A DNA stretch of 64,000 nt from positions 1 through 64,000 of the forward strand of contig NZ_JAJNAL010000027.1 in assembly GCF_022271405.1 (NCBI RefSeq). The letters run 5' to 3'. This stretch comes from Rhodopseudomonas infernalis. GTDB taxonomy: Bacteria > Pseudomonadota > Alphaproteobacteria > Rhizobiales > Xanthobacteraceae. The position numbers and the translations under genes were made by a program. The notes under the pieces were generated by a model, which saw only the letters and a program-made list of their open reading frames with translations, was not told the origin of the DNA and made no database searches. The first letter of the stretch is position 1. Each line of letters starts with the position of its first letter. Shown one piece after another: positions 1 through 64,000 of this stretch.

Positions 1-45
1 GTGACGGCTGCGGATGGAGCGGGCGTTGTGGCTATACGCTTGTGA
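1..45 (+). CDS. possible 3' end of an upstream gene (partial)
   Basis: Frame 1 is open from the window edge to a TGA at 43-45 and would encode a 14-residue tail (VTAADGAGVVAIRL). It may be the C-terminus of a gene that begins outside the window. It is too short to identify, and only the position upstream of the next start at 105 supports it. Confidence 0.25.
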   Translation: MTAADGAGVVAIRL

Positions 46-104
46 TTTGACGCGCCTCACCAGCCAGCTACGCTGTGGCCTGCCTGCTTCGAGGACGCCG
101 GACC

Positions 105-611
105 ATGAGCCATGCAGTTGCACGATCGGTTTCATCTGCTGCTCCACAGCGGGCGCACGCGCTGAGCGCTCACCGCGCCGTTGCGCTGATCGTCGCGGCG
201 GCCGCGATGGGCGTGGCGGTGCTGTCGTCGTGGCCGGATGCGCGCGATCTCGCGGTTCAGCCGACGGATGCCGAACTGATCATGCTGCTGCGCTTCATGG
301 CCGTGGTGAAAGCCGCGCTCGCGCTGGCGGCGCTCGGTGTCTCCGCCTGGCGGCTCGGTCATCCGGCCTCACCGGCGCTGACGCTGGGTTACACGCTCGC
401 ACCGGCCCTGATGGTGGCGGCGCCGATCGTGATCTGGCAGATGGCCCATGTGGCGTTGGGCGCCGCGTTGTTTCACGGCGGCTTCGTGGTGGTGCTGCTG
501 GCGCTCTATGCGGATCGCGGCGAGTCGACCGAGCTGGCGAAGGCCGCGACGCTGCGGCTTCGCCGCGCGCAACCCGAATTCACTTCAGCCAGTCCAGCAG
601 CGCCGCGTTGA
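105..611 (+). CDS. small integral membrane protein, unknown function
   Basis: A 168-residue protein with about four hydrophobic segments (roughly residues 22-42, 60-82, 92-112 and 118-142), so it is probably an inner-membrane protein. I do not recognise a named family. The ATG at 105 was chosen over an in-frame ATG at 75 because the extra ten residues are Arg/Cys rich and look non-coding. The C-terminus is hydrophilic and Ala/Arg rich. Its last 32 bases overlap the end of the convergent esterase gene, so the two stops are interleaved. No function can be assigned. Confidence 0.6.
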   Translation: MSHAVARSVSSAAPQRAHALSAHRAVALIVAAAAMGVAVLSSWPDARDLAVQPTDAELIMLLRFMAVVKAALALAALGVSAWRLGHPASPALTLGYTLAPALMVAAPIVIWQMAHVALGAALFHGGFVVVLLALYADRGESTELAKAATLRLRRAQPEFTSASPAAPR

Positions 612-1644
612 TCTCGCGCGGGTAGGTGTGGCTGAGGTCGTCGATCTCCCGATAGGTGACGTTGGCGCCGGCCGCGACCAGCGCCTGCTGGGCCTGGCGC
701 GCGAGTTCGACCGGAAACATCCAGTCGTGACGGCCGTGCACGATCTGGATCGGAAGGCCGCGCAGCCGATCGGCGTCGGCGACGCTGACGATCATCGGAT
801 GGAAGCTTGCGGCGATCGGCGCCAGATGGGTGAACGGCGAGTCGGAGCCGAGGCCGCTGACGTAGCAGAAGGTGCCGCCGTCGCTGAGCCCGGTGAGCAG
901 CAGGCGCTGCGGATCGATCGACCAGCGCGACCGGATGAAGGCGACGATGGCGCCGAGGTTCGGCGTGTCGGCATCCTCGCCCATCAGCGCCCAGGTCGGA
1001 CCGGTCGCGGTCGGCGCCACCACGATCGCGCCGCGGCTGCGCGCCGCGCGGAGCCAGCTCCACAGAAACAGCCGGCCATGGCCACTGCCGCCGTGCAGCG
1101 CCATCACCAGCGGCCAGGCGCGATCCGGCGTGTAGGTCTCGGGAACGTAGAACGAAAAGCCGCCGCGGCTGCCAGGCTCGTTGTCGTGGTGAAACACGCC
1201 GCTGTCCGGATGCTTCGGCCGCGCCAGGCGCGCGCGCAGGTCCTCGTCGGCGCGCACGTCTTCGTCGAGAAACAGATCGGACACCGGCGGCAGCGTGACG
1301 GCCAGCGGATACAGCGCTTCCATCGCCTGCGGCAGATGCCGCAGCGCGCGGAACACCGTGACCAGATCGCCGTCGCCGGACTCGACCTTGCGCAGCCCGT
1401 CGAACGCCGCCGTCACGTGATCGGCCGTGGCCTGCAGCGGCACGCGCAGATACGCGAACGCCTCGGGCCAGGCGGCGAGCCGCGGCAGCTCTGCGCGCAG
1501 ATCCGCATCGGGGCTGCCGATCAACCGCATCACCTCGCCGAATTCCGGGGGGTGCAGATAGCGCGCGACGAATCCGAGCGCCTCGACCGACTGCAGCAGC
1601 GGCGGCAGCAACGCCACGATGTCGTCAACGACGGCATCGCTCAT
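580..1644 (-). CDS. alpha/beta-hydrolase, phospholipase/carboxylesterase-like
   Basis: The 354-residue protein has an N-terminal region of about 150 residues without recognised motifs, then an alpha/beta-hydrolase domain. The oxyanion segment ALHGGSGHG is followed by the nucleophile elbow GLSDGG (Ser), then Asp in GRHDWMF and His in LSHTYP, an intact catalytic triad order. This resembles the phospholipase/carboxylesterase and polyhydroxybutyrate-depolymerase-like esterases. No signal peptide is evident, so it is probably cytoplasmic. The ATG at 1644 is preceded by a strong AGGGAGGG ribosome-binding site, while the longer in-frame start at 1692 has none. The substrate is unknown. Confidence 0.8.
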   Translation of the reverse strand: MSDAVVDDIVALLPPLLQSVEALGFVARYLHPPEFGEVMRLIGSPDADLRAELPRLAAWPEAFAYLRVPLQATADHVTAAFDGLRKVESGDGDLVTVFRALRHLPQAMEALYPLAVTLPPVSDLFLDEDVRADEDLRARLARPKHPDSGVFHHDNEPGSRGGFSFYVPETYTPDRAWPLVMALHGGSGHGRLFLWSWLRAARSRGAIVVAPTATGPTWALMGEDADTPNLGAIVAFIRSRWSIDPQRLLLTGLSDGGTFCYVSGLGSDSPFTHLAPIAASFHPMIVSVADADRLRGLPIQIVHGRHDWMFPVELARQAQQALVAAGANVTYREIDDLSHTYPREINAALLDWLK

Positions 1645-1830
1645 CCGGTTTCCCTCCCTGGTGATTCGACCGCACGACATCTCGGCGCGCATCTGCGGGC
1701 GACTCTGGCAGTCCCGCCCGGAAACCGCAAATGCGCTCGTCTCCCGCGAGGTTCATGCGACAGAAAAAGCGCCGCGCGAAAACCGATCGCGCGGCGCAGG
1801 CGGGAGACAGCACGGGCGTCCGGACGCGCC

Positions 1831-3525
1831 TCAGGCGGCGCGCACGGTTTCCAGGAATTTGGCGACTTCGGTTTTGAGCTTGTCGCTGTCCTGCGACAGC
1901 GAACGTGCGGCGGACAACACCTGCGACGAGGCCGAACCGGTCTCGGTGGCGCCGCGCTGCACGTCGGTGATGTTGGACGAGACCTGCTGGGTGCCTTCGG
2001 CCGCCTGCTGCACGTTGCGGGAGATTTCCTGGGTGGCGGCGCCCTGCTCCTCCACGGCGGAAGCGATCGTCGAGGCGATCTCCGACATTTTGGCGATGGT
2101 CTCGCCGATCTCGCGGATCGCCTTCACCGATGTGCCGGTCGCGGCCTGGATGCCGCCGATCTGCGCGCTGATTTCGCCGGTGGCCTTGGCGGTCTGCTCG
2201 GCCAGCGCCTTCACTTCGGACGCCACGACGGCGAACCCGCGGCCCGCCTCACCGGCCCGCGCCGCCTCGATGGTGGCGTTGAGAGCCAGCAGATTGGTCT
2301 GGCCGGCGATGGTGTTGATCAGTTCGACAACGTCGCCGATGCGCTGCGCCGCAGTGGACAGTTCGCCGACGCTGGCGTTGGTGGTGCGGGCCTGCTCGAC
2401 CGCTTCGCCGGCGATCCGGGCGGATTCCTGCACCTGACGGCTGATCTCGGTGATCGACGACGACATTTCCTCGGTCGCCGATGCCACCGACTGAACGTTG
2501 GTGGAGGCCTCTTCCGACGCTGCTGCAACCGCCGTGGTCAGCTCCTGCGCGTGCCCGGCCGTCGCGGTCAGCGTGCTGGCCGACGCTTCGAGTTCGGTGG
2601 ACGCAGACGTGACCGTGGCGACGATCTCGCCGATGGCGCTTTCGAACTGTCGGGTCGCCGCATCGACACGTTGACCGCGCGCGATCTTCGCTTCCGCTTC
2701 GGCCGCCGCGGCTTCGTCTGCCGCCTTCTTGGCGATCAGCGCTTCCTTGAAGACCTGCAGCGAGTCTGCCATCGCGCCGATTTCGGTCGTCATGCCGCGA
2801 TACGGCACCTCGGCGCTCAGATCGCCCTGGCCGAGCGTCTGCATCGGCTTGATGATCGCGGCGATGCCCGACGTGACGTCGCGGATCACCATCACGCTCG
2901 CGATGACGCTGCCGACGATCGACACGCCGAGGATCGTCAGCACGATGAAGAAGGCCGAGCTGTAAGTCGACCCGGCGACTTCGCTCGCATGGTCGGCGCC
3001 CTTGTTGTTGAGCGCGATGTCCTTGTCTAACGCATCGTCCATGCGCACGCCGATCGGATTAAGGGCGTTGAAGAGCACCTCCACACCCTCCAACGAGATC
3101 TGCCCGTCGTGACTGCTGCGCGACAGATCCAGCAGCTTCGGGACAACAGCCTTGTACTTCGTCCACTCGCTGAGCCATGTTTCGTAGATCTGCCGCTCCT
3201 CTGGCGACGAGATCAGTTTCTCATAGCCGCTCTGGGCCTTCTTGATCCTGCCATCATTGTCGGCCAGCTGCTTTTCAATGTCGGCCATGCGGCCGGCGTT
3301 CGTCTCCAGCAGGTGGTTTCGCAGCTTCATCCGATAGTTGAGGACTTCAGCCCGCATATCGCCGAGCACCGTGACGGTCGGCAGCCAGTTGCCGGTGATA
3401 TCGACCGTGGCGGCGTTGATCGCTTGCATTTTCAGCAGCCCGATCACGCCCAGGCCCGACATCGCGATGAGCAGCGCCGCCACGAGCGTAGTGATCTTTG
3501 CGCGGATGGAGAATTTTGCCAGCAT
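1831..3525 (-). CDS. methyl-accepting chemotaxis protein
   Basis: A 564-residue chemoreceptor. Residues about 10-32 form the first membrane segment, followed by a periplasmic four-helix-bundle-type sensor of about 155 residues, a second membrane segment (about 190-215), a HAMP linker and the cytoplasmic signalling coiled coil. The CheA/CheW-contacting hairpin is clear ([20 protein letters not shown]), and Ala/Glu/Gln-rich methylation helices flank it. The ATG at 3525 starts the typical short N-terminal cytoplasmic tail [11 protein letters not shown]; the 88 in-frame codons upstream do not look like protein. There is no che cluster nearby, so it is an orphan receptor. The ligand is unknown. 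Confidence 0.93.
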
Positions 3526-3690
3526 AATTGTCTTCCTGCCGTTCCTGGAGTCGGGCGCTTGTGTGTAGTTACAAGATGAGTCCTGTGGGGGTGCCGTGGA
3601 CTTAGCGACGTCATCGCCGCCGATCCGGAGATCGCCTGGCTTTGGTCCCTGATGTTGCGGGACGGAACTTTTCGCTTGGTTAAAATTCCT

Positions 3691-3708
3691 GCCCGTATCT
3701 TTACGGGC
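3691..3708. promoter_or_regulatory. hairpin in the gap upstream of the chemoreceptor
   Basis: A perfect 7-bp inverted repeat, GCCCGTA-TCTT-TACGGGC, lies in the 458-base gap between the chemoreceptor start (3525) and the permease start (3984). It is not followed by a T tract on either strand. It could be an operator or leader hairpin for the chemoreceptor transcript. The rest of this gap shows no convincing gene. Confidence 0.3.
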
Positions 3709-3983
3709 GACCTGAACCGGACTTCGTAGTCCTACGGGCTCGCTGGCCGATGGCAGAATGACGCCGCGCCCAGTGTGGTCGCCGAGCATTTGAGTCCCCG
3801 TGTTGTTCCCATTCCCTGTGTAATGACTTACCGTGCGGCAGCGAATGGCGGGTTCATTGAGGCCCGCGCGTCGAGGTGGCTGGCGTGCCGCAGGATGGAC
3901 GCAGGCTGATTGTCGCGCGTCAGGCGGAGCGATCGACCGCTCTGGTCGTTGTGGTCGGCCACCACAAAGGGGATCAATTGGGA

Positions 3984-5108
3984 ATGCGTGCGTCGGAGAA
4001 TCCGTTCTTCATCCTGCTGCTGGTCGCCGTCTCGATCGGCTTCGGCTGGATTCTGCTGCCGCTCTACAGCGCGGTGCTGTGGGGCATGGTGATGGCGATC
4101 ATCTTTGCGCCGCTCAACCGGAGGTTCACCCAGCTGTTCGAGGGGCGCCGCAACCTCGCGGCGCTGGCCACGCTGGCGATCATCGTCATGCTGGTGCTGC
4201 TGCCGCTGTCGCTGATCGGCGCCGCGCTGGCGCAGGAAGCCGGCCAGATGTATCGGCGGGTGGAGTCCGGCGATCTCGACGTGCTGCGCTATCTGAAGCA
4301 GATCATCGCCGAGCCGCCGGGCTGGATCAGCGGCGTCCTCAATCGTTTCAACATCGGCAGCCTCGCCGACCTGCAGCAGCGGCTGTCGAGCGGGCTGATG
4401 CAGGGCAGCCAATACATCGCCAGCCAGGCGATCGGCATCGGTCAGGGCACCCTCGATGTCGTCGTCAATCTCGGCGTCATGCTGTATCTGCTGTTCTTCC
4501 TGCTGCGCGACGGCGATCTTCTGGCTGGCCGTATCCGCCGCACCGTTCCGCTACCGGTCGAGCAGGAAAGCCAGCTGCTGCGCAAGTTCGCCGTCGTCAT
4601 TCGCGCCACCGTCAAGGGCAACATGCTGATCGCCCTGATCCAGGGCGCGCTCGGCGGCACGATCTTCTATCTGCTCGGCATCAAGGGCGCGCTGCTGTGG
4701 GGCGTGGTGATGGCGTTCCTGTCGCTGCTGCCGGCGGTCGGCGCCGGCCTGGTCTGGCTGCCGGTCGCGATCTACATGCTGAGCACCGGATCGATCTGGC
4801 AGGGCGTGGTGTTGATCGCCTTCGGCACGCTGGTGATCGGCATGGTCGACAACGTGCTGCGTCCGATCCTGGTCGGCAAGGATACAAGGATGCCCGACTA
4901 TGTGGTGCTGATCTCGACGCTCGGCGGCCTGCAGGTGTTCGGCCTCAACGGTTTCATCATCGGCCCGGTGATCGCCGCGCTGTTCATCGCCACCTGGGAC
5001 ATCTACTCGATTGCCCGCCAGCCGGCCGAAACGCAGGCCCTGACGGCGGGGACGCCGGCAATCGCACCGCCGGGTCCGGACGACAGCCAGGCCCGCGCCG
5101 ACGCTTAG
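3984..5108 (+). CDS. AI-2E family transporter (PerM/TqsA type)
   Basis: A 374-residue inner-membrane protein with two N-terminal hydrophobic helices ([20 protein letters not shown]), a central soluble amphipathic region and a cluster of about five C-terminal helices. The conserved family segment [20 protein letters not shown] and the later [10 protein letters not shown] motif identify the AI-2E transporter/PerM family. Members export quorum signals or act as Na+/H+ antiporters; which applies here cannot be told. An AAAGGGG sequence at 3966-3972 would also suit a TTG start at 3978. The gene is convergent with the following gene, with only 11 bases between the stops. Confidence 0.88.
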
Positions 5109-5119
5109 GGCGCGTCGGC

Positions 5120-7702
5120 CTAGACGATGGCGCGGTCCCATGCGCCATAATGATGCTCGCTGCGCGTCCCGCGCGGCAGGCTGAGGCCGATCAGGGCAAG
5201 GCCTACGACCACATGGACCAGTCCGGCGGCAGGCGCGTCGCCGAGCATGAACGGCGACACCACGACCCACGCCCCGACCACGACGCCCAGGAACCTGACC
5301 GAACGCGCCACCTCGGCCAGCGCGGTGACGGCGATCAGGATCGCCAGACAGCCTGCGATATGATCGCTGAAGTACAGCGGCGGCGCGGTGCCGAGCAGCA
5401 GCGGCGACGCCGCGAGTGCGACGCCGAGCGCCGCGCTGACGCCGAGCGTCCACGGGAAGGTCACGCCGCCGACCACGAAGTCCTCGAGGATCTCACGGAC
5501 CGGGCGGTCGAGATCGGGCTGCGGGGTCTGGTGTTCGGCCAGCGACGGCCCGCCCTTCCAGAAGGTGCGCCAGAACGGCTCGCCCGCCTGCCTGGCGCGC
5601 CACAGATACTGCGCGCTCGCCAGTACCTCGTCGAGTGAGTACGGGATCAGGATCACCGTCACCACCGCCTGCAGGATGCACAGCGTGCACAACGCGCCGA
5701 TCAGCGGCGGCTGAATGATGATGAACGTCACGCTGACGATGCCGAGCGGGATGATCAGCAGACCGAACAGGAACACCATCCAGGGCATGGTGCGCCAGCG
5801 GCGGCGATCGCCGATCGTGCCGGCCAGAATGTCGAGCGCATAGGCGAACGCTCCCAGCCCGGCATCGGCGATCGGGAAGCCCTTCGACACCCACGAGGTC
5901 ACCACCGCCTCGCTGCCGTTCATCACCGGCGCGTCGCCGGCGCCGAACAACGGGTCCCACAGGCTGTCGGTATGGCCCATCTGATAGGCCGCCAGATAGC
6001 GCGACACGAACAGGCCCACAAAAGCGAGCGTGATGATCGGAATCCGCTGCCCGAACGATGACGGCGAATAGGTCCAGCCGAGCGGGCGATCGTCATCGGC
6101 CGCCAGTGCGCGGCGGCTGATGCCGGGCGGCGGCGGGATCATGACCAGCAAGGCGATCACCAGCATGCCGACCAGCGTATCGGTCGCGTAGGCGGCCGCA
6201 TTGGTGGTCCAGAACATCAGCGGCGCGACCATCACCCACAGTCCGACCGCCGCACCCGCCCAGTGCATCCAGCGCCGCCGCCGCGCCATGCCGGCGAGCG
6301 CCAGCACGGCGATCAGCAGGCCGGAGACGATCTCGCTGACGCCGAGCCGCCCGTTGCGGACCTGCGGCTCGGCCAGTTCGTGCCCGAGCGCCGGCGGCAC
6401 CGTCGGCATCACCGGATCGAACAGGCCGAGCGTCATCGGCGAGGTGATCAGCCACAGGCCGAGCGCCGCGGCGGAAAGCGGCGCCCACAGGGTGCGGAAG
6501 CGCTGGCTCTCCAGCTCCGCCTCGACCTCCTGGTCGCTCCTTTCGAGCGGCTGCCGCAGGCGCTCGCTCGCCTGCGCGAGCTCGGGCTCCGACGCGGCGA
6601 CGACTTCCGGATCGCGCTTGTTGATCGCGTACCAGCGGGTCGGGTCCTGCTTGAGCCGCGCGATCATCTCCGGCAGCGTATCGATCAGCCGATGCGTCGG
6701 CTCCCAGCCGAGCAGCGCCCGGGCGCGCGCGATGTCGATCTCGTAGTGATCGTCGGAGTTCTCGACCATCCACGGCTTGACGTCGGTGTCCTGATCGAGA
6801 ACCTCGGCCTGCATCCAGGCGCCTGCCTTAGTGATCCCTTTGGGCAGACTCAAGGTCGGCCAGTCCTCGTGGTGCAGCAGGCGGCCGATGCGCTTCTGCA
6901 TCTCCTCGTAAGACGGCGTATGTTGCTCGCCGATCAGCAGCGTGGTTTCGCCGGGCAGCTCGCCGCGGCGGTCGACGGTGCGGACGACGGCATCGACCAG
7001 ATCGTCCTTGTGCAAATAGGGCTGCCCGGCGCCGAGATCGCCGGTGAACAGATAGGCGGTCGGCAGACGCTCAAAGATACGCGAGATCTGCTGCGCCACG
7101 AAGGCGGCGCGGCAGTCTTCGTCATAGACCCCGGCGAATCGCATGATGACGGCGCTGACGTCGCCGCGCTCCTGCGCGATCAGCGCTTCGGTGTCGGCCT
7201 TCGATTGCGGATAGGCCCAGGCAGGACGGACCGGGGATGTCTCGTCGATCCGCACCCCTTTGCCCGGGCTCGGCGCGTGTACCAGCAGCGTGCTGGAAAA
7301 CACCAGTTGCTCGGCGCCGACCGTGCGCAGTTCGCGCAGCAGCCGCCGCGTTCCGTCGACGGTGACGGCCTGATATTTCGGATTGTCCTCGCCGGTCGTG
7401 TCGTAATAGGCGGCGAGATGAATCACCGAGGCGATCGGACCGCCGGCGAGTTCGGCCGCCTGCTTCACCGCGCCCGTCACGCTGTCGTCGGACGTCAGAT
7501 CGACCTCGATGGTTCGCATTCCCTCGAGCGGCGCGCGCGGCTGCATGACGTCGAGCCCGATCACCCGGTAGCGCTTCGCCAAGCCCTTGGCGATCGCCTG
7601 ACCGAGAAAGCCGCTGCTGCCGGTGATCAGAACCGTGGGGCGGCACTCGGCCTTCGCGGTCGGCTTGGGGCTCGGCTTCAGCTTGGGTTTGGATTGAGGC
7701 AT
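5120..7702 (-). CDS. fusion protein: NAD-dependent epimerase/dehydratase plus SPW-repeat and VKOR-like membrane domains
   Basis: An 860-residue fusion. Residues 21-350 form an extended short-chain dehydrogenase: the Rossmann motif TGSSGFLG is at 27-34 and the active-site YPQSK at 164-168. After a charged linker (360-400) the rest is membrane-embedded. SPW-type helix pairs occur near 406-426 and 480-497, with a further two near 750-771 and 804-821 (VGAWVVVSPFMLG). Between them lies a helix bundle with CTLC at 672-675, resembling the CxxC of vitamin K epoxide reductase (VKOR) proteins. This suggests a membrane-anchored oxidoreductase acting on a sugar nucleotide, quinone or lipid head group. 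The architecture is seen; substrate and redox role are inferred. Confidence 0.85.
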   Translation of the reverse strand: MPQSKPKLKPSPKPTAKAECRPTVLITGSSGFLGQAIAKGLAKRYRVIGLDVMQPRAPLEGMRTIEVDLTSDDSVTGAVKQAAELAGGPIASVIHLAAYYDTTGEDNPKYQAVTVDGTRRLLRELRTVGAEQLVFSSTLLVHAPSPGKGVRIDETSPVRPAWAYPQSKADTEALIAQERGDVSAVIMRFAGVYDEDCRAAFVAQQISRIFERLPTAYLFTGDLGAGQPYLHKDDLVDAVVRTVDRRGELPGETTLLIGEQHTPSYEEMQKRIGRLLHHEDWPTLSLPKGITKAGAWMQAEVLDQDTDVKPWMVENSDDHYEIDIARARALLGWEPTHRLIDTLPEMIARLKQDPTRWYAINKRDPEVVAASEPELAQASERLRQPLERSDQEVEAELESQRFRTLWAPLSAAALGLWLITSPMTLGLFDPVMPTVPPALGHELAEPQVRNGRLGVSEIVSGLLIAVLALAGMARRRRWMHWAGAAVGLWVMVAPLMFWTTNAAAYATDTLVGMLVIALLVMIPPPPGISRRALAADDDRPLGWTYSPSSFGQRIPIITLAFVGLFVSRYLAAYQMGHTDSLWDPLFGAGDAPVMNGSEAVVTSWVSKGFPIADAGLGAFAYALDILAGTIGDRRRWRTMPWMVFLFGLLIIPLGIVSVTFIIIQPPLIGALCTLCILQAVVTVILIPYSLDEVLASAQYLWRARQAGEPFWRTFWKGGPSLAEHQTPQPDLDRPVREILEDFVVGGVTFPWTLGVSAALGVALAASPLLLGTAPPLYFSDHIAGCLAILIAVTALAEVARSVRFLGVVVGAWVVVSPFMLGDAPAAGLVHVVVGLALIGLSLPRGTRSEHHYGAWDRAIV

Positions 7703-7908
7703 CGGTACGGGTCCGGATCGCGGGGCTGGCTATTCGCGCAAGGCGGCGAGCGGGCGTCGTCGGTGCCCATTGGCAAGGTCAAGCTCAGCTGTCGGCAACC
7801 GTTCCGATTGCGCGCGCCGCGGGACCGCCGCGCGACGTCGCATGTGACATCCTGACCGCCCCCCAGCGCTGTGACTGCGATGCAGCCGAACGGGCGGACA
7901 GTCGGCAC

Positions 7909-8790
7909 TCACCCGGCGGTGTGGCCGAGCGTCTGGACGAGGGTGATGAACTGATCGACCAGCGAATGCTGCGCGGCTGTTCGCAGCGCATAGACGTCGG
8001 CCTGGATCGGCGAACCGGTGAGCGGCCGATACACCACATCCTGATGAGCCAGCTTGCTGACGAATGCCGGAATGATCGCAACGCCGAGCCCGGCGGCCAC
8101 CAGGCTGATCAGCGATGCAGATTCGATCGCCTGATGGGTGATCCGCGGCGCAAAGCCCGCTTCGAAACAGCACTGCCACAGATACTTGGCGAACAGCGAG
8201 TCATCGAGCCGCAGAAACACGAAGCTGTCGTGGCTGAGATCCGTCAGTGCGATCCGTTTGGCGGCCAGCGCATGGCCCTTCGGCAGAACCACCCGCACCG
8301 GCTCGGTCCACGCCAGGACACTGACGATTGCGGCGTCCTGCGGCGGACGGCGCAGGAAGCTCACGTCGGTCTGTCCGGATTTCAACGCAGCGATTTGCCG
8401 GTCCGGCGACATCTCGTGGATCCGCAGATCGACGTCCGGATAGTTCAGCGCGAACTGCTGGATCGCGCGCCCGAGCGGTCCGGTCAGCACCGAGCCGGTG
8501 AGCCCGACATTCAGGATGCCGGCGGTGCCGGAGCCGATCGCGCGGGCGCGCTGCACGGCCGTCTCGGCTCGCTCCAGGATCGCCAGGGCCTGCTTGAGAA
8601 AATCCTCCCCGGCCCGCGTCAGCGCGACCCGGCGCGTGGTGCGTTCGAACAGCGCCGTGCCGATCTCGGCTTCGAGATCCCTAATCTGCTGGCTGAGCGG
8701 CGGCTGCGCCACGCCGAGGCTGTCGGCGGCCGCCGTAAAGCTCAGATGCCGCGCCACGGCGACGAAATAGCGGAGATGGCGGATTTCCAT
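7909..8790 (-). CDS. LysR family transcriptional regulator
   Basis: A 293-residue LysR-type regulator. The N-terminal winged helix-turn-helix begins MEIRHLRYFVAVARHLSFTA and continues through the recognition helix (SLGVAQPPLSQQIRDLE), followed by the periplasmic-binding-protein-like effector domain (about 90-290). It is divergent from the symporter and ureide genes starting at 8896, the classic LysR arrangement, so it probably regulates them in response to a ureide or purine breakdown product. A TCAAG-type inverted repeat sits in the shared promoter region. The effector is not known. Confidence 0.92.
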   Translation of the reverse strand: MEIRHLRYFVAVARHLSFTAAADSLGVAQPPLSQQIRDLEAEIGTALFERTTRRVALTRAGEDFLKQALAILERAETAVQRARAIGSGTAGILNVGLTGSVLTGPLGRAIQQFALNYPDVDLRIHEMSPDRQIAALKSGQTDVSFLRRPPQDAAIVSVLAWTEPVRVVLPKGHALAAKRIALTDLSHDSFVFLRLDDSLFAKYLWQCCFEAGFAPRITHQAIESASLISLVAAGLGVAIIPAFVSKLAHQDVVYRPLTGSPIQADVYALRTAAQHSLVDQFITLVQTLGHTAG

Positions 8791-8804
8791 GCGCGCAAAT
8801 CATA

Positions 8805-8824
8805 CTTGAAACATCTCAATCAAG
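8805..8824. promoter_or_regulatory. candidate LysR operator in divergent promoter
   Basis: CTTGA-N10-TCAAG is a 5-bp perfect inverted repeat that contains the T-N11-A core typical of LysR-type binding sites. It lies 15 bases before the regulator start (8790) and 72 bases before the symporter start (8896), in a locally AT-rich stretch. Its position in the divergent promoter supports autoregulation and control of the ureide operon. Confidence 0.5.
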
Positions 8825-8895
8825 ACATACGAAATATTTGACGTCTAGAAAGACAGCAGTGATTGTTCTGCAGGCTCCAGAGCGGGACAATTCCG

Positions 8896-10203
8896 ATGAA
8901 GCAGTTTTTCACGTCGCTGTTCGGTCAGGTAGTTGCTGCCCTCGTGCTGGGCGTCCTCGTCGGCGCGGTGTGGCCGGAGATCGGCGTGGCGCTGAAGCCG
9001 CTCGGCGACCTGTTCATCAAGCTGATCAAGTTCGCCATCGCGCCGCTGGTGTTCGGCGTCGTGGTGCAAGGCATCGTCGGCGCCGGCGATCTGAAGAAGG
9101 TCGGGCGCGTCGGGCTGAAGTCGCTGATCTACTTCGAGGCGGTGACGACGCTGGCGCTCGCGCTCGGCGTCCTGCTGGCGTACGTGTTCCAGCCCGGTGC
9201 CGGCATGAACGTCAATCCGGCGACGCTCGATGGTGCGGCGCTCTCCGGCTACACCAGCCACGTCAAGGAAGTCACCGGCTTCACCGATTTCCTGATGCGT
9301 CTGGTGCCGACCACCTTCGTCGATGCCTTCGCCAAGGGCGACGTACTCCAGGTCCTGATCATCGCACTCCTGTTCGGCTCCGGCCTGTCGCTGCTCGGCG
9401 AGCGCGGCAAGCCGCTGGCCGACAGCATCGAGCGCATCACCGAGGTGCTGTTCAAGATCATCGGCATCATCGTCAGGCTGGCGCCGCTCGGCGTGCTCGG
9501 CGCGGTGGCGTTCACGGTCGGCAAATACGGCATCGGCTCGCTCAAGCAACTCGGCCTGCTGGTGGCGCTGTTCTACGCCGGCGTCGCGCTGTTCGTGTTC
9601 GTGATCCTCGGCGGCATCATGCGGCTGGCGGGGTTCAGCCTGATCAAGTTGCTGGCCTATCTGCGTGAGGAACTGATGGTGGTGGCCGGCACCGCGTCGT
9701 CGGACAGCGTGCTGCCGCAGGTGATGCGCAAGATGGAGCGGCTCGGCATCAAGGACTCCACCGTCGGTCTGGTGATCCCGACCGGCTACTCGTTCAACCT
9801 CGACGCCTTCTCGCTGTATCTGACGCTGGCCACCGTGTTCATCGCCCAGGCCACCAATACGCCGCTGTCGTTCGGCCATCTGCTGCTGATCCTCGGCATC
9901 GCGCTGCTGACCTCCAAGGGCGCGCACGGCGTGCCCGGCTCGGCGATCGTGGTGCTGGCCGCGACGCTGTCGGCGGTGCCGGACATTCCGCTGATCGGCC
10001 TCGTGCTGGTGCTGTCGATCGACTGGTTCGTCGGCATCGCCCGCGCGCTCGGCAATCTGGTCGGCAATTGCGTGGCGACCGTGGTGATCGCCGCCTGGGA
10101 GGGCGATATCGACCGCGCCCAGGCGAAGCGCGTCCTGAACGGCGAGGTTACGACCGACACCGCGGCGATCCTCGACGCGCCGGTCGCCGAAGCCTCAGCC
10201 TGA
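8896..10203 (+). CDS. dicarboxylate/amino acid:cation symporter (GltP/DctA family)
   Basis: A 435-residue secondary transporter with eight or more hydrophobic helices. Family signatures are visible: a serine-rich re-entrant loop region (AGTASSDSVLPQVM, about 282-295), the GYSFNLDAFSLYL segment (about 310-322), and SKGAHGVPGSAIVVLAATL (HP2 region). It imports C4-dicarboxylates or acidic amino acids with Na+ or H+. Its place as the first gene before two ureide-degrading enzymes suggests uptake of a ureide or related acid (inference). The start at 8896 follows a weak ribosome-binding site and gives the typical N-terminus MKQFFTSLFGQ. Confidence 0.9.
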   Translation: MKQFFTSLFGQVVAALVLGVLVGAVWPEIGVALKPLGDLFIKLIKFAIAPLVFGVVVQGIVGAGDLKKVGRVGLKSLIYFEAVTTLALALGVLLAYVFQPGAGMNVNPATLDGAALSGYTSHVKEVTGFTDFLMRLVPTTFVDAFAKGDVLQVLIIALLFGSGLSLLGERGKPLADSIERITEVLFKIIGIIVRLAPLGVLGAVAFTVGKYGIGSLKQLGLLVALFYAGVALFVFVILGGIMRLAGFSLIKLLAYLREELMVVAGTASSDSVLPQVMRKMERLGIKDSTVGLVIPTGYSFNLDAFSLYLTLATVFIAQATNTPLSFGHLLLILGIALLTSKGAHGVPGSAIVVLAATLSAVPDIPLIGLVLVLSIDWFVGIARALGNLVGNCVATVVIAAWEGDIDRAQAKRVLNGEVTTDTAAILDAPVAEASA

Positions 10204-10237
10204 CGCGCTTCAAACAACAACCAACGGGAGGGGCGCG

Positions 10238-11077
10238 ATGAACGCACCGATCTACAATCCGGCGTGCGGCGGGCTGCCGTCGCAAACGACGCTCCACACC
10301 GGCCGCGCGGTGTTCACAGAAGCCTACGCGGTGATCCCGCATGGGGTGATGAGCGATATCGTCACCAGCCTGCTGCCGGGCTGGAGCAAGACCCGCGTCT
10401 GGATTCTGGCGCGGCCGCTGTCCGGCTTCGCCGAGACCTTCGCCCAATATCTGGTGGAGGTCGCCCCCGGCGGCGGCACCGACAGCCCTGAGCCTGACCC
10501 GCAAGCCGAAGGCGTGCTGTTCGTCGTCGGCGGCACGCCGACGCTGCATCTCGAGGGCCAGGATTTTGCGCTCCGCCCCGGCAGCTACGCGTATCTGCCG
10601 CCCGGCGCCGGCTGGAAGCTGCGCAACCGCGGCGGCGAGCCGGCGCGCTTCCACTGGGTTCGCAAAGCCTACGAATTCGCGCGCGGCTTCGATGTGCCGG
10701 CCGCTTTCGTGACGCACGACTCCGAGGTCGAGCCGTCCAGCATGAGCGGCACGAATGGCGCCTGGGCCACGACGCGGTTCGTCTCGCCGGATGACCCGCG
10801 CCACGACATGCACGTCAACATCGTCACGCTGCAGCCCGGCGCCTCGATCCCGTTCGAGGAGACGCATGTGATGGAGCACGGCCTGTTCGTGCTGGAGGGC
10901 AAGGCGGTGTATCGGCTCAACCGCGACTGGGTCGAGGTCGAGGCCGGCGACTTCATGTGGCTGCGCGCGTTCTGCCCGCAGGCCTGCTACGCCGGCGGCC
11001 CCGGCCGCTTCCGCTATCTGCTGTACAAGGACGTCAACCGGCATCCGGCGCTCGGCCGCCGCGGGCTCGCGCGATGA
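10238..11077 (+). CDS. allE: (S)-ureidoglycine aminohydrolase (bicupin)
   Basis: A 279-residue bicupin that matches YlbA/AllE/UGHY. It hydrolyses (S)-ureidoglycine to (S)-ureidoglycolate and ammonia in purine/allantoin breakdown. The first cupin spans about 60-140 (VLFVVGGTPTLHLEGQ, PPGAGWKLRN). The second, about 185-265, holds the likely Mn2+ ligands in SIPFEETHVMEHGLFVLEG and the closing WLRAFCPQACYAGG. A GGGAGGGG ribosome-binding site precedes the ATG. It overlaps the next gene by the ATGA tetranucleotide, so translation is probably coupled. Confidence 0.88.
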   Translation: MNAPIYNPACGGLPSQTTLHTGRAVFTEAYAVIPHGVMSDIVTSLLPGWSKTRVWILARPLSGFAETFAQYLVEVAPGGGTDSPEPDPQAEGVLFVVGGTPTLHLEGQDFALRPGSYAYLPPGAGWKLRNRGGEPARFHWVRKAYEFARGFDVPAAFVTHDSEVEPSSMSGTNGAWATTRFVSPDDPRHDMHVNIVTLQPGASIPFEETHVMEHGLFVLEGKAVYRLNRDWVEVEAGDFMWLRAFCPQACYAGGPGRFRYLLYKDVNRHPALGRRGLAR

Positions 11078-11580
11078 CCGAGCGCACGCTGATCGCGCAG
11101 CCGCTGACCGCCGCGGCGTTCGCGCCGTTCGGCAAAGTGATCGACTCCAATCAGGTCGCGCCTCGCCCGATGAACGCCGGCATGGCACGGCGCTTCCACG
11201 ATCTCGCTGCCATCGACGTCACCGGAGACGGCGCCCGCGTCGTTGTCGGCCTTGTCGAGGCGCAGCCTTACGCGCTGCCGCTGCGGCTCGCACTGGTCGA
11301 GCGCCACCCGCTCGGCGCGCAGGCCTTCGTGCCGCTGAACGCCGCGCCGTTTCTGGTGGTGGTTTGCGCGGACCACGACGGCAAGCCCGGCACCCCGCAG
11401 GCCTTCGTCACCGCCCCGCATCAGGGCGTCTGCTACTCGCCCAACATCTGGCACGGCGTCCTGACGCCGTTCGGCGCCGCGCAGGATTTCGTGGTGATCG
11501 ATCGCGGCGGGCCGGGCCTCAATCTGGAAGAGCATGTGTTCGACACGCCGTGGACGGTGCATCTCGCAGCAAGCAGCTGA
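11074..11580 (+). CDS. allA: ureidoglycolate lyase
   Basis: A 168-residue cupin-fold enzyme of the AllA family, cleaving ureidoglycolate to glyoxylate and urea. The N-terminus PLTAAAFAPFGKVID and the late motif VCYSPNIWHGVLTPFGAAQDFVV are characteristic. The start is the ATGA overlap with the aminohydrolase gene, so the two act consecutively from a single message: ureidoglycine to ureidoglycolate to glyoxylate. Allantoinase and allantoate amidohydrolase genes are not in the window. It is convergent with the methyltransferase at 11621. Confidence 0.9.
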   Translation: MTERTLIAQPLTAAAFAPFGKVIDSNQVAPRPMNAGMARRFHDLAAIDVTGDGARVVVGLVEAQPYALPLRLALVERHPLGAQAFVPLNAAPFLVVVCADHDGKPGTPQAFVTAPHQGVCYSPNIWHGVLTPFGAAQDFVVIDRGGPGLNLEEHVFDTPWTVHLAASS

Positions 11581-11620
11581 CAGCTTCATCGGTCCGCACG
11601 ACGCGTTGGGCGACCCAAGT

Positions 11621-12247
11621 CTACGGCCGTTCGAAGGTGATGCTGTAGCCGAACACATTGCCGATGGACCGCGTCTCCCGAAATCCCGCAGCCGAGACCT
11701 GCTGCCGGACGCGCCGGCGCGAGACGTAGTGCGGATCGAAGATCGTTTCGGCAACGAGAAGACGGCCACCCGGCTTCAGCATGTTGAAAACCGACGGGAA
11801 GATCCCGGCCCCGTTCGGAATCTCGCCCAGAGCCATCACCAGCACCGCCGCATCGAACGCGCCCGGCGGGATGGCGGCGTTGCGAATGTCCGACTGCAGC
11901 CGACGGATGTTCGTCAGACCTTCAGCCTCGGCCCTGGCGGCGAGTCTCGCCAGCATGCCGTCCTGAACATCCAGCGCCGTGACCTGTCCATGGGGCCCAA
12001 CGGCCCGCGCCAGCGGAATCGTCACCCGCCCGGGCCCGCAGCCGATGTCGATCGCGGCGTCGCCCTGCCGCAATCCCAGCTGCTCGACGATCCGCTCGGA
12101 CCGCGTGCTACGCGCCAGCGGGTTCTCCATCTCCACCAGCCAGGCGATCTCCGACGGGCACGGCAGCCCCGTCCGCCTGGACGCGATGCGCCACCCGCCC
12201 CAGAGCGCCGCCAGGAGCAAGAGAAGAACAACAAAACCCGTCATCAC
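11621..12247 (-). CDS. class I SAM-dependent methyltransferase, membrane-anchored
   Basis: A 208-residue protein with an N-terminal hydrophobic helix (VVLLLLLAALWGGWRIA, residues 6-22) followed by a methyltransferase domain. Motif I is AIDIGCGPGRV, with the acidic residue closing strand 2 in ALDVQD and the motif IV region at FDAAVLVMALGEI. The C-terminus is of the FGYSITFERP type. The anchor places catalysis at the membrane, perhaps on a lipid or quinone; the substrate cannot be deduced. Two adjacent ATGs (12247, 12244) are possible starts. Confidence 0.8.
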   Translation of the reverse strand: MMTGFVVLLLLLAALWGGWRIASRRTGLPCPSEIAWLVEMENPLARSTRSERIVEQLGLRQGDAAIDIGCGPGRVTIPLARAVGPHGQVTALDVQDGMLARLAARAEAEGLTNIRRLQSDIRNAAIPPGAFDAAVLVMALGEIPNGAGIFPSVFNMLKPGGRLLVAETIFDPHYVSRRRVRQQVSAAGFRETRSIGNVFGYSITFERP

Positions 12248-12415
12248 GCCGACTCACCGGTGAAAGTCGAACGCAGCAGTGGAGGCTGTCGGAAGCGGTG
12301 TAAAGCCGCACGCGCTGGCCCGCGCTCGCGGCTCGCGACGAACCGCAGTGGCATTCACAACGGCTGACGGCCGGCGCACCGAGCGGTTCGGACGGAGCTG
12401 AGACTCACGCCGCGT

Positions 12416-12973
12416 CTACGGATCCAGCTCGGTGTCCCAGTACAAGTAATCGAGCCAGCTCTCGTGCAGATAGTTCGGCGGGAATAACCGGCCGTTGCGG
12501 TGAAGCTGATGCACCGTCGGGGCGAACGCGGTCTGGCGCGGGAACATCTTGGCCTGGACCGGCGTCATGTTGCCCTTGCGCAGATTGCAGGGCGAGCACG
12601 CCGCCACGACATTCTCCCACGTGGTCTGGCCACCCTTGGAGCGCGGGATGATGTGGTCGAAGGTCAGGTCCTCGGGTGCGCCGCAATATTGGCAAGAGAA
12701 CTTGTCGCGCAGGAAGACGTTGAACCGCGTGAAGGCCGGATGGGTCGACGGCTTGACGAAGGACTTCAGCGAGACGACGCTCGGCAGCTGAATATCCAGA
12801 TTGGGGCTGTGTACCGCGCGGTCGTAATGCTCGACGATGTTGACGCGATCGAGGAACACCGCCTTGATCGCGTCCTGCCACGACCAAAGCGATAGAGGAT
12901 AGTAGCTGAGCGGCCGGAAATCCGCGTTCAACACCAGCACCGGCCAACCGCCTTGCGAGACATGCGCGTTCAA
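12416..12973 (-). CDS. HNH endonuclease family protein
   Basis: A 185-residue protein with an HNH/zinc-ribbon core: CQYCGAPEDLTFDHIIPRS, then CSPCNLRKG, giving two CxxC pairs around the DH catalytic motif. A TTG start at 12973 is preferred. An AGGAG site lies six bases upstream, and the product then begins NAHVSQGGWPVLVLNADF, as I recall for a conserved 185-residue alphaproteobacterial family. Upstream in-frame ATGs (13021, 13081, 13141) would add residues that look non-coding. The family is chromosomal and usually not tied to mobile elements; its role may be DNA repair or processing. Confidence 0.85.
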   Translation of the reverse strand: MNAHVSQGGWPVLVLNADFRPLSYYPLSLWSWQDAIKAVFLDRVNIVEHYDRAVHSPNLDIQLPSVVSLKSFVKPSTHPAFTRFNVFLRDKFSCQYCGAPEDLTFDHIIPRSKGGQTTWENVVAACSPCNLRKGNMTPVQAKMFPRQTAFAPTVHQLHRNGRLFPPNYLHESWLDYLYWDTELDP

Positions 12974-12979
12974 GAAACG

Positions 12980-12984
12980 CTCCT
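12980..12984 (-). promoter_or_regulatory. ribosome-binding site that decides a TTG start
   Basis: AGGAG on the minus strand, six bases before the TTG at 12973-12971. None of the upstream in-frame ATGs has a comparable site at good spacing, which is why the HNH gene is annotated from TTG. Confidence 0.6.
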
Positions 12985-13258
12985 GACTCCCGTCCGATCG
13001 ACGCTGCGAAGCAGCATGCATCAGGGATACTACAGCCAGCGTGACGCCGTTGTGAAGGGCACGGGACAAATTGGCAGCCATTCCACCGCGGGAATTCCGT
13101 CCAAATTTGTCGACCGCCGGAGAATGGTCGTTCCGGAACACAGCCGGATGGAGGCAGATGTTCCATATTTACCGCCCGCGTTGACGTCCGCGTGATCCAT
13201 CTATCAGATGAATAGCAAATCCAACTTCATTCGACCCTGATCCAGCCAGGAGACGTTC

Positions 13259-14254
<996 letters not shown>

Positions 14255-14273
14255 GGGAAAGCACCTCCCCTCT

Positions 14274-14375
14274 GTAGCCCGGATGAAGCGCAGCGCAATC
14301 CGGGTTGCAGCCGTCAATCAATGAGCGAGATCCGCGGTCAGCGCCCCGGATTTCGCTGCGCTTCATCTGGGCTAC
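14274..14375. repeat. palindromic intergenic repeat, type C
   Basis: The left arm GTAGCCCGGATGAAGCGCAG and right arm (reverse complement, ...CTGCGCTTCATCTGGGCTAC) are inverted around a spacer. The element fills the gap between the convergent cysK and glgA genes and may double as a transcription barrier. I recall similar elements in Bradyrhizobium-like genomes. It occurs once in this window. Confidence 0.75.
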
Positions 14376-14385
14376 GGGTGATCCC

Positions 14386-15834
14386 TCACGCGTCCACCAG
14401 CTCCCGATACAGCTTCGCGTAATGCTGCGCCGGGTTCTTCCACGACACATCCGTGGTCATGCCGTTGATCTGCAGATTGCGCCACGTGGTGTGATCAGCG
14501 TAAAGCCCGCGGGTTTTGGTCAGGGCGGCAGCCAGCATCTCGGCGGTGACCGGGGAGAACTGCACGCCGGTCGCGACGCCGGTGGCGATCGCCATCTGGT
14601 TGGCGTCGACGACCGTATCGGCGAGGCCGCCGACCCGCGCCACCACCGGCACAGCGCCGTAGCGCAGCGCACACAGCTGCGTCAGGCCGCAGGGCTCGAA
14701 CCGCGACGGCACCAGCAACACGTCGGAGCCGGCCTGGATCTGATGCGCGAGCGCTTCATCATAGCCGATCACCGCGCCGACCTGGCCCGGATGCGCCAGC
14801 GCGGCGGCGCGGAAGCCGTCCTCGAGCGGCGCGTCGCCAGAGCCGAGCAGCGCGAGCTGGGTGCCCTCGGCCAGCAGGCCCGGCAGCACCTCGAGCAGCA
14901 TGTCGAGGCCCTTCTGCCACGACAGCCGGCTGACGACGCCGAGCAGCAGCGAATCCGCATTCGGCTTCAACCCGAACCGGGTCTGCAGCGCCTGCTTGTT
15001 GCGGGCGCGGGCGCCGATCGTTTCCATGTCGTAGGTCGCGGCAATCAGCTCGTCGGCGGCCGGGTCCCACACTTTGGTGTCGATGCCGTTGAGGATGCCG
15101 CTGAGGCTATCCGCACGCAGCCGCAGCAGGCCTTCGAGGCCCATGCCGGCCTCGGGACCCTGGATCTCCTGCGCGTAGCTCGGCGACACCGTAGTAATGC
15201 GGTCGGCAAGCTGCAGCCCGGCCTTGAGGAAGCCGATTCCGCCCCAATACTCCACGCCGTCGAGGCTGAAGGCGCGCTGTGGCAGCCCGAGCCGCTCCAA
15301 AAGCTCGCGCTCGAACCGGCCCTGATAGGCGAGGTTGTGAATGGTGAAGACGGTCTTGGGCCCCGGCCGATCCGAATAGCGCAGATAGGCCGGCAGCAGC
15401 CCGGCCTGCCAGTCATGCGCATGCAGCACATCCGGCACAAAGCCCGGCAGCAGCCCCTGCCCGATCTGCGCCCCGACCTGCGCCAGCGCGGCGAACCGGA
15501 AGGCATTGTCGGGCCAGTCCTTGGCGTCCGGCCCGACATACGGATTGCCCGGACGGACGTAGAGATGCGGCGCGTCGAGCACCAGCAGGTCGAGATCCTC
15601 ACAGCGTGCCGCGAGCAGCCGCGCGCTGCCGCCGAAAAGATCGGCGAAGCTGTGAACCGGTTGCGGATCTTCAATGCCGCCGAGCACGGCCGGATAGCCG
15701 GGCACCAGCGTCCGCATCGCGATGCCGTGCGGCTGCAGCGCCGCCGGCAGCGCACCGGTGACGTCGGCGAGGCCGCCGGTCTTGATCAGCGGGAAGATTT
15801 CCGACGCGACCGACAGCGCCGTGAGAGATGTCAT
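14386..15834 (-). CDS. glgA: glycogen synthase (ADP-glucose type)
   Basis: A 482-residue GT5 glycosyltransferase that adds glucose from ADP-glucose to glycogen. The ADP-glucose-binding motif KTGGLADV starts at residue 18. Other signs are the segment [14 protein letters not shown], the GILNGID motif, and the C-terminal retaining-glycosyltransferase region [20 protein letters not shown]. The ATG overlaps the stop of glgC by four bases (ATGA), so glgC-glgA is a translationally coupled operon. Confidence 0.96.
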
Positions 15835-17093
15835 TGGTCGAGCTTCTCGATCATAGCGCGGGTGATCAGGCAGATGCCGTTGTCGGTGCGCCTGAACCGC
15901 TTGGCATCGAGCTCAGGATCCTCGCCGACCACCAGCCCGTCCGGAATTCGCACTTCGGCGTCGACCACCACGTTCTTGAGCCGGCACGACCGGGCAATGT
16001 CCGCATAGGGCAGAATCACAGCGCCTTCGACATGCGAGTAGGAATGCACCCGCACGCCGGTGAACAGCAGCGTGTGCCGCAGCGACGCGCCCGACACGAT
16101 GCAGCCGCCCGACACCAGCGACGACACCGCCTCGCCGCGGCGACCGTCCTTGTCGTGGACGAACTTCGCCGGCGGCGTGATTTCGCCATAGGTCCAGATC
16201 GGCCACTCGCGATCGTACAGATCGAGCTGCGGCACGATGTCGGTGAGGTCGATATTGGCGGACCAGTACGCATCGACGGTGCCGACGTCGCGCCAGTAGC
16301 TGGTGGCCTCCGAGCTCGACCGCCGGCAGGACTTGTCGAAATGATGCGCGACGGCTTTGCCGTTCTTGACGATGTAGGGGATGATGTCCTTGCCGAAATC
16401 GTGCGACGAATTCGGATCGGCGGCGTCGCGGCGCAATTCGTCGAGCAGGAATTTGGTGTCGAATACGTAGATGCCCATGCTGGCGAGCGCCTTGTCGGCC
16501 TTGCCCGGCATCGCCGGCGGATCGGCGGGCTTTTCCAGGAACGACTTGATGACGTCCTTGGCGTCGACATCCATGACGCCGAAGGCGCGCGCCTCGCTGC
16601 GGTCGACCTCGAGGCAGCCGACCGTCACGTCGGCGCCCTGCTCGACGTGCTGCTGCAGCATCTTCTCGTAGTCCATCTTGTAGACGTGATCGCCGGCCAG
16701 CAGCACGATGAACTTCGGATCGTAGCTCTCGATGATGTCGATGTTCTGATAGACGGCGTCGGCCGTGCCTCGGTACCACATGTCGTCCGAGACGCGCTGG
16801 CTCGCCGGCAGGATGTCGAAGCTCTCGTTGCGTTCCGGGCGGAAGAAGTTCCAGCCGCGCTGCAGATGCCGGATCAGGCTGTGCGCCTTGTACTGCGTCG
16901 CCACCGCGATGCGGCGGATGCCGGAGTTGAGCGCGTTCGACAACGCGAAATCGATGATGCGGGACTTGCCGCCGAAATACACCGCCGGCTTGGCGCGCCA
17001 GTCGGTCAATTCCATCAGCCGACTGCCGCGCCCTCCTGCCAGCACATAGGCCATGGCGTGGCGGGCGAACGGAGCAGTGACACCTTGACTCAT
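15831..17093 (-). CDS. glgC: glucose-1-phosphate adenylyltransferase
   Basis: A 420-residue ADP-glucose pyrophosphorylase, the committed step of glycogen synthesis (glucose-1-phosphate + ATP). The N-terminal nucleotidyltransferase signature is [20 protein letters not shown], with [19 protein letters not shown] next. The C-terminal left-handed beta-helix carries the repeats [20 protein letters not shown]. The start at 17093 (MSQGVTAPF) is chosen because GAGAGG lies five bases upstream; the in-frame ATG at 17105 has no site. In this group the enzyme is usually allosterically activated by fructose-6-phosphate or pyruvate (family knowledge). The gap 17094-17380 upstream shows no supportable gene. 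Confidence 0.95.
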
Positions 17094-17380
17094 GAAGCCT
17101 CTCATTATGCCGCCCGCGGCGGACGGTCCGGTTTAGGCGTTACGCTGTACCCGGCTGCCGGCGCAGGCGCGCCCAAGCGGCAGTTTGGCGGACAGCGTCA
17201 GGCGTGGCAATGCCGCGACGTAAGGGATGGCGCGGCGAAACGACATTTCGGCTGCGCCCGTTGGAGGAGTTCGGCTGGGGACGGCATGGCATGATTCGAC
17301 GTGCATCGGTTTGCGCCGAATCATCCCAGACGATCGTTGGACGCAAGTGAACTTCCGATGACGCGACACCCCATCGCAGA

Positions 17381-19696
17381 TCAGGCCCGGATCCGCACCG
17401 GCACGGACTTGTTCGCCGGGGTTTTCGACTGCTGGTCGTGATGCGTCAGCGCGATCAGCGGATTCATCTCCGGATAATAACCGCCGAGGCAGCCGTCCGG
17501 CAGCCGAAACGGCGTCACCTTGAGCGGCCCGACCTCGCGAGCCAGGCCGTCGGCCGCGTCGGCTTCGAGCCAGACCATCTGACCGTCGGCGAGGCCCGCA
17601 CGGGCGATGTCGTCGGGATTGATCAGCAGCACGTCGCGCCGGCCTTCGATGCCGCGCAGCCGGTCGCTCATGCCGTAGATCGTGGTGTTGAACTGATCGT
17701 TGGAGCGCATCGTCAGCAGCCGGAAGCGGCCGGGCGCGTCTTCGAAGCCGGTCGAATTGACCATCTTGGGGGTGTTGAACTCGGCCTTGCCGCTCTCGGT
17801 GTTCCAGATCCGCTCGCGCGCGTCGTTGCCCTTGTAGAAACCGCCGGGCGTGAACATCCGCGCGTTGAAGTCGTGGAACATCTCCGGATAGCTCTGCTCG
17901 ATCAGCTCGCGCACCAGGCCGTAATCGCCGACCCAGTCGTCCCACTTCACCTTCGGGTTGGGCGGCAGCGTCGCCTTGGCGATGCCGGCGATGATCGCCA
18001 GCTCCGAGCGCAGATGCTCGCTCGCCGGCTGGCGCAGCCCGATCGAGCCCTGGATGCAGCTGAAGGTGTCTTCCATCGTCACGGCCTGCGGGCCGCTCGC
18101 CTGAATGTCCTGCTCGGTGCGGCCGAGGCACGGCAGCAGATAGGCGGCCTGGCCGTTGACCAGATGGCTGCGGTTGAGCTTGGTGGCGATCTGGACGGTG
18201 AGCTGCGTCCGCGTCCACGCCTTCTCCAGCACCGCCTGATCGGGAATCGCGCGGATGAAATTGCCGCCGAGCCCGATGAACGCCTTGACCTTGCCTTCGA
18301 GCAGGCCGTGGCAGGCCTCGACGGTGTTCATGCCCTTTTGGCGCGGCGGCTCGAAGCCGAACTGCTCGGCCATCTTGTCCAGCGGCACCAGCTCCGGCTT
18401 CTCCGAGATGCCGACGGTGCGCTGGCCCTGCACGTTGGAGTGACCGCGCACCGGCGAGATGCCGGCGCCCTCGCGGCCGATATTGCCGCGAAGCAGCAGC
18501 AGATTGAGCAGCATCGAGATGTTGTCGAAGCCGTGAACGTGCTGCGTCAGCCCCATTCCGTAAACGCCGATCACCCGTTCGGCCTGGATGTAGACCTGCG
18601 CGGCGTCTTCGATCGCCGCCCGGGTCAGGCCCGACTCGCTCTCGATCTGCTCCCAGGAGGTGGCGCGAACCTTGGCCTCGAAGGCGTCGAGGCCGTGGGT
18701 GTGGGCGGCGATGAAATCGACATCGAGCACGCGCTTGCCGCCGCTCGCTTTGGCAGCGTCGTCGGCCGCGAACACGTGCTTGCACATGCCGAGCAGCGCC
18801 GCGATGTCGCCGCCGACCTTGAGCTGGTGATACTGGCTGCTGATCGCCGTCTCCTTGCCGGTCAGCATCTGGGTCGGGCTCTGCGGATTGACGAAGCTCT
18901 CCAGCGCCCGCTCGCGCACCGGATTGAAGGTGACGATCTTGGCGCCGCGCTGCACCGCCTCCTGCAGCGGATGCAGGAATCGCGGGCTGTTGGTGCCGGG
19001 GTTTTGGCCGAAGAAGAACATCGCGTCGCATTTGGCCAGATCGTCGAACACCGTGGTGCCGACGCCGACGCCGATCAGCTTCTTCAGCGCCACCGAGGTC
19101 GTCTCGTGGCACATGTTGGAGCTGTCGGGCAGATTGTTGTGGCCGTAGAGCCGCGCGAACAGCGCGTAGAGATAGGACGTCTCGAGGCTGGCGCGGCCGG
19201 AGGCGTAGAAGATCGCCGACTTCGGATCGATCGCCTGCAGGTGCTCGCCGATTGCCTGAAACGCCTCGTCCCAGCCGCACGGCACGTAGTGATCGCTCGC
19301 CGCGTCGTAGCGCATCGGCTCGGTCAGCCGGCCCTGCATTTCGAGATCGTAATCGGCCCAGCTGCGCAGCTCGGTGACGGTGTGCTCGGCGAAGAACTCC
19401 GGCGTGCAGCGTGCGGTGGTGAGCTCCCACAGCGTCGCCTTGGCGCCATTCTCGCAGAACTCCACGGTGTGATGATCGGCCGGCTTGGCCCAGGAGCACG
19501 ACACGCACATGAAGCCCTTCGGCTTGTTCTGCCGCATCAGGGTCTCGATCGCGGCCGGCGTGCTCCACTCCTTGCCGAAGATCTGCGCGATGCCCTGCAG
19601 CGAGCCCCAGCCGCCGGCCGGACCGTCATATGCGACGGTCTGTTCGCTGGTGTCGGGGAGGTCGGCTTCGCGAATCCTTGTGTCGTCCTGGGCCAT
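17381..19696 (-). CDS. FdhF/YdeP family molybdopterin oxidoreductase
   Basis: A 771-residue molybdenum enzyme of the YdeP branch of formate-dehydrogenase-like proteins. The N-terminus has CVSCSWAKP (about 64-72) and later cysteines (FCENG, ARC), in place of the usual CxxCxxxC 4Fe-4S motif. The molybdopterin domains are recognisable: YASGRASLETSYLYALFAR, FFGQNPGTNSPRF and GLGGNFIRA. The C-terminal dinucleotide-binding domain includes LLTMRSNDQFNTTIYG. AGGAG precedes the start. YdeP proteins are linked to acid resistance in enterobacteria, but the substrate is uncertain. No FdhD or electron-transfer partner is adjacent. Confidence 0.88.
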   Translation of the reverse strand: MAQDDTRIREADLPDTSEQTVAYDGPAGGWGSLQGIAQIFGKEWSTPAAIETLMRQNKPKGFMCVSCSWAKPADHHTVEFCENGAKATLWELTTARCTPEFFAEHTVTELRSWADYDLEMQGRLTEPMRYDAASDHYVPCGWDEAFQAIGEHLQAIDPKSAIFYASGRASLETSYLYALFARLYGHNNLPDSSNMCHETTSVALKKLIGVGVGTTVFDDLAKCDAMFFFGQNPGTNSPRFLHPLQEAVQRGAKIVTFNPVRERALESFVNPQSPTQMLTGKETAISSQYHQLKVGGDIAALLGMCKHVFAADDAAKASGGKRVLDVDFIAAHTHGLDAFEAKVRATSWEQIESESGLTRAAIEDAAQVYIQAERVIGVYGMGLTQHVHGFDNISMLLNLLLLRGNIGREGAGISPVRGHSNVQGQRTVGISEKPELVPLDKMAEQFGFEPPRQKGMNTVEACHGLLEGKVKAFIGLGGNFIRAIPDQAVLEKAWTRTQLTVQIATKLNRSHLVNGQAAYLLPCLGRTEQDIQASGPQAVTMEDTFSCIQGSIGLRQPASEHLRSELAIIAGIAKATLPPNPKVKWDDWVGDYGLVRELIEQSYPEMFHDFNARMFTPGGFYKGNDARERIWNTESGKAEFNTPKMVNSTGFEDAPGRFRLLTMRSNDQFNTTIYGMSDRLRGIEGRRDVLLINPDDIARAGLADGQMVWLEADAADGLAREVGPLKVTPFRLPDGCLGGYYPEMNPLIALTHHDQQSKTPANKSVPVRIRA

Positions 19697-19813
19697 GCTG
19701 CGCTCCTGGGGGCGCAGTCAGCGCCGTCCCTCCCACAACAGGCCGTTCCGGCAACGGTTCCGACATCAACGAGCCACGCTCCCGATTGTGAGAGGCCGCG
19801 CCGGATCGCAGGA

Positions 19814-20752
19814 TCAGAGCCGCTCGATCACCACCTCCCGGCACAGCCGCTCGACATCCGCCGGGCGGCACAATTGCGTGCCGTGCATGGTGAGCGAGGC
19901 CGAGCCGGACGCCAGCGCGCGGCGGAAACCGTCTTCGACCGAAAGGCCCTGCGCCAGGCTGTAGGCGATCGCGCCGAGGAAGCTGTCGCCGGCGCCGACG
20001 GTCGAGACCTGGTTCACCGGCAGCGCCGGCGAGCGCAGCGCTTCGTCGCAGGTCACCAGCAGGGCGCCGAGATGGCCGAGCGACAGCGCCACGATCTCGA
20101 CCTTGCCGGCGTCGATCTGCTGCCGCGCGGCGGCGACGTAGTCCCGATCGCCGTCGAGCGTCCGGCCCGCCAGCTCCTGCATCTCGCGCAGATTCGGCTT
20201 GATCAGCGTGACGCCGTGATCGAGCGCCGCGACCAGCGACGCGCCCGAGGTGTCGAGGAAGAACCTGGCGCCGATCCGCTTGGCCACCGCGGCGGCCTGC
20301 GCGTAGAAATCGAGCGGAACGCCGGGCGGCAGGCTGCCGCTGCCGACGACGATCTTGGGCGCCGGCTCGGTGCCGCCGAGGATCTCGAGCAGCCCGCGCC
20401 ATTCGGTTTCGGCGAGCGGCAGGCCGGGCAGCACGAAGCGGAATTGCTGGCCGGTCGCGGCCTCGGTGACGGAGAAATCCTCGCGGGTCTCGGCTTCGGA
20501 TTCGACCACGCGGCTCGGGATCTGCTCGCGGTCAAGCAGCGAGCGCAGCAGCCTGCCGGTGAAGCCGCCGGCCGGGTAGATCGCCTCGACGTCGCCGCCG
20601 AACCGCTTCACCACCCGCGCCACATTGATGCCGCCGCCGCCCGGATCGCGCTGCTGCGCGGCGCAGCGCAGCTTGCGGCTCGGCACCAAGCGCTCGACCG
20701 AGGTCGACAGGTCGATCGCAGGATTGGGCGTGAGGGTCACGATATCGACCAT
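19814..20752 (-). CDS. PfkB-type hexose phosphate kinase (1-phosphofructokinase / PfkB family)
   Basis: A 312-residue ribokinase-family sugar kinase. The N-terminus IVTLTPNPAIDLS is typical of PfkB, FruK and LacC. The substrate loop is DPGGGGINVARVVKRFGG, and the C-terminal ATP/anion-hole motif is STVGAGDSFLGA with the catalytic Asp. The reaction is phosphorylation of fructose-6-phosphate or another hexose phosphate; PfkB is somewhat better supported than FruK because no fructose PTS gene is nearby. It lies next to the YdeP-type enzyme and the universal stress protein, all on the minus strand. Confidence 0.88.
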   Translation of the reverse strand: MVDIVTLTPNPAIDLSTSVERLVPSRKLRCAAQQRDPGGGGINVARVVKRFGGDVEAIYPAGGFTGRLLRSLLDREQIPSRVVESEAETREDFSVTEAATGQQFRFVLPGLPLAETEWRGLLEILGGTEPAPKIVVGSGSLPPGVPLDFYAQAAAVAKRIGARFFLDTSGASLVAALDHGVTLIKPNLREMQELAGRTLDGDRDYVAAARQQIDAGKVEIVALSLGHLGALLVTCDEALRSPALPVNQVSTVGAGDSFLGAIAYSLAQGLSVEDGFRRALASGSASLTMHGTQLCRPADVERLCREVVIERL

Positions 20753-20950
20753 CGCGGGCAGTCTCCAAATCTGAGGTGCTTGAGGGGACGTTTGGGCAGG
20801 ATAACCGGGACGGGCGACGCAGGCGGCGGCCGTCCCGGGGGCCGCTCCGATCGAGTCTGACGCGCAGCTCCCGTTCTGCCGTTGACACGCGTCAACCGGC
20901 TAGACGCCGCGATGTCGCAGCGGCGGTGACGTCTGTTTCTCGACTGAGTC

Positions 20951-21054
20951 GTCACCCTGATGCGCGAGCGCAGCGAGCCTCGAAGGGGGCGGGCGACAAG
21001 TCCGTACGGCTCATCCTTCGAGGCCGCCGCTGCGCGGCGGCACCTCAGGATGAC
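20951..21054. repeat. palindromic intergenic repeat, type D
   Basis: The outer arms GTCACCCTGA and TCAGGATGAC (20951-20960, 21045-21054) are near-perfect inverted repeats. Inside, GAGCCTCGAAGG pairs with CCTTCGAGGC, and GCCGCCGCTGCGCGGCGGC forms its own hairpin. The element occupies most of the 359-base gap between the stress-protein and kinase genes; nothing else is visible there. Confidence 0.75.
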
Positions 21055-21111
21055 GGCGTCCGGGTTGAGGGTGACGCGGACAGTGGGCGAGATTGCCGCC
21101 AATAACCCGCT

Positions 21112-21936
21112 TCAGTGCGACATCAGCACCGGGACCGTCATCGACGCCAGCATCTCGCGGGTCACGCCGCCGAGCACGAATTCGCGCAGACGCGAATGGC
21201 CGTAGCCGCCCATCACCAGCAGATCCGCGGCGGAGTCGGCGACGTGCGACAGGATGGTGCCGGCGACGCCGATATCCGGCGCGGTGATGACCTTGATATC
21301 GAGCTTGATCTCGTGGCGCGCCAAATGATTGGCCATCTCGATGCCGCGCAGCTCGCTTTCGTCGCGGACCTTGTGGTCGCGCACGATCAGCAGCTCGACG
21401 GCGGCGGCGCGGCGCAGGAACGGCCGCGCGTCGTTGATGGCGCGGGTCGCGGCGCGGCTGCCGTCCCAGCAGCACACCACGCGGTCGAGCTTCACCGCGG
21501 CCTTCTGGATGTACGGCACGATCAGCACCGGCCGGCCGGAATCGAACAGCACCTGCTCGATCAGCACGTCGTTGTCGCCGGTTTCCGGTTCGGACTGCAT
21601 GATCACCGACAGATCGAAGCGCCGCGCCATCTTGGGGAAGCGGCCGGAGGTGCCGTAGGGCGTCTCCAGCAGATGATGTTCGGCCGCGACGCCCTCGCGC
21701 TTGCAGGCCGCTTCGAACCGCTCTACCGCGATACGCGCCGCCGCTTCGTTGGCGGCCAGCATCTTGGTCATCACCTCGGACGGGAAGTCCGGCATCGTGA
21801 AGCTCGGCATCGAATCGTAGGCGAAGCAGACGCCGGAGACATGGGCATCGAAGGTCCGGGCAATCGTCAGCGCCACATCGACGACGCGGTCCCGCGTCGC
21901 GTTCGATTCGAGATTGACGATGAGATCCTTGATCAT
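21112..21936 (-). CDS. universal stress protein, tandem UspA domains
   Basis: A 274-residue protein with two UspA-like domains. The first (about 1-140, starting MIKDLIVNLESNATRDRVVD) lacks the glycine-rich nucleotide motif. The second (about 150-274) keeps it as GGYGHSRLREFVLGGVT followed by VPVLMSH. Such asymmetric tandem Usp proteins usually bind ATP in one domain and serve in stress or energy-starvation responses. It is cytoplasmic and probably monocistronic. An AAGAGGGA site precedes the start. Confidence 0.92.
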   Translation of the reverse strand: MIKDLIVNLESNATRDRVVDVALTIARTFDAHVSGVCFAYDSMPSFTMPDFPSEVMTKMLAANEAAARIAVERFEAACKREGVAAEHHLLETPYGTSGRFPKMARRFDLSVIMQSEPETGDNDVLIEQVLFDSGRPVLIVPYIQKAAVKLDRVVCCWDGSRAATRAINDARPFLRRAAAVELLIVRDHKVRDESELRGIEMANHLARHEIKLDIKVITAPDIGVAGTILSHVADSAADLLVMGGYGHSRLREFVLGGVTREMLASMTVPVLMSH

Positions 21937-22054
21937 GGTGCGTCCCTCTTGCAGGTGATTGATTGGCGCGGCCGACGCGTGCGGAGCGCCGGGCGATTGT
22001 ATAGCACTGCGTGCAACGCTGGCGCCCGGCCGCGATGACGTGCCGCTGCAGCGC

Positions 22055-22777
22055 TCATCTGCGCTCCGCGGTGGGCTCGTCCGGCGTCGCGCCCCAGCCT
22101 TCAGCTCCGATCAGCGGCACGAAGCGGACGTCGGTGAGGTGTTCGTGGGCGTAGTGCCCATCGGGCGCGCGGGTGATGCGAAGCAATTTTTGGCTGAGCT
22201 GATCGGTGCCGACCGGCATCACCAGCCGGCCGCCGATCGTGAGCTGCGCCTTCAGCGAGTCCGGCACCCGCGGCCCGCCGGCCGCGACCACGATGGCGTC
22301 GAACGGGGCGTGCGCCGGACAGCCGCGGCTGCCGTCGCCCTGCCCCACCTCGACATTGACGATCCCGAGCGCCGCAAGCGTTGCCCGTGCACGATCAGCG
22401 AGAGCGGCGATGCGTTCGATCGTCACGACCTCGCCGGCGATCTGCGCCAGCACCGCGGCCGCATAGCCCGAGCCGGTGCCGATCTCGAGCACGCGCTCGC
22501 CGCCTTCGAGCTGCAGCGCTTCGATCATCACGGCGACGATGAAGGGCTGCGAGATCGTCTGATCGCAGCCGATCGGCAAGGGCGAATCGTCATAGGCGAG
22601 CTCGCGGGTGAGTTCGGGCACAAAGGCCTCGCGCGGCACCTTGGCCATCGCGGCAAGGACCTGCGGGTCGTGAACATCGCGAGCGCGAATCTGCGTCTCG
22701 ACCATCCGGGCACGCTGCGATGCGAAGCTGTCGGCCGGCGCGCAAGCCGACGAACGCCGGGACTCTGGCGATGCCAT
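22055..22777 (-). CDS. pcm: protein-L-isoaspartate O-methyltransferase
   Basis: A 240-residue repair enzyme that methylates isoaspartyl residues in aged proteins using S-adenosylmethionine. The signature PLPIGCDQTISQPFIVA is complete, as is the SAM-binding motif VLEIGTGSGYAAAVLA. An N-terminal segment of about 25 residues (Ser/Ala/Arg rich) precedes the catalytic core. The start at 22777 follows a strong GGGAGGG site; an upstream in-frame ATG at 22888 would add 37 non-conserved residues. Confidence 0.94.
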   Translation of the reverse strand: MASPESRRSSACAPADSFASQRARMVETQIRARDVHDPQVLAAMAKVPREAFVPELTRELAYDDSPLPIGCDQTISQPFIVAVMIEALQLEGGERVLEIGTGSGYAAAVLAQIAGEVVTIERIAALADRARATLAALGIVNVEVGQGDGSRGCPAHAPFDAIVVAAGGPRVPDSLKAQLTIGGRLVMPVGTDQLSQKLLRITRAPDGHYAHEHLTDVRFVPLIGAEGWGATPDEPTAERR

Positions 22778-23001
22778 GCACCCTCCCGGATCGTCGGCCC
22801 AAGCCCCTGCTCCCACCTGAGTTGAAGCTATCTTAGGGCCGGATCCCGCCAGCCGTTTGATCCGCATCAATGACAGGCCGCCAGCCACGTCCGGGTGACG
22901 CGAGCCCGCCGCATTCGGGTGCGAGCGTTTCGGCCAACACGCCGTCCCGCAGGGCTCACTCGCGCGGGCGGAACTCTTCCTTCCGATCGGGGGACGACGT
23001 G

Positions 23002-23223
23002 ATGCCGTATAGTTCGATCGACGATCTGCCGCCGCCCCTGCAGGTCCGGCTGCCCCTGCATGCGCAGGCGATTTACATCGCGGCCTTCAACAACGCTTTT
23101 GCCGAATACGAGGACCGCGGACCCGAGGAGCAGGAAAACAACGCCCACCGCGTCGCCTGGGCGGCGGTGAAGAAACAATATCGCAAGCAGGGCGAAAACT
23201 GGGTGGCGCGGGAACGCAGATAG
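23002..23223 (+). CDS. ChaB family protein
   Basis: A 73-residue ChaB-like protein. The signature is IDDLPPPLQVRLPLHAQAIYIAAFNNAF followed by a Glu-rich turn and HRVAWAAVKKQYRK, seen here as residues about 4-60. ChaB was named as a regulator of the cation antiporter ChaA, but its real role is poorly known; no chaA is present here. The ATG at 23002 begins the conserved core, while the in-frame ATG at 22870 would add 44 low-complexity residues. Confidence 0.88.
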   Translation: MPYSSIDDLPPPLQVRLPLHAQAIYIAAFNNAFAEYEDRGPEEQENNAHRVAWAAVKKQYRKQGENWVARERR

Positions 23224-23293
23224 GCGGCGGCCGGCGCGCCGCTCGCAATCCCACGGACGACACCTACATGATCGCCCGAGGAGGACGCAGGCC

Positions 23294-23731
23294 ATGTCCG
23301 ATCGTCTGGTGGTGTGCACCCAATGCGGCGGCGTCAACCGCCTGCCGGAGCAACGTCAGGCGCTGCAGGCCAAATGCGGCAGTTGCGGCGCCAAGCTGTT
23401 CGACGGCCATCCGGCCGATGTCGGCGGCGACATCTTCGACAAACAGATTTCACGCAGCTCCGTCCCGGTGGTGGTCGACGTCTGGGCGCCGTGGTGCGGC
23501 CCCTGTCGGGCAATGGCGCCGGCCTACGAGATCGCCGCCCGCGACCTCGAACCGAACGTCCGCCTGATCAAGCTCAACTCCGACACCGAACAGCAGATAG
23601 CCGCCCGCCTCGGCGTCAGCGGTATCCCGACCATGATCCTGTTCGCGAACGGCCGCGAGCGCGCGCGGACCTCGGGGGCGATGCCGCCGCAGCAGATCGT
23701 GCGCTGGGTGCGCGAGCATCTGCCAGCGTAA
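23294..23731 (+). CDS. trxC: thioredoxin 2
   Basis: A 145-residue thioredoxin with an N-terminal zinc-binding extension (C8, C11, C28, C31: CTQC and CGSC) and a thioredoxin fold with the active site WCGPC at 67-71. The cis-proline motif is SGIPTMILF. Zinc thioredoxins reduce cytoplasmic disulfides and often respond to oxidative stress. A GAGGA site precedes the start. It is convergent with the Lrp regulator: its TAA ends at 23731 and the Lrp gene ends at 23732, with no bases between. Confidence 0.95.
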   Translation: MSDRLVVCTQCGGVNRLPEQRQALQAKCGSCGAKLFDGHPADVGGDIFDKQISRSSVPVVVDVWAPWCGPCRAMAPAYEIAARDLEPNVRLIKLNSDTEQQIAARLGVSGIPTMILFANGRERARTSGAMPPQQIVRWVREHLPA

Positions 23732-24217
23732 TCACGCCGCGGGCAGCGGCAGCGGCCCGCTGAGTTTGTAGCTGCGCATCGCGAACGAGGTGCGGATATC
23801 CCGCACCGTCGGCAGCGCCAGCAGGCCGCGCAGCACGGTCGCCTCGTAGCTGGCGATATCCGGCACCACCACTTCGAGCAGGAAGTCGCTGTCGCCGGAC
23901 ACGAGGTGACAGGCGATCACCTCCGGCATGGTCTGCACCGCGGCGATGAAGCTCTCGGCATTGTGGCGGGAATGCCGCTCGACCCGGATGAACGCGAACG
24001 CCGTGACCGCGAGCCCGACCGCGGCGCGGTCGACCAGCGCCCGGTAGCTCGCCAGCACGCCGGCCTGCTCCAACAGCTTGACCCGCCGCGAGCACGGCGA
24101 CGGCGACAGCCCGACCTTCTCGGCCAGCACGATGTTGGGAATCCGGGCATCGGCCTGCAGCTCGGCAAGGATCTTCAGGTCGATCGCATCCAGGGCGATT
24201 TTGGCAGGACTCTGCAT
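23732..24217 (-). CDS. Lrp/AsnC family transcriptional regulator
   Basis: A 161-residue regulator. The N-terminal helix-turn-helix is LDAIDLKILAELQADARIPN through LAEKVGLSPSPCSRRVKLLE, and the C-terminal RAM ligand domain carries the conserved VIACHLVSGDSDFLLEVVV. It is divergent from the PLP lyase gene 110 bases away, so it very likely senses a sulfur-containing or branched amino acid and controls that gene. The start at 24217 was chosen because the core begins at once; longer in-frame ATGs add unrelated residues. Confidence 0.92.
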   Translation of the reverse strand: MQSPAKIALDAIDLKILAELQADARIPNIVLAEKVGLSPSPCSRRVKLLEQAGVLASYRALVDRAAVGLAVTAFAFIRVERHSRHNAESFIAAVQTMPEVIACHLVSGDSDFLLEVVVPDIASYEATVLRGLLALPTVRDIRTSFAMRSYKLSGPLPLPAA

Positions 24218-24326
24218 TTGCTGCGCAGCAAAGTAATGAAGATTGCCAATTTGTACGACAGAGATGGCATGATTGGCAAGTTTCGCGGCGGCTTTCGTGC
24301 CATACTGGCCACGAAGGAGCCCGCCC

Positions 24327-25532
24327 ATGACCACATCCGCTCGCCCGCCCGGCTTTGCCACCACCGCGATCCACCACGGCTATGACCCGCTGGCGTATCA
24401 CGGCGCGCTGAACCCGCCGTTGTTCCTGACCTCGACCTACGCGTTCGCCAGCGCCGCCGAGGGCGCGGCGCGGTTCGCTGGCGAGGCTGACGGCTATGTG
24501 TATTCGCGGGTCGGCAACCCGACCGTGGCGGTGCTGGAAAGCCGGCTGGCAGCGCTCGAGGGCGGCGAGGCTGCGCTCGCCACCGCCTCGGGTGTCGGCG
24601 CCCTCACCGCACTGATCTGGACGCTGCTGAAGACCGGCGACCACATCGTCGCCGACCAGATGCTCTATGGCTGCACCTTCGGGCTGTTCGAGCATCATCT
24701 GCCGCGGTTCGGCATCGAGGTGACCTTCGCGGATCTCACCGATCCGGCGAACCTGCAGGCCGCGCTCGCGGCCAATACCCGGCTGGTGTTCTCCGAGACC
24801 CCGAGCAATCCGAACATGCGGCTGGTCGACATCGCGGCCTGCGCCGACATCTGCCGCCGCGCCGGCGTCCGCCTCGTCGTCGACAACACCTATTGCACGC
24901 CGTATCTGCAGCAGCCGCTCGCGCTCGGCGCCGATCTCGTGGTGCATTCTGCGACCAAATATCTCGGCGGCCATGGCGACCTGCTGGCCGGCGCGGTGGT
25001 GGGGCCGAAGGAGATCATCGATCAGCTCCGCTTCACCGGCATCAAGGAGCTGAACGGCGCCTGCATCTCGGCGTTCGACGCCTTCCTGATCCTGCGGGGC
25101 CTGAAGACGCTGAACCTGCGCATGGACCGCCATAGCGCCACCGCCTCGAGACTCGCGCACGATCTGCAAGCCCACCCCGCGGTCGCCGCCGTGTACTACC
25201 CCGGCCTCGACAGCCACCCGCAGCGCAAGCTTGCACAGCAGCAGATGCGCCAGCCCGGCGGCATGATCGCGCTCGAACTCAAAGGCGGCCTCGCGGCCGG
25301 CCGCAGTTTCATGGACAACGTCAAGCTGGCAACGCGCGCCGTCAGCCTCGGCGACGCCGAAACCCTGATCCAGCATCCGGCCAGCATGACGCATGCGACC
25401 TACGATCCGGCCGAACGCGCGCGGCACGGCTTTACGGATGGGCTGATCCGGCTTTCGGTCGGGCTGGAGGACTATGAGGATCTAAGCCAGGATCTGCTGG
25501 GGGCGCTGCAAGCGGCGCCGCGATCCGCGTAG
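24327..25532 (+). CDS. trans-sulfuration PLP enzyme, methionine gamma-lyase-like
   Basis: A 401-residue Cys/Met-metabolism PLP enzyme. The PLP-binding region reads [14 protein letters not shown] with the Schiff-base lysine. Upstream are [13 protein letters not shown], the [11 protein letters not shown] motif and the catalytic tyrosine segment [11 protein letters not shown]. The C-terminus has [17 protein letters not shown]. The sequence is closer to methionine gamma-lyase than to cystathionine gamma-synthase, in my reading, and the divergent Lrp regulator supports a degradative role giving methanethiol, ammonia and 2-oxobutyrate. GAAGGAG lies upstream of the ATG. Confidence 0.88.
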
Positions 25533-25744
25533 CTCCGTTATCAACCAGGGGGCGACCGATAACGCTTAGCCAGTCAGAATGGTTGCAAGGCGAAGCCGCT
25601 ACTCGGCGGCCGACCCCGGTTCACTCAAATTATACCACAATGTAGAACGCTCTCGCCGCGTTGAAACTTGCTGCTCTGACGGCCTGCGGCTTCATGTTAC
25701 CAATCAGGCTGTATCATTGTGCGGGTTCGTCTTAGTGGGGAAAG

Positions 25745-28309
25745 ATGGCCGTTCGTGGCGTGTCATTACGGCGGCCTTACGCACGGGAAGCGCAGGGCTG
25801 GCATCAGGAGTGGTCTCTGCGTCGAGCGATGAAAATGGCTCGCATCGGCTATTGGGAATCCTATAGCCCGGCTGCGACCGATTTCTGGGCCTCGCCCGAA
25901 GTTGCCGCCCTGTACGACCTCGAACCGCCAGACGGCTCGCCTCCGATCGCCGCGATGCAGGACCGCTACCTGGCCGAAAGCCGCCAGGATCTGGAGGCGC
26001 ACTACGCAGCCTGCTGGACCAACGGCCGGCCCTTCGCGGTCGAGACCAAGCTGTTCAAGGCCGACGGCACGCGGCGCGATTGCGTGGTGCACGGCGAGCC
26101 GGAGTTCGACCCGAGCGGTCAGGTTCAGCGGGTGTTCGGCGTCGTCCGGGACGTCACGCTCGAGACCTCTGCGTTGCGGCTGTTCACCGAGAGCGAACAG
26201 CGTCTGGCGGATTTCGTCAGCACCGCTTCGGACTGGTGCTGGGAGAGCGGCCCCGACAACCGGCTGCTTCCCTATCCCAAATCGCTCGATGGCAATGCGG
26301 CGCTGCAAACCGTCGCGTCCGGCGGAAAGGCACGCTGGGAACTATCCTACGCGCCCGAAGAAGAGGACGCCATGGCCCAGCACAGGGCCGACATGGAAGC
26401 CCGGCGGCCGTTCCGCGACTTCGTCTACACCTCGGTCGGGAGCGACGGCTCGCGCATCAGTATCAGCACCAGCGGCAAGCCGATCTTCGCCGATGACGGC
26501 ACGTTCCTGGGCTATCGCGGCACGGCGAGCGACATCACCCAGCTCGAGGTGGCGCGCGCCTTGCTCGACCAGCGGACGCGCGCCCTGGAGGAAGCACATC
26601 GGCTTGGCCGGATCGGCACTTGGACGCACCGGCTGGACACCGGCCGAACGGTCTGGTCGCCCGAACTCTTTCAGCTCCTCGGCCTGGAGCCCGGTGCTTT
26701 CGAACCGACTTACGAGAGCACCACGCGTTACTTTCTGGATGACGACGCCGAGCGTCTGCTGAAGATGCAGATGCGCGTCCTGCGTAGCAGCAAGACGGAA
26801 GCAACCGACATCCGGGTGCGCCACGCTGACGGCACGACGCGCGATCTGGCCATCATCTGCAAAGCCGAGGTCGCGGCCGGAAAGATCGTCGGCCTGATCG
26901 GCACCGCTCAAGACGTCACCGATCGCAAGGAGGCCGAGCGCAGGCTCGAGCAGCTGGCCTACTCCGATCCTCTGACGGGATTGGCCAATCGCGCATTGTT
27001 CAAGCGAAAGCTCGCCGGCCTGTTCGACGCCCCCGTCGCGGACGAGCGAACCAACTCGCTGCTGCTGATCGACCTCGATCGCTTCAAGGAGGTCAACGAT
27101 TCGCTCGGGCATTCCACTGGTGATGCCCTGCTGATTCACGTGTCGAATGTCCTGCGGCAGGAGCTGGATCCGGAAGCCTTCATCGCCCGGATCGGCGGCG
27201 ACGAATTCGCCGTGCTGACCGACAACCCATGCGCGTCCGCCGACGAGCCGATCACGCTTGCCAATCGGATCATCGCCAAGCTGTCGGTGCCGGTCGAACT
27301 CGCCGAAGGCGAGGCCTGCATCGGCGCCACGATCGGCATCGCCATCCTACCCCAGCATGGCGCGACCGCGGAGAAAGCCTCGCGCAACGCGGATCTTGCG
27401 CTCTACATGGCGAAAGAAGCGGGGCGCGGCCGGGCCCAGCTGTTCGAGCCGATCTACGCCGAGGCGGTCGATCAGAAGCTCGACCTCGGCCGGCGCCTGC
27501 GCCACGCCGTCGAGAGTGGCGGCCTCAAGACGCACTACCAGCCGCAGATCGATCTGAAGACCGGCCGGATCAGAGGATTCGAGGCCCTGCTGCGCTGGAG
27601 CCATCCCGAGCGCGGGCCGATCTCGCCGTCGGAGTTCATTCCGATCGCGGAAAGCACCGGCCTGATCGTCGATCTCGGCCATTGGGTTCTGCGCGATGCC
27701 TGCAGGCAGATGCGCGCCTGGCTCGATGCCGGATTGCCGCCGCGATCGGTGTCGGTCAACGTTTCGCCAGCGCAGATCTGGAACGGCGATTTCGAGAAGG
27801 TCGTGTCCGCGGTGCTGGCCGAGACCGGCCTGCCCGCCGAGCTGCTCTGCCTGGAGCTGACCGAGAACCTGTTTGTCGATCATACCAAGCAGAAGGTCAG
27901 TAGTACGCTCGCAGCGCTCTCGAAGCTTGGCATCCAGCTCGCGCTCGATGATTTCGGCTCGGGCTATTCGTCACTCGGTTACCTGACGCGCCTGCCGTTC
28001 AACTGCCTGAAGATCGATCGGACCTTCGTGAGCGGCATCGCCACCGAGCCCGAGAAACGCAAACTGCTCGGAGGCATCATCGCGCTCGCGCACGGCCTCG
28101 GAATGAGCGTGGTCGCCGAAGGCGCCGAACTGACCGCGGAGGTCGACCTGCTCACCACCTTCGATTGCGATTTCGTGCAGGGCTACGTGTTCTCGAAGCC
28201 CGTCGCGGCAGATGAGGCGCCGGGGGTGGCGGCGGAGATTGAGCGGGGAGCGCGACCGGCGAAGGCGAACAACGGCGCTCAATTCATGTCGTGCGCTTCG
28301 GATCCATAG
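25745..28309 (+). CDS. PAS-GGDEF-EAL cyclic-di-GMP signalling protein
   Basis: An 854-residue protein with no clear membrane segments. Three PAS-like sensor modules (about 30-135, 145-265 and 280-400; the last ends in IGTAQDVTDRKEAE) precede a diguanylate cyclase domain with intact GGDEF at 484-488. The phosphodiesterase domain has EALLRW at 613-618, plus the conserved DDFGSGYSSLGYL and LKIDRTFV motifs. Both catalytic motifs are intact, so it may make and degrade cyclic-di-GMP. The ATG at 25745 follows GGGGA at short spacing, so the exact start is uncertain. The upstream gap 25533-25744 shows no gene. Confidence 0.93.
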   Translation: MAVRGVSLRRPYAREAQGWHQEWSLRRAMKMARIGYWESYSPAATDFWASPEVAALYDLEPPDGSPPIAAMQDRYLAESRQDLEAHYAACWTNGRPFAVETKLFKADGTRRDCVVHGEPEFDPSGQVQRVFGVVRDVTLETSALRLFTESEQRLADFVSTASDWCWESGPDNRLLPYPKSLDGNAALQTVASGGKARWELSYAPEEEDAMAQHRADMEARRPFRDFVYTSVGSDGSRISISTSGKPIFADDGTFLGYRGTASDITQLEVARALLDQRTRALEEAHRLGRIGTWTHRLDTGRTVWSPELFQLLGLEPGAFEPTYESTTRYFLDDDAERLLKMQMRVLRSSKTEATDIRVRHADGTTRDLAIICKAEVAAGKIVGLIGTAQDVTDRKEAERRLEQLAYSDPLTGLANRALFKRKLAGLFDAPVADERTNSLLLIDLDRFKEVNDSLGHSTGDALLIHVSNVLRQELDPEAFIARIGGDEFAVLTDNPCASADEPITLANRIIAKLSVPVELAEGEACIGATIGIAILPQHGATAEKASRNADLALYMAKEAGRGRAQLFEPIYAEAVDQKLDLGRRLRHAVESGGLKTHYQPQIDLKTGRIRGFEALLRWSHPERGPISPSEFIPIAESTGLIVDLGHWVLRDACRQMRAWLDAGLPPRSVSVNVSPAQIWNGDFEKVVSAVLAETGLPAELLCLELTENLFVDHTKQKVSSTLAALSKLGIQLALDDFGSGYSSLGYLTRLPFNCLKIDRTFVSGIATEPEKRKLLGGIIALAHGLGMSVVAEGAELTAEVDLLTTFDCDFVQGYVFSKPVAADEAPGVAAEIERGARPAKANNGAQFMSCASDP

Positions 28310-28320
28310 CGAAGTAACTA

Positions 28321-28842
28321 CTAAACGGTTTCGGCACTTTTAGTGTCAGAATCTTTAAGCTGCGGGAAATCTGACTCTAGGCGCTTCATGGTTGCCTTCA
28401 GAGCGTTGGTCAAATTCACGTACCCATGATCCGTCCACTGCACGGTGATCCCTCCGACCGTGTCGCCCAAGAACGTTCTCCCAACAACCGCCCGCCCCAC
28501 GAAACAGGGCGAACGATTCGTTGCACGTAAGACCGTAAACCCAGGCTGAAACTTCCTTCTGAGCACGGCATGTTTCGATGCAAGAGCAAACGCTCTCACG
28601 ACAGCAAACGGCACAAAGTGAGCAGCAAGATCTTCTACGTAGCGTTTGATTTGGCCCTCCGCTTCTTTGCCTTTGTCCGCTGGGAACTCGTTTTGAATGA
28701 TATGATCAATTACATGAAGCAGCGACATCGAGGCTAACATTGCCAGTCGACGGTTGCTTTTGTTGCGAAAGAACTCTTCGACCGTCGGCCGAACGACTTG
28801 GTCGTAGTAGACTTTGGCAGGAAGGATCGAGGATTCGATCAT
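28321..28842 (-). CDS. orphan hypothetical protein, AT-rich gene next to tRNA-Glu
   Basis: A 173-residue protein without any motif I recognise. It is helical in its first half (AMLASMSLLHVIDHIIQNEF) and has a basic central part (HAVLRRKFQPGF). The gene is much less GC-rich than its neighbours: the last 60 bases of the coding strand region (28321-28380) hold only 26 G/C. It lies on the 3' side of a tRNA gene, a common insertion point for mobile DNA, so horizontal origin is likely. CCGGAG precedes the chosen ATG at 28842; an in-frame ATG at 28890 is an alternative. Possibly a remnant of an island. Confidence 0.65.
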   Translation of the reverse strand: MIESSILPAKVYYDQVVRPTVEEFFRNKSNRRLAMLASMSLLHVIDHIIQNEFPADKGKEAEGQIKRYVEDLAAHFVPFAVVRAFALASKHAVLRRKFQPGFTVLRATNRSPCFVGRAVVGRTFLGDTVGGITVQWTDHGYVNLTNALKATMKRLESDFPQLKDSDTKSAETV

Positions 28843-28916
28843 GAACTGGCTCCGGAAATTCGAATGCCGTTCAGGTGGGCCGGAGGGCACGCCAGCACAA
28901 TTCTAAGACCGAAAAC

Positions 28917-28991
28917 TGGCGCTCCCTAGGGGAATCGAACCCCTGTTTCAGCCTTGAGAGGGCCGCGTCCTAACCGCTAGACGAAGGGAGC
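28917..28991 (-). tRNA. tRNA-Glu (CTC)
   Basis: A full cloverleaf can be drawn on the minus strand. The acceptor stem GCTCCCT/AGGGAGC occupies 28991-28985 and 28927-28921, with discriminator G at 28920 and an encoded CCA at 28919-28917. The D arm is GTCTAGCGGTTAGGAC. The anticodon loop is CTCTCAA with anticodon CTC, on a stem CGGCC/GGCTG containing one G-T pair. The T arm is CAGGGGTTCGATTCCCCT. The sequence pattern is that of bacterial tRNA-Glu. Confidence 0.96.
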
Positions 28992-29166
28992 GTGAGGGCC
29001 GAACCAATAGCCGCGAAATGGCGCGGCTGCAAGATCGCGGGCGGCCAATTTCTGTCGCCATGCCTGGGCTCGTCGCAGGAAGTCACATTGTTGCGCCGTG
29101 CGGTGACCCTGGATGGCCGGGTCACGCCCGAGGGACCGTCTCGATCGCTTGATTTGCCCAGCGTCC

Positions 29167-29260
29167 CGTCATGGCCGGGCTTGTCCCGGCCATCCACGCC
29201 TTTTCAGGCGTTTTCGTCAGCAAGAAGGCGTGGATGCCCGGCACAAGGCCGGGCATGACG
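29167..29260. repeat. palindromic intergenic repeat, type A, copy 1
   Basis: The arm CGTCATGGCCGGGCTTGTCC runs into GGCCATCCACGCC, a centre of about 25 bases follows, then AAGGCGTGGATGCCCGGCAC and AAGGCCGGGCATGACG. Each arm is itself a hairpin (GGCCGGG/CCCGGCC and GCCCGGC/GCCGGGC), so the whole can form a cruciform. It lies in the gene-free stretch 28992-29394 between tRNA-Glu and the small membrane protein; no other feature was seen in that gap. Confidence 0.85.
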
Positions 29261-29394
29261 CGCGGAGGCGAAACTGCCCGACTTCGAAGCGCGCAATTCC
29301 GGCGGGCCATCGGATCGGCAGGCGAGGGTCATGCGCCGGAGATGCTCGCCGAACTGCGAGGCTCTCAGGCTCATCCCACGCTTGCAGCCCGCCC

Positions 29395-29730
29395 CTACGG
29401 CTCGTTCGCGAACGTCAGCCGCCCGGCGGGCTTCATGGTTTTGGCGTCGAAGCTGCGGATTTCGGTGGCGCCGCCGACGTCCAGGGTGACGACGATGTGG
29501 TCGCCGGCGACGGCGGTGGAGACCACGCGGGCGCCCTTGGGCAGGCGCAGGGTTTGCTCGGCCGCCACCGGGGCGCTTCCCTCGGAGCGGAAAAGCTTAT
29601 AGCCGATGGCGATCAGAACCGCCCCGAGCGCCAGCGCCGTGGTCAGGCCCGCGATCATCATCATCCGCCGTACCCGCGCAAACAAGGCGGCCTGTTCGGG
29701 GGTCGGTTCGGGCAGGGCGGTTTCGGTCAT
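29395..29730 (-). CDS. small single-pass membrane protein (DUF6476-like)
   Basis: A 111-residue protein with an N-terminal cytoplasmic tail (TETALPEPTPEQAALFARVRR), one membrane helix at about 23-47 (MMMIAGLTTALALGAVLIAI) and a periplasmic beta-rich domain (LRLPKGARVVSTAVAGDHIV). The architecture resembles a conserved alphaproteobacterial family next to rluA-type genes, annotated as DUF6476 as far as I recall. It is divergent from the pseudouridine synthase gene 30 bases away. Function unknown. Confidence 0.78.
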   Translation of the reverse strand: MTETALPEPTPEQAALFARVRRMMMIAGLTTALALGAVLIAIGYKLFRSEGSAPVAAEQTLRLPKGARVVSTAVAGDHIVVTLDVGGATEIRSFDAKTMKPAGRLTFANEP

Positions 29731-29760
29731 GCAACACTCGGTTTTTCGGAAGGCTCAATC

Positions 29761-30765
29761 GTGAACGATTCGTCGCAACATCTGCTGGAAGTGGTCGTGG
29801 CCGGCGACGAGGGCTCGTCGCGGCTCGACCGCGTGCTGGCGGCGCGCTGCCCCGAATTGTCGCGGTCGCGGCTGAAGGTCCTGATCCTGGACGGCCGCGT
29901 CGCAATCGCCGGCAGCGCGGTGCGCGACCCCGCTTATCATGCGAGCCCGGGCGAGACGATCACAATCGACGTGCCGCCGCCGGTGGCGCCGGAGCCGCAG
30001 GGTGAGGCGATCGCGCTCGACATCGTCCATGAGGACGACGACCTGATCGTCATCAACAAGCCGCGCGGCCTGGTGGTGCACCCGGCCGCCGGCCACGAGA
30101 CAGGAACCCTGGTCAACGCCTTGATCGCGCATTGTGGCGCGTCGCTGTCCGGGATCGGCGGGGTGCGGCGGCCCGGCATCGTGCACCGGCTCGACAAGGA
30201 CACCACCGGCCTGATGGTGGTGGCCAAGAACGACAAGGCGCACCAGTCGCTGAGCGCCCAGTTCGCCGATCACGGCCGCACCGGGGAACTGCGGCGCGGC
30301 TATTACGCCTTCGTCTGGGGCGTGCCGAGCCGCGCCCGGGGCACCATCGAGGCGCCGATCGACCGCCACCCCTATGCACGCGAGAAGATGGCGGTGCGCG
30401 ACGGCGGCCGTGAGGCGATCACCCATTGGGAGGTGCTGCAGACCTTCACGGGGCGCAGCGGCGGCGAGGTGGTGTCGCTGATCGCCTGCCAGCTCGAAAC
30501 CGGCCGGACCCACCAGATTCGCGTCCACCTAGCGCATCTCGGCCACCCGCTTCTCGGCGACGAAGTCTACGGGCCGCACTTCAAGACCAAGGCCAGCCAG
30601 CTCACGCCGGAAGCCCGCGCCGTGCTGGCCGAGCTGGGCCGGCAAGCGCTGCATGCGTATCTTTTGGTGCTCGAACACCCGTCTACCGGCGTCGTCCTGG
30701 AGTGGGAATCCGCCCTGCCGGCCGACCTGAGCCGCCTCAGGGCCGCCCTGTCGGCGACGGAATGA
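29761..30765 (+). CDS. RluA family (RluD-like) pseudouridine synthase
   Basis: A 334-residue RNA-modifying enzyme. It has an N-terminal S4 RNA-binding domain (RLDRVLAARCPELSRSRLKV) followed by the catalytic domain with the RluA signature GIVHRLDKDTTGLMVVAKND, including the catalytic Asp. The second motif is GRTHQIRVHLAHLGHPLLGD. It probably converts uridines in 23S rRNA helix 69 (RluD role) to pseudouridine. The GTG start at 29761 follows GGAAGG; the reading frame is open far upstream, but that part covers a repeat and is non-coding. Confidence 0.93.
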   Translation: MNDSSQHLLEVVVAGDEGSSRLDRVLAARCPELSRSRLKVLILDGRVAIAGSAVRDPAYHASPGETITIDVPPPVAPEPQGEAIALDIVHEDDDLIVINKPRGLVVHPAAGHETGTLVNALIAHCGASLSGIGGVRRPGIVHRLDKDTTGLMVVAKNDKAHQSLSAQFADHGRTGELRRGYYAFVWGVPSRARGTIEAPIDRHPYAREKMAVRDGGREAITHWEVLQTFTGRSGGEVVSLIACQLETGRTHQIRVHLAHLGHPLLGDEVYGPHFKTKASQLTPEARAVLAELGRQALHAYLLVLEHPSTGVVLEWESALPADLSRLRAALSATE

Positions 30766-30984
30766 CGCACTCAGGTCAGAAAACGGTAAGCATTTCAGCG
30801 CGTTGTTTATACGTCACAGTCAAGTGACAAGACCGTAACTAAACTTGCACGACTAACCTCGTGTATATTGCAGGTGCGTTGGGATGGCTCAACGCGGAAC
30901 ATCGCAGGCCGGTCGGCTTTAGGAGAGCGACCCGTCTGCCAAGCCGCCCGCGGATCGGGGGCTTGAAACCACTGGAGGGCGCTG

Positions 30985-31884
30985 ATGGCCCGTGCAGCTA
31001 CGTTACCCGTTCTCAACGGTGAATCCGGCCTCGCTCGGTATCTGGCGGAAATCCGCAAGTTCCCGATGCTCGAGCCCGAGCAGGAATACATGTTCGCCAA
31101 GCGCTGGCGCGAACACGATGATCGCGACGCCGCGCATCAGCTCGTGACCAGCCACCTTCGGCTCGTGGCGAAGATCGCCATGGGCTATCGCGGCTACGGC
31201 CTGCCGATCTCCGAAGTCGTTTCGGAAGGCAATGTCGGCCTGATGCAGGCGGTGAAGCGGTTCGAGCCCGATAAAGGCTTCCGCCTCGCCACCTACGCGA
31301 TGTGGTGGATCAAGGCATCGATTCAAGAGTACATTCTGCGTTCTTGGTCGCTCGTGAAGATGGGCACCACCGCGAACCAGAAGAAGCTGTTCTTCAATCT
31401 GCGCAAGGCGAAGAGCAAGATCTCGGCGCTCGACGAGGGTGATCTGCATCCCGATCAGGTCAAACTGATCGCCACCCGCCTCGGCGTCGGCGAGCAGGAC
31501 GTGATCGACATGAACCGCCGCCTCGGCGGCGACGCTTCGCTCAACGCGCCGATTCGCGACGACGGCGAACCCGGCGAATGGCAGGACTGGCTGGTCGATC
31601 AGTCGCCCAATCAGGAAGCCGTGATGGCCGAGCACGAAGAGCTCGATCATCGCCGCCGTGCCCTGACCGGCGCGATCGGCGTGCTCAACCCGCGCGAACG
31701 GCGGATCTTCGAGGCGCGCCGCCTCGCCGACGAGCCGATGACGCTGGAAGACCTTGCCGCCGAGTTCGGCGTGTCGCGCGAGCGCGTCCGCCAGATCGAG
31801 GTGCGGGCGTTCGAGAAGGTGCAGAGCGCCGTCAAGGGCACCATCGCCCGCCAGGAGCAGGCCGCGCTGGAAGCCGCGCACTAA
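30985..31884 (+). CDS. rpoH: RNA polymerase sigma-32 factor
   Basis: A 299-residue heat-shock sigma factor. It contains region 2 (HQLVTSHLRLVAKIAMGYRG and the promoter-melting FRLATYAMWWIKASIQEYIL), the RpoH box QKKLFFNLR at 132-140, and region 4 with the helix-turn-helix TLEDLAAEFGVSRERVRQIE. The RpoH box and length separate it from RpoD. It would direct transcription of dnaK, dnaJ and grpE at 58-64 kb. GGAGGG precedes the ATG. The 219-base leader has an AT-rich stretch near 30840-30870, but I could not fit a clear promoter. Confidence 0.96.
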   Translation: MARAATLPVLNGESGLARYLAEIRKFPMLEPEQEYMFAKRWREHDDRDAAHQLVTSHLRLVAKIAMGYRGYGLPISEVVSEGNVGLMQAVKRFEPDKGFRLATYAMWWIKASIQEYILRSWSLVKMGTTANQKKLFFNLRKAKSKISALDEGDLHPDQVKLIATRLGVGEQDVIDMNRRLGGDASLNAPIRDDGEPGEWQDWLVDQSPNQEAVMAEHEELDHRRRALTGAIGVLNPRERRIFEARRLADEPMTLEDLAAEFGVSRERVRQIEVRAFEKVQSAVKGTIARQEQAALEAAH

Positions 31885-31912
31885 TCACTTCCGGCGCCGA
31901 CCAACGACGACG

Positions 31913-31939
31913 AACCCCGCCCTCGCCGGCGGGGTTTTT
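31913..31939 (+). terminator. rho-independent terminator of rpoH
   Basis: The stem CCCCGCC (31915-31921) pairs with GGCGGGG (31928-31934) across a six-base loop, followed by TTTTT. It lies 30 bases after the rpoH stop codon. Confidence 0.85.
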
Positions 31940-31973
31940 GTTTGTGCCGAGTGATGGGCAATGCCCATCCACT

Positions 31974-32062
31974 CGTCATGCCCGCGCTTGTCGCGGGCAT
32001 CCACGCCTTCAGGCCTTGCAACGGTCAAGGCGTGGATAGCCGGAACGAGTCCGGCCATGACG
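31974..32062. repeat. palindromic intergenic repeat, type A, copy 2
   Basis: The first arm is CGTCATGCCCGCGCTTGTCG then CGGGCATCCACGCCTT; the second is AAGGCGTGGATAGCCGGAAC then GAGTCCGGCCATGACG. Same layout as the copy at 29167 but with different inner hairpin bases (GCCCGCG/CGCGGGC), so base pairing rather than sequence is kept. It sits just after the rpoH terminator. Confidence 0.85.
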
Positions 32063-32087
32063 AGGCAAGCATTCGCCCGGTCGCGGC

Positions 32088-32450
32088 TCAGGCGCGCTTG
32101 GCGGTGCCGGTGACGAGGCCGGTCTGGCCGGTGACCGGATCGGTGACCACGGTGCGGATCGAGGCGGTGTCGTTCTTGCCGAGCGCAAACTTGGTATCGC
32201 CGACCCGGAACGAGCCGTCCTTGATCAGCACGCTCTGATACTTCACCGTGCCTTCGCTCTGATACTTCACCTGGGCGCGGAAGCCCTTCACATCCGTGAC
32301 AGTGATCGAGAATTTCTTGGTGTTCGAATAGGTGCCGTTCCACGTGCCCTGATAGTCCTTTGGATCGACATTGACGTATTTGGTGTTCGACGGCGTCTGC
32401 AGCGCCGCGGAGGTGTAACCCGACGCCAAGACGCTCATGATGTCGGCCAT
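32088..32450 (-). CDS. conserved hypothetical protein
   Basis: A 120-residue protein beginning MADIMSVLASGYTSAALQTP and rich in beta-strand-like segments (DYQGTWNGTYSNTKKFSITV, FRAQVKYQSEGTVKYQSVLI). There is no signal peptide and no recognised motif; the Lys/Thr/Tyr-rich repetitive pattern suggests an all-beta fold. The ATG at 32450 is supported by GGGAG eight bases upstream; the longer frame to 32495 has none. It ends convergently near the rpoH region. Function cannot be inferred. Confidence 0.7.
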   Translation of the reverse strand: MADIMSVLASGYTSAALQTPSNTKYVNVDPKDYQGTWNGTYSNTKKFSITVTDVKGFRAQVKYQSEGTVKYQSVLIKDGSFRVGDTKFALGKNDTASIRTVVTDPVTGQTGLVTGTAKRA

Positions 32451-32510
32451 TGCACGGCTCCCATGGCGAGTCTTGGCAGCCACTCCACACCGCAACGGGT
32501 TAACAACGTG

Positions 32511-33428
32511 TTAAGCGATGCCGCCCGGCGGCTCGCTTGCGCCGATCCGCCCCGCTTCCCAGCCGATCATCGCCTGTTTGCGGGTCAGGCCCCAGTGATA
32601 GCCGGTCAGCGCGCCGCCTTTGCCGAGCGCGCGGTGGCACGGGACCACGAAGGAAATCGGATTCTTGCCGACCGCCGCCCCGACCGCCCGCGAGGCTTTC
32701 GGAGACGCGATCCGATGGGCGATGTCCGAGTAGCACAGCGCCTTGCCCATCGGGATCTTCAGCAGCGTCTGCCACACCCGCACTTCGAAATCGGTGCCGA
32801 TCAGCACCACGCGCAGCGGCTGCTCGGCGCGCCATTGCGCCGGGTCGAACACGCGCGCGGCGAAAGGTGCCGTGAAGGCCTGATCGGCCAAACAAGTCGC
32901 GCGCGGCCAGCGCTGCTGCAGATCTACGAACGCGGCCTGCTCGCCGCCCGGATCGGCGAACGCGAGCCCGGCGAGGCCGCGGTCCGAGGCGATCACAACC
33001 GCGGTGCCGAACGGCGACGGATGGAAGCCGTAGCGCAGCGTCAGCCCGGCGCCGCCGCTCTTCCACTCGCCCGGCGACATCGCCTCGTGGGTGACGAACA
33101 GATCGTGCAGCCGGCCGGGGCCGGACAGGCCGGATTCCAGCGCCGCATCGAGCACGCTGGCGGAATCGCGTAGCAGGCTCTTGGCATGGTCGAGCGTCAG
33201 CGCCTGCATGAAGGCCTTCGGCGTCAGCCCGGCCCAGCGGCGGAACAGATGGTGCAGTTCGTCGGGCGTCAGCCCGGCCGCGTCGGCGATCGCCTCGACG
33301 GTCGGCTGCGCCTTCCACTTCTGCGAAATGAACGCGATGGCGCGGCGAACGCAGTCGTAGTCGGCCAGCGCGGCGTCGCGCGGGCCGGGCTTGGCGAGGA
33401 TGTGGTCGGAGACGGCGAGGTTCATCAT
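32511..33428 (-). CDS. AraC-domain / methylated-DNA-protein cysteine methyltransferase (Ada-like)
   Basis: A 305-residue protein. Residues 25-125 form an AraC-type helix-turn-helix domain (TVEAIADAAGLTPDELHHLF), and 130-300 an O6-alkylguanine-DNA alkyltransferase with the acceptor cysteine C264 in VVPCHRALGKGG. The N-terminal zinc/methylphosphotriester domain of full Ada is absent, so it cannot be switched on through that route. It repairs O6-methylguanine by suicide transfer and may regulate its own gene. Two consecutive ATGs (33428, 33425) are possible starts. Confidence 0.9.
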   Translation of the reverse strand: MMNLAVSDHILAKPGPRDAALADYDCVRRAIAFISQKWKAQPTVEAIADAAGLTPDELHHLFRRWAGLTPKAFMQALTLDHAKSLLRDSASVLDAALESGLSGPGRLHDLFVTHEAMSPGEWKSGGAGLTLRYGFHPSPFGTAVVIASDRGLAGLAFADPGGEQAAFVDLQQRWPRATCLADQAFTAPFAARVFDPAQWRAEQPLRVVLIGTDFEVRVWQTLLKIPMGKALCYSDIAHRIASPKASRAVGAAVGKNPISFVVPCHRALGKGGALTGYHWGLTRKQAMIGWEAGRIGASEPPGGIA

Positions 33429-33477
33429 GCGGCCGATGATACAAGCCGCAGCGCCCGCAGCCACCCGCTTTCCGGCC

Positions 33478-33990
33478 TCAGTTGTACACCGGGCCGCGCC
33501 GCGCGGCATCCAGCGCGGCGCCCAACGCATTGGCGAAGCTCGCCTTCTCGTCGGCACCCAGGAAGCTCGCGATGCTGACGCGGCGGCCTGAGGAGACCAG
33601 ATACAATTGCTCGATGCCGAATTCGGCATGCACGATCTTTTCCAGCCGGACCCAGAGCGGGTTCAGCACCCACTCCACCACCTGGCCGCGATGCGACGTG
33701 CGGCGGATCCGTAACTCGTTGGGCGTGATGGAGATTTCCTCGCTGGCGCGGCCCCGCGCGAACGTCACCCGGAACGCGACGTAGATGGCCAGCAGGTCGA
33801 GGCCGAAGAAACCGAACACCGGCCAGGCGCCCATCATCCAGAAGCCGATGCCGGCCGCGAAGCTGATCGTGCCGAAAAATCCCATCAGCACCAGAAAAGC
33901 CTTGTGACTCAAGGCGCGATGCGGCTTGAGCAGCGCCGAAAACAGTTTCGGTTGCACCCGATCCGGATCAAGATCGCTGTCTGTGATCAT
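33478..33990 (-). CDS. DUF2244 family membrane protein
   Basis: A 170-residue protein with two membrane helices (about 32-52 and 56-76: FLVLMGFFGTISFAAGIGFW, WPVFGFFGLDLLAIYVAFRV) and a C-terminal cytoplasmic domain. The pattern matches the DUF2244 family, a conserved alphaproteobacterial group of unknown role. It is divergent from nth, whose start is only 22 bases away, and lies 49 bases before the Ada-like gene, with which it may be co-transcribed. Confidence 0.85.
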   Translation of the reverse strand: MITDSDLDPDRVQPKLFSALLKPHRALSHKAFLVLMGFFGTISFAAGIGFWMMGAWPVFGFFGLDLLAIYVAFRVTFARGRASEEISITPNELRIRRTSHRGQVVEWVLNPLWVRLEKIVHAEFGIEQLYLVSSGRRVSIASFLGADEKASFANALGAALDAARRGPVYN

Positions 33991-34012
33991 CGCGGAATAT
34001 TATACCTCATCC

Positions 34013-34798
34013 ATGCCCAAAACCACTCGCCGCATCGCCGCCCCCGCCGCCCCCAAATCCGCCAAAAAACCCGTCCCAGGTCTTGAGGCAAACCTGAGGC
34101 AGCCAAAAAAGCTTGCGGCAAAGTCGGGGCAGACCGCGAAGCGGCCCAAACCACCCCGCCGCTGGACCGCCGCCGAGGTCCATGAGGCCTTCGGTCGCTT
34201 CGCCAAGGCCAACCCGGAGCCGAAGGGCGAGCTCGAACACGTCAACCCGTTCACCCTGCTGGTCGCCGTGGTGCTGTCGGCGCAGGCGACCGACGCCGGC
34301 GTCAACAAGGCGACGCGGAGCCTGTTCGCGATCGCCGATACGCCGGCCAAGATGCTGGCGCTCGGCGAGGAGCGGGTGCGCGAGGCGATCAAGACCATCG
34401 GCTTGTTTCGCACCAAGGCCAGGAACGTGATTGCGCTGTCGCAAAAACTGATATCCGACTTTGGTGGACAAGTACCAAGTACGCGCGAAGAGCTGGAGAC
34501 GCTGCCGGGCGCCGGGCGCAAGACCGCCAACGTGGTGCTCAACATGGCGTTCGGCCAGCCCACCATGGCGGTCGATACGCATGTATTCCGCGTCGGCAAC
34601 CGCACCGGCATGGCGCCGGGCGACACGCCGCTCGCGGTCGAGCTCGGGCTCGAGAAGGTGATCCCGCCGGAGTACATGCAGCACGCCCATCACTGGCTGA
34701 TCCTGCACGGCCGCTACACCTGCCTGGCCCGCAAGCCGCGCTGCGAGGTGTGCCTGATCAACGATCTGTGCCGCTGGCCGGAGAAGACGTTGAGTTAG
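34013..34798 (+). CDS. nth: endonuclease III
   Basis: A 261-residue base-excision repair glycosylase/AP lyase that removes oxidised pyrimidines. The helix-hairpin-helix with catalytic lysine is LPGAGRKTANVVLN (K170), and the catalytic aspartate is D188 in AVDTHVFRVGNR. The C-terminal 4Fe-4S cluster ligands follow Cx6Cx2Cx5C (CLARKPRCEVCLINDLC). An N-terminal Lys/Pro/Ala-rich basic extension of about 48 residues is longer than in E. coli and probably disordered. The start is the ATG at 34013 because the upstream frame is non-coding in character. Confidence 0.95.
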   Translation: MPKTTRRIAAPAAPKSAKKPVPGLEANLRQPKKLAAKSGQTAKRPKPPRRWTAAEVHEAFGRFAKANPEPKGELEHVNPFTLLVAVVLSAQATDAGVNKATRSLFAIADTPAKMLALGEERVREAIKTIGLFRTKARNVIALSQKLISDFGGQVPSTREELETLPGAGRKTANVVLNMAFGQPTMAVDTHVFRVGNRTGMAPGDTPLAVELGLEKVIPPEYMQHAHHWLILHGRYTCLARKPRCEVCLINDLCRWPEKTLS

Positions 34799-34812
34799 TT
34801 CGCAGGCCTCTC

Positions 34813-34893
34813 CGTCATTGCGAGCGAAGCGAAGCAATCCACGCCGCGCGCTCTGCGCTGGATTGCTTCGTCGCTCCGCTCCTCGCAATGACG
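34813..34893. repeat. palindromic intergenic repeat, type B
   Basis: The arm CGTCATTGCGAGCGAAGCGA followed by AGCAATCCA pairs with TGGATTGCTTCGTCGCTCCG ... CGCAATGACG. It fills the gap between the convergent nth and S10 peptidase genes and may act as a bidirectional stop. I recall related elements as common in Bradyrhizobium-type genomes. One copy here. Confidence 0.8.
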
Positions 34894-34915
34894 GGGATGG
34901 GCGTGTCTGGACTAA

Positions 34916-36436
34916 CTACTTCATCATCGCCTTGACGTCGTCGCGCAGCGCTTGCCGCGACGGGTCGTCGGCGTAGAACATGTGGCCGCCCGGATAGACG
35001 ATCAGGCTGACGCGGTTCTGCGCCAGGGTCGGCGGCAGCTGGTCGAGCACGATCTGGTTGCCGAAATACGGCGCGGCGAGATCGTACAGGCCGCCGGTGA
35101 CCAGCACGCGCAGCTTCGGGTCGACCGCGAGGATCTGGCGCAGCTGCGTGACCGATTCGACCGGATGCCGGCCGCGGCCGAAGTCCCATTGGCCGGCGAC
35201 CGCGCCGTTGAGCAGCTGATAGGAGCCGCTCGGCCGCCAGTTCAGCTTGTTGCGGGTGAGGTCGACCGCCGCGCTGGTCAGCGGCGCGATCAGCGCGTCG
35301 GCGGAGGGATCGCCGAACTGGCCGTCGCTGGAATCCGGAAACGGATCGAGCCCCTGCACCGAGCCGTCGAACCGGCCGGTGACCTTGCCGCTGGCGCGGG
35401 CGAACTCGCGCTGGAATTCGGACGTATCGAACCGTCCCGCGAGCCGGCGCGTGACCGTCTTGTCGATGCCGGTCAGCACCGAGACGCGGTCCGACAGCCG
35501 CGTGGTGGCGTCCTGATCGGCCTCGCCCTTAAGCAGATCCGCCAGATACTCGCCGCGCGCGTAAGCCTCGACGTCGGCCATCGCGGCGCGGGTGACGGGC
35601 CCCTTCTGCTGCCGCGCCACCGCCGCCATGCTGGGCAGCCGGGTGACGTATTGCAGCAGGCTCGACCCGGAGAGTTCGCGGAAATCCATCACCGGCGACA
35701 CCAGGATCAGGCCCTTGACGCCGATGCCCTGCTTGGTCTGGAGGTCGCGCACCACGCGCGGGCCGCGGATGCCGCCATAGCTTTCGCCGGCGACGTATTT
35801 CGGCGACAGCAGCCGGTCGTTGGCTTCGAGCCAGCGGCGGATCACCAGCGACAGCGCCGCGATGTCGCCCTCGACCGAATAGAACCGCTTACGGACGTCC
35901 TCGCCGTCGGCGACGAAGCGGCTGTAGCCGGTGCCGACCGGATCGATGAAGACGAGGTCGGTGAAATCGAGCCAGGTCTCGGCGTTCGGCAGCAGCGCCG
36001 GCGTTGCCGAGGCCGACGCCGCCTCGCCCGCCATCGGCAGCCGCCACGGTCCGGCGGCGCCGAGCTGCAGCCACGCCGAGGACGCGCCCGGCCCGCCATT
36101 GAACAGGAACGTCACCGGCCTGGTCCGCGCATCGGCGGTGTCGAGCCGATAGGTCGTCGTGGCGATATCGGCCTGCGGCTCGTTCTTGTCGTTGAACAGC
36201 CGGATGGTGCCGGCGGTGGCGGTGAAGGCGAGGCTGCGGCCGGGCAGCGCCAGCGTGTGCTTGGTGATGGAGTCGGGCGGGAGGCGATGCTGGTCGGCCT
36301 CCGCCGCTTTGCCTTGCGCAGTGACTGTCGCCGGCTTGGCCGGCGAGGCGTCCTGCGCATGCAGCGGCGCAAGCGACGGCGTGGCAATCAGCATCCCCAG
36401 CAACGCGGCGCGACAGAACCCGAGCGACTTCACCAT
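34916..36436 (-). CDS. secreted S10 family serine carboxypeptidase-like protein
   Basis: A 506-residue protein with a signal peptide (MVKSLGFCRAALLGMLIATP, cleavage likely near LHAQ/DA). The S10 hallmarks are the N-terminal FLFNGGPGASSAWLQLG oxyanion segment and the nucleophile motif VAGESYGGIRGPRV. Late parts carry the expected Asp and His regions (VTGGLYDLAAP, YPGGHMFY). It is likely an extracytoplasmic carboxypeptidase that trims peptides. AAGGAGG upstream of 36436 decides the start. The in-frame extension to 36544 is not coding in character. Confidence 0.88.
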   Translation of the reverse strand: MVKSLGFCRAALLGMLIATPSLAPLHAQDASPAKPATVTAQGKAAEADQHRLPPDSITKHTLALPGRSLAFTATAGTIRLFNDKNEPQADIATTTYRLDTADARTRPVTFLFNGGPGASSAWLQLGAAGPWRLPMAGEAASASATPALLPNAETWLDFTDLVFIDPVGTGYSRFVADGEDVRKRFYSVEGDIAALSLVIRRWLEANDRLLSPKYVAGESYGGIRGPRVVRDLQTKQGIGVKGLILVSPVMDFRELSGSSLLQYVTRLPSMAAVARQQKGPVTRAAMADVEAYARGEYLADLLKGEADQDATTRLSDRVSVLTGIDKTVTRRLAGRFDTSEFQREFARASGKVTGRFDGSVQGLDPFPDSSDGQFGDPSADALIAPLTSAAVDLTRNKLNWRPSGSYQLLNGAVAGQWDFGRGRHPVESVTQLRQILAVDPKLRVLVTGGLYDLAAPYFGNQIVLDQLPPTLAQNRVSLIVYPGGHMFYADDPSRQALRDDVKAMMK

Positions 36437-36551
36437 GCGGCCTCCTTGAGCATCCCCTCGCCGTCTGACGGGCAAGCGAGACAAATTGTTTCCAAGGAGA
36501 GATGCCGCCGAACTACGTCGGTTTAGCGACGGGGCGGACCACACCCACCAC

Positions 36552-36654
36552 CGTCATCCCCCGCGCATGCGGGGGATCCAGTATGGCAGAGCGCTGGTCG
36601 TGAGAAGCTGACGCTCTGCAATACTGGGTCGCCCGGACGAGCCGGGCGATGACG
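36552..36654. repeat. palindromic intergenic repeat, type E
   Basis: Two hairpin-bearing arms: CGTCATCCCCCGCGCATGCG into GGGGGATCCAGTAT, and ATACTGGGTCGCCCGG into CGAGCCGGGCGATGACG, around GCAGAGCG/CGCTCTGC. It sits between the S10 peptidase promoter and the bchO-like gene end. Confidence 0.8.
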
Positions 36655-36716
36655 TGGTTGGTGGGGATAGCGCGTCCATCAACAGCGGCGACAATGAGGG
36701 TTGCGCGGAGTGCTGC

Positions 36717-37673
36717 TCACTCCGCCGCCGCCACCATCCGCGGCAGCAGGCCGGACTCGCGGGCCAGTTCGGTCATCAGGCCGGCGACGTCGTGCGGGCG
36801 TTCTTCGTGGGCGAGGTGGCCGAGGCCCTGCATCACGTCGACGCGGGCGCCGGGGACGATCGCCTGCACGCGGGTGGCATCCTTGGCGGCGATGGTCTTG
36901 TCGTTGCTGCCGGCGATCAGCAGCAGCCTCGGCGCGAGCTGCGGCAACTCGGCCGCCAGTTCTTCGAGCCGCCAGCTCGCCATCATCCGGATCGCCGCCG
37001 CCACATGCCCGGGGCTGCCGACCAGACGGCGATAATACTCGACGCCGGCCGGATCGACCGACGAGCCGGTGTCGGCGATCATCCGCTCGACCATGCCGGG
37101 ATTGCGGGCGAACCGCGCCACCAGCCGCGGCACCAGCGCAGTGGTCGCCAGCATCCGCGCCAGCGGCAGCATGTAGCGGCTGGCAGTGCCGCCGATCGGC
37201 AGCAGCGCGGCATTGAGCCCGACCAGCGCGGCCGGATCGATGCTGCCGTCGAGGCACATCCGGGCCGCCACCGCGGCGCCGGCCGAATGCCCCGCCACCA
37301 TCACGGGCCGATGCCCGAGCCCGCGCAGCAGCGCCGCGAGGTCCTGCGCCATCGCGGCCATCGACATCCGGCACGCATGTGGCGTGTCGGTGAAGCCGTG
37401 GCCGGGCAGGTCGGGCGCCACCACGGTGAAGTGCTCGGCCAGCAGCGGCGCCAGCATGCGCCACGAATGCGTCGCCGCGCCGGTACCGTGGAGTAGCAGC
37501 AGCACCGGGCCGCGACCCATCTGCTGCACGTGCCAACGCAGGCCCCCGGCATGCACGAAGGCGCTCGCCGCGCGGTGCGGCCAGTCGCGGCCCTGCACGG
37601 CCCAGTCCGGCTTGGCAAGCGACGCGGCAAAGGATTCGCCGAGCGGATGATTGTCGTTGAGGGCGTGCTGCAT
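36717..37673 (-). CDS. bchO: BchO-like alpha/beta hydrolase (Mg-chelatase-associated)
   Basis: A 318-residue hydrolase that matches BchO by the family pattern VQGRDWPHRAASAFV then GLRWHVQQMGRGPVLLLLHG (about 27-62). The nucleophile is S130 in VAGHSAGAAVAA, the acid region is AGSNDKT, and the histidine is in GLGHLAHEE. BchO is linked to bacteriochlorophyll synthesis and is usually encoded beside the Mg-chelatase genes bchI and bchD, but its reaction is undefined. No other pigment gene is in this window, so the gene is isolated here. Other alpha/beta hydrolases are an alternative, though the N-terminal pattern is specific. Confidence 0.8.
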   Translation of the reverse strand: MQHALNDNHPLGESFAASLAKPDWAVQGRDWPHRAASAFVHAGGLRWHVQQMGRGPVLLLLHGTGAATHSWRMLAPLLAEHFTVVAPDLPGHGFTDTPHACRMSMAAMAQDLAALLRGLGHRPVMVAGHSAGAAVAARMCLDGSIDPAALVGLNAALLPIGGTASRYMLPLARMLATTALVPRLVARFARNPGMVERMIADTGSSVDPAGVEYYRRLVGSPGHVAAAIRMMASWRLEELAAELPQLAPRLLLIAGSNDKTIAAKDATRVQAIVPGARVDVMQGLGHLAHEERPHDVAGLMTELARESGLLPRMVAAAE

Positions 37674-37687
37674 ACCGTCGGTCTCGT

Positions 37688-37706
37688 TGTTGCGCCGATG
37701 GCAACA
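37688..37706. promoter_or_regulatory. inverted repeat upstream of the bchO-like gene
   Basis: TGTTGC-N7-GCAACA is a perfect 6-bp inverted repeat that ends 15 bases before the start codon (37673). It resembles the PpsR/CrtJ photosynthesis-repressor consensus TGT-N12-ACA, but the spacing between TGT and ACA is 13, and a second TGT-N10-ACA pair lies at 37721-37736. It is a candidate operator only. Confidence 0.3.
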
Positions 37707-38105
37707 TCGCCGGCGCAGGCTGTCAAACGCCGGACACGGCCGCGGTTCCAGCGGCGCGAGGGTTTATCTCAGCGCTGGTAACTAATTAGGGCTGGGGTGC
37801 GCGGCGCTGCGCGCGCTCAGGGACGCGGACGGCTGCTACGCACTGCCGATTGACACTCTGCGTCAGCTTGGCGAGACACACCGCGGCCGCGGCCGGGTGG
37901 TGCTGACGCGGGCTCCTGACGAAAACTGTCCACGCGTGATGACAAGCGTGAAATCGTCCGTGATAGGCCCGGTTTGTGGTTTGAAGCGTGCGAATGCAGC
38001 CCAATATCATTCGCAAACGAGCACTCGCAGCGACTCACCGGCGATCCGGCCGTGGTGTTACTCGCCAGCTTCGCTGCGCGCTCGGCTCGAACGGAGAGCC
38101 TCGCG

Positions 38106-38213
38106 ATGAAGATATCCCATTTTGCCAACTTCGTCCTGATGATCGTCGGCGGCGCCGCGCAGGAAGTCGCCCATGCGGTGAAGCGTCGCTTCGGCGGGGC
38201 GCGCGACAAGTAA
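38106..38213 (+). CDS. possible small protein, 35 residues
   Basis: A short open frame (MKISHFANFVLMIVGGAAQE..., basic end KRRFGG) with GGAGAG eight bases before the ATG. The N-terminal half is hydrophobic and the C-terminal half basic, which would fit a small membrane peptide. It lies in the 693-base gap 37674-38366 that otherwise holds no clear gene. Unproven. Confidence 0.35.
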   Translation: MKISHFANFVLMIVGGAAQEVAHAVKRRFGGARDK

Positions 38214-38280
38214 GCGCCTCGGTGCCGTTTCCTGAAGCGTCAGGCGCGGAGCGCGCCTGTGAAGGGCTGCTACGAAGAGG

Positions 38281-38311
38281 ATGGATTGCCGGGTCAAGCC
38301 CGGCAATGACG
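38281..38311. repeat. short hairpin related to type A repeat
   Basis: ATTGCCGGG-TCAAG-CCCGGCAATGACGG resembles half an arm of the type A elements (a hairpin followed by ATGACG) with no mirrored second arm nearby. Possibly a degraded copy. Confidence 0.5.
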
Positions 38312-38366
38312 GATGAGTGTGCGGGCAGGGCGCGAATCCGTCCCGAGCGGTGTTCTTTGTAGCTTG

Positions 38367-39116
38367 CTAGCCCGTCGTCACACGCCGCCGATCATCCGGT
38401 GCGATGAGTTCGGGGCGGGAGCCGGACAGGCGCTTGTGCAGATGCACCATGAAGGCCATGCCGAACAGCGGCGTCGCCAGATTGACGATCGGGATCGACA
38501 CGAAGGCGGCGATGATCAGGCCGCCGATGAACACCGTGGTGCCGTGCTCGCGGCGCATCGCCTTGGCCTCGGCGGCGGGGCGGAAGCGCATCGCGGCGAG
38601 TTCGAAATATTCGCGGCCGAGCAGCCAGCCTGTGGCGACGAAGAACACGATCACGCCCGCGCCGGCGAACAGCAGGAATGGCAGCGCGACCAGATACACC
38701 AGGATGGTGAGCAGCGCCGTCTTGATGGTTTCGATCGCCGCGATGCCGACCGGTAGCGCCACGCCGGGCTCCTCGTTCGGATAGTATTGGCGCTCGACAT
38801 GCTCGGCGGCCTCGTCGACGAAGATGCCGGCGACCAAGGAGGTCACCGCCGGCATCAGGAACACCGCGCCGACCACGATGCCGAGCCCGGCCGCGATCGA
38901 CACCACCCAGGACAGGATATGCAGCGGCGTCTGAAAGCCGCCGAGCGCGGTCTCGGCCCACAGCTCGCTGGAGGTCGCCAGCCAGCTCAGCAGCCGCTGC
39001 AGCCCGATCGCCGCCACGGCGATCAGCGCCAGCGCAAACCCGATCGAGCGCCACAGAATGGAGCGCATCGGCGGCGACAAAATCTGGGTCAGCGCCTTGA
39101 TGGCGGCATCGAGCAT
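38367..39116 (-). CDS. EI24/CysZ-like membrane protein (sulfate transporter family)
   Basis: A 249-residue inner-membrane protein with about five or six helices. The N-terminus reads MLDAAIKALTQILSPPMRSILW; later GWLLGREYFELAAMRFRP and VFIGGLIIAAFVSIPIVNLATPLFGMAFMVHLHKRL are typical of EI24/CysZ proteins. CysZ imports sulfate for cysteine synthesis in enterobacteria; that role here is inference. No other sulfate gene is next to it. The start is at 39116 (upstream frame crosses a repeat and is non-coding). Confidence 0.82.
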   Translation of the reverse strand: MLDAAIKALTQILSPPMRSILWRSIGFALALIAVAAIGLQRLLSWLATSSELWAETALGGFQTPLHILSWVVSIAAGLGIVVGAVFLMPAVTSLVAGIFVDEAAEHVERQYYPNEEPGVALPVGIAAIETIKTALLTILVYLVALPFLLFAGAGVIVFFVATGWLLGREYFELAAMRFRPAAEAKAMRREHGTTVFIGGLIIAAFVSIPIVNLATPLFGMAFMVHLHKRLSGSRPELIAPDDRRRVTTG

Positions 39117-39217
39117 GGGGAGTCCTCGTCCGGAAATCAGCCTCGAACAGGTAGAGGGGGCGATCGGGTTCGGCAAGGGCGAGAGGGTTCGTTTGGTCCG
39201 ATGGCACTTCCTCTCCC

Positions 39218-39307
39218 CGTCATGCCCGGCCTTGTGCCGGGCATCCACGCCTTGCGGGGCCAACGGCAGTGAAGGCGTGGATGGCCGGGACAAGCCCGGC
39301 CATGACG
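39218..39307. repeat. palindromic intergenic repeat, type A, copy 3
   Basis: The arm CGTCATGCCCGGCCTTGTGC leads into CGGGCATCCACGCCTT; the other arm is AAGGCGTGGATGGCCGGGAC into AAGCCCGGCCATGACG. It fills the gap between the CysZ-like gene start and the aceK end. It matches the other type A copies in length and layout. Confidence 0.85.
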
Positions 39308-39368
39308 GAGGCTGTGCGGGAGGTGAGGATGGTTTCGAGCGCTGACGTCAGCGACGACACGACCGCAT

Positions 39369-41183
39369 CTACGCCCGCAGCCGCCGTGCCGCGGGGTAGT
39401 TCATCACCCGAGGCACCTTGCCGGCGCGAAGGGCCTGCTGCATGCCTTGCCAGTACTCGGCCTGCAGCAGTTCCGGATGCGCGTCGCGGAAGACGCGGCG
39501 CAACGACGGGTCGTCGATGCGCAGGCCCTCGAGCATGTCTGAAGGACGGAACACGACGCCGTCCTCGAACTCGACGCGGGGCTCGTCAGGGCTGCGGACC
39601 TTGACGTCGGTCAGCGGCTCGACCGCGTCGTAGTCGAACAGATACACCTTGCGGATGCGGCTGACGCCGTAGTTGCGGCCGTCGAGATCCTTGTTGAAAA
39701 TGTCGGCGGCTGCGTTGTTCTTGATGCAGTCGCCGAGATTGATCACCGCGGCGCGGGCATCGACTTGCCTCGCGGTCGACAGATACAGCGGCAGCGGCGT
39801 CAGCTTGATCTGCACGATCAGATGCCGGAACACCAGCGCGCCGCGCTCCATCGTCACCGTGCCGATGCCGGCCTCGAGCAGCTCGTCGAGCAGGTCGGGC
39901 GCGAACATCGTGCGGTCGAGCTTGACGTTGGAATAGATGATGTTGTCGAGCATCGAGCCGGCGCGGTCGATCTCGTGCACCAGATTGTATTTGCGCAGCA
40001 CCGCGTCGAGACCGTCGAAGTAGTCGAACTTGTAGTCGTCGGTCGGGTGGTCGCGGATGATCTTCAGCACATAGGCCGAGGACGGCATGGTGAAGGCGAT
40101 CGCCACCGTACCCTTGAAGCCCGGCGCGGTGGCGAGGCGCTCCTTGGTCCTATGATGCTCGGCGAGGATCTCGGTCATCACCGCGACCTTGCCGAGATGA
40201 TGGAAGCCGATGCAGGAATATTGCGTGCCGAGCGGACGCTTCGGCATCAGCTCATAGAGCAGCCGCGCCAGCTCGTGATAATGCGGGTTGGTGGCGTGGT
40301 AGTTGGCCAGCGTCGATGAGAACGCGAATTGCAGCTCGTCGGCGTCGGTGAGCACGGCGTCGACCACGAGGCCGCCGTCCTCGTTGAGCAGCGCGATCAG
40401 CAGCGGGATGCTGCGCATCGGCCTGTCGGCCTGGTCGCGAAGTTTGACACGGCCGATCAGGCAGGCGCCGCGATTGCGGAAGAAGCCGGACTGGGCAATC
40501 TCAATCCGTGCAGGTTCGCCGTCGCGCGGGCCGAGCGGCTCCAGCGCAGCCTGAAGGGCGGCGGCCGCCAGCGCTGCGTCGCCATCCAGATCCCGCCACG
40601 GCGCATCCAGACCGGCGCCCGCGAGGATGTCGCGGATCACCGCCGGCCGGATCGGCAACGTCGTCACGGTGGCGGACAGGATGGCTGCGGACGACGCCGG
40701 CGGACGGGCCGCCGGGCCGGAATCGTAGGACACCGGCCGCCACTCGTCGCCCACCAGCTTGCGGCGCAGCGAATGCCAGAACGCGAAGGCGAAGTCGGCC
40801 TCGTAGCGGCCGGCGATCGCCGCCAGCAGCTCGGCCTCGGCGCGGGCCCACAGCTGCTCGTCCTTGACGAGCTCCGGCAGCCCGGCCTTCAGCGGCGGGA
40901 CCAGCTGGTCGATGCAGGTGGTGTAGAGCCCGATGCGGACCTTCGACAGCCGCACCGTCAGGGCCCAGTCGCGGGCCTCGAACGCTGCCTTGGCGAGCGC
41001 CGGAATTTTCCGCGACACCGCGTAGTAATGATCGAACGCTTCGAGCACCAGCCGCGCCAGAATGCGCGCCTGATCGTCCGGATCGTCGCCGCGCACCAGC
41101 GCGTCGAGCAGATCGGCATCCGGCTCGGCGATGCGAGTGGCAAGGTCGATCTCGGGAGAGAGCGGGTGCGTGCTGGCGATCAT
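39369..41183 (-). CDS. aceK: isocitrate dehydrogenase kinase/phosphatase
   Basis: A 604-residue bifunctional enzyme that phosphorylates and dephosphorylates isocitrate dehydrogenase to route carbon into the glyoxylate shunt. The kinase ATP-binding region APGFKGTVAIAF with the lysine in VLKIIRD is intact, and the C-terminal half carries MERGALVFRHLIVQIKLTPL and VFRDAHPELLQAEYW. It is slightly longer than the E. coli protein (578) through its N-terminus. The aceA and aceB genes are not adjacent. The start at 41183 is preferred to the longer frame to 41339, which overlaps the methyltransferase start. Confidence 0.93.
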   Translation of the reverse strand: MIASTHPLSPEIDLATRIAEPDADLLDALVRGDDPDDQARILARLVLEAFDHYYAVSRKIPALAKAAFEARDWALTVRLSKVRIGLYTTCIDQLVPPLKAGLPELVKDEQLWARAEAELLAAIAGRYEADFAFAFWHSLRRKLVGDEWRPVSYDSGPAARPPASSAAILSATVTTLPIRPAVIRDILAGAGLDAPWRDLDGDAALAAAALQAALEPLGPRDGEPARIEIAQSGFFRNRGACLIGRVKLRDQADRPMRSIPLLIALLNEDGGLVVDAVLTDADELQFAFSSTLANYHATNPHYHELARLLYELMPKRPLGTQYSCIGFHHLGKVAVMTEILAEHHRTKERLATAPGFKGTVAIAFTMPSSAYVLKIIRDHPTDDYKFDYFDGLDAVLRKYNLVHEIDRAGSMLDNIIYSNVKLDRTMFAPDLLDELLEAGIGTVTMERGALVFRHLIVQIKLTPLPLYLSTARQVDARAAVINLGDCIKNNAAADIFNKDLDGRNYGVSRIRKVYLFDYDAVEPLTDVKVRSPDEPRVEFEDGVVFRPSDMLEGLRIDDPSLRRVFRDAHPELLQAEYWQGMQQALRAGKVPRVMNYPAARRLRA

Positions 41184-41337
41184 CGCCGGATGATGCGCCG
41201 GATCGGCAGGCGGCAGTGTGATCTGTCGCAAATAGATATCGTCCGTCCGGAACCGATGGCACGAGCACGAGCTCGCATCGGGCAATAAATTCGGTCTTGC
41301 CAAATACGAACAATTCGGGAACATTGGCGGCGAGGGC

Positions 41338-42513
41338 ATGATGAAAATTGCAGGACTTTTCGCTGGAATCGGAGGGCTCGAGCTCGGTCTTCATCGGGCT
41401 GGGCACGAGACAGTGATCCTGTCCGAGATCTGGCAACCGGCCGGTGCAGTGCTGGAGCATCGCTTCAAGGGCTTACCGAACGTCGGTGATGTCGCGACGT
41501 TGACGTCGCTGCCCTCCGAAGTCGAGCTGATGACGGCCGGCTTTCCCTGCCAGGATCTCAGCCAGGCCGGCAAGACCGCCGGGATCAAGGGCGGCAAGTC
41601 GGGGCTGGTGACGCATGTTTTCCGGCTGATCGATCGCAGTCGGCCGAAATGGGTACTGCTGGAAAACGTCTCGTTCATGCTCCGCCTCGACGGCGGTAGT
41701 GCAATGACCCGGCTGGTCTCCGAATTCGAAAGTCGCGGATATCGCTGGGCCTATCGCGTCGTGAACTCGCTGAGCTTCCTGCCACACCGGCGCGCCCGCG
41801 TGTTCTTTCTCGCAAGCATCGAGGGCGATCCGGCCGATGTTCTGCTGGTCGACGATGCGGTGCCTGACCAGCTTCAGACCAATCTCCAAAGCCACGCGCA
41901 CGGGTTCTATTGGACCGAGGGCACGCGCGGCCTGGGATGGGCGCCCGACTGCGTGCCGACGCTCAAGAACGGCTCCACGGTGGGGATTCCATCGCCCCCG
42001 GCGATCCTGATGCCCAACGGTGAGATTGTGACGCCGGATATCCGCGACGCCGAGCGGCTTCAGGGACTTCCCGCCGATTGGACCAAACCGGCCGAGAAGG
42101 TCGCCCGGGCTTCGTTTCGATGGTCGCTGGTCGGCAACGCCGTCAGCAAGCCGATCGCGGCTTGGATTGGACAACGGTTGAACGCGCCCGGAACATACGA
42201 CCGATTGCGCGACGGCGGCCGCGTCGTCAGCGGCAACTGGCCCAAAGCGGCGCGGTCCGACGGCAAACTCTGCTGTGAAGTCGCGATCTCCGAATTTCCG
42301 AAATGGGCGAAGCGACCGAACCTTCAGGACTTCCTGCGCTACGAGCCGAAACTCTTGTCGGCCCGCGCCACGGCCGGGTTTTTGTCTCGGATCGAGAAAA
42401 GCAGCTTGCGGTTCGTGCCGGGCTTCAAGGATAGGGTGCGATCTCATCTCGATCATATCCGAGCCATTGACGCCTTCGTCCAGGAAGGCCGCACACTGCT
42501 TGCCGCCGAATGA
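41338..42513 (+). CDS. DNA (cytosine-5) methyltransferase
   Basis: A 391-residue C5 methyltransferase. Motif I is GLFAGIGGLELGL (7-19), motif IV is GFPCQDLSQAGKT with nucleophile C71, ENV begins at 109, RRARVFFLAS is at 151-160 and GNAVS at 266-270. The target-recognition stretch (about 161-235) is short, and about 120 residues follow motif X as a C-terminal extension that I do not recognise. It overlaps the Vsr-like gene by ATGA. The start may be the second ATG at 41341, better spaced from GAGGG. It probably modifies a site that its companion nuclease would cut. Confidence 0.93.
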   Translation: MMKIAGLFAGIGGLELGLHRAGHETVILSEIWQPAGAVLEHRFKGLPNVGDVATLTSLPSEVELMTAGFPCQDLSQAGKTAGIKGGKSGLVTHVFRLIDRSRPKWVLLENVSFMLRLDGGSAMTRLVSEFESRGYRWAYRVVNSLSFLPHRRARVFFLASIEGDPADVLLVDDAVPDQLQTNLQSHAHGFYWTEGTRGLGWAPDCVPTLKNGSTVGIPSPPAILMPNGEIVTPDIRDAERLQGLPADWTKPAEKVARASFRWSLVGNAVSKPIAAWIGQRLNAPGTYDRLRDGGRVVSGNWPKAARSDGKLCCEVAISEFPKWAKRPNLQDFLRYEPKLLSARATAGFLSRIEKSSLRFVPGFKDRVRSHLDHIRAIDAFVQEGRTLLAAE

Positions 42514-42935
42514 GTTCGACCGCCTGCGAGACGCCGGTCGACCCCATGCGGTCGGCCTTGATGCGGCGGGTTCGGCAAAAGGGTACGCAGGCGGAGGACG
42601 ACGTCGCCGACGTGCTGCGTGAACTGGGCTTGCGCTTCCGACGAAACGTGCGGACGCTCCCCGGCTCACCCGATTTTGCCAACAAGACCCACCATTGGGC
42701 GATATTCGTCAACGGCTGCTTCTGGCATCGTCACCAGGGATGCCGTCGGACGACGACGCCGACCCGCAATCGGGAGTTCTGGCTGGCCAAGTTCGCCGCG
42801 AACGTCAAGCGTGACGGGGTCAAGGCGCGCTTGCTGCGTACGATGGGGTTCAGGGTGGTGACGATCTGGGAATGCGAAACACGGGACCTCGGGAAGGTCC
42901 GGAAGCGGCTGAAGCCGATCGTAGACTCTCGATGA
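42510..42935 (+). CDS. vsr: very short patch repair endonuclease (Vsr-like)
   Basis: A 141-residue Vsr-type nickase that in E. coli repairs T-G mismatches arising from 5-methylcytosine deamination. The Vsr motifs are LPGSPDF with the metal-binding D55, IFVNGCFWHRHQGC and VVTIWECETR. The residue corresponding by my alignment to E. coli His64 is Asn68 (VNGCFWH versus THGCFWH), a variant that also occurs in other family members as I recall. Overlaps by ATGA with both neighbours couple it tightly to the methyltransferase and the third gene. Confidence 0.88.
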   Translation: MSSTACETPVDPMRSALMRRVRQKGTQAEDDVADVLRELGLRFRRNVRTLPGSPDFANKTHHWAIFVNGCFWHRHQGCRRTTTPTRNREFWLAKFAANVKRDGVKARLLRTMGFRVVTIWECETRDLGKVRKRLKPIVDSR

Positions 42936-43729
42936 AGACTCGTATCCGACCACCCATTTCCGAAGACATCGACAGTATCGCGACCGAGCTTCGTTACGCT
43001 GGTGATCGCGAGATGATCGCATCCGTCAACGAAAAGGTCACCGAGTTCGTCAAGAATCTCGATATTCCTCCAGAGTACCGAAGCTACATCGAATTCGGAC
43101 GCGCCGTGAAGCACCGCTTCGCGCATCGGCTCTCCACGTGCCTCGCACAAAAGATCGCCGAAGGATTGAGGCCGAGATTTCGCGGCATTCTACCCGACGA
43201 AACCGGAGCCAAGCACGAGTCGCGGTCGGCCTCGGCGAGCGGAATGAAGAAGCTCGATGTCAACTACTCGAATGCGCAAATCGGACTGGGGCTCGGCGTC
43301 TCGGTCAAGACGTTGAATTTCCGTGACGAAGGAACGGGCCGGTTCACCAAGAACGTGAAGCGTCTCGACGGAGAGCTGAGGGCGGAAGCGCAAGACTATC
43401 ACCAGAGACAACCGTACGCAGTGCTTGCTGCCTTGGTATTCATGCCGGGAGAAGCCGCGCGCGACAGCCAGAGCAGGTCGAGCCTACGCCACGCTTGGGA
43501 GGTGTTCGAGCGCCGTACGGGGCGACGGTCGACCAACGACGATCCGAGTAGATTCGAACGCATGTGGCTTTGCGTGTATGAAACAACCCCGGAGGCGTTC
43601 GGCAGCTGTCGGTGTTTCAATGTCGAGAACGAATTTCCGAGTACAGGTATTCCCGACGTTGCTACGACCCTGTCGAATGTCCTTCTGGAGATCGAAGCGG
43701 AATTCAACGCGCGCAATAAATCGCGTTGA
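42932..43729 (+). CDS. unknown protein in a methyltransferase-Vsr operon, possible restriction endonuclease
   Basis: A 265-residue protein that I do not recognise. Central residues 96-130 resemble a PD-(D/E)xK nuclease core: E96 in KHES, D109 in KKLDVNY, a glycine-rich turn and K126 in LGVSVKT, then FRDEGTGRFTKNVKR. The position after dcm and vsr, with an ATGA overlap, is where a cognate type II restriction enzyme usually lies. Base composition drops here (29 G/C in 60 at 43021-43080) relative to housekeeping neighbours, so transfer is likely. The N-terminal 90 residues are mostly helical. Nuclease function is inference, not shown. Confidence 0.6.
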   Translation: MKTRIRPPISEDIDSIATELRYAGDREMIASVNEKVTEFVKNLDIPPEYRSYIEFGRAVKHRFAHRLSTCLAQKIAEGLRPRFRGILPDETGAKHESRSASASGMKKLDVNYSNAQIGLGLGVSVKTLNFRDEGTGRFTKNVKRLDGELRAEAQDYHQRQPYAVLAALVFMPGEAARDSQSRSSLRHAWEVFERRTGRRSTNDDPSRFERMWLCVYETTPEAFGSCRCFNVENEFPSTGIPDVATTLSNVLLEIEAEFNARNKSR

Positions 43730-43736
43730 CGCCCCC

Positions 43737-45548
43737 TCAGCTATCCACCTTCAGCGCCGCAATAAACGCCTCCTGCGGAATATCCACCTTGCCGAACTGG
43801 CGCATCTTTTTCTTGCCCTCCTTCTGCTTCTCCAGAAGTTTGCGCTTTCGGGTGATGTCGCCGCCGTAGCATTTGGCGGTGACGTCCTTGCGCAGGGCGC
43901 GGACGGTTTCGCGGGCGATGACCTTGCCGCCGATCGCCGCCTGGATCGGGATCTGGAACATGTGCGGCGGGATCAGCTCTTTCATCTTTTCGACCATGGC
44001 GCGGCCGCGGCCTTCGGCGCGGGTGCGGTGCACCAGCATCGACAGCGCGTCGACCGGCTCGGCGTTGACGAGGATCTGCATCTTGACCAGATCGGCCGGC
44101 TTGTAGTCGGTGAGATGATAGTCGAACGAGGCGTAGCCCTTCGACACGCTCTTGAGGCGGTCGTAGAAGTCGAACACCACTTCGTTGAGCGGCAGTTCGT
44201 ACTTCACCATCGCGCGGGCGCCGACGTAGGTCAGCTCTTTCTGATTGCCGCGGCGGTCCTGGCACAGCTTCAGCACCGAGCCCAGATACTCGTCGGGCGT
44301 CAGGATCGTCGCCTCGATCCACGGCTCGTCGATCTGGGCGATCTTGACCACGTCCGGCATGTCGACCGGATTGTGGATCTCGATCTCGGAGCCGTCGGTG
44401 AGCTTCATGTGATAGATGACGCTCGGCGCGGTCGCGATCAGATTGAGATCGAACTCGCGGCTGAGCCGCTCCTGAATGATCTCCAGATGCAGCAATCCTA
44501 GGAAGCCGCAGCGGAAGCCGAAGCCTAGGGCGGCCGAGGTCTCCATCTCGAACGAGAAGCTCGCATCGTTGAGGCGCAGCTTGCCCATCGCGGCGCGCAG
44601 CGTTTCGAAATCGTCGGCGTCGACCGGGAACAGGCCGCAGAACACCACCGGGATCGCCGGCTTGAAGCCCGGCAGCATGTCGGTGATCGGCTTCTTGTCG
44701 TCCGTGATGGTATCACCGACGCGGGTGTCGGCGACTTCCTTGATGCCGGCGGTGATGAAGCCGATCTCGCCGGGGCCGAGTTCGTCGACCGTGGTCATCT
44801 TCGGCGTGAAGTAGCCGACGCGTTCCAGATCATAGGCCGCATTGGTGCCCATCATCCGGATGCGCTGGCCCTTCCGCATCACGCCGTCGACGATCCGCAC
44901 CAGCACCACGACGCCGAGATAGACGTCGTACCAGCTATCCACCAGCAGCGCCTTGAGCTGGGCGTCGCGGTCGCCCTTCGGCGGCGGCAGGCGGGTGACG
45001 ATGGCTTCCAGCACATCGGGCACGCCGATGCCCGTCTTTGCCGAGATCATCACCGCGTCGGAGGCGTCGAGCCCGATCACGTCCTCGATCTGCTGCTTGA
45101 CCTTGTCGGGCTCGGCGGCCGGCAGATCGACCTTGTTGAGCACCGGCACGATCTCGTGGCCGGCGTCGAGCGCGTGATAGACGTTGGCGAGCGTCTGCGC
45201 CTCGACGCCCTGCGAGGCGTCGACCACCAGCAGCGAGCCCTCGCAGGCGGCCAGCGACCGCGACACCTCGTAGGCGAAGTCGACGTGGCCGGGGGTGTCC
45301 ATCAGGTTGAAGATGTAGGCCTTCCCGTCCTTGGCGCGGTAGTTCAGGCGCACGGTCTGCGCCTTGATGGTGATGCCGCGCTCGCGCTCGATGTCCATCG
45401 AATCGAGCACCTGCTCCTTGCCGGCCATTTCACGGTCGGACATGCCGCCGGTGATCTGGATCAGGCGGTCGGCGAGCGTCGACTTGCCATGGTCGATATG
45501 GGCGACGATGGAGAAGTTGCGGATGTTGTCGAGGGGAGCGGTGGCCAT
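43737..45548 (-). CDS. lepA: elongation factor 4 (back-translocating GTPase)
   Basis: A 603-residue translational GTPase. G1 is AHIDHGKST near the N-terminus, G2/G3 RGITIKAQT and DTPGH, and G4 NKVD. The C-terminal LepA-specific domain holds [18 protein letters not shown]. It remobilises stalled ribosomes. ATG at 45548 ([20 protein letters not shown]) fits the family start; a longer frame to 45671 is non-coding. The restriction cassette abuts its 3' end: the third cassette gene stops at 43729, only seven bases away. Confidence 0.96.
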
Positions 45549-45691
45549 GGTCGCGAGATAGCACCCGGACTCCGGCCCGGCAAGGCGAACGGAAGGCGCA
45601 ACCGCCCGAAAAACCGCCGCTTTTGGCGCGCTTGACGGGAGCCGGCGAACCCGGTGATGTCCGCCGCCCATGCCTCGAGCCCAGGGTTCGG

Positions 45692-47227
45692 ATGACTTCG
45701 CTTGCCACCTCCCGCGCCCCGTCGCTGATCGATCGCTGGATCGAGGCGCTGCTCGATCCGCAGCGGCAGGAGCGCTCCGTCGCGCTGTCGCTGGCCGTGT
45801 ATACGGCGATCTGGACCGCCTACCGGATGATCGCCACCTGGCCGCGCGATGTCCATGCCGACGTCTCCGAGCTGTATGGCTGGTCGCGGCATCTGGCGTT
45901 CGGCTATGACAAGCACCCGCCGTTCTCGGCGCTGGTCACCCGCGCCTGGTTCAGCGTGGTGCCGGTGTCCGACGTCACGTTCCATCTCTTGGCAACCGTC
46001 AACATCGCGCTGACGCTGTACATCGCCTGGCGGACGATGCGGCGCTATCTCGCCCCCGAGAAGGCGCTGTTCGGGCTGGCGCTGCTCACCTTCGTGCCGT
46101 TCTTCAATTTCATCGCGCTGAAATACAACGCCAATGCGGTGCTGCTGCCGCTGTGGGCGCTGACGATCTACGGCTTCCTGCGGGCGTTCGAGGCGCGCGG
46201 CTGGCTGTGGCCGGCGCTGGCCGGGCTGTTCGCCGGCGCCTCGATGCTGGGCAAATACTGGTCGATCGTGCTGGTCGGCGCGCTCGGGCTCGGCGCGCTG
46301 CTGGATCCGCGGCGGGGGCGGTTCTTTGCCTCACCGGCGCCGTGGCTGATGATCCTGGTCGGCGGTCTGGTGCTGGCGCCGCATCTCGCCTGGCTGGTGG
46401 CGCACCGGTTTCCGTCGTTCGCCTATGCGGCCGCGCATGAATCCGATGGCTTCGTCCATAACCTGCGCGACACGCTCGGCTATCTGGCCGGCTGCGTCGG
46501 CTATGCGGGGCTGGCGCTGATCGTCTGGGCGGCGCTGCTGCGGCCATCGCGGGCGGCGCTGGCCGACAGCGCCTGGCCGGCCGATCCGCAACGCCGGCTG
46601 ATCGTCACCATCCAGCTGCTGATGCTGGCGGCGCCGGCGCCGGTGGCGCTCGCCACCGGGGTGCGCATCGTGCCGCTGTGGACGATGCCGGCCTTCACGC
46701 TGCTGCCGATCGTGCTGCTGTCGTCGCCGCTGATCGCGGTCGGCCGCGACGCGCTGCGCAGCGTGCTGATCGGCGCGGCCGCGCTGGCGCTGGCAATTCT
46801 CGCCGCGGCGCCGGGCGTGGCGGTGGTGATCCACACCACGAGCCCGCCGGAGCCGTTCGAATACGCCTCGCTGCTCGCCGACGACATCGCCAAGCAGTGG
46901 GGACGCCACAGCAGCCAGCCGATCGGCCTGGCGGCGGGCGAGACCGTGCTGGCCGCGAACACGGCGTATTATCTGCGCACCGATACGCGGGCGTTCGAGA
47001 CCTCGGACATCGCGGCGCTGAAGGCAGAGATCACGACACGCGGCGGCGCGCTGGTGTGTTCGGCGGCCGATCAGCCGTGCCTGGCGATCGCCGAGCAGAT
47101 CGTGGCGGGACAGAACCAGATCCTGCGCAGCAAGGTGTGGCTCAGCCGGCCGCTGTTCGGCATCGCCGGCGGCACCGTGCAGGACGTGTTCTTTCTGGTG
47201 CTGCCGGAGGCGGGCGCAGGGAAGTAA
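45692..47227 (+). CDS. GT39-type membrane glycosyltransferase (PMT_2/ArnT-like)
   Basis: A 511-residue integral membrane protein with about 11 helices. The first periplasmic loop carries acidic residues in [15 protein letters not shown] followed by [13 protein letters not shown], typical of the dolichyl-phosphate mannosyltransferase/ArnT superfamily that uses polyprenyl-phosphate sugars. The later segment [16 protein letters not shown] is also typical. It may glycosylate lipid A or another envelope component. The substrate cannot be deduced. The start at 45692 has only a weak AGGG site. It is divergent from lepA. Confidence 0.85.
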
Positions 47228-47248
47228 GCGGCGACCTCACCGACGTTC

Positions 47249-47338
47249 CGTCATGGCCGGGCTCGTCCCGGCCATCCACGCCTTTAGCTGCGGATCGGCC
47301 GTGAAGGCTGGATGCCCGCGACAAGCGCAGGCATGACG
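47249..47338. repeat. palindromic intergenic repeat, type A, copy 4
   Basis: The arm CGTCATGGCCGGGCTCGTCC into CGGCCATCCACGCCTTT; the other arm AAGGCTGGATGCCCGCGACA into AGCGCAGGCATGACG. One base of the GGCGTGGATG core is missing in the second arm, so this copy is slightly degraded. It lies between the convergent glycosyltransferase and HPr genes. Confidence 0.8.
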
Positions 47339-47350
47339 AGAGTGAGGAGA

Positions 47351-47677
47351 TTATTCTTCTTCGCCGAACTTGCTGGCCATCAGTTCGGCCAGCGCGTCGA
47401 CCGCCTGCTGGGCCTGCGGGCCGGTGGCCGAGACGGTGACGCTGGTGCCGATGCCGGCCGCCAGCATCATCAGCCCCATGATCGAGGTGCCGCCGACGGT
47501 CTCGCCGTTGCGCGTCACCGTGACGTCGGCGTCGAACTTTTCGGCCATCTGGACGAATTTGGCCGAGGCCCGGGCGTGCAGGCCGCGCTTGTTGGTGACG
47601 GGGATATCGCGGGATACTCGTCCGGCGGGCGTGCCCGCCTGTGCGTCTGGCGCGGTCTGGGGCACGTCTGCGGTCAT
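47351..47677 (-). CDS. HPr family phosphocarrier protein
   Basis: A 108-residue phosphocarrier. The phosphorylatable histidine is H34 in KRGLHARASAKFV, and the regulatory serine for HPr kinase is S65 in GGTSIMGLMML, the spacing being that of E. coli H15/S46. A hydrophilic Ala/Gln/Thr-rich N-terminal extension of about 20 residues is unusual in length. It forms a translationally coupled pair with the EIIA gene (ATGA overlap). It passes phosphate from enzyme I to EIIA and is the likely target of the HprK encoded upstream. Confidence 0.94.
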   Translation of the reverse strand: MTADVPQTAPDAQAGTPAGRVSRDIPVTNKRGLHARASAKFVQMAEKFDADVTVTRNGETVGGTSIMGLMMLAAGIGTSVTVSATGPQAQQAVDALAELMASKFGEEE

Positions 47678-48075
47678 TTGCCGGCCAACACCCGGCTGGC
47701 GATGGTGACGTATTTGCGGCCGGCCTCCTGGGCCAGCGCGATGGCATCGGGCAGGGCGCGTTCCTCACGGACCTTGGCGAGCTTCACCAGCATGGGCAAG
47801 TTGATCCCTGCCAGAACCTCGACCTTGGGCCGGCTCATGCAGGAGATCGCGAGGTTCGAGGGCGTGCCGCCGAACATGTCGGTCAGGATCGCCACACCGT
47901 CCCCACTGTCGACACGATTCACCGCCTCGATGATGTCGCTGCGACACAGGTCAGCATCATCCTCGGCGCCGATCGTGACGGCTTCGATTTGCTTTTGCGG
48001 CCCCATCACGTGTTCCAGCGCTGCCTTAAACTCGTCGGCAAGGCGCCCGTGGGTCACAAGTACCAGACCAATCAT
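47674..48075 (-). CDS. PTS system EIIA component, mannose family
   Basis: A 133-residue EIIA-Man domain protein. The phosphorylated histidine is H9 in MIGLVLVTHGRLADEF, and the later TDMFGGTPSNLAISCM is the family signature. No EIIB or EIIC membrane gene is nearby, so it is a regulatory, not a sugar-transport, EIIA. In alphaproteobacteria such EIIA proteins report phosphorylation state to other regulators such as ChvG/ChvI (family knowledge). AGGAG seven bases upstream supports the start at 48075. Confidence 0.93.
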   Translation of the reverse strand: MIGLVLVTHGRLADEFKAALEHVMGPQKQIEAVTIGAEDDADLCRSDIIEAVNRVDSGDGVAILTDMFGGTPSNLAISCMSRPKVEVLAGINLPMLVKLAKVREERALPDAIALAQEAGRKYVTIASRVLAGK

Positions 48076-48207
48076 CGGAAACTCCTCGCGGGCGCTTCTT
48101 GGGTGCACCGCGCGAACGGGTCACTTTGACCATCCAGAGCCCCTATGCAAGGGGATCTTTTGCGATTCACCCTCCGAGAAGGGACAAATCAGGAACCAAG
48201 GACCGGT

Positions 48208-48729
48208 CTACTCAGTGACGATAGTGTGGCTCATATGGTTACCAAAATCCTTGCAACAATCGTCCAACTGTGTCGCAGGGGCGACGGCCTCGGTCGTCAG
48301 TGCCGCCACCACCAGAGGTAACGGATCGTAACCGGTGCCGACCGGCAGCCGCCACAACCGGACGCCGTTCAGGTCGATCTGCAGCGCCGCTGCCTCGGGT
48401 AACCGCGCCGCATCGTCTGCCGCGAGATCGACCACCAGGCCGACCGCAGCTTCCGCCACGAAGCCGCAGCGGCGGATGCCGAGGCCGCGGATTTCGATCA
48501 GGCCGGCGAGCTCCGGGACCGGGCGGACCCACAGCCGGCCCTCGCGCGGTTCCATGACGACCCGGTCGTCGGCGATCAGTTCCGCCGGCGGGATCTGGCC
48601 GCTGCGGCCTGCGACGATCAGCCCGAAGGCGAGACGGGATTTGCCGGAGCCGCTGGGGCCGCGGATCAGTACGGCGCGCGCCCCCACCCGCACGGCGGAG
48701 GCGTGGTGGCTGGGCGCCGCCGCGCTCAT
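48208..48729 (-). CDS. hprK: HPr kinase/phosphorylase, short form
   Basis: A 173-residue protein holding only the catalytic domain. The Walker A motif GPSGSGKS is at 24-31, and the HprK signature LAGLIEIRGLGIRR (about 75-88) is intact. The N-terminal domain of Firmicutes HprK is missing, as is usual in alphaproteobacteria. It phosphorylates HPr on serine (S65 of the downstream HPr). Its start overlaps the stop of chvG by four bases, so it is in one operon with the two-component genes. The gap 48076-48207 before the EIIA gene shows no additional gene. Confidence 0.93.
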   Translation of the reverse strand: MSAAAPSHHASAVRVGARAVLIRGPSGSGKSRLAFGLIVAGRSGQIPPAELIADDRVVMEPREGRLWVRPVPELAGLIEIRGLGIRRCGFVAEAAVGLVVDLAADDAARLPEAAALQIDLNGVRLWRLPVGTGYDPLPLVVAALTTEAVAPATQLDDCCKDFGNHMSHTIVTE

Positions 48730-50522
48730 GTCGAGGGCAGCCGGACCACGAAGCGCGCCCCCGCGACGGTCGGCTCGCCGTCGGCGTCACGGGGACCCGG
48801 GCGGTTCTCGGCGCGGATCTTGCCGCCATGGGCCTCGACGATCTGCCTGGAAATCGACAGGCCGAGACCGGAATTCTGGCCGAACCCCTGATGCGGCCGG
48901 TCGGTGTAGAAGCGCTCGAAGATCTTGTCGAAGGCATCGTCGCGAATGCCGGGGCCTTCATCGTCGACCACGATCTCGATCTCGGTCTTGCGGCGGCGGC
49001 AGACGATCTGGACCTTGCCGCCCTCGCGCGAGAACGACTGCGCGTTGGACAGCAGATTCGAGATCACCTGGCCGAGCCGCGAATCGTGCCCAGGTACCGA
49101 GAAGGTGTCGCTGGGCGGCCCCTCGAAGCGCACCTCGACCAGCGCGTTGGTCCCGAGCCGGGTTTCGTTGGCAACCAGCGTCAGCGTCGTCAGCAGCCGG
49201 CGCAGGTCGACCGGGGCGGCGTCCTGGCGCTGCAATTCGGCATCGAGCCGGCTGGCGTCGGAGATGTCCGAAATCAGCCGGTCGAGCCGTTTGACGTCGT
49301 GCTCGATCACCGCCAGCAGCCGGCCGCGGCTCTTCTCGTTCTTGGCGAGCGGCAGTGTCTCGACCGCGGAGCGCAGCGAGGTCAGCGGGTTCTTCAGCTC
49401 GTGCGAGACGTCGGCCGCGAACGCCTCGATCGCCTCGATGCGGTTGTAGAGCGAATCGGTCATCTCGCGCAGCGCGCCGGACAGATGCCCGATCTCGTCG
49501 CGCCGCGTGGTGAAGTCGGGAATCTCGACGCGGGCGCGGATGCGGCGGCGGACGCGCTCGGCGGCGTCGGCAAGCCGGCGCACCGGGCCGGCGATGGTCG
49601 AGGCCAGCAGCACCGACAGCACGAACATCACCACCGCGGCGACGCCGAAGATCTTCAGGATCGCCAGCCGCTCGGCAGTGACCATCTGGTCGATGTCGTC
49701 GCCCTGGGTCGACAGCATCAGGGCGCCGTGGATGGCGCGGAAGCGCTGCACCGGCACCGCGACCGAGACGATGATTTCGCCGCGGTCGTTGATCCGCACC
49801 ATCGAATTCTTCTGGCCCTTCAGCGAGTCGGCGACTTCCTGATAGCCGTTGCCGTTCTCGGGGCCGAGTTCGCGATACAGCGGCAGGTCGCCGCGATTGA
49901 GCCAGGTGCGGATCGCGATCATCGCCCGCTCGACGATGCCGGGCTTCTCGATCGCCGGCGGCGGCAGTTCGAACCGCATCACGTCGCCGCGGCCGTACAG
50001 GCTGCGGCTGTCGAGGATCAGCACGCCATCGCGGTCATAGATGCGGGCGCGGGTTTTGGTCGGCGAGATCAGCCGCCGCAGCACCGGCGCGACGCGCTCG
50101 GGATTGATCGGAAAATCCAGCACCGCGTACTCGTCCGGCGGCCCGTAGGTCTCGCCGGGCTTGAGATCGAGCAGGCGGTCCGGATCGATCGTGATGGTGT
50201 TGGTCTCGACCGTGGCGGAGGCGGCGATCGCGCCGGCGATGATTTCGGCCTGCACCAAGAGGCTCTGCGCCCGGGCGTCGATCAGGCCGGCGCGGAATTG
50301 CGAGAGGTAGAGAATGCTGGTGGAGAGCGCGAGCAGCCCGGCGAGATTCAGCGACAGGATCCGCCGCGTCAGGCTGGAGAAGCTCAGCGTGAAGAACAGC
50401 TGCCCGGCGCGCCGCACCCAGGCGAGCGGCCGGCGCCACGGCGCCAACGCCGCAACTTCGCCGGGCTCGGGGCCATCGTCCCCGGCTCGGTGGTCTTGAT
50501 CAGGCGCGGTGCGATCCAGCAA
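48726..50522 (-). CDS. chvG: ChvG-type sensor histidine kinase
   Basis: A 598-residue kinase. The N-terminal cytoplasmic part precedes a membrane helix (ILSLNLAGLLALSTSILYL, about 55-75), a periplasmic sensor of roughly 210 residues, a second helix, HAMP, and the kinase domains. H-box: AADVSHELKNPLTSLRSA; N-box: QVISNLLSNAQSF; G1: DDEGPGI; G2: GLGLSIS. ChvG responds to acid and envelope conditions in rhizobia and relatives. The start codon is TTG at 50522, so the exact N-terminus is uncertain. It is downstream of chvI and upstream of hprK. Confidence 0.92.
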   Translation of the reverse strand: MLDRTAPDQDHRAGDDGPEPGEVAALAPWRRPLAWVRRAGQLFFTLSFSSLTRRILSLNLAGLLALSTSILYLSQFRAGLIDARAQSLLVQAEIIAGAIAASATVETNTITIDPDRLLDLKPGETYGPPDEYAVLDFPINPERVAPVLRRLISPTKTRARIYDRDGVLILDSRSLYGRGDVMRFELPPPAIEKPGIVERAMIAIRTWLNRGDLPLYRELGPENGNGYQEVADSLKGQKNSMVRINDRGEIIVSVAVPVQRFRAIHGALMLSTQGDDIDQMVTAERLAILKIFGVAAVVMFVLSVLLASTIAGPVRRLADAAERVRRRIRARVEIPDFTTRRDEIGHLSGALREMTDSLYNRIEAIEAFAADVSHELKNPLTSLRSAVETLPLAKNEKSRGRLLAVIEHDVKRLDRLISDISDASRLDAELQRQDAAPVDLRRLLTTLTLVANETRLGTNALVEVRFEGPPSDTFSVPGHDSRLGQVISNLLSNAQSFSREGGKVQIVCRRRKTEIEIVVDDEGPGIRDDAFDKIFERFYTDRPHQGFGQNSGLGLSISRQIVEAHGGKIRAENRPGPRDADGEPTVAGARFVVRLPST

Positions 50523-50674
50523 TGGCCAAGCCTGCCCGGATGTTGGCGATCAGCGTTTTCGTCGGCGCACGAGCTGTTCCGAAACCGCTCTCGATTTTCG
50601 GACCCGTGCGCCAGCATATCGCAATGCGGCGGCGCCGTGCAGGCCCGCGGCCTGCCCGGACGTCGATGTGGCGA

Positions 50675-51376
50675 TCAGGTTTCCTTGAAGCGATAACCGA
50701 CGCCGTACAGCGTCTCGATCATTTCGAAGTCGTCGTCGACCATCTTGAACTTCTTGCGCAGCCGCTTGATGTGGCTGTCGATGGTGCGGTCGTCGACATA
50801 GACCTGATCGTCATAGGCGGCGTCCATCAGGGCGTTGCGGCTTTTCACCACGCCGGGCCGGGTCGCGAGCGCCTGCAGGATCAGGAATTCGGTAACGGTC
50901 AGCGTCACCGGCTCGTTCTTCCAGGTGCAGGTGTGACGCTCGGGGTCCATCCGCAGCAGGCCGCGGTCGAGCGCCTTGGCGTCGTTCTCTTTCGGCGTTG
51001 CGGCCGGATCCTTCGGCGCCGAGCGCCGCAGCACCGCCTTGACGCGCTCGACCAGCAGGCGCTGCGAGAACGGTTTGCGGATGAAATCGTCGGCGCCCAT
51101 CTTGAGGCCGAACAGCTCGTCGATCTCCTCATCCTTGGAGGTCAGGAAGATCACCGGCAGATCCGACTTCTGCCGCAGCCGCCGAAGCGTTTCCATGCCG
51201 TCCATCCGCGGCATCTTGATATCGAGGATGGCAAGATCCGGGGGCGAGGTGCGAAAGCCATCGAGGGCCGACGCGCCATCCGTGTAGGTCATGATCCGGT
51301 AGCCTTCGGCTTCCAGAGCGATCGAAACGGATGTGAGAATGTTGCGGTCGTCGTCGACCAAGGCGATTGTCGGCAT
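50675..51376 (-). CDS. chvI: ChvI-type response regulator
   Basis: A 233-residue OmpR/PhoB-type regulator. The receiver domain has the phosphoacceptor D52 in [13 protein letters not shown] and the switch lysine in FIRKPFSQR. The C-terminal winged helix carries [17 protein letters not shown]. It is the partner of the ChvG kinase 152 bases downstream. The start at 51376 is supported by GGAAAGAG. Its divergent neighbours are a HugZ-like gene and then pckA, an arrangement that I recall from Rhizobiales. Confidence 0.95.
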
Positions 51377-51588
51377 GAAGCTCTTTCCGAAAGGCGTGGC
51401 TAGACCGCGAAGCGATTCGGCGATCTCGGGTTGGCGGTTGCCCAAAAAGCACAGTCAACGAGCAATGCAAGCTGGGCTGAAATGTGGCCGGTTCCCAAAA
51501 CCCGCGAGCGGGAGGCGTGCGGGGATTGATATAGGCCCGTTTTCTGGGCATCAACACCCCTCCGGTCACGATTGGCGGAATAAACCCG

Positions 51589-52323
51589 ATGCAGCCGTCC
51601 GACGATTTTGATCCTGTCCGGGTCGCCAAATCGCTGCTGCGCCGCCGCCGCGAGGGCGCGCTGGCGACGCTGATGCGGGACGGCGGCGCGCCGTACTGCT
51701 CGCTGGTCAACCTGGCAAGCGCGCCGGACGGCTCGCCGGTGCTGCTGATATCCCGCCTGGCGGTGCACACCCGGAACCTGCTGGCCGACCCGCGGGTGTC
51801 GCTGATGCTGGACGAACGCGCCCCGGGTGATCCGCTGCAGGGCGCCCGGATCATGCTGATGGGCGAGGCAACCGCGGTGGACGCCGCGGAGCTTCCGGCG
51901 CTGCGCAGCCGGTATCTGGCCGCTCACCCCGGCGCCGAGGACTATATCGGCTTCAAGGATTTCTCGCTGTATCGGATCGCGACCCACGGGGCGCATCTGG
52001 TGGCCGGTTTCGGCCGTATCGTCGATCTGGCTGCGTCAGACTACCTCACCGACCTCACCGGCGCCGACGGCCTGCTCGAGATCGAAGCCTCGGCGGTCGC
52101 GCATATGAATGCGGATCATTTGATCACGCTCAATTCGTATGCGACCCGGCTGCTCGGCGGCGACGAGGCGGAGTGGCGCTGCACCGGTGTCGATCCCGAA
52201 GGCCTCGACCTGCAGGCGGGCACCGCGGTGTTGCGACTGAATTTCCCCGAGCGGGTCAGCAACGCGGCCGAACTCCGCCATATGCTCAAACGCATGGCAG
52301 ACATCGCGCGCGCGACCTCATGA
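51589..52323 (+). CDS. HugZ-like flavin-split-barrel protein with DUF2470 domain
   Basis: A 244-residue protein. The N-terminal split-barrel (about 10-150) resembles pyridoxamine-5'-phosphate oxidase and HugZ proteins (GALATLMRDGGAPYCSLVNL, RVSLMLDE), and the C-terminal DUF2470 domain contains VAHMNADHLITLNSYA with the conserved His of heme-utilisation proteins. Members bind or degrade heme. No heme transporter gene is adjacent, so the substrate stays open. It is encoded between the divergent chvI and the co-directional pckA. Confidence 0.85.
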   Translation: MQPSDDFDPVRVAKSLLRRRREGALATLMRDGGAPYCSLVNLASAPDGSPVLLISRLAVHTRNLLADPRVSLMLDERAPGDPLQGARIMLMGEATAVDAAELPALRSRYLAAHPGAEDYIGFKDFSLYRIATHGAHLVAGFGRIVDLAASDYLTDLTGADGLLEIEASAVAHMNADHLITLNSYATRLLGGDEAEWRCTGVDPEGLDLQAGTAVLRLNFPERVSNAAELRHMLKRMADIARATS

Positions 52324-52375
52324 CTTGAGGCAGCGCAATGTCGCCGCCGGGTAAACCAAATAATGCCCGGCCGGG

Positions 52376-52404
52376 TTGGCAAAGCCAATGTTCGACACTA
52401 TTCA
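52376..52404 (+). promoter_or_regulatory. candidate sigma-70 promoter of pckA
   Basis: TTGGCA (52376-52381) and TATTCA (52399-52404) are separated by 17 bases, about 105 bases upstream of the GTG start. Reasonable by match and spacing only. Confidence 0.3.
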
Positions 52405-52510
52405 GTCGCGCCACCGGACCGAGCCGGTATATATTGGCCTGACCGCGGGCTGAGGCGCATTGGCGGCAATTGCGCGACCGGGATAACGCGGACTCGAGGA
52501 GGATTTATAC

Positions 52511-54124
52511 GTGCAAGAGACGGGCGTGCATAACGGTGCTCATGGCGCCGACAAATTCGGGCTTAAGAATCTCAAAGGCGTGCGCTGGAACTTCGGCGCG
52601 CCGCAGCTCTACGAGCACGCGCTGTCGAATGGCGAAGCGGTGCTGTCCGCCGATGGCGCACTGTGTGCCGACACCGGCGTGTTCACCGGCCGCAGCCCGA
52701 AAGACAAGTTCACGGTACGCGACGCCACGACCGAAACCACGATGTGGTGGGGTGGTAATCAGTCGATCACGGCCGATCAGTTCGAGACCCTGTATCAGGA
52801 CTTCCTGACGCACGCCGAAGGCATGACGCTGTTCGCCCAGGATCTGTACGGCGGCGCCGACCCGAGCTTCCAGATCAAGACCCGCGTGTTCACCGAGCTC
52901 GCCTGGCACTCGCTGTTCATCCGCACGCTGCTGCGCCGTCCCGAGCAGTCCGACCTCGCGGGCTTCGTGCCCGAACTCACCATCATCGACCTGCCGAGCT
53001 TCCGCGCTGATCCGAAGCGCCATGGCTGCCGCTCCGAAAACGTCGTGGCGATCGACTTCGCCCGCAAGATCGTGCTGATCGGCGGCACGCAATATGCCGG
53101 CGAGATGAAGAAGAGCGTGTTCACCACGCTGAACTACTACCTGCCCGAAAAGGGCGTGCTGCCGATGCACTGCTCGGCGAATGTCGGCCCGAACGGCGAC
53201 ACCGCGATCTTCTTCGGCCTGTCGGGCACCGGCAAGACCACGCTGTCGGCCGACCCGAACCGCACGCTGATCGGCGACGACGAGCACGGCTGGGGCAAGG
53301 ACGGCGTCTTCAACTTCGAAGGCGGCTGCTACGCCAAGTGTATCAAGCTGTCGCCGGAAGCCGAGCCGGAGATCTTCGCGGCTTCGAACATGTTCGGCGC
53401 GGTGCTGGAAAACGTCGTGCTCGACGAAGTCACCCGCAAGCCGGACTTCGACGACGGCTCCAAGACCGAGAACACCCGCTCGGCCTATCCGCTGGAATCG
53501 ATCCCGAACGCCTCGCGGACCGGCCGTGCCGGCCAGCCCAAGAACGTGGTGATGCTCGCCGCCGACGCCTTCGGCGTGATGCCGCCGATCGCCAAGCTGA
53601 CCCCGGCGCAGGCGATGTATCACTTCCTGTCGGGCTACACCGCCAAGGTCGCCGGCACCGAGCGCGGCGTCACCGAACCGACCCCGGAATTCTCGACCTG
53701 CTTCGGCTCGCCGTTCCTGCCGCGTGATCCGTCGGTGTACGGCAACATGCTGCGCGAGCTGATCGCCAAGCACAATGTCGACTGCTGGCTGGTCAACACC
53801 GGCTGGACCGGCGGCATCTACGGCACCGGCCATCGCATGCCCATCAAGGTTACGCGCGCGCTGCTGACCGCCGCGCTCGACGGCTCGCTGCGCAATGTCG
53901 AATTCCGCACCGATCCGTATTTCGGCTTCGCGGTCCCGACCGCACTGCCGGGCGTGCCGAGCGAGATCCTCGACCCGGTCAAGACCTGGGCCGACAAGGC
54001 CGCATTCGACACCACCGCCCGCAAGCTGGTCGGCATGTTCCAGAAGAACTTCGCCAAGTTCGAAGCCCAGGTCGACGCCGAAGTCCGCGCCGCCGCGCCG
54101 GACGTCAAGATGGCGGCCGAGTAA
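52511..54124 (+). CDS. pckA: phosphoenolpyruvate carboxykinase (ATP)
   Basis: A 537-residue gluconeogenic enzyme that converts oxaloacetate and ATP to phosphoenolpyruvate. The early [13 protein letters not shown] segment binds substrate; the P-loop is [13 protein letters not shown] and the metal-binding [20 protein letters not shown] follows. GTG at 52511 is the start, backed by GAGGAGG. It lies close to the ChvI regulator, and chvI/pckA proximity is known in Rhizobiales (family knowledge). The gene ends in a strong terminator. Confidence 0.96.
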
Positions 54125-54148
54125 GCGACTCACAAGAACTACAAACGC

Positions 54149-54176
54149 AAAGGGCGGCCGCGAGGCCGCCCTTTTT
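54149..54176 (+). terminator. rho-independent terminator of pckA
   Basis: AAAGGGCGGCC (54149-54159) pairs with GGCCGCCCTTT (54164-54174) around a GCGA loop and ends in a T run. It starts 24 bases after the pckA stop. Confidence 0.9.
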
Positions 54177-54252
54177 GATTGCGGTTGTCACTCTGGAGCA
54201 CGCGTGAATCTGAACGAACGCAGCCTTGATATAGGGCGCATTCGTTTCAACT

Positions 54253-54341
54253 CGTCATGCCCGGCCTCGTGCCGGGCATCCACGCCTGCGGGAGAAGTAA
54301 CAAGAAAGGCGTGGATGGCCGGGACGAGCCCGGCCATGACG
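54253..54341. repeat. palindromic intergenic repeat, type A, copy 5
   Basis: The arm CGTCATGCCCGGCCTCGTGC leads into CGGGCATCCACGCCTG; the other arm AAGGCGTGGATGGCCGGGAC leads into GAGCCCGGCCATGACG. It lies between the convergent pckA and gpmA genes. Confidence 0.85.
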
Positions 54342-54365
54342 AAAGTCAGAGTGTGTAGCTGACGA

Positions 54366-54989
54366 TCAGCCCGCCAGATCGACCACCGAGGCGACCGTCG
54401 AATCCGCGTTGAGGCGGTACACCACGGGGGCGCCGGTGCCGAGTTCGCGCTGGAGGATCTGCTCGGGGGTCAGCTTTTCCAGCACCATGATCAGCGCGCG
54501 CAGCGAGTTGCCGTGCGCCGCCACGATGGTGCGTTCGCCGCGCAGGACGCCGGGCAGGATCTCCTGCACGTAATAGGGCAGCGTGCGCGCCAGCGTGTCC
54601 TTGAGGCTTTCGCCGCCGGGCGGCGGCACGTCGTAGGAGCGGCGCCAGATGTGAACCTGCTCCTCGCCCCACTTGGCCCGCGCGTCGTCCTTGTTGAGAC
54701 CCGACAGGTCGCCATAGTCACGCTCGTTCAGCGCGACGTTCTTGGTGGTCTTCAGCCCGGTCTGGCCGAGTTCGGTGAGCATCAGATCGAGCGTGGTCTG
54801 GGCGCGGGTCAGCACCGACGTGAAGGCGACGTCGAAGGCGAGACCCTCGGCCTTGAGCTTCTGGCCGGCGGCCTTGGCTTCGGCGATGCCCTTCTCGGTC
54901 AGGCCGGGGTCCTTCCAGCCGGTGAACAGGTTCTTGAGGTTCCATTCGCTCTGGCCGTGGCGCACGAGCACGAGAAGACGATCGCTCAT
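54366..54989 (-). CDS. gpmA: 2,3-bisphosphoglycerate-dependent phosphoglycerate mutase
   Basis: A 207-residue glycolytic and gluconeogenic enzyme that interconverts 3- and 2-phosphoglycerate. The phosphohistidine motif is [10 protein letters not shown] (H11), with the second catalytic histidine in [10 protein letters not shown] and the [10 protein letters not shown] segment between. It is shorter than the E. coli enzyme (about 250), typical of the alphaproteobacterial short form. It is immediately downstream of dapB on the same strand. Confidence 0.93.
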
Positions 54990-55022
54990 TGTGGAATTCC
55001 GTTTCTAGCTGCGATGAGAATC

Positions 55023-55838
55023 TCAGAAGTCGGCGAGCCCGAGTACGTCGGCCATCGAGTACAGGCCGGGCGACTTGCCGTGCGCCCACATCGCCGCCTT
55101 CAGCGCGCCGTGGGCGAAGATCATGCGGTCCTCGGCCTTGTGGGTGAGTTCGATCCGCTCATAGGGACCGGCGAAGATGACGCTGTGATCGCCCGTGACG
55201 GTGCCGCCGCGCAACGACGCGAAACCGATGTCGCCGCTCTTGCGCGCCCCGGTGATGCCGTCGCGGCCGCGGGCCGAATGCGTTTCCAGATCGACGTTGC
55301 GGCCGGCCGCCGCCGCTTCGCCGAGCAACAGCGCGGTGCCGGAGGGCGCATCGATCTTGGCGCGGTGGTGCATCTCGACGATCTCGATGTCGAAACCGTC
55401 GTCGAGCGACTGCGCCACGCGCCGCGTCAGCGCCGCCAGCAGATTGACGCCGAGGCTCATATTGCCGGACTTCACCACGATCGCCTGCTTGGTGACGCTC
55501 TGGATCACCGCATTGTCGGACGCCGACAGCCCGGTGGTGCCGATCACATGCACGATGCCGCGCTGCGCCGCGATCGCCACATTGGCGAGCGTGGCGGCCG
55601 GCACGGTGAAGTCGAGGATACCGTCGGCATTGGCCGACAGTTTCCAGAGATCACCCGACAGTTCGACGCCGTTGGCCGGCAGGCCGGCGAGCACGCCGGC
55701 ATCCTTGCCGAGCAACTCCGAACCCGGCGCTTCCAGCGCTCCGGTCAGCACCACGCCTGCGGTCTCACTGATCGCACGCGTCAGGGCGCGGCCCATGCGA
55801 CCGCCGGCTCCGGCAACGATCAGACGCATCTCGGACAT
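55023..55838 (-). CDS. dapB: 4-hydroxy-tetrahydrodipicolinate reductase
   Basis: A 271-residue NAD(P)H-dependent reductase of the lysine/diaminopimelate pathway. The nucleotide-binding motif is [12 protein letters not shown], the substrate motif [20 protein letters not shown] holds the catalytic His and Lys, and the C-terminal [21 protein letters not shown] is family-typical. The start at 55838 ([10 protein letters not shown]) has AAAGGATC upstream; MRLIV three codons in is an alternative. Confidence 0.95.
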
Positions 55839-55987
55839 CGGCTTGCGATCCTTTCTGGCGGTCGACGGGTCTCTGCCCCGCAAGGCCCGGTGCTGCGACC
55901 GGTGCTACGCCAGACAGGCTCGGGGTATAGCGGCCGCGGATCGGCGCGGCAACCGATCGCCCCGCGACGCGCTTGCTGCGGCGCCGT

Positions 55988-56299
55988 TCAGGCCTGCGGT
56001 TGCGGGCCGTCATAGCCCTCGACGATCACGATCTCGCCTTGCGAATACGGCCCGCGGGCCTTGATCAGCGCCTGATATTCCGGCGAGTGATAGCAGGCGA
56101 GCGCGGTGGCGTAGTCCTTGAACTCGATCACCACGTTGCGCGAGCGCGCCGGGCCCTCGTGCGCCTCGTAGGTGCCGCCGCGGGTGAGAAACTTGGCGCC
56201 GAATTTGGCGAACACCGCGCCGTTATGCGCGACGTAATCGCGCTTGTAGCCGTCGAGATCGTGCACGTCGATCCGCGCCACCCAGTAGCCTTTGGCCAT
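55988..56299 (-). CDS. DUF1330 family protein
   Basis: A 103-residue protein with the ferredoxin-like DUF1330 (dimeric alpha/beta barrel) pattern: MAKGYWVARIDVHDLDGYKR at the N-terminus, then RNVVIEFKDYATALACYHSP with the conserved YHSPEYQ. The biochemical role of the family is unknown; it lies between dapB and pyrF on the same strand. Confidence 0.88.
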   Translation of the reverse strand: MAKGYWVARIDVHDLDGYKRDYVAHNGAVFAKFGAKFLTRGGTYEAHEGPARSRNVVIEFKDYATALACYHSPEYQALIKARGPYSQGEIVIVEGYDGPQPQA

Positions 56300-56310
56300 C
56301 GTTGTCTCCC

Positions 56311-57018
56311 TTACGTCTGACTTGCCTGCGAGATCTCGGCGACGATCGCGGCGGCGGCCGCCTTCGGATCGGCCGCTTCCATCACCGGACGGCCGACCAC
56401 CAGATGGCTGGCGCCGGCGGCGATCGCCTTGCCGGGCGTCATGATCCGCTTCTGATCGCCGGCGGCGGCGCCGGCCGGCCGGATGCCCGGCGTCACCAGC
56501 GCCATGTCGGGCCCGATCAGGCCTCGCAGATGGCCGGCTTCCTCGGGCGAACAGACCAGGCCGTCGACGCCGATCGCCTGCGCCTGCCGGGCACGGGCCT
56601 CGACCAGATCGCGGACGCCGAGCGCGTAACCGGCGTCGACCAGATCACGGTCGTCGTAGGAGGTCAGCACGGTGACGGCGAGGATCTTCGGCCCGGTCTT
56701 ACCGCGGGCCTCGACGGCGGCCTTCATGGTCTGCGGATAGGCGTGGACAGTGAGAAACGTTGCGCCGAGCGAGCTGAGGCTCTCGACGCCGCGCGCCACG
56801 GTGTTGCCGATGTCGTGCAGCTTGAGGTCGACGAACACCTTCTTGCCGGCGCGCGCCAGCTTCTCGACCAGCGGCAGGCCGCCCGCATAAGCGAGCTGAT
56901 AGCCGATCTTGTAGAAGCCGACGCTGTCGCCGAGCCGGGCGATCATGGCTTCGGCGGCGGCGACGCTGGGCACGTCGAGCGCGACGATCAGCCGGTCACG
57001 AATTGCGGTGTCGGCCAT
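56311..57018 (-). CDS. pyrF: orotidine 5'-phosphate decarboxylase
   Basis: A 235-residue enzyme that makes UMP from OMP in pyrimidine synthesis. The N-terminus [11 protein letters not shown] and the catalytic motif [14 protein letters not shown] with its Lys-Asp array are complete, and the phosphate-binding [11 protein letters not shown] closes the barrel. It sits 11 bases from the DUF1330 gene and five bases from the FMN reductase gene, so all three could be one transcript. Confidence 0.96.
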
Positions 57019-57023
57019 CTCGA

Positions 57024-57605
57024 TTACCTCATCATCTGCTGCGCAAAGTCGATCAATTGTCGGACCATCGCGTCCATCGCGGCGATGTCGGCGGGGAGCT
57101 TGAGCCGGTCGGTCTCGTCATAGGCCTGGTCGGCGAAGGACAGCGCCAGCTGATTGGGGATCACCGGTGCGCGGCAGCCCGACAGGATCAACCGCAGCGC
57201 CGCCAGGCAGCGCGCCCCGCCGAGCTTGCCCTCCGACGCCGCCGCGAGCGCGAAGGCGCGCTCGCGAAATACCTGGCCCTGGGTCTCGTGCGGGTCCTCG
57301 ACCCGCGACACCCAGTCGATCGCATTTTTCAGCAGCGGCGGCGGCGCAGAGTTGTATTCCGGGCTGACGATCAGCACGCCGTGATGGGCGCCGATCATCC
57401 GCTTCAGCTTGACGGCATTCGCCGGCACCCCGGACTTCGCCTCGAAGTCGGCGTCGTAGATCGGCAGCGGATAGTCGGCGAGCGAGATCCGGGCAACGTC
57501 GACATCGGCGCGGGCGAAGGCATGCGCGGCCGCCGCCGCCAGCCGCACATTGTGCGAACCGGTGCGCAGCGAACCCGGGATGATCAGGATCTTGACCGCA
57601 GACAT
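57024..57605 (-). CDS. NADPH-dependent FMN reductase
   Basis: A 193-residue flavodoxin-like reductase. The flavin phosphate loop is [14 protein letters not shown] near the N-terminus, and [20 protein letters not shown] is the family signature for the flavin ring. It is probably a cytosolic NADPH:FMN or quinone reductase of the SsuE/chromate reductase group. AGGAG upstream supports the start at 57605. Confidence 0.9.
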
Positions 57606-57729
57606 GACGCCGAACTCCTGCCGGCCAGCGGGCACGTGGCCGCGCTTTGTTTAGCGAAATGGGGCGGCGGGGAAACGGAAATTTCGGGCCGAACGGCCCC
57701 AAAGCGGGGACGGTGCGGGCAGCGGCGGA

Positions 57730-58335
57730 TCAGCCCTTGCGATAGACCCAGACGCGGGCGGGCGGGATGTTCATCCAGATCCGCTCTGAGGCCTCGGTGG
57801 CGACGCCGGGAAGGGATTTGGGGATCGGCGGGGCGACCGAATAGGTGAACTGGATGAAGGGCGCGCCGGGATCCAGCAGGGTGAAGGAATCGCGGATCAG
57901 CTTCATCCGGGTCAGCATCGGCTTGGTGACCAGCGGCAGGCCGGACACCACCGCGGTGGCCGGCTCGGGCAGCACCTGCCAGAGCGTGTCGCGCAGCCGG
58001 TAGGCATCTCCCTGCACGACGGTGGCTTGCGGATAGCGCTCACGCAGCAGCGCACAGAAGCTCGGATTGTATTCGACCAGCACCAGACGCTTTTGATCGA
58101 CGCCGTGCTCGACCAGCGCGTTGGTGATCGCGCCGGTCCCGGGCCCAAGTTCGATGACCGGCCCGTTCGAGTTGGTGTCGACATACTGGGCCATGGTCCG
58201 GGCCAGCAGCTTGCCCGAGGGCATCACGGCGCCCATGTGCAGCGGCTTTTCGATCCAGGAACGGAGAAACCGCACCTCGTCGTCGAGAGGACGGGGCGGC
58301 TTCTTCAACGCACGAGCCGTGGACTGCAAAGCCAT
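57730..58335 (-). CDS. PmtA-like phospholipid N-methyltransferase
   Basis: A 201-residue SAM-dependent methyltransferase. Motif I is VIELGPGTGAITNALVEHGV, the N-terminal part FLRSWIEKPLHMGAVMPSG resembles membrane-binding PmtA proteins, and the PxxxxRMKLI region follows. PmtA converts phosphatidylethanolamine to phosphatidylcholine by successive methylation. rRNA adenine methyltransferases share this fold and remain an alternative, though the GAVMPSG pattern favours PmtA. Confidence 0.82.
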   Translation of the reverse strand: MALQSTARALKKPPRPLDDEVRFLRSWIEKPLHMGAVMPSGKLLARTMAQYVDTNSNGPVIELGPGTGAITNALVEHGVDQKRLVLVEYNPSFCALLRERYPQATVVQGDAYRLRDTLWQVLPEPATAVVSGLPLVTKPMLTRMKLIRDSFTLLDPGAPFIQFTYSVAPPIPKSLPGVATEASERIWMNIPPARVWVYRKG

Positions 58336-58427
58336 TCCGCTACCAAACCGGGGAAGTATTAGCCCAGTGTCAAATTATTGTTACATCACAACTATAGGGC
58401 ACATCCCAGCCGGTCAAGTTAGACAAG

Positions 58428-59567
58428 TTAGGGAGCGCTCGTGCGGGAGCCGAAGAAGTCCTTGACCATGGAGAAGAAACCCGCGGCCTCGGGTTGGGTT
58501 GCACCGGACGATAATTTTTCGAACTCGGCCAGCAACTCCTGTTGCTTCTTGGTCAGATTTTGCGGCGTTTCCACGGCAACCTGAACATACATGTCGCCGA
58601 CCTGGCGCGAGCGCAGCACCGGCATGCCCTTGCCGGCGATACGGAATCGCCGGCCGGTCTGGGTTCCGGACGGCACCTTCACCTTGGTCTTGCCGCGCTC
58701 GATCGTCGGCACTTCGAACTCGCCGCCGAGCGCTGCGGTGACCATCGAGATCGGCACCCGGCAGTGCAGGTCGGCGCCGTCGCGCTGGAAGATGTCGTGC
58801 GGGGCCAGTGACAGGAAGATGTAGAGGTCGCCGGGCGGGCCGCCGCGGACGCCGGCCTCGCCTTCTCCGGCGAGACGGATGCGGGTGCCGTCCTCGACGC
58901 CCTGCGGGATGTTGACGGACAGGGTCCGCTCTTTCGTCACCCGGCCGGAGCCGGTGCAGGACGGGCACGGGTCTTCGATGATCTGGCCGCGGCCCTGGCA
59001 GCTCGGGCAGGTTCGCTCCAGCGTGAAGAAGCCCTGCGCCTGACGAACGCGGCCGGCGCCCCCGCAGGTCGAGCAGGTCTTCGGCTTGGTGCCGGCCTTG
59101 GCGCCGGTGCCGGAGCAGGACTCGCAGGTGACCGAGACCGGGATTTCGATCTGGGCGGTCTTGCCCTTGTAGGCGTCCTCGAGGGTGATTTCCATGTTGT
59201 AGCGCAGGTCGGCGCCGCGCTCGCGGCCGGTGCCGCGCCCCCGCTGCCCGGCCATGCCGAACAGATCCTCGAAAATGTCGGAGAACGACGAGGCGAAGCC
59301 GGCGCCGAAGCCGGGGCCGCCGCCCCCCATGCCCTGCTCGAAGGCCGCGTGGCCGTAGCGGTCGTAGGCGGCGCGCTTGTCGCCGTCCTTCAGCACCTCG
59401 TAGGCCTCGTTGATTTCCTTGAACTTGACCTCGCTCGACGCATCGCCCGGATTGCGATCCGGGTGCCACTTCATCGCCAGCTTGCGAAAGGCACTTTTAA
59501 GCGTCGATTCGTCGGCGCTGCGCTCGACTTCGAGGGTTTCGTAGTAGCAACGCTTGGTCGTGGACAT
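58428..59567 (-). CDS. dnaJ: molecular chaperone DnaJ
   Basis: A 379-residue type I DnaJ. The J domain contains the HPD motif at 35-37, followed by a Gly/Phe-rich region, four zinc-finger repeats of the CxxCxGxG type ([32 protein letters not shown]), and the C-terminal substrate-binding domain. It delivers unfolded proteins to DnaK and stimulates its ATPase. It lies 169 bases downstream of dnaK on the same strand. Confidence 0.97.
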
Positions 59568-59665
59568 CCGTCAAACCTGCTCGAAACGTTCGATTCCTGC
59601 GACAGCTTGCAGCCTAAAAGCCCGCAGCTTCGTGCCGCACGTGGCCCGCCGCAGCTGGCCCAACG

Positions 59666-59715
59666 AAAACAACCCCCAGCTGATGATCGCAAAGCTGCGT
59701 TCGTCAGATGGGGGT
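59666..59715 (-). terminator. probable terminator after dnaK
   Basis: On the minus strand ACCCCCA...TCTGA pairs with TCAG...TGGGGGT in an interrupted stem, with an inner GCAGC/TGC hairpin, and the loop is followed by TTGTTTT. It lies 22 bases after the dnaK stop, between dnaK and dnaJ, and could limit read-through into dnaJ. Confidence 0.55.
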
Positions 59716-59736
59716 CGCGGTCTCCGTGACGACGTC

Positions 59737-61638
<1,902 letters not shown>

Positions 61639-61741
61639 AGTGCTCATTCCTTCCTTTTGCGGCGGGTCGGGCGGGCCCTGGCGGCGCACCAGTCCAAACC
61701 CCCAAATATCAATTGCTCGCGATTGTGCGGCGGTGAGCCTC

Positions 61742-61769
61742 ATATAGGAGGGGGGGTGGTGGCCGCAAG
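61742..61769 (-). promoter_or_regulatory. candidate RpoH (sigma-32) promoter of dnaK
   Basis: On the minus strand CTTGCG (61769-61764), a 15-base spacer and CCTATAT (61748-61742) match the alphaproteobacterial heat-shock consensus CTTG-N-CCTATAT. It would give a leader of about 95 bases before the dnaK start. The window also encodes RpoH at 30985. The gap 61639-61993 otherwise contains no gene. Confidence 0.65.
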
Positions 61770-61993
61770 GACTGCCGCAGGGCTCCGGTCACGAAAACAT
61801 GGGCTTTGATGAATCCCGACGGCCGCCGGGACGGCGGAGCCGAGGCGGCGTTTTGCGGCGCCGTTGCACCTTGACGTGAGGATTGGACGTGCTCAGGTGA
61901 GCGCCCGCAACAACGATGAAACGGGCACTTCGACGGCGCGGCAGATCGCGGACCGACCATCGAACGGCCGCATTGCGATCTCAGGAGACCCCC

Positions 61994-62977
61994 ATGAGAC
62001 AGACAGCGCGCCTCTTAGCGATCGCCCTCACGTTCACCCCGGCATTCGCCGTCACCTTGCCGTTCGCCGCGTCGTTCGCCGTCACACCGGCGTTCGCGGC
62101 CGACACCATCTATCCCCGCGGCATCCGGGTCGGCATCGTGCCGATGCCGGGACTGACCGAATCGCAGACCTTTCTGGGATTCGAGTCGCCCGGCCATGGC
62201 GTCAAGGTGCTGCTCGCCGAGCTGCCGGGCCCTGCCTATGGCGAAGTCGAAGCCGCCTTCAAGGCGCTGCCGGACAGCCCCGCCATCAAGGTCAAGCCGC
62301 AGAGCGTCGAGACCCCGGCGGGCACCGCTTACTACACGGCCGAGGACGCGGTCCTCGGCTCCGACAAGGTTCGGCGCTACTCGCTGATCGTGCCCGGCAG
62401 CAAAGCCTTCTCCGGCTACGTGGCGGTGCAGATCGCCGATAGCGAGGCGACCACTTTTCCCGAGGACGCCGTCAAGAAGATGCTGAGCTCGGTGGCGGTT
62501 CGGCAGGAGGTGCCGGTGGCCGAGCAGATCGCGCAGATGCCGTTCGACGTGCGCGAAATGGCCGACTTCAAGACGGTGCGGACGCTGGCGCCGGGCGCCG
62601 CGATGCTGCTCGCCGACGGCAACGAGGACACCGGCATCGAAGCGGCACCGTTCATGGTGCTCGGCCTGATCGGTTCGGTGCCGGAGCAGACCGACGATCG
62701 CGCCCGCTTCGCCCAGCAGGCCGCCGCATCGATTCCGGGGCTGCGCGAGGCGCGGATCACCAGCTCCGAGCCGCTGCGGATCGACAGCCAGCCGGGCTAC
62801 GAGACCCGTCTCGAGGGCATCAGCGGCAAGGACAATACGCCGGTGACGGTGGTGCAATGGCTGCGCTTCGGTAGCTCGAACGTGGCGTTGCGGGTGATCG
62901 GCAGCGCGCCGCGCGACAAATGGGCGGAGGCGTTTCCGCGCTTCCGCAAGGTCCGCGACGGACTGAAGCCGCGCTGA
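61994..62977 (+). CDS. secreted protein of unknown function
   Basis: A 327-residue protein with an unusual long signal sequence: MRQTARLLAIALTFTPAFAV followed by TLPFAASFAVTPAFAA, where the unit FAVT.PFA is duplicated, with cleavage likely at AFA/ADT (about residue 36). The mature part is a periplasmic, mixed alpha/beta protein with no motif I know. CAGGAGA precedes the ATG at 61994. It sits between dnaK and grpE on the opposite strand and is not in the heat-shock operon. Its end overlaps its own terminator. Confidence 0.75.
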   Translation: MRQTARLLAIALTFTPAFAVTLPFAASFAVTPAFAADTIYPRGIRVGIVPMPGLTESQTFLGFESPGHGVKVLLAELPGPAYGEVEAAFKALPDSPAIKVKPQSVETPAGTAYYTAEDAVLGSDKVRRYSLIVPGSKAFSGYVAVQIADSEATTFPEDAVKKMLSSVAVRQEVPVAEQIAQMPFDVREMADFKTVRTLAPGAAMLLADGNEDTGIEAAPFMVLGLIGSVPEQTDDRARFAQQAAASIPGLREARITSSEPLRIDSQPGYETRLEGISGKDNTPVTVVQWLRFGSSNVALRVIGSAPRDKWAEAFPRFRKVRDGLKPR

Positions 62978-62996
62978 TCAGCGCGGCTTCTTTCTT
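62965..62996 (+). terminator. terminator overlapping a stop codon
   Basis: GAAGCCGCGC-TGATCA-GCGCGGCTTC is a perfect palindrome followed by TTTCTT. The stop codon TGA (62975-62977) of the secreted protein is in the loop, so the last four codons form the 5' arm. Good match to a rho-independent terminator on the plus strand. Confidence 0.8.
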
Positions 62997-63037
62997 AGTC
63001 GAAGATCAGTTGAGCAGCTTCAGCGCGGACGCCGCAA

Positions 63038-63661
63038 TCAGGCCGTGCCGCCGGGCTCGCCGCCATTGGACGCGGGGGCCGGCTTGGCGCCGCCCTTCGA
63101 CACGCCGACCAGCGCCGGCCGCAGGATGCGATCGCCGATCGTGAAGCCGGCCTGCACCACCTGCACCACGGTGCCCGCCGGCACCGACGGATCCGGCACT
63201 TCGTACATCGCCTGCTGGAAGTTCGGATCGAACTTCTGGCCCTGCGGATCGAACTTCTTGACGCCGTTCTTTTCCAGCGCATTGAGCAGCGAGCGCTCGG
63301 TGAGTTCGACGCCTTCGATCAGCGCCTTGAGGCCTGCATCCGCATTGGCACGGGCGTCGGCCGGCACGGCATCGAGCGCGCGCTGCAGATTGTCGGCGAT
63401 GTCGAGCACGTCGCGCGCGAAGGCGCTGACGCCGTAGGTCCGCGCGTCGGCGACTTCCTTCTGGGTGCGGCGCCGCAAATTTTCCATCTCGGCCAGGGTG
63501 CGCAGCAACTTGTCGCGCGCCTCGGCGGCTTCCTTCACCAGCGCCTCGTTGGCGCCTTCTTCCGGGTCGTCCGGCATGATGTACGGCTTGGAAACCACCG
63601 GATCGGCGGCGGCCTGCGCGTCGTCCTGGTTGTTGTCCTTGGGTCCGTTGGAATCGGTCAT
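63038..63661 (-). CDS. grpE: nucleotide exchange factor GrpE
   Basis: A 207-residue cochaperone that releases ADP from DnaK. A Glu/Asp/Gln-rich N-terminal tail precedes a long coiled coil ([20 protein letters not shown] then [20 protein letters not shown]) and the C-terminal beta domain [24 protein letters not shown]. The ATG at 63661 is used; a GTG at 63664 is immediately upstream. The C-terminus (GGEPGGTA) is Gly/Ala rich. It is encoded with hrcA upstream, as in many alphaproteobacteria. Confidence 0.96.
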
Positions 63662-63715
63662 CACGCTACCTTCTTGGAGAAAACGTCTGCAGGAGCCGCA
63701 AATGGGCTGGCCGGG

Positions 63716-63744
63716 ATATCGTGGTTTATGCGGTGAAAATCAAG
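63716..63744 (-). promoter_or_regulatory. possible RpoH-type promoter before grpE
   Basis: On the minus strand CTTGAT (63744-63739), 14 bases, then CCACGATAT (63724-63716). It resembles but does not fully match the heat-shock consensus and lies about 55 bases before the grpE start, between it and hrcA. Confidence 0.35.
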
Positions 63745-63765
63745 CGAGCCGGCCGATGCGGGCGA

Positions 63766-64000
63766 TCAGCCGCGCAGCATCTGACTGACCACCCGCGCCG
63801 TATAGTCGACCATCGGGATCACCCGCGCGTAGTTCAGCCGCGTCGGACCGATCACACCGAGCACACCGACGATATGGCCGGCGCCGTCGCTGTAGGGGGC
63901 GATGATGGTGGACGAGCCGGACAGCGAGAACAGCTTGTTCTCCGAGCCGATGAAGATCCGCACACCCTCCGCCCGCTCGGCGCGCCCGAGCAGATCGACC
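63766..64000 (-). CDS. hrcA: heat-inducible transcription repressor HrcA (C-terminal part)
   Basis: The open frame runs off the right edge of the window. The visible 78 residues contain the characteristic HrcA end: [20 protein letters not shown], then [20 protein letters not shown] and [16 protein letters not shown]. HrcA represses groESL and related genes through CIRCE elements. The N-terminal DNA-binding domain is outside. It precedes grpE on the same strand. Confidence 0.9.

Follow-up and report, generated by a model that had tools for sequence, protein, structure and literature searches.

We report that three adjacent genes in a 64,000-nucleotide stretch of the Rhodopseudomonas infernalis genome (the window) very probably form a type II restriction-modification system, in which M would protect DNA, R would cut the same site and V would carry out repair, and in which R alone was probably replaced. 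The genes themselves, their linkage, their conservation and their discordant histories are directly apparent in the genomes compared. In the mechanism that we propose, M would methylate cytosine at one site and thereby shield the chromosome, R would cut M's site on unmethylated incoming DNA, probably by means of a permuted PD...K...E site, and V would repair the T:G mismatches that arise by deamination of the methylated cytosine. R would then have been swapped for a distant homologue, which shares 43% identity with the R of the closest relative, and M and V would have been kept. A cell could tolerate such a swap provided that M's site does not change and is also the one cut by the new R, and an R drawn from another system of the same family would be harmless from its first day.

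Reading of the open frames places M, V and R, all on the forward strand, between aceK and lepA (Table 1). The names of these flanks were assigned by eye, here and in the sequence-only reading; tblastn compared both with relatives. The sequence-only reading had described ATGA overlaps between all three genes, and both overlaps are indeed there. The longest reading of the third frame begins at 42872; its start is likely the ATG within the overlap. Homology of aceK in relatives mostly starts at residue 37-63, so the true start of this gene is probably near 41183. The last gene, as had been claimed, is less GC-rich than its neighbours (0.571, against 0.627 for M, 0.638 for V and 0.663 for the whole window); the unlike R of the closest M-bearing genome, G496, is also GC-low, at 0.599. 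The source genome comprises 5.5 Mb in 87 contigs.

Table 1. Positions in the window of the cassette genes, their overlaps and flanks, the proposed active-site codons of R and the segment thought to have been exchanged.
Feature	Positions	Strand	Basis or remark
M, DNA (cytosine-5) methyltransferase, 391 aa	41338..42513	+	PF00145, TIGR00675, PADLOC PDLC03324
V, Vsr-type very-short-patch repair endonuclease, 141 aa	42510..42935	+	TIGR00632, PF03852
R, predicted type II restriction endonuclease, unnamed family, 265 aa	42932..43729	+	methyltransferase linkage; AlphaFold
ATGA overlap, M stop and V start	42510..42513	+	sequence
ATGA overlap, V stop and R start	42932..42935	+	sequence
Flank aceK	39369..41339	-	ORF; listed start overlaps M start
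Flank lepA	43737..45671	-	lepA stop is the right edge of the insertion
D109 codon, proposed metal-binding aspartate of R	43256..43258	+	invariant in 73 aligned sequences
S124-V125-K126 codons, proposed SxK active-site part	43301..43309	+	S and K invariant in 73
E152 codon, proposed displaced acidic residue	43385..43387	+	E in 100% of subfamily A, 98% of subfamily B
Probable exchange segment, approximate limits	42890..43735	.	low identity between high-identity flanks; trees

M and V had been called recognisable, and both score above their family cut-offs. M matches PF00145 (E 5e-43, 148.1 bits against a cut-off of 22), TIGR00675 (133 bits against 100.65) and PADLOC PDLC03324 (E 5e-200), and V matches TIGR00632 (110 bits against 97.85) and PF03852 (71.9 bits against 27). 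The label dcm was right in denoting a C5 methyltransferase, although it is merely a generic name for the superfamily. All four motifs looked for in M, known as PCQ, ENV, RRARV and GNAV, were found, and three of the 31 methyltransferases compared (L082, L085, L091) fail one of these four checks. M is evidently under purifying selection relative to G496 (dN/dS about 0.065). Among the best 15 of 548 phage matches listed for M, identity was below 30%.

R proved as unrecognisable as the sequence-only reading had stated. The profile search that it proposed was run, and the protein matched no family in Pfam, NCBIfam or PADLOC; among PDB sequences only a chance-level match appeared (E 0.86). Relatives of R fared similarly. 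An alignment of 73 of 85 R sequences (alignment A3; the 12 omitted, L100, L107, L111, L112, L113, L125, L126, L130, L143, L145, L149 and L151, were partial, badly bounded or close to others) gave stray matches in Pfam, NCBIfam and PHROGs, of one or two members each. The PADLOC REase_II model PDLC03558 weakly matched 15 of the 73, at best with 2e-4, and the window R was not among them. The titles and abstract openings of the open-access papers retrieved contained no description of the family, which REBASE may list as putative, and R apparently represents a new restriction endonuclease family within a known kind of system.

Members of this family were found in several kinds of genomes and are recorded in Pseudomonadota, Planctomycetota, Myxococcota, Actinomycetota and Acidobacteriota. 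A search of 397 genomes of the order, a sample that lay outside the genus relatives, returned the window's own copy alone; the genus genomes yielded five further matches, one of them a remnant. Phage records contained no R, and a viral scan with R as the single query found nothing; with alignment A2 as the query, the viral scan found four R loci. A tblastn search of plasmids gave five records. The four that were examined show 27-32% identity when aligned, and in each of them R overlaps a gene for an N-6 DNA methylase by 14 nt; the fifth, a second Pseudonocardia record, lists the same two gene names. When plasmids were searched again, this time with a protein of subfamily B as the query, four weaker homologues were added. 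Among the three of these that were examined, L163 and L164 follow a methyltransferase gene, and L162, on a plasmid of Pseudomonas sp. FeN3W, has no methyltransferase in the 8.5 kb examined.

Identification of R as a restriction enzyme relies on its neighbours. Scanning species genomes with alignment A2 produced 96 relatives of R, of which 80 were kept; together with the four viral-contig loci they make a set of 84, obtained with R-type queries only, whose neighbouring genes were typed by phmmer. A methyltransferase lies within 1.2 kb of R in 82 of the 84, and the two exceptions are truncated by the end of a contig. The distance is within 0.5 kb in 81 of these 82 and 1.2 kb in L085. All 21 near relatives (L072-L092), which include those of Rhodopseudomonas pentothenatexigens (L079) and R. 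palustris XCP (L081), have an m5C methyltransferase like M. A Vsr gene is present in 17 of these 21 loci, some of the matches being weak (down to 4e-11) and three lacking a GCFWH-type motif. The distant relatives (L093-L155) adjoin an N6-adenine methyltransferase in 61 of 63 cases, with both misses beginning at a contig end, and none of the 63 has Vsr. Among these loci Vsr accompanies m5C partners only, which is what its function in repair would lead one to expect. The M closest to R in the near group lies upstream on the same strand in 13 loci, downstream on the same strand in two and on the opposite strand in six. Linkage kept without a fixed gene order points to a functional M-R pair. The linkage in 82 of 84 relatives leads us to read gene 3 as an endonuclease, and the earlier suggestion that the gene order is that of a type II system with the restriction enzyme in third place is thereby strengthened; that R is the restriction endonuclease of such a system is, from these comparisons, strongly supported.

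We infer the cutting activity of R, a specificity shared with M and the location of the active site. Residues S68, E96, D109, G118, L119, S124, K126, K140, N141, H157, P161, R198 and E209 are invariant in the 73 aligned sequences. The window R deviates at some positions that are 86-91% conserved in its own subfamily, for example 61, 62 and 114. AlphaFold modelled it with a pLDDT of 88 (91.7 for a subfamily B protein), in the order helix 55-79, strands 110-114 and 118-127, helix 140-159 and strand 164-172. D109 stands right before a core strand, S124 and K126 end the next strand, and E152 lies in the subsequent helix 140-159. Three more distant proteins that are likewise linked to a methyltransferase, L163, L164 and L165 (Rhizobium etli), retain the D...SxK core and, in the corresponding region after it, an acidic residue, with L165 only weakly similar to R and the E-values of all three computed within a six-protein set. 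The canonical D...(D/E)xK triad is absent, as the residue before xK is serine in 73 of 73 sequences. Instead, a permuted D...SxK...E variant fits R and suggests a PD...K...E site made up of D109, S124xK126 and E152.

Set against the unrelated fold that the sequence-only reading had named as a refutation, the predicted structure has the expected order of elements and the D...SxK...E set, with fold matches below significance. Foldseek searches of the PDB with the window R and one subfamily B member, and of viral models with the window R, returned nothing at E <= 0.001. The weak matches included, among unrelated proteins, BbvCI and BstEII (with both models) and HincII (with the window model), and we do not count these nuclease names as proof. 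Because the fold searches gave no significant match, we place R in the PD-(D/E)xK superfamily only as likely, from its motif and the order of elements in the model, and do not claim that it belongs to the CCGG family. Members of the latter (NgoMIV, Cfr10I, SgrAI, PfoI) have a permuted PD...K...D/E active site, according to the portion of PMC6344858 available to us, and the spacing between D and K, 17 in R, resembles that of 18 given there for PfoI (D169, K187). Unlike these enzymes, R has no sequence or significant fold match to members of that family, its acidic residue lies 26 residues past K, and subfamily B pairs with an N6-adenine methyltransferase.

The cassette had been seen as an insertion between aceK and lepA, and its distribution among relatives agrees with this. 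Although lepA was found in all 16 genomes of the genus, M is present in five, the window included, always with V and R alongside and with lepA directly behind R. In each of these five aceK is on the other side of the cassette, G420 having an extra hydrolase-like frame in between. A universally conserved arrangement, which the sequence-only reading had named as a refutation, is contradicted by this distribution. Of the 11 genomes lacking M, eight have aceK within the fetched stretch, at a gap of 0.6-4.3 kb; one of the remaining three runs into a contig end, and two stretches contain no aceK. The gaps vary in content, with a frame of ~290-340 aa, hydrolase-like by eye, in G609, G581, G573 and G595, and such a frame also near lepA in G478 and G565. 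In 10 of these 11 genomes the DNA becomes alike to the window again at 43729-43736. G457 is the exception, with similarity restored from 43428 onwards and hence within R; its match of 773 bases at 97% covers the 3' end of R, all that is retained of the gene, and the start of the lepA flank. The varied gaps and the G457 remnant mark the junction as a variable site from which the cassette can be lost by deletion. M-V-R also stands beside lepA in G489 and G520, two genomes of a second genus. G405 carries M-V without R.

As proteins, M and V of the window are 95% and 88% identical to their counterparts in G496, but R is only 43% identical (46.5% in the best tblastn segment). In windows of 100 bases, M and V are 84-96% identical to G496 and R is 32-70% identical; at the lepA stop the value is back to 94%. 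In no other of the 276 pairs of loci compared do M and R differ so much in identity. The M tree makes the window sister to G496 inside Rhodopseudomonas (support 100/97), in contrast to the R tree, where the window R groups with those of Caulobacterales, planctomycetes and myxobacteria, with support of 93/94, under the tool's mark of 95; its sister within that group is poorly resolved. AU tests, chosen after the first trees had been viewed, rejected a clade of the window R with the Rhodopseudomonas Rs (p-AU 2.4e-25), also when Rhodoplanes was added (p-AU 3.4e-12). The remaining Rhodopseudomonas and Rhodoplanes Rs track their Ms in the trees. The V-R joint differs as well, since the two genes overlap by ATGA in the window but are separated by a short gap in G496, and the window R ends about 20-25 residues before the R of its congeners. 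Since the trees reject that R shares the history of M, a distant homologue has probably taken the place of R alone, with M and V retained. On the simplest account, the lineage of the window and G457 acquired R, and nothing but R, from an outside source.

The direction of this exchange is something we infer, as the trees establish discordance alone and either part could be the newcomer. It is conceivable, if quite unlikely, that the lineage had the present R with its own M-V, which was later overwritten by a Rhodopseudomonas M-V. Yet M and V are about as near to G496 as are the core flanks (LepA 94.6%, AceK 86.5% protein identity), and R goes with M at the other Rhodopseudomonas and Rhodoplanes loci, both of which argue for R as the part that came in. 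That R is the most GC-poor part carries little weight here, since the R of G496 is low too. A different doubt concerns the present function of the newcomer. R might be inactive or altered in specificity, leaving a solitary methyltransferase with Vsr, and we consider this unlikely but worth weighing, as loss of R is known at such loci (G405 without R, G457 with the 3' end) and the window R is both shorter and changed at some conserved positions. Its frame is nevertheless intact, D109, S124, K126 and E152 are present, and an active R with an unprotected site should kill its host.

Still more sceptically, one could propose that gene 3 is an accessory (a regulator, an inhibitor or unrelated cargo) and no nuclease. 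The sequence and fold searches without a significant nuclease match would allow this, as would L162 with no methyltransferase in view. We judge it very improbable, because a methyltransferase is near R in all 82 testable loci and the D...SxK...E set is kept, and because six related M-V loci hold a different D...ExK-like protein behind V instead. These loci (G500, G642, G625, G444, R. phaseoli and S. mexicanum), whose M is 61-63% identical to ours, carry there a convergent gene for an unnamed protein of ~280 aa with a D...ExK-like stretch noticed by eye. In G625 this protein aligns over its whole length but is absent from the list of open frames, and the gene may be broken. We thus favour the type II system with a functional, exchanged R.

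Conservation within M bears indirectly on whether the exchanged enzymes read the same site. Residues 163-245 of M, presumably the region where m5C enzymes read their site, have a mean pairwise identity of 0.67 across 31 methyltransferases. The catalytic part, residues 1-162, reaches 0.64, and the extension at the C terminus 0.45. After thinning to 18 rows less than 70% alike, the three values are 0.64, 0.61 and 0.41 in the same order. Target-recognition regions are usually the most variable part of m5C enzymes; their conservation here suggests that the M family probably shares a single target sequence. With the recognition region as conserved as the catalytic part, the exchanged Rs are probably isoschizomers. 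A new specificity, which the sequence-only reading had thought possible, is therefore not indicated. For every palindrome of 4 or 6 bases we also compared observed with expected counts, using the window, two genomes with M (G496 and G541, 400 kb of each) and two without it (G573 and G581, 200 kb of each). No palindrome was avoided in the M-bearing genomes alone. Differences were greatest for AT-rich sites, of which few copies are expected; CGATCG, GCCGGC and GTCGAC had similar counts in both groups, and CTCGAG was low in both. Our guess is that a target containing both C and A would explain the m5C and m6A partners, if the subfamilies share it.

Restriction-modification systems with Vsr and the replacement of R genes are already known. 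In XorII, an m5C methyltransferase, Vsr and a nuclease gene form one cluster. This arrangement is common to the window and to XorII and similar Vsr-bearing type II systems; the likeness is one of gene content, and for the R family of the window we found no name. PMC4390886 describes XorII as a CGATCG m5C methyltransferase. Replacement of an R gene at a restriction-modification locus is reported in Helicobacter and Campylobacter (hrgA, PabI), where the sections of PMC4615327 available mention no homology between the incoming gene and the R that it displaced. In the window, by comparison, a 43% identical homologue has taken the position of R next to an intact M-V, and it is joined to V differently. 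The titles and abstract openings of the open-access papers retrieved contained no case of homologue exchange of R in a Vsr-bearing system. Operons of HEPN (MAE_28990), ParB and methylase genes are described in the accessible text of PMC3710099; genes of these types adjoin some relatives of M or R, but none is in the window's cassette.

In conclusion, M-V loci differ in having no R (G405), an R scar (G457), two deeply diverged Rs of one family (the window and G496) or an unrelated putative nuclease (the six loci). As a tentative generalization, to which we give somewhat less than even odds, M-V with its fixed target would be a landing pad where Rs of the same specificity are taken up, lost and replaced, so that R is hot-swappable and M the conserved core, with one unnamed nuclease family serving m5C and m6A systems alike. 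Rs of the same specificity would be interchangeable at M-V because the chromosome is already protected, and anti-restriction is perhaps what drives the swapping. R belongs to a widespread family of predicted restriction endonucleases, unnamed in four family libraries, whose two subfamilies are tied to different methylation chemistries and open the question of how a nuclease comes to be protected by a new partner. Furthermore, the probable exchange of R alone under a conserved M offers a natural test of whether R genes move on their own where protection is already in place, and biochemists could draw from it pairs of enzymes that have diverged but probably share a specificity.

Some relatives of the cassette's m5C methyltransferase (M), or of the pair formed by an N6-adenine methyltransferase and the predicted restriction enzyme (R), are adjoined by DUF262 (ParB-like) and HEPN genes, an association of these genes with methylase genes that is described in PMC3710099. 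At L038, a locus from a relative, no HEPN frame appears among the listed ORFs.

Features at fetched loci (coordinates are those of each locus)
Feature	Locus	Position	Orientation	Basis
DUF262/HEPN genes	L035, L036, L038		convergent to M	by eye; HEPN of L036, Pfam
DUF262/HEPN genes	L002	6766-8602		record annotation
DUF262/HEPN genes	L102			phmmer
Second Vsr and partial second M frame	L088	5770-6710		
M relative and Eco57I-type gene	L161	2965-6248		
R homologue	L162	3863-4684		
~280 aa protein gene	L030, L031, L032, L033	behind V	convergent	
~280 aa protein gene	L156	4548-5390	-	
~280 aa protein gene	L157	4548-5372	-	

In Anaeromyxobacter oryzae, the M-Vsr-R set is followed by a second Vsr and part of a second M, and on a Mycolicibacterium plasmid an Eco57I-type methyltransferase gene comes immediately after a relative of M, placing two chemistries side by side. 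N6 methyltransferase-R pairs are carried by four IMG/VR viral contigs (L152-L155), and a Pseudomonas plasmid bears an R homologue with no methyltransferase within the 8.5 kb examined.

In three congeners (L061, L065, L068) the aceK-lepA gap is filled by two unnamed ORFs of 260 and about 200-224 aa, for which PADLOC, searched with one copy of each, gave no match of note. Near lepA, beyond its stop, two congeners (L070, L071) have ORFs that by eye resemble DraT and DraG, proteins of nitrogenase ADP-ribosylation.

At six M-Vsr loci, the place of R behind Vsr (V) is taken by another unnamed protein of ~280 aa, whose copies are 72-94% alike and carry KKNLDLVLC...ALEAKACMTAH. A search with one copy found nothing in PADLOC, and Pfam and the PDB gave no noteworthy match. 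This protein is a candidate for a second nuclease family that would serve the same M.
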